A stretch of DNA of 12,470 nucleotides from Solirubrobacteraceae bacterium. GTDB lineage: Bacteria > Actinomycetota > Thermoleophilia > Solirubrobacterales > Solirubrobacteraceae. Positions 1-12,470 of the stretch are shown piece after piece; the first letter of the stretch is position 1; each line of letters starts with the position of its first letter. The stretch covers positions 27,798-40,267 of the forward strand of contig JAEMSV010000033.1 in the NCBI GenBank assembly GCA_016462625.1. Reading direction: 5' to 3'. The notes under the pieces were generated by a model. That model ran no database searches, was not told the origin of the DNA, and saw only the letters and a list, made by a program, of their open reading frames with translations. Position numbers and translations under genes: made by a program.

Positions 1-619
<619 letters not shown>

Positions 620-676
620 CTGCGCTCCATCCTCGCACGCGCGGGCGGGAGGCGGCCCTCCGGGTCCGGCCGCCGT

Positions 677-683
677 GGGAGGA
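677..683 (+). promoter_or_regulatory. Ribosome binding site of the Ppx gene
   Basis: GGGAGGA, 10 nt before the ATG at 694. It supports this start and shows that the polyphosphate operon opens with a normal Shine-Dalgarno leader, unlike several later genes here that look leaderless. Confidence 0.7.
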
Positions 684-693
684 TCGCCGCCCC

Positions 694-1608
694 ATGCGCT
701 GCGCCTGCGTCGACATCGGAGCGAACACGACGCGCCTGCTGGTCGCGGAGCTGGATCCTGCGCGCCCGGCTGCGTCCAGCTTGCGGACGGTGCTCGCCGA
801 GCGGCTGTTCACGCCGCTGCGCGCCGAGCGCGAGCCCGGCGAGCCGCTCGACGACGAGGAGATCGAGGCGCTCGGCGCCCAGGTGGCCGGGCAGGTCGCC
901 CAGGCCCGTGAGCACGGCGCGGAGGCGGTCGCCGTCATCGCCACGGCGGTCCTGCGCTCGGCGTCGAACCGCGATCACGTGTGTGCGGTCATCGGCGGTC
1001 TGACGGGAGAGCCGCTGCGCATCCTCGACGGGCACGAGGAGGCGCGCCTGGTGTTCGCCGGGGCGGTGGGCTCGCTGGCCGACGCGCCGTCCGGGACCGT
1101 CGCGGTCGTCGACATCGGCGGCGGGTCGAGTGAGGTCGCCGTCGGGACCGTGGCCGGCGGCCCGCGCTGGGCCGCCTCGCTGCAGATCGGCTCGCGCGTG
1201 CTGACCGCGGCGCACCTGCGGACCGACCCGCCGAGCGCCGAGCAGCTGCGGGCCGCCCGGGCCGACGCCCACGCCGCCGTGGCCGCGCTCGAACCCCCGT
1301 CCGTCGACGCGGCGTTCGCGGTCGGCGGCGACACGACGTCCCTCCGCCGGCTCGCCGGCCCGGTGCTCGATGCGCGGGCACTCGCCGCCGCGCTCGACGC
1401 CGTCTGCGGCGCGCCCGCCGACGAGGTCGCCGCGCGGTTGGCCCTCCATCCGCGGCGCGCGCGGGTGCTGCCGGCGGCGCTGCTGCTGCTCGAGGCGTGT
1501 ACCGAGGCGCTGCAGGCGCCGCTGCGGCTGTGCGGCGGCGGGCTGCGCGAAGGGGTCGTGCACGAGCTCCTCCGGGAACAACACGAGAGCAATGGCCAAG
1601 GCGCGTGA
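694..1608 (+). CDS. ppx: Exopolyphosphatase, Ppx/GppA family, short form
   Basis: Predicted exopolyphosphatase removing terminal phosphates from inorganic polyphosphate; family members can also hydrolyse pppGpp. The 304 aa match the short actinobacterial type, which has the two actin-like ASKHA lobes but not the C-terminal HD domain of E. coli Ppx. Visible motifs are phosphate loop 1 VDIGANTTRLL (residues 6-16), loop 2 VDIGGGSSE (139-147), and GHEEARL, in which Glu116 aligns with the catalytic Glu121 of E. coli Ppx. A late glycine-rich CGGGLREG segment also fits the family. It is the first gene of a Ppx-CHAD-CHAD-PPK1 cluster and overlaps the next gene by 17 nt. The polyphosphate context favours exopolyphosphatase over a dedicated pppGpp phosphatase, but the sequence alone does not exclude the latter. 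Confidence 0.9.
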   Translation: MRCACVDIGANTTRLLVAELDPARPAASSLRTVLAERLFTPLRAEREPGEPLDDEEIEALGAQVAGQVAQAREHGAEAVAVIATAVLRSASNRDHVCAVIGGLTGEPLRILDGHEEARLVFAGAVGSLADAPSGTVAVVDIGGGSSEVAVGTVAGGPRWAASLQIGSRVLTAAHLRTDPPSAEQLRAARADAHAAVAALEPPSVDAAFAVGGDTTSLRRLAGPVLDARALAAALDAVCGAPADEVAARLALHPRRARVLPAALLLLEACTEALQAPLRLCGGGLREGVVHELLREQHESNGQGA

Positions 1609-2080
1609 GATCCCGGGGTTGACCCCGGAGCTTCCGTTCACCCTCGCGGCCGCCCGGACGGTCGCGGTCCGCGCGGCCGAGCTGTTCGACCACCTCGACG
1701 GGGTCCTCGACGTCACCGACATCGAGCGCGTCCACGACGCCCGCGTCGCGACCCGGCGCCTGCGCGCGGTCCTCGAGCTCTACGCGCCGTGCTTCCCGCC
1801 CGAGCCGTTCGGGGCCGCGCTGCGCGACGTCAAGGCGCTCGCCGACGCGCTGGGCGCGCGCCGCGACCCAGACGTCCACCTCGCCGCGCTGACGGAGTTC
1901 GCCGACGCGGCGACCCCTGCCGACCGGCCGGGGCTTCGGCTGCTGCTCGACCGCATCGCCGACGAGCAGGAGGAGGGCAACGTCACGCTCGCCCGGGCGC
2001 TCATGGACGTGCGTGAGCACGCGCTGCGGGAGCGGCTGGCAATGCTCGTCGAGTCCGCCGGCGGGGTGGAGGGCGCGTGA
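1592..2080 (+). CDS. Half-size CHAD protein, first of a pair
   Basis: A 162-aa all-helical protein carrying one half of a CHAD domain (conserved histidine alpha-helical domain). CHAD domains bind inorganic polyphosphate through a basic surface and are found at polyphosphate granules. The key motif is HDARVATRRLR (His48 to Arg58), followed by a second conserved segment LADALGARRDPDVHL. Ordinary CHAD domains hold two such helical bundles in one chain of roughly 200-300 residues; this chain has one. The ATG at 1592 was chosen because it begins MAKAREIPGL, which matches the start of the next gene, whereas the longer frame from 1370 adds only low-complexity Arg/Cys sequence inside the Ppx gene. 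It overlaps Ppx by 17 nt and the next gene by 4 nt, so translation is probably coupled. It is likely a scaffold or accessory factor for polyphosphate; no catalytic motif is visible. Confidence 0.85.
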   Translation: MAKAREIPGLTPELPFTLAAARTVAVRAAELFDHLDGVLDVTDIERVHDARVATRRLRAVLELYAPCFPPEPFGAALRDVKALADALGARRDPDVHLAALTEFADAATPADRPGLRLLLDRIADEQEEGNVTLARALMDVREHALRERLAMLVESAGGVEGA

Positions 2081-2637
2081 AGGCCCGGCGCATCAAGGGC
2101 CTGGACCCGCAGGGCCCGCTCGGCGACCAGGCCGCGCGGATCGTCCGGGTGCGGCTCGAGGAGGTCCTGTCCTTCACGCCGCGGGCGCTGGATCCCGACG
2201 AGATCGAGGCGCTGCACGACATGCGGATCGCCGCCAAGCGCCTGCGCTACGCCCTGGAGGCGACCGGGGACCTGTTCGGGCCGTACGCGCACAAGGCCAC
2301 AGGGCGGGCCCGGGACCTCCAGGACCTCATCGGCGAGATCCACGACTGCGACGTCATGCTGCCGCGCGTCCTCGCCCTGATGGCGGAGGTGCGGCGCACC
2401 GACGCCCAGGCCGTGCGGGCCGCCGCGGGGGACGCCGAAGATCTGCCTCTCGGCCTGGCCGCGCAGGCGCCGAACGCCTCGGCGTGGCGCGGTCTGCACA
2501 CCCTCGTGACCCATCTCGCGGCCCGCCGGGCGCTCCTGTTCGAGCGCTTCCTCGTGCTCTGGACCGAGCTCGGCCGGGAGGGGTTCGTGGCGCGTCTGGA
2601 GTTCGCGCTGGATGAGCGCGCCGCGACCGAGATGTGA
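2077..2637 (+). CDS. Half-size CHAD protein, second of a pair
   Basis: A 186-aa helical protein with the other half of a CHAD domain. The motif HDMRIAAKRLRY (His47 to Tyr58) and the later segment LQDLIGEIHDCDVML align with the same two segments of the preceding gene. The N-terminus (MKARRIKGLDPQGPL) also aligns with MAKAREIPGLTPELPF of that gene, so the two are tandem homologues rather than one broken gene. The start is GTG at 2077, sharing GTGA with the upstream stop, a typical coupling overlap. Together the two products would make one complete two-bundle CHAD unit, presumably as a heterodimer; that is inference. They lie directly between the polyphosphate-degrading and polyphosphate-making enzymes. 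After the motif region the protein has an Ala-rich stretch and an amphipathic C-terminal helix, with no other recognisable domain. Confidence 0.85.
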   Translation: MKARRIKGLDPQGPLGDQAARIVRVRLEEVLSFTPRALDPDEIEALHDMRIAAKRLRYALEATGDLFGPYAHKATGRARDLQDLIGEIHDCDVMLPRVLALMAEVRRTDAQAVRAAAGDAEDLPLGLAAQAPNASAWRGLHTLVTHLAARRALLFERFLVLWTELGREGFVARLEFALDERAATEM

Positions 2638-2638
2638 A

Positions 2639-2680
2639 GGCCCTGGAAAGGGCCAGCTGGGACAGATAGTTTCCAGGGAC
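2639..2680 (+). promoter_or_regulatory. Leader of ppk with two mutually exclusive hairpins
   Basis: CCCTGGAAA (2641-2649) and TTTCCAGGG (2670-2678) form a perfect 9-bp inverted repeat with a 20-nt loop. The distal arm ends two bases before the preferred ppk start GTG at 2681. The proximal arm can instead pair in a short hairpin, GGCCCT/AGGGCC with a GGAA tetraloop (2639-2654), so the two structures compete. CCAGCTGG (2653-2660) is a palindrome inside the loop. It could be an RNA switch on ppk translation, a protein operator, or an intra-operon attenuator. No U-run follows. Confidence 0.45.
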
Positions 2681-4810
2681 GTGAGCAGCCTCCAGGATTC
2701 GCCCGCCCCCGCCGCTCCGGCGCTCGACAGCCCCGAGCTCTTCTACAGCCGCGAGCTGTCGTGGACGGACTTCAACGACCGGGTGCTGCAGCTCGCGGAG
2801 GACCCGTCGACGCCGCTGCTCGAGCGGGTGAAGTTCGGCGCGATCTGGACGTCGAACCTCGACGAGTTCTTCATGATCCGCGTCGCCGGCCTGCACGACC
2901 AGGTCGACGCGGGGCTCTCCGATCCGAAGCTCGACGGGCGGACCCCGGCGCAGACGCTGAGCGCGGTCCGCGAGAAGGTCGAGGCGCAGCTGGCCCGGGT
3001 GCACGCGTGCCTGCGCGACGAGCTCTGGCCGGGGCTCGCCGAGCACGGCGTGAAGATCGTCAAGCTCAATGACGTCTCCGGGCCTGCGCGCGAGGCGCTG
3101 GAAGCGCGCTACCGGCGCGAGATCTACCCGGTGCTCACGCCGCTGGCCGTCGGGCTGGGCCGGCCGTTCCCGTACATCTCGAACCTCTCGCTCAGCCTCG
3201 CCGTGCAGGTGCGCGACCCGCACACCGGCCACGAGGTCTTCGCGCGGGTGAAGGTCCCGAAGGAGATGCTGCCGCGGTTCGTCCCGGTCGAGGACGGCTC
3301 GGACGAGACGCACGTCTTCGTCGCGCTGGAGGAGGTCATCGCGCAGCACATCGAGGACCTCTTCCCGGGCATGGAGATCGTCGACCAGGGCTTCTTCCGG
3401 GTCACGCGGGACGCGGACTTCGACGTCAGCGACGAGGCCGACGATCTGCTGCAGGCCATCGAGCACGAGCTACGCCGCCGCCGGTTCGGCGAGGCGGTGC
3501 GCCTCGAGGTCGACGCCGGCATCAGCCCTTCGCTGCGGGAGCAGCTCATGGGCGCGCTGGAGATCACCGAGGACCAGGTCTACGACGTCGATGGACTCCT
3601 CGATCTCACCGACCTCTGGCAGCTCGTCAAGCTGCCGGGGATGCGCGAGCTGCGCGATCGCAGCTGGACGCCGGTCACCCAGCCGCGGCTGCAGGACGAC
3701 GACGGCGAGAAGGCGGATTTCTTCGCCGAGATCCGCCGCGGAGACATCCTCGTCCACCACCCGTACGACTCGTTCAACACGTCGGTCGAGCGGTTCGCCA
3801 TGCAGGCGGTCGACGATCCGGACGTCCTCGCGATCAAGATGACCGTCTACCGCACGAGCGACGACACGCCGCTCATCCCGGCGCTCATCCGGGCGACGGA
3901 GCGCGGCAAGCAGGCGGTCTGCCTCGTGGAGCTGAAGGCCCGCTTCGACGAGCGGGCGAACATCACATGGGCGCGCGAGCTGGAAGAGGCCGGAGTCCAC
4001 GTCGTCTACGGCCACCCGGCCCTGAAGACGCACGCGAAGTCGATCCTCATCGTCCGGCGCGAGGGTGACGGCGTCCGGCACTACGTCCACGTCGGCACGG
4101 GCAACTACCACCCGAGCACGGCGCGGCTCTATACGGACTTCGGCCTGTTCACGTGCAACGAGAGCATCGGCAACGACGTCGCCGACATGTTCAACTTCCT
4201 CACGGGCTTCGCCCGCCCGCGGCGCTACCGCCGGTCGCTCGTCGCACCGTCGGGGCTGCGCGACGGGATCATCGAGCGGATCGACCAGACGATCGCCGCG
4301 AACGAGAACGGCGAGCCGACGCGGATCCAGCTGAAGATGAACTCGCTCGTGGACCCGGCGTGCATCCGCGCGCTGTACCGGGCGTCACAGGCCGGGATCC
4401 CGATCGACATCAACACGCGCGGCATCTGCTGCCTGCGGCCGGGGGTGCCCGGGGTCTCGGAGACGATCCGCGTGGTGTCGGTGCTCGGGCGGTTCCTCGA
4501 GCACTCGCGGATCTACGCATTCCACCGCGGCGACGAGACGGAGGTGCTCATCGGGTCGGCCGACCTCATGCAGCGCAACCTCGACAGCCGCGTCGAGCTC
4601 GTGGTCCCGGTCCTCGACGCCGGCCTGCGCGGGGACATCCTCGACACGATGGAGCGCTGCCTCGCCGACGACACCGGCGCCTGGGTGCTCGACCCCGACG
4701 GCACGTGGCAGCGGCGCCCCTCCGGGACTCCACCGCGCTCGGTCCAGCACGAGCTGATGATCGGTCACGCCGCTCGCGCCCAGGAGGGCCGGGCCGGCGC
4801 CGAGCGCTGA
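2681..4810 (+). CDS. ppk: Polyphosphate kinase 1
   Basis: PPK1 reversibly polymerises the gamma-phosphate of ATP into inorganic polyphosphate. The protein is 709 aa from the GTG at 2681, within the usual family length. The N-terminal domain is visible in SRELSWTDFNDRVLQLAED and FGAIWTSNLDEFFMIRV. The two catalytic-domain histidines are present: His451 in LKTHAKSIL, which aligns with the autophosphorylated His435 of E. coli, and His615 in YAFHRGDE, which aligns with His592. HVGTGNYHPSTARLYTDFGLFT and GSADLMQRNLDSRVELV are further family signatures. An in-frame ATG at 2612 would add 23 unconserved residues and overlap the CHAD gene by 26 nt, so the later GTG is preferred, though its Shine-Dalgarno (CAGGG) is very close and weak. 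It is the last gene of the polyphosphate cluster; a hairpin begins at its stop codon. Confidence 0.95.
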   Translation: MSSLQDSPAPAAPALDSPELFYSRELSWTDFNDRVLQLAEDPSTPLLERVKFGAIWTSNLDEFFMIRVAGLHDQVDAGLSDPKLDGRTPAQTLSAVREKVEAQLARVHACLRDELWPGLAEHGVKIVKLNDVSGPAREALEARYRREIYPVLTPLAVGLGRPFPYISNLSLSLAVQVRDPHTGHEVFARVKVPKEMLPRFVPVEDGSDETHVFVALEEVIAQHIEDLFPGMEIVDQGFFRVTRDADFDVSDEADDLLQAIEHELRRRRFGEAVRLEVDAGISPSLREQLMGALEITEDQVYDVDGLLDLTDLWQLVKLPGMRELRDRSWTPVTQPRLQDDDGEKADFFAEIRRGDILVHHPYDSFNTSVERFAMQAVDDPDVLAIKMTVYRTSDDTPLIPALIRATERGKQAVCLVELKARFDERANITWARELEEAGVHVVYGHPALKTHAKSILIVRREGDGVRHYVHVGTGNYHPSTARLYTDFGLFTCNESIGNDVADMFNFLTGFARPRRYRRSLVAPSGLRDGIIERIDQTIAANENGEPTRIQLKMNSLVDPACIRALYRASQAGIPIDINTRGICCLRPGVPGVSETIRVVSVLGRFLEHSRIYAFHRGDETEVLIGSADLMQRNLDSRVELVVPVLDAGLRGDILDTMERCLADDTGAWVLDPDGTWQRRPSGTPPRSVQHELMIGHAARAQEGRAGAER

Positions 4811-4847
4811 CCGTTCCCCTGGACCGCATCGCGGGTATGGGAACGGT
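4810..4847 (+). terminator. Terminator-like hairpin after ppk
   Basis: ACCGTTCCC (4810-4818) pairs perfectly with GGGAACGGT (4839-4847), starting at the last base of the ppk stop codon. Within the loop, CCGC/GCGG (4824-4827 and 4831-4834) can form a second small stem. Only GTT follows instead of a U-run, which is common for terminators in GC-rich actinobacteria. It separates the polyphosphate operon from the next gene, which has its own promoter. Confidence 0.6.
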
Positions 4848-4866
4848 GTTGACGTCATCACACCGT

Positions 4867-4896
4867 TTGACGGACGTTCGGGGGGAACGCTACCTT
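4867..4896 (+). promoter_or_regulatory. Promoter of the exported poly-lysine protein gene
   Basis: A -35 box TTGACG (4867-4872) is followed, after 18 nt, by a -10 box TACCTT (4891-4896, TAnnnT pattern). The expected transcription start, about 7 nt further, falls on the ATG at 4904, so the mRNA may be leaderless. Just upstream are another TTGACG (4849-4854) and the perfect palindrome TGACGTCA (4850-4857), a possible operator. Confidence 0.5.
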
Positions 4897-4903
4897 GAAG
4901 ACC

Positions 4904-5908
4904 ATGTCTTGCCGACGATTGGCCCTAGCGCCAGTTGTCGCGCTCGTGCTCTGTGGGTCAGTCGGGGGATCGACGGCGCTGGCTGCGCCGTCCTCTTCGG
5001 CGTCCGACAACGCGACCGCGACGGCCGCTGCGAAGAAGAAGAAAAAGAAGAAGACGACGGTCGCGTCGCTCGAGAAGCGGGTGAAGAAGACCGAGAAGAA
5101 CCTCGCGGCGGCCCGCAGGCAGCTCAAGCTCGTCCAGCGCGCGACCGCTGGCCTGGTCTCCGGGCTCGACACCTTCGCCGGGGCGAACGGCTCGATCGAG
5201 GCGCTCCTCGGCGGCAGCGCGCTCACCGATTCGCTCGGCCCTGAGTTCGCCAAGCTCCAGGCGATCCTGGACAAGTCTCTCACCGATCAGGCGGCGACCA
5301 ACGCCAACGCGCTCGTCGCGGCGCTCGGCAACCCGGCACTGAAGCCGCAGCTCGAGACGCTGCTCACCCAGCTCTTCGGGGTCAGCCCGACGGCGATCGG
5401 CGCGGCCGTTTCGAGCGCGCTTCCGTCGATCCAGGCGTCGCTGAACCAGCTCGTGGTCCGCGAGCAGCCTCTGCTCTTCGCCCAGGTCGGGTCGGTCACG
5501 TCCGGCGCGGTCGTCGGGGCGGATCTCCCCGACGACGTCGAACCCGTAAGCGTGTCGGGCTCGGCCGTGCTCAACGTCACCGGCGCGTCCGCCACCCCGG
5601 TGAAGCTCCTCGCCGGCGTCCGGACCGACGAGGCCGATCAGCCTGCCGCGAAGGCCGTGCTCGACTCGCTCGAGGTGGAAGGCAGCGGCGTGACGCTCGG
5701 CGGTGGCACCGACTTCGGTGGCCTGCACCGCGCGCTCGGTGGCAGCGGGGCCTCGGTCAGCCTCGGTCGCATTCCGCGATCGGGCGCGCTGGACCCCACG
5801 CACCCGACGCTCGTCGACATCGCCCAGGGACCCCTCACCGTGACCGGCACGGGCTCCGTGATCGTGCGGTTCACCGTGCGGTTCACCGACGACAGCGTCG
5901 GCGACTGA
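4904..5908 (+). CDS. Exported protein of unknown function with a poly-lysine tract
   Basis: 334 aa from the ATG at 4904. An N-terminal signal peptide is visible: SCRR, then a hydrophobic core LALAPVVALVLC, then a likely cleavage site near TALA-APSS. The mature protein starts with a Ser/Ala/Thr linker and seven consecutive lysines (codons 5033-5053, nearly all AAG). A predicted coiled coil follows (SLEKRVKKTEKNLAAARRQL), then an Ala/Leu-rich helical region, and a C-terminal half rich in Gly, Val and Thr that looks like beta-strands. I recognise no enzyme motif. The cysteine in VLCGS does not fit a lipobox because the residue before it is Leu. A TTG at 4895, 7 nt after GGGGGAA, is an alternative start and would add three residues. 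It is probably a cell-surface or secreted protein. It is separated from ppk by a hairpin and converges on the next gene. Confidence 0.8.
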   Translation: MSCRRLALAPVVALVLCGSVGGSTALAAPSSSASDNATATAAAKKKKKKKTTVASLEKRVKKTEKNLAAARRQLKLVQRATAGLVSGLDTFAGANGSIEALLGGSALTDSLGPEFAKLQAILDKSLTDQAATNANALVAALGNPALKPQLETLLTQLFGVSPTAIGAAVSSALPSIQASLNQLVVREQPLLFAQVGSVTSGAVVGADLPDDVEPVSVSGSAVLNVTGASATPVKLLAGVRTDEADQPAAKAVLDSLEVEGSGVTLGGGTDFGGLHRALGGSGASVSLGRIPRSGALDPTHPTLVDIAQGPLTVTGTGSVIVRFTVRFTDDSVGD

Positions 5909-5921
5909 CCGACGCTGTCGT
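5889..5921. terminator. Strong hairpin at the end of the exported protein gene
   Basis: ACGACAGCGTCG (5889-5900) and CGACGCTGTCGT (5910-5921) are perfect complements, giving a 12-bp stem with a 9-nt loop that contains the stop codon (5906-5908). It lies in the junction of two convergent genes. No U-run follows on either strand. Confidence 0.6.
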
Positions 5922-5925
5922 TCGG

Positions 5926-5950
5926 AGGGCGTCCTACCAGTGGACGCCCT
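5926..5950. terminator. Second hairpin at the convergent junction
   Basis: AGGGCGTCC (5926-5934) and GGACGCCCT (5942-5950) form a perfect 9-bp stem with a 7-nt loop. The stem includes the last codons and the stop of the minus-strand reductase gene (stop at 5934-5936). With the neighbouring hairpin it probably blocks read-through in both directions. Confidence 0.55.
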
Positions 5951-7910
5951 TCATGAGGTTCGCGACGGCGATCTGCTCGACCGACGCCCGCTCGCTCGGG
6001 TCGTCGTCGCCCTTGGCGGCGGCACTGTCGGGGAACAGCTTGTACGCCGTGTGGAGGATCTGGTCGGAGACCCGCGGCAGCAGCGCGTTCATCAGCACAC
6101 CGAACGTGCCCAGGCGCGTGTTGAGCTCCTTCGGCCGCGCCCGGATCGCCTCGCAGATCAGGTCGCCCGCCTCGGACGGGGTCGCCGTCGGGAACGAGTC
6201 GTAGATCTTCGTCGGGGCGATCATGTCGGTCTTCACCAGCGGCATGTGGATGGTGGTGAAGGTGACGTTGTCCCCGAGCGTCTCGGTCGCCGTGACGCGG
6301 CTGAACGCGTCGAGCGCGGCCTTGCTCGCCACGTAGGCCGAGAACCGCGGCGTGTTGGCCTGCACGCCGATGGAGCTGACGTTGACGATGTGGCCGCGCT
6401 TGCGCTCGCGCATGTGCGGCAGCAGCTCCATGATGAGCTTGATCGCGCCGAAGTAGTTCAGCTGGATCGTGCGCTCGTAGTCGTGGAAGCGGTCCTGGCT
6501 GAGCGCGACGCTGCGCCGGATCGAGCGGCCCGCGTTGTTGACCAGGAAGTCCACGGCGGGGTGCTCGTCGAGCACCTTCTTGACGAGCACTTCGATCGCG
6601 TCCATGTCGGCGATGTCCGCCGGGTAGACGTAGGCCGTCCCGCCGAGGGCCTCGATCTCCTTCTTGACGGCCTCGAGCTTGTCCTCGCTGCGGGCGACGA
6701 GCAGCGGGATCCCTCCGGCCCGCGCGATCTTGATCGCGGCCTCCTTGCCGATGCCCGCCGAGGCGCCGGTGATGAGCACGGTCCGGCCGTTGACGGCGCC
6801 CTCGAACGAGCGGTCCTTGAAGAGGTCCGGGTCGAGGTTGCGTTCCCAGTAGTCCCAGAGCTTGCCCGCGTAGCTGTCGAGCGGCGGGACCTCGATCCCG
6901 GTGCCCTCCAGGGCCCGCTCGGTGTCGCGCGTGTCGAACTGGGACTCGAGCCCGACGTAGTCGAGCACCACGTCCGGGATACCGAGGTCCGCCAGGAGCG
7001 TCTTGCGCATGTCCTTGGCGAACTGGAGCTTCATGAGCATCGAGATCGTGCCCTTGGGCAGCGCGTCGAGCAGGCCCTTGTCGACCCGCATCTGCAGCTC
7101 GGGCGCGTGCGCGGCGCGGCAGATCGCGTTCAGCGCGTCCCCCGACTTGATCGCCCGCGGTGCGGCGAGGTGGAAGGCGCGGCCGTCCTGGTCGGGCAGG
7201 TGCGCGATGTGGTCGAGCGCGTCGGCGACGAAGTCGACCGGGACGATGTTCGTCGTGCCCAGCTCCGGGCCGATCAGGGGGAACCACTCCGGGACGAAGT
7301 GCCGCAGCCGCTGGATCGGCTTGAAGAGGTAGTACGGGCCGTCGACCTTGTCCATCTCGCCGGTCTTCGAATCCCCGACGACGATCGCGGGGCGGTACAC
7401 GCGCCACGGGATGTCGGTCTGGCGGCGGACGATCTGCTCGGACTCGTACTTCGTGCGGTGGTAGGCCGACGGGAGCGTCTGCCCTTCGTCGAACATGTCC
7501 TCGCGGAAGAGCCCCGGGTACATGCCGGCGACCGCGATCGAGGACACATGGTGGAACCGGGTCGCACCCATCGCCTTCGCGGCATCGACTGCGTGCAGGG
7601 TGCCGTCGACGTTCAGCGTCCGGTTGATGTCGTCCGCCGCGGTCATGTCGTACATCGCGGCGAGGTGGAAGAACTCCGTGACGTCTCCGAGCGCGGCGAG
7701 ATCGCTCTCGTCCAGTCCGAGACGGTGCTGTGACAGGTCACCGATGACCGGCGTGACCCGTCCCCGGGCGCCCCAGCGTTCGATCAGCTGGTCCAAGCGC
7801 TCGGCGGAGGATTCCCTGACGAGGACGGCGATGTCCACGTCGCGTCGCAGGAGCCGCTCGATGAGATTGCGCCCGATGAATCCCGTCGCGCCCGTTACGA
7901 AATACGTCAT
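5934..7910 (-). CDS. Two-domain fatty acyl-CoA reductase (SDR-SDR)
   Basis: A 658-aa protein made of two short-chain dehydrogenase modules. The N-terminal extended SDR domain has the NAD(P)-binding motif TGATGFIG (residues 6-13), a catalytic Ser in HVSSI (121-125) and YHRTK (Tyr150, Lys154). The C-terminal classical SDR domain has TGASAGIG (381-388), NNAG (458-461), NVSSIG (510-515) and YVASK (Tyr526, Lys530). Length, domain order and diagnostic stretches such as GEMDKVDGPYY, YWERNLDPDLFKDR and NNAGRSIRRS match, from memory, the Marinobacter fatty acyl-CoA reductase and mycobacterial AcrA1. These reduce fatty acyl-CoA or acyl-ACP to fatty alcohol, often for wax esters. The ATG at 7910 has a strong GAGGAG site (7915-7920) 4 nt upstream. 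The active-site residues of both domains look intact. No wax ester synthase gene is in the window. Confidence 0.88.
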   Translation of the reverse strand: MTYFVTGATGFIGRNLIERLLRRDVDIAVLVRESSAERLDQLIERWGARGRVTPVIGDLSQHRLGLDESDLAALGDVTEFFHLAAMYDMTAADDINRTLNVDGTLHAVDAAKAMGATRFHHVSSIAVAGMYPGLFREDMFDEGQTLPSAYHRTKYESEQIVRRQTDIPWRVYRPAIVVGDSKTGEMDKVDGPYYLFKPIQRLRHFVPEWFPLIGPELGTTNIVPVDFVADALDHIAHLPDQDGRAFHLAAPRAIKSGDALNAICRAAHAPELQMRVDKGLLDALPKGTISMLMKLQFAKDMRKTLLADLGIPDVVLDYVGLESQFDTRDTERALEGTGIEVPPLDSYAGKLWDYWERNLDPDLFKDRSFEGAVNGRTVLITGASAGIGKEAAIKIARAGGIPLLVARSEDKLEAVKKEIEALGGTAYVYPADIADMDAIEVLVKKVLDEHPAVDFLVNNAGRSIRRSVALSQDRFHDYERTIQLNYFGAIKLIMELLPHMRERKRGHIVNVSSIGVQANTPRFSAYVASKAALDAFSRVTATETLGDNVTFTTIHMPLVKTDMIAPTKIYDSFPTATPSEAGDLICEAIRARPKELNTRLGTFGVLMNALLPRVSDQILHTAYKLFPDSAAAKGDDDPSERASVEQIAVANLMKGVHW

Positions 7911-7924
7911 CGCTCTCCTCAGTC

Positions 7925-7953
7925 CCCGGTGGAAGGCCTGAGGCTACACCGGG
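7925..7953 (-). promoter_or_regulatory. Inverted repeat in the leader of the reductase gene
   Basis: CCCGGTG (7925-7931) and CACCGGG (7947-7953) form a 7-bp stem with a 15-nt loop, just upstream of the GAGGAG ribosome binding site (7915-7920) of the minus-strand reductase. The loop contains AGGCCT and a TAGCCT sequence (minus strand) that fits a TAnnnT -10 pattern. It could be an operator over the promoter or a leader hairpin; nothing in the sequence decides between them. Confidence 0.3.
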
Positions 7954-7963
7954 AGTGACACGA

Positions 7964-7993
7964 GCGCCCCGGGTCGGGAGGACACCGGGGCGC
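7964..7993 (-). terminator. GC-rich hairpin between the 91-aa gene and the reductase
   Basis: GCGCCCCGG (7964-7972) and CCGGGGCGC (7985-7993) form a perfect 9-bp stem with a 12-nt loop. A second, smaller hairpin (GCGCC/GGCGC, 8083-8097) lies just after the stop of the 91-aa gene. One or both probably end its transcript. The remaining 7911-8106 intergenic sequence holds nothing else I can identify. Confidence 0.4.
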
Positions 7994-8106
7994 CTCGGAT
8001 CACATGCGGTCGCGGAGCAGGCAACTCACGCACGGCAAAGCGTGCCCACGGTGGCGAGGAGGGGTGTGACGATTCTGGGAAGGCGCCGGTCCGGCGCGAA
8101 GCCGCT

Positions 8107-8382
8107 CTACCAGCCGCCGGCCCAGTGGGCCGCCGTGCTGCGGGACTTCTCGGCCGCCTTGCGGCGGTCCTTGCGCTTCTCCAGCCACAGCTGGAGCATC
8201 GACATCGTGAAGACGAAGAGCGGGAAGAACGCGATCAGCACGAACCCGAAGTTCGTGACGATCTTGTCGGTGGTCTCGCCGTACCAGCCTTCGCCGCCGT
8301 CGTGAGGCCCGGCGAGGGCGGGAGCGGCCGCGACCAGAAGCATGGTGGCGGCGAACGTGAGGGTCGTGAAAGTGCGTCGCAT
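8107..8382 (-). CDS. Small single-pass membrane protein, 91 aa, function unknown
   Basis: The sequence shows a signal peptide (MRRTFTT, then a hydrophobic core, then AAPALA at residues 19-24). A short Gly/Asp-rich outside segment, GPHDGGEGWYGETTDK, comes next. A transmembrane helix spans about residues 44-67 (NFGFVLIAFFPLFVFTMSML and onward). The tail is very basic (EKRKDRRKAAEKSR) and ends in HWAGGW. This gives a type I topology with a cytoplasmic positive tail. I do not recognise a named family. The ATG at 8382 is preferred over the longer frame because it begins the signal peptide. A TAGAAT box at 8394-8399 leaves room for only a very short leader. It is divergent from the crotonase gene, with 25 bp between start codons. 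Confidence 0.75.
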   Translation of the reverse strand: MRRTFTTLTFAATMLLVAAAPALAGPHDGGEGWYGETTDKIVTNFGFVLIAFFPLFVFTMSMLQLWLEKRKDRRKAAEKSRSTAAHWAGGW

Positions 8383-8393
8383 CGTCGGATCAG

Positions 8394-8399
8394 ATTCTA
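8394..8399 (-). promoter_or_regulatory. -10 box of the 91-aa protein gene
   Basis: TAGAAT on the minus strand (8399 to 8394), 11 nt before the ATG at 8382, predicts a leader of only a few bases. The 25-bp gap to the crotonase ATG at 8408 must hold both divergent promoters, so they overlap. No clear -10 box for the crotonase gene is visible. Confidence 0.4.
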
Positions 8400-8407
8400 T
8401 ACCGGAC

Positions 8408-9118
8408 ATGGAATTCTTGGAGCGTTCCCGTCCCGTCCCCGGCGTCGAGGTGCTGCGTCTGAACCGGCCCGATGCGCGCAACGCGCTCCACACGCCGTCG
8501 TTGGTCGAGCTGCTGGAGGTGCTGCGCGCCGTCTCGGCCGATCCGGAGGTGCGGGTGCTGGTCCTCTCCACGACGTCGACGGTCGCCTTCTGCGCGGGAG
8601 CCGACGTTGGCGAGAAGCTCGATCACGACGGCGGCGTACGGCGCATGGAGCTCTTCTGCGACCTGTACCGGGAGTTCGAGGCGCTGCCGATGCCGACCGT
8701 CTGCGTGTGCGTCGGCAACGTGCTCGGCGCCGGGACGGAGATCGCGGCGACCTGCGACCTCCGCGTCGGCGGCGACAACCTCAAGCTCGGCTGGGTCGCC
8801 GGCCGGCTCGGCGTCCCGGTGGGCCCGGCGCGACTGGTGCCGCTCGTGGGGGTCGCGCGCGCGAAGGACCTGGCGTTCACGACGCGGGTGATCGGCGCGG
8901 ACGAGGCCGCGTCCCTCGGCCTGGTCAGCGAGGTCGTTCCGGCCGCGGAGGCTGAGGCTGCGGCGGTGGCGCTGGCCGCACGGGTCGCGGAGAACCGGGG
9001 GATCCGCCAGCTCAAGCAGATCTTCCGGGGCCTGGAGGAAACCCAGGACCGCGTGGAGTTCGAGAACGAACTGCTGATGCGCTTCCAGCGCGAAGAAGGC
9101 GGCCTTCCGGCGGGGTAG
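8408..9118 (+). CDS. Enoyl-CoA hydratase/isomerase family (crotonase-fold) protein
   Basis: A 236-aa crotonase-fold protein acting on acyl-CoA thioesters. The oxyanion-hole segments are visible: AFCAGADVG (residues 60-68) and NVLGAGTEIA (104-113). Glu111 aligns with catalytic Glu144 of mammalian enoyl-CoA hydratase. The second hydratase glutamate (Glu164) aligns with Ala131 in LKLGWVAGRLG, so classical hydration is doubtful; an isomerase or another single-Glu crotonase reaction is more likely. The ATG at 8408 was chosen because the family N-terminus starts here (MEFLERSRPVPGVEVLRLNRP). The longer frame from 8342 would run into the divergent 91-aa gene. No Shine-Dalgarno is seen, so the mRNA may be leaderless. 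It could serve fatty acid degradation, but no partner genes sit beside it. Confidence 0.85.
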   Translation: MEFLERSRPVPGVEVLRLNRPDARNALHTPSLVELLEVLRAVSADPEVRVLVLSTTSTVAFCAGADVGEKLDHDGGVRRMELFCDLYREFEALPMPTVCVCVGNVLGAGTEIAATCDLRVGGDNLKLGWVAGRLGVPVGPARLVPLVGVARAKDLAFTTRVIGADEAASLGLVSEVVPAAEAEAAAVALAARVAENRGIRQLKQIFRGLEETQDRVEFENELLMRFQREEGGLPAG

Positions 9119-9139
9119 GGGGCGAACACGGAGGGCGTC

Positions 9140-9172
9140 GTGACTAGACGTTGATATGCAACGTCAAATCAC
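9140..9172. repeat. Palindrome over the start codon of the DUF559 gene (left copy)
   Basis: Arms GTGACTAGACGTTG (9140-9153) and CAACGTCAAATCAC (9159-9172) match at 12 of 14 positions around a 5-nt centre, ATATG, whose last three bases are the ATG at 9156. The core GACGTTG/CAACGTC is perfect. A matching palindrome lies at 10066-10102. As direct repeats, 9140-9176 and 10068-10104 agree at 29 of 37 positions. As inverted repeats, 9162-9180 and 10060-10078 agree at 18 of 19. Confidence 0.8.
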
Positions 9173-10076
9173 CACGGACCATCGGATCGCCGCGCTTGCC
9201 GGGAGGCAGGCGGGCCGTGTGAGCCGTGAACAGCTGCTGGAGCTGGGGTTCGGCCCGGGCGCCATCGACCACAGGAAGGCCGTCGGGCGCCTGCACCTCG
9301 TGTCCCGCGGGGTCTATGCCGTCGGCCATACGCACACCTGCGGCCACGCGGCGAACTGGACCGCGCTGCTCGCCTGCGGTCCCGAGGCGGTATTGAGCCA
9401 CCGGTCGGCCGCGGCCGCCTGGGGCGTTCTGCCTTGGCCCGCCACGATCGTCCAGCTCACCGTCCCGAACCAGCGGGGCCGTACTCGGCGCCGCGAGGGC
9501 ATCCGCGTACACCGCGGGTCCGTGCCGGATACTGAGCGTGCGCGCCGCGGCGGGTTCCCGGTGACGTCATTGGCCCGGACGTTCCTTGACCTCGCGGCAA
9601 CCGAGCCGCCTCGGGTCGTCGAGCAGGCGCTCGACAGCGCGGAGACGCAGCGGAACTTTGACATGCGTGCGATCGACGCCCTCGCCCCCGAAGGCTCGAC
9701 GCGGCCCGGCGCGGCGGCCTTTCGCGCGGTCCTGGCGACGCATCTCCCGGGTACGACCATCACCAAGAGCGACCTGGAAGAGGCGATGCTCTCGCTCTGT
9801 CGGCGGCATCGGCTGCCGCGGCCGGTCTTCAACGCGTACGTCGAAGGCTGGGAGGTCGACGTCGTCTGGCGCGCCGAGAGGCTCTGTGTCGAGGTCCAGA
9901 GCACGCGGTACCACGCGACGTCGCAGCGGATTGCGAGGGATGCCGAGAAGGAGGCTGACCTCATGGCCGCGGGCTGGGCGGTCCTCCACGTGGCCGACCG
10001 CCACGTGCTCCACGAGCCAGACCGGGTCGCCGACCGGGTCCTCGCGGTCCTGGCTGGGAGGTCCATGGTGATTTGA
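9156..10076 (+). CDS. AbiEi-like winged-helix / DUF559 nuclease-fold protein
   Basis: 306 aa. The N-terminal part (about 8-60, IAALAGRQAGRVSREQLLEL to RLHLVSRGVYAVG) is the AbiEi-type winged-helix DNA-binding domain found in type IV antitoxin-like proteins. The middle region has LSHRSAAAAWG and PVTSLARTFLDLA, typical of these proteins. The C-terminal part (about 205-300) looks like DUF559, a Vsr-like PD-(D/E)XK nuclease fold. Candidate active-site residues are Glu209, Asp235 (VEVDVVW) and Glu246-x-Gln248 (VEVQS), where Gln replaces the usual Asp/Lys, followed by His253. No AbiEii-type toxin gene is adjacent, so it is an orphan. Its first and last codons lie inside matching palindromes. To my eye its codons are slightly less GC-biased than those of the neighbours. 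It could be a regulator, a nuclease, or both; its role is unknown. Confidence 0.82.
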   Translation: MQRQITTDHRIAALAGRQAGRVSREQLLELGFGPGAIDHRKAVGRLHLVSRGVYAVGHTHTCGHAANWTALLACGPEAVLSHRSAAAAWGVLPWPATIVQLTVPNQRGRTRRREGIRVHRGSVPDTERARRGGFPVTSLARTFLDLAATEPPRVVEQALDSAETQRNFDMRAIDALAPEGSTRPGAAAFRAVLATHLPGTTITKSDLEEAMLSLCRRHRLPRPVFNAYVEGWEVDVVWRAERLCVEVQSTRYHATSQRIARDAEKEADLMAAGWAVLHVADRHVLHEPDRVADRVLAVLAGRSMVI

Positions 10077-10102
10077 CGCTGGCGTACAACGTCAATTCAC
10101 CA
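10066..10102. repeat. Palindrome over the stop codon of the DUF559 gene (right copy)
   Basis: Arms TGGTGATTTGACGCTG (10066-10081) and CAACGTCAATTCACCA (10087-10102) match at 14 of 16 positions around a 5-nt centre, GCGTA. The stop codon TGA (10074-10076) is inside the left arm. The element ends 12 nt before the -10 box of the ABC-F gene, so it covers the -35 region and could act as an operator there. Confidence 0.8.
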
Positions 10103-10114
10103 CGACACGGCACC

Positions 10115-10120
10115 TACCAT
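10115..10120 (+). promoter_or_regulatory. -10 box of the ABC-F gene, leaderless arrangement
   Basis: TACCAT fits the TAnnnT -10 pattern and is followed by exactly 6 nt and then GTG at 10127, so transcription should begin at or next to the start codon. No Shine-Dalgarno precedes this GTG. The -35 region overlaps the right palindrome. Confidence 0.5.
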
Positions 10121-10126
10121 GGATTC

Positions 10127-12022
10127 GTGGCCGTCCTCATCGCCTCCGACCTCGCCAAGGACATCTCAGGCACCCCGCTGCTCCGTGGGGTGTCGCTCAA
10201 GCTCGAGCGGCGCGACCGGCTGACCATCGCCGGGCGCAACGGCGCGGGCAAGACGACGCTGCTCCGGATGCTCGCGGGGCAGACGTCGGTCGACGGAGGC
10301 GAGCTGGTCTTCGCCAAGGGCACGAAGATCGCGCTGCACGACCAGCGCCCGCCGCGCGACCGCGACATCACGCTGCGCGAGTACGTGCAGAGCGCCAACA
10401 AGGAGCTGATCGCCCAGGAGGCCCGGCTCACCGAGCTCGAACACGCCATGGCCGACGGCGACGAGAAGATCTTCGACGAGTACGCGCGGCTGCAGACGGC
10501 CTTCGACGCGGCCGGTGGGTACACATGGCGCGAGCGCGCGACCCAGACCATCCACGGCCTGGGCTTCACCGACGAGTCGCTCGATCGCCAGCTCTCCACG
10601 TTCTCCGGCGGCCAGCTCACCCGCGCCTCCCTCGCGCGCGCGCTCGCCGGGACCCCCGACCTGCTCCTGCTCGACGAGCCGACCAACCACCTCGACATCG
10701 AGTCGCTCGAGTGGCTGGAGAAGACGCTGCTCGACCTCGACGCCGCGATCATCCTCGTCGCCCACGACCGCTGGTTCCTGGAGACCGTCGGCACCGCGGT
10801 GCTCGAGGTCGAAGCCGGCAAGACGCGGTTCTTCCCGGGCACCTGGGCGCAGTGGCGCCGGGAGGCCGCCGCCCGCGAGCTCGCCCTCGGCCGCGCGATC
10901 GACAAGCAGCAGAAGGAGATCGAGCGGATGGAGAAGTTCGTCGAGCGCTTCCGCGCGAAGGCGACGAAGGCCAAGCAGGCGCAGTCCCGCGTGAAGGCGC
11001 TCGACAAGATCGAGCGGATCGAGCGCGACCCGCGCGACGGCGAGGGCCTGGCGTTTCAGTTCGCCAAGCCCGAGCGCACCGGCCGCGTGATCTTCGAGCT
11101 CGAGGACGGGAAGGTCACCATCGGTGACCGGACGCTCATCGAGCACGGCGAGCTGTGGCTCGAGCGGGGAGAGCACGTGACCGTCGTCGGCGCGAACGGC
11201 ACCGGGAAGACCACCCTGATCGAGACGCTCGCCGGCGAGCGCGAGCTCGCGGGCGGGAAGCTGCGCAGCGGGCACAACATCAAGGTCGGCTACCTCTCCC
11301 AGCACGGCGACACGCTCGGCCAGGGCGGGGCACGGACCGTGCTCGAGGCGACGATCAAGCAGACGGGCCTGACCCCCGGCAAAGCGCGCTCGCTGCTCGG
11401 CCGGTTCCTGTTCAGCGGGGAGGACGCGGAGAAGGAGCTCACCGGACTCTCCGGCGGCGAGCGCCAGCGGGTCAGCCTCGCGATTCTCGTCTCCAGCGGC
11501 GCGAACGTGCTGATCCTCGACGAGCCGACCAACCACCTGGACCTCGAATCGCGCGAGGCGCTGGAGGACGCGCTGTCGGGCTACGAGGGCGCCGTCCTGC
11601 TGATCACCCACGACCGGGCGCTGCTCGACGCCGTCGGCTCGCGGACCATCGCGCTGGAGGACCAGCGCCTGCACTCGTACATGGGTGGCTGGGCGGAGTA
11701 CGTGCGGGTGCGCGAGGAGCGCAAGGCCGCGCCGACGCCCAAGGCGAAGGCGAAGGCCGCCGAGCCCAAGCCGAAGGCCGACAAGACGAAGCCCGTCGCG
11801 GCGAACGGCAACGGGCACTCGAAGAACGCGCGCAAGCGCGTGCAGCAGGCCGAGCGCGAGATCGAGCAGGCCGAGCAGAAGCTCGCGACGGTCGAGGAGG
11901 AGCTTGCGAGCCCCGACGCGTGGGCAACCCCGAGCCAGACGGAGAAGAGCACGGCGCGCCACAACGCCGCCAAACGCGAGGTCGAAGAGGCGTACGCGAG
12001 GCTGGAAGCGGCTGAGGCCTAA
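10127..12022 (+). CDS. ABC-F family ATPase (ribosome-associated, Uup/EttA-like)
   Basis: A 631-aa protein with two ABC ATPase domains and no membrane segment, typical of ABC-F factors that act on the ribosome E site. Domain 1 has Walker A GRNGAGKTT (36-44), signature FSGGQ, and LLLDEPTNHLD with catalytic Glu184. Domain 2 has GANGTGKTT (355-363), LSGGERQRVS, and LILDEPTNHLD with Glu466. Between them is a charged helical linker (P-site tRNA interaction motif region, KQQKEIERMEKFVERFRAKA and on). The C-terminus has a Lys/Ala/Pro-rich stretch and a coiled coil (about 575-631), as in Uup. The start is GTG at 10127; a TTG at 10073 would add 18 residues encoded by the palindrome and promoter. Whether it is housekeeping or gives antibiotic resistance cannot be decided from the sequence. 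Confidence 0.93.
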   Translation: MAVLIASDLAKDISGTPLLRGVSLKLERRDRLTIAGRNGAGKTTLLRMLAGQTSVDGGELVFAKGTKIALHDQRPPRDRDITLREYVQSANKELIAQEARLTELEHAMADGDEKIFDEYARLQTAFDAAGGYTWRERATQTIHGLGFTDESLDRQLSTFSGGQLTRASLARALAGTPDLLLLDEPTNHLDIESLEWLEKTLLDLDAAIILVAHDRWFLETVGTAVLEVEAGKTRFFPGTWAQWRREAAARELALGRAIDKQQKEIERMEKFVERFRAKATKAKQAQSRVKALDKIERIERDPRDGEGLAFQFAKPERTGRVIFELEDGKVTIGDRTLIEHGELWLERGEHVTVVGANGTGKTTLIETLAGERELAGGKLRSGHNIKVGYLSQHGDTLGQGGARTVLEATIKQTGLTPGKARSLLGRFLFSGEDAEKELTGLSGGERQRVSLAILVSSGANVLILDEPTNHLDLESREALEDALSGYEGAVLLITHDRALLDAVGSRTIALEDQRLHSYMGGWAEYVRVREERKAAPTPKAKAKAAEPKPKADKTKPVAANGNGHSKNARKRVQQAEREIEQAEQKLATVEEELASPDAWATPSQTEKSTARHNAAKREVEEAYARLEAAEA

Positions 12023-12028
12023 CGGCCG

Positions 12029-12034
12029 TAGGAT
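12029..12034 (+). promoter_or_regulatory. Possible -10 box of the permease gene
   Basis: TAGGAT fits TAnnnT and lies 7 nt after the ABC-F stop codon. A transcript starting 7 nt downstream would begin near 12041, next to the apparent beginning of the permease reading frame, as at the other leaderless genes here. Confidence 0.35.
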
Positions 12035-12042
12035 CCGGCGGT

Positions 12043-12470
12043 ATCGCCCTCGCTATCGGCATCTTCGTCGTCGCGCTCGCGCTGATCGCGACGGATTGGG
12101 TCGACCGGACGAAGATCGCGCTCGCCGCCGCGATCCTGTTGATCCTCACGCAGACGATCGATCAGGAGCACGCGATCGCGTCGGTGGACTTCAACACCAT
12201 CGGCCTGCTCGCGGGGATGATGCTCATGGTCAAGATCACCGAGACCACGGGCGCGTACACCTATCTCGCGATCCGCGCCGGGCAGCTGAGCAAGGGGCGC
12301 CCACTGCTGCTCGTCCTGGCGCTCACCGGCTTCACGGCGCTGCTCAGCGCGTTCCTGGACAACCTGACGACGGTCCTCCTCGTCGTCCCCATCACCTTCC
12401 TGCTCGCCGACGCGCTGGACATCGACCCGATCCCGCTCGTGATCATGGAGGTCATCGCGTCGAACATCGG
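12043..12470 (+). CDS. ArsB/NhaD-type ion permease (3' end outside window, start codon unclear)
   Basis: About 142 codons of a multi-pass transporter of the ion transporter superfamily (ArsB/NhaD/P-protein group). The sequence runs IALAIGIFVVALALIATDW (first membrane segment), VDRTKIALAAAILLIL (second), then DFNTIGLLAGMMLMVKI, a further segment LLLVLALTGFTALLSAFLDNLTT, and VPITFLLADALDIDPIPLVIMEVIASNIG. FNTIGLL, LDNLTTVLLVVP and ASNIG are family hallmarks. The reading frame is open from 12016, but no ATG, GTG or TTG occurs in frame before TTG at 12139, which would remove the first membrane segment and most of the second. I place the start at ATC 12043 as the best guess. The substrate (arsenite, Na+/H+ or other) cannot be told from the visible part. 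Confidence 0.78.
   Translation, partial: MALAIGIFVVALALIATDWVDRTKIALAAAILLILTQTIDQEHAIASVDFNTIGLLAGMMLMVKITETTGAYTYLAIRAGQLSKGRPLLLVLALTGFTALLSAFLDNLTTVLLVVPITFLLADALDIDPIPLVIMEVIASNI

What the first reader, a model, noticed from the sequence alone, without database searches (positions are those of the whole stretch)
9140..10102. A DUF559/AbiEi-like gene bounded by matching palindromes over its start and stop codons
Seen directly: two long palindromes with core GACGyTG-N5-CAACGTC lie 928 bp apart, one centred on the ATG at 9156 and one containing the stop at 10074-10076. Their inward arms extend into a 19-bp inverted repeat (9162-9180 against 10060-10078, 18 of 19 identical), longer than the palindrome itself, as expected for the ends of a unit that moves as one. 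The repeats are part of the reading frame, so gene and ends cannot be separated. Inference: this may be a minimal mobile or homing-like cassette with its own Vsr-like nuclease-fold protein, of a kind I cannot name. Vsr-like homing endonucleases are known in other settings.
Basis: partly seen in the sequence, partly recalled or inferred. Interest (0 to 1): 0.82.

Follow-up and report, generated by a model that had tools for sequence, protein, structure and literature searches.

The report
Nuclease genes with own scattered palindromes
A bacterial gene that fuses a repressor-like fold to a homing-endonuclease-like fold sits between two copies of a DNA palindrome; relatives suggest that many such genes have a private palindrome, sometimes scattered around the genome and changing in step with the gene, which looks like an unrelated counterpart of the known REP system.

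Summary
In detail: both palindromes and the 18-of-19 inverted repeat are where stated. The window is from a Solirubrobacteraceae bacterium. The protein models as an AbiEi-like fold joined to an I-Bth0305I/Vsr-like nuclease fold.

The moving-cassette reading is not supported: orthologues keep their places in relatives while their palindromes differ. Of 94 homologous loci, 33 have matching repeats at both ends, against 4 of 747 shuffled pairings and 10 of 1252 predicted genes; outside the family 11 of 24 against 0 of 288. Four genomes carry extra solo copies: 3 in Svornostia, 7 and at least 14 for two G002 families, at least 8 in G004, 7 in G059; G077 has none. At one site inside a gene, two species carry different palindromes, each that of its own DUF559 orthologue.

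Best reading: a REPtron-like pairing whose partner is an AbiEi-EDxHD protein instead of a HuH transposase. Binding, cutting and spreading are inferred. Ten paper searches showed no such link in their listings.

The parts
9136..9176 (.). Start palindrome; core GACGTTG-ATATG-CAACGTC with the start codon in the loop, outer arms GTGA/TCAC
   Evidence: same architecture with other arms in Svornostia and G002
9156..10076 (+). DUF559 gene, 306 aa (P0001): AbiEi-like part about residues 3-197, nuclease-like part 205-304
   Evidence: Pfam DUF559 above its cut-off, AbiEi_4 and MTES_1575 below theirs; AF2 pLDDT 90.4; fold matches
10066..10102 (.). Stop palindrome; core GACGCTG-N5-CAACGTC, contains the stop codon and lies just before the ABC-F gene
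9162..9180 (+). Inward arm of the first palindrome, extended to 19 bp
   Evidence: 18 of 19 complementary to 10060-10078, read
10060..10078 (+). Inward arm of the second palindrome, extended to 19 bp
   Evidence: 18 of 19 complementary to 9162-9180, read
9118..9147 (+). Possible promoter of a leaderless transcript: GGGGGCGAAC, then CTA ten bases before the ATG, overlapping the palindrome (inference)
   Evidence: Similar GGGGGCGA... and CCTA-N9-ATG before several homologues, seen by eye; not tested
8342..9118 (+). Crotonase-family gene, left neighbour at the junction
   Evidence: Pfam ECH_1; syntenic in L001, L002, L004
10127..12022 (+). ABC-F gene, right neighbour (start codon chosen by comparison with relatives)
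   Evidence: NCBIfam ribosomal protection-like ABC-F; tblastn in relatives

Best explanation
A REPtron-like pairing: one protein gene plus a private family of palindromes that it recognises. Shown: genes of this family often have matching repeats at both ends; several have further copies of the same palindrome elsewhere in the genome; and the palindromes change together within a genome while the gene stays in place. Inferred: the AbiEi-like half binds the palindrome and, by covering the start codon, represses its own gene; the nuclease half nicks or cuts at or near palindromes, so that repair copies a cognate palindrome into place. Old palindromes are overwritten and the set stays matched. What homes is a 35-50 bp hairpin, not the gene.
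For: 33 of 94 loci with matching ends against 4 of 747 shuffled pairings, 10 of 1252 ordinary genes, 11 of 24 against 0 of 288 outside the family. Private families with solo copies: G001 5 places, 2 at the gene; G002 10 places, 3 at the gene; G002 second family 14 solo plus 2, G004 8 solo plus 2; G059 9 at 2 mismatches or fewer, 2 at the gene, against 1 in 8 other genomes. Concerted change: WS/DGAT-like gene site; within-gene similarity exceeds between-orthologue similarity in 7 of 8 pairs, 1 tie. Solo copies: 10 convergent, 9 tandem, 2 divergent, 6 in-gene of 27, against 11, 81 and 44 of 136 background gaps. Fold: AbiEi part and EDxHD nuclease part; E208, D235, H253, D262 invariant in 61 sequences. 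AbiEi proteins bind inverted repeats in promoters (PMC7319586, passages).
Against: 61 of 94 loci score below 16. G077 has only its two bracket copies. At one of six compared sites G001 and G002 have similar palindromes, and at another G001 has none. In the alignment to the 3r3p chain, D235 and H253 fall on alanine, so the active site is not proven by that comparison; both residues are kept in 3hrl. The 7-of-8 result used hand-cut palindromes from genes that already matched. No binding, cutting or movement was tested.
Confidence: 0.58

Rival explanations
1. The protein is a transcription factor and the palindromes are its operators: one for autoregulation, one before the ABC-F gene, the rest a small regulon that follows the factor's changing specificity. 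The nuclease half is inactive or accessory.
For: AbiEi and Rv2827c autoregulate through inverted repeats (PMC7319586, passages). The start palindrome covers the start codon. The stop palindrome lies just before the ABC-F gene. Copy numbers are small.
Against: Of 27 Svornostia solo copies only 2 lie between divergent genes and 10 between convergent genes; one lies inside a WS/DGAT-like gene. Nuclease residues are invariant in 61 homologues. At four orthologous sites the two genomes hold palindromes of different families, odd for conserved regulation.
Confidence: 0.22
2. The palindromes are ordinary terminator-type hairpins; hairpins in one genome resemble each other through unguided gene conversion, and the DUF559 genes happen to lie between two of them.
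For: Solo copies lie mostly behind genes. Sites keep a palindrome while its family changes.
Against: Each DUF559 gene has its own palindrome, whereas ordinary genes rarely have matching ends (10 of 1252). Start codons sit in the loops: 8 of 96 loci with all 7 pairs against 5 of 672 control windows. Families are found in the genome that has the matching gene and not in two relatives.
Confidence: 0.1
3. One reading: gene plus end palindromes form a minimal mobile cassette that moves as one unit.
For: Matching ends. The gene is absent from the same junction in G004. The nuclease fold is that of a homing family.
Against: Paralogues are syntenic orthologues in G001, G002 and G004. Palindromes differ between orthologues. 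Palindromes also occur alone. I found no clean empty site; the only gene-less junction (G004) holds other hairpins.
Confidence: 0.05

Closest known systems
REPtron: TnpA-REP (RAYT) with cognate REP palindromes
   Same: Gene beside its palindromes, palindromes scattered genome-wide, gene mostly single and not mobile (PMC8266576, passages); REPs lie mostly between tandem and convergent genes and sometimes inside genes (PMC3733652, abstract), as here
   Different: The partner is an AbiEi-like plus EDxHD/Vsr-like protein, not a HuH transposase; copy numbers are lower; several families coexist in one genome
AbiEi antitoxin and Rv2827c (type IV toxin-antitoxin)
   Different: Extra nuclease domain; no AbiEii toxin next door (neighbours are crotonase and ABC-F); second repeat at the stop codon and solo copies elsewhere
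EDxHD homing endonuclease I-Bth0305I and Vsr
   Different: No intron or intein seen around it; the gene shows no sign of homing; hairpins are what is dispersed
CGTC-tagged REPs without a known transposase
   Same: REP-like palindromes for which no dedicated enzyme was found (PMC3733652, abstract and passages)
   Different: Reported mainly from alpha-proteobacteria; any link to DUF559 is my guess and untested

Membership tests
REPtron (TnpA-REP/REP) | Partner gene flanked by its palindromes | tested here: met
REPtron (TnpA-REP/REP) | Cognate palindromes dispersed in the genome | tested here: met
   Met in G001, G002, G004, G059; not in G077; not testable for the window's own genome
REPtron (TnpA-REP/REP) | Partner is a HuH tyrosine transposase | tested here: not met
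   Positive assignment to other families: Pfam DUF559 above cut-off; residues 3-197 AbiEi-like and 205-304 EDxHD/Vsr-like. So it is not filed as a member
REPtron (TnpA-REP/REP) | GTAG tag beside the palindrome | not tested
   No search was made for it
REPtron (TnpA-REP/REP) | Gene itself not mobile, vertically inherited | tested here: met
   Syntenic orthologues among G001, G002, G004; three genomes only
AbiE type IV toxin-antitoxin | AbiEi fold | tested here: met
AbiE type IV toxin-antitoxin | Adjacent AbiEii (DUF1814) toxin gene | tested here: not met
   Both neighbours are other families; the weak AAA_21 row of the ABC-F protein is one of many ATPase matches
EDxHD homing endonuclease | Catalytic fold and E, D, H, D residues | tested here: inconclusive
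EDxHD homing endonuclease | Its own gene is copied into empty alleles | tested here: inconclusive
   Gene absent at the junction in G004, but other hairpins lie there; synteny elsewhere

The most novel reading that the evidence does not exclude
A second, independently evolved REP-type system: AbiEi-derived palindrome readers fused to a homing-endonuclease domain spread and homogenise families of 35-50 bp hairpins by cut-and-copy, several families side by side in one actinobacterial genome, each tied to one DUF559 paralogue that regulates itself through the hairpin at its start.
Probability: 0.35. Interest if true: 0.9.

Novelty: new variant of a known kind. Interest (0 to 1): 0.74.

Why it matters
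Homologues of this protein are common and of unknown function: 67 of 198 sampled genomes of the phylum have one, 47 of 61 in the family. If each reads its own palindrome, these genes carry their substrate beside them, so specificity and function become directly testable. It would also show that REP-like hairpins can go with an enzyme unrelated to RAYTs, and it suggests where to look for the partner of palindrome families that lack one.

Tried and rejected
First coding-context model: it called the WS/DGAT-like gene antisense, so I dropped it and used one trained on known genes. That gene finder is still crude, and in-gene calls are rough.

A degenerate pattern for the L163 family was one base too long and found nothing; this is no evidence.

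A short-palindrome scan of viral contigs gave 100 stretches, which I took as probably chance for so short a pattern and did not follow. A plasmid search with 9000-12400 gave matches whose query ranges I saw only in the ABC-F part, in the 20 rows listed. The genome scan with P0001 found no relative, so the ABC-F protein was used.

The window's family in relatives: 22 of 146 genomes match at 2 mismatches or fewer, mostly one place each and partly chance; one exact copy in G004 at a contig end, not followed.

The 1.9 kb of extra DNA in G004 beside a Svornostia palindrome site: no long ORF looked like DUF559 to me (by eye, no family search).

Family assignment of 32 of 360 palindromes in 1.6 Mb of Svornostia had no shuffled-reference control. 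The 27 sites classed are 26 of those 32 (3 bracket copies and 3 weak ones dropped) plus one. In one search the reversed-pattern controls were high at 3 mismatches (3 to 18 per genome), so I count 2 or fewer.

Rows dropped: 2 of 96 loci and 3 of 27 (ran off the stretch, or no alignment). Some matches counted are direct repeats that are not clearly palindromes. Loci were taken by similarity to P0001, not at random. With the looser cut of 6 of 7 pairs, start-codon hairpins are 20 of 96 against 43 of 672.

The name WS/DGAT for the interrupted gene is from recall; no family search was run on it.

Full report
What is there. The window is from a Solirubrobacteraceae bacterium: its ABC-F protein is 87%, 89% and 86% identical (best segment) to Svornostia abyssi (L001, G001), a Solirubrobacteraceae MAG (L002, G002) and L004 (G004). 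The core pair alone is not rare (a comparable pair in 23 of 300 shuffles); the extended match is (score 20, reached by 2 of 747 mismatched pairings).

Orthologues at the locus. Svornostia and G002 have the gene at the same crotonase/ABC-F junction; G004 has the junction without it. Of 30 ABC-F loci examined, with about 1.5 kb upstream, only those of G001 and G002 had a DUF559 match (52 of 61 genomes had an ABC-F match). The Svornostia copy reads in two frames. In all three species the start codon sits in the loop of a palindrome and the stop codon lies in a second palindrome with the same arms, but the arms differ between species: GACGTTG in the window, TGCGTTC in Svornostia, CACGGC in G002. 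G002 has a third copy behind the crotonase gene.

Not only this gene. Of 96 homologous loci of the family (window included), 94 could be tested: 33 score 16 or more for a match between start and end regions, against 4 of 747 pairings of start and end from different loci; by eye three of those four are genes whose palindromes look like one family. Of 1252 predicted genes in 1.6 Mb of Svornostia 10 reach 16, one of them a DUF559 gene. An unbiased scan for similar palindromes 120-2500 bp apart in the same 1.6 Mb gave 22 pairs: two are DUF559 genes, the top pair looks like the ends of an insertion sequence, and most others look like coding repeats (by eye). In a sample across the phylum 11 of 24 testable loci reach 16, against 0 of 288; some are direct repeats, others long palindromes. 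The start codon lies in a hairpin loop with all 7 pairs formed in 8 of 96 loci, against 5 of 672 control windows.

Scattered copies. Svornostia has 5 places for its family, 2 of them at the gene; G002 and G004 have none. G002 has 10 places for its own family, 3 at the gene; the other two genomes none. Another G002 family shows 14 solo copies plus 2 brackets and a G004 family 8 solo plus 2; these come from BLAST-listed places, so they are lower bounds. G059 has 9 at 2 mismatches or fewer, 2 of them brackets, against 1 in the 8 other genomes of the call. G077 has only its brackets. In 1.6 Mb of Svornostia 32 of 360 strong palindromes resemble a DUF559 bracket family at score 16 or more, 3 of them brackets (no shuffled control). 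Of 27 solo copies 10 lie between convergent genes, 9 tandem, 2 divergent and 6 in-gene, while 136 background gaps split 11, 81 and 44 (crude gene calls).

Change in step. One Svornostia copy lies inside a gene that I take for a WS/DGAT acyltransferase (recalled name). The orthologous gene of G002 carries, at the same place, a palindrome of the family of G002's own DUF559 orthologue; G004 shows what looks like a decayed one. In all, six G001-G002 sites were compared. Four hold palindromes of different families in the two genomes: the WS/DGAT site, 537406 (where only one flank aligns), 485804 and 494482. One holds similar palindromes (L406) and one has none in Svornostia (L409). Two further G002 copies had no counterpart and one only a weak, unfollowed match in the fetched part of Svornostia. 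In 8 orthologue pairs similarity within a gene exceeds similarity between orthologues in 7 and ties in 1 (palindromes cut by hand from genes that already matched).

Not a hopping cassette. Flanks show that several paralogues are syntenic orthologues between G001, G002 and G004 (for example L163/L164, L165/L170, L178/L181, L177/L180/L187). What turns over is the palindromes.

Mechanism. Shown: bracketing, dispersal, concerted change, predicted fold. Inferred: the AbiEi-like half reads the palindrome, occupancy of the start palindrome represses the gene, and the nuclease half drives copying of the cognate hairpin into other sites. The closest known arrangement is the REPtron, where the gene lies by its palindromes, is mostly single copy and shows no mobility, while the palindromes are genome-wide (PMC8266576, passages). 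It lacks that family's defining protein, so I do not file it there; it works like one.

Literature. Ten searches (DUF559 with palindromic; REP with RAYT, 28; AbiEi with inverted repeats, 35; DUF559 with repeats, 45; very short patch repair with palindromic repeats, 46; REPtron, 79; I-Bth0305I, 80; REP elements with homing endonuclease, 81, no paper; Solirubrobacter with palindromic, 92; REP with Actinobacteria, 93) returned nothing that, from the listings, links DUF559 proteins to palindrome families. I saw passages of PMC8266576, PMC7319586 and PMC3943268, and the abstract and passages of PMC3733652; other papers only as listings. Subscription papers and preprints are mostly outside that library.

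Noticed in passing
L004 (CAMCUD010000002.1): The record is titled Bifidobacterium breve, but its ABC-F protein is 86% identical to the window's and its gene order matches this Solirubrobacteraceae group; probably mislabelled.
   Followed up: no
G001:C1:2648966-2649870 (L160): The Svornostia orthologue of the DUF559 gene matches in two reading frames: a pseudogene or a sequencing error.
   Followed up: no
G001:C1:1686442-1688884: Two palindromic stretches about 2.4 kb apart match over at least 45 bp in inverted orientation, like the ends of an insertion sequence.
   Followed up: no
L004:5883-5996: The gene-less crotonase/ABC-F junction of G004 holds two tandem hairpins resembling the palindromes beside another DUF559 paralogue of G004 (L179).
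   Followed up: partly
G258:C439:2046-2119: Two palindromes with the window's core arms 51 bp apart, and a third on C270.
   Followed up: no
G004:C32:21616-23548 (L424): About 1.9 kb of extra DNA in G004 at the position of a Svornostia palindrome; what it encodes was not settled.
   Followed up: partly
G004:C45:22600-23290 (L451): A short DUF559 remnant (match to the nuclease part only) still lies between two copies of a palindrome family that has at least 8 solo copies in G004.
   Followed up: no
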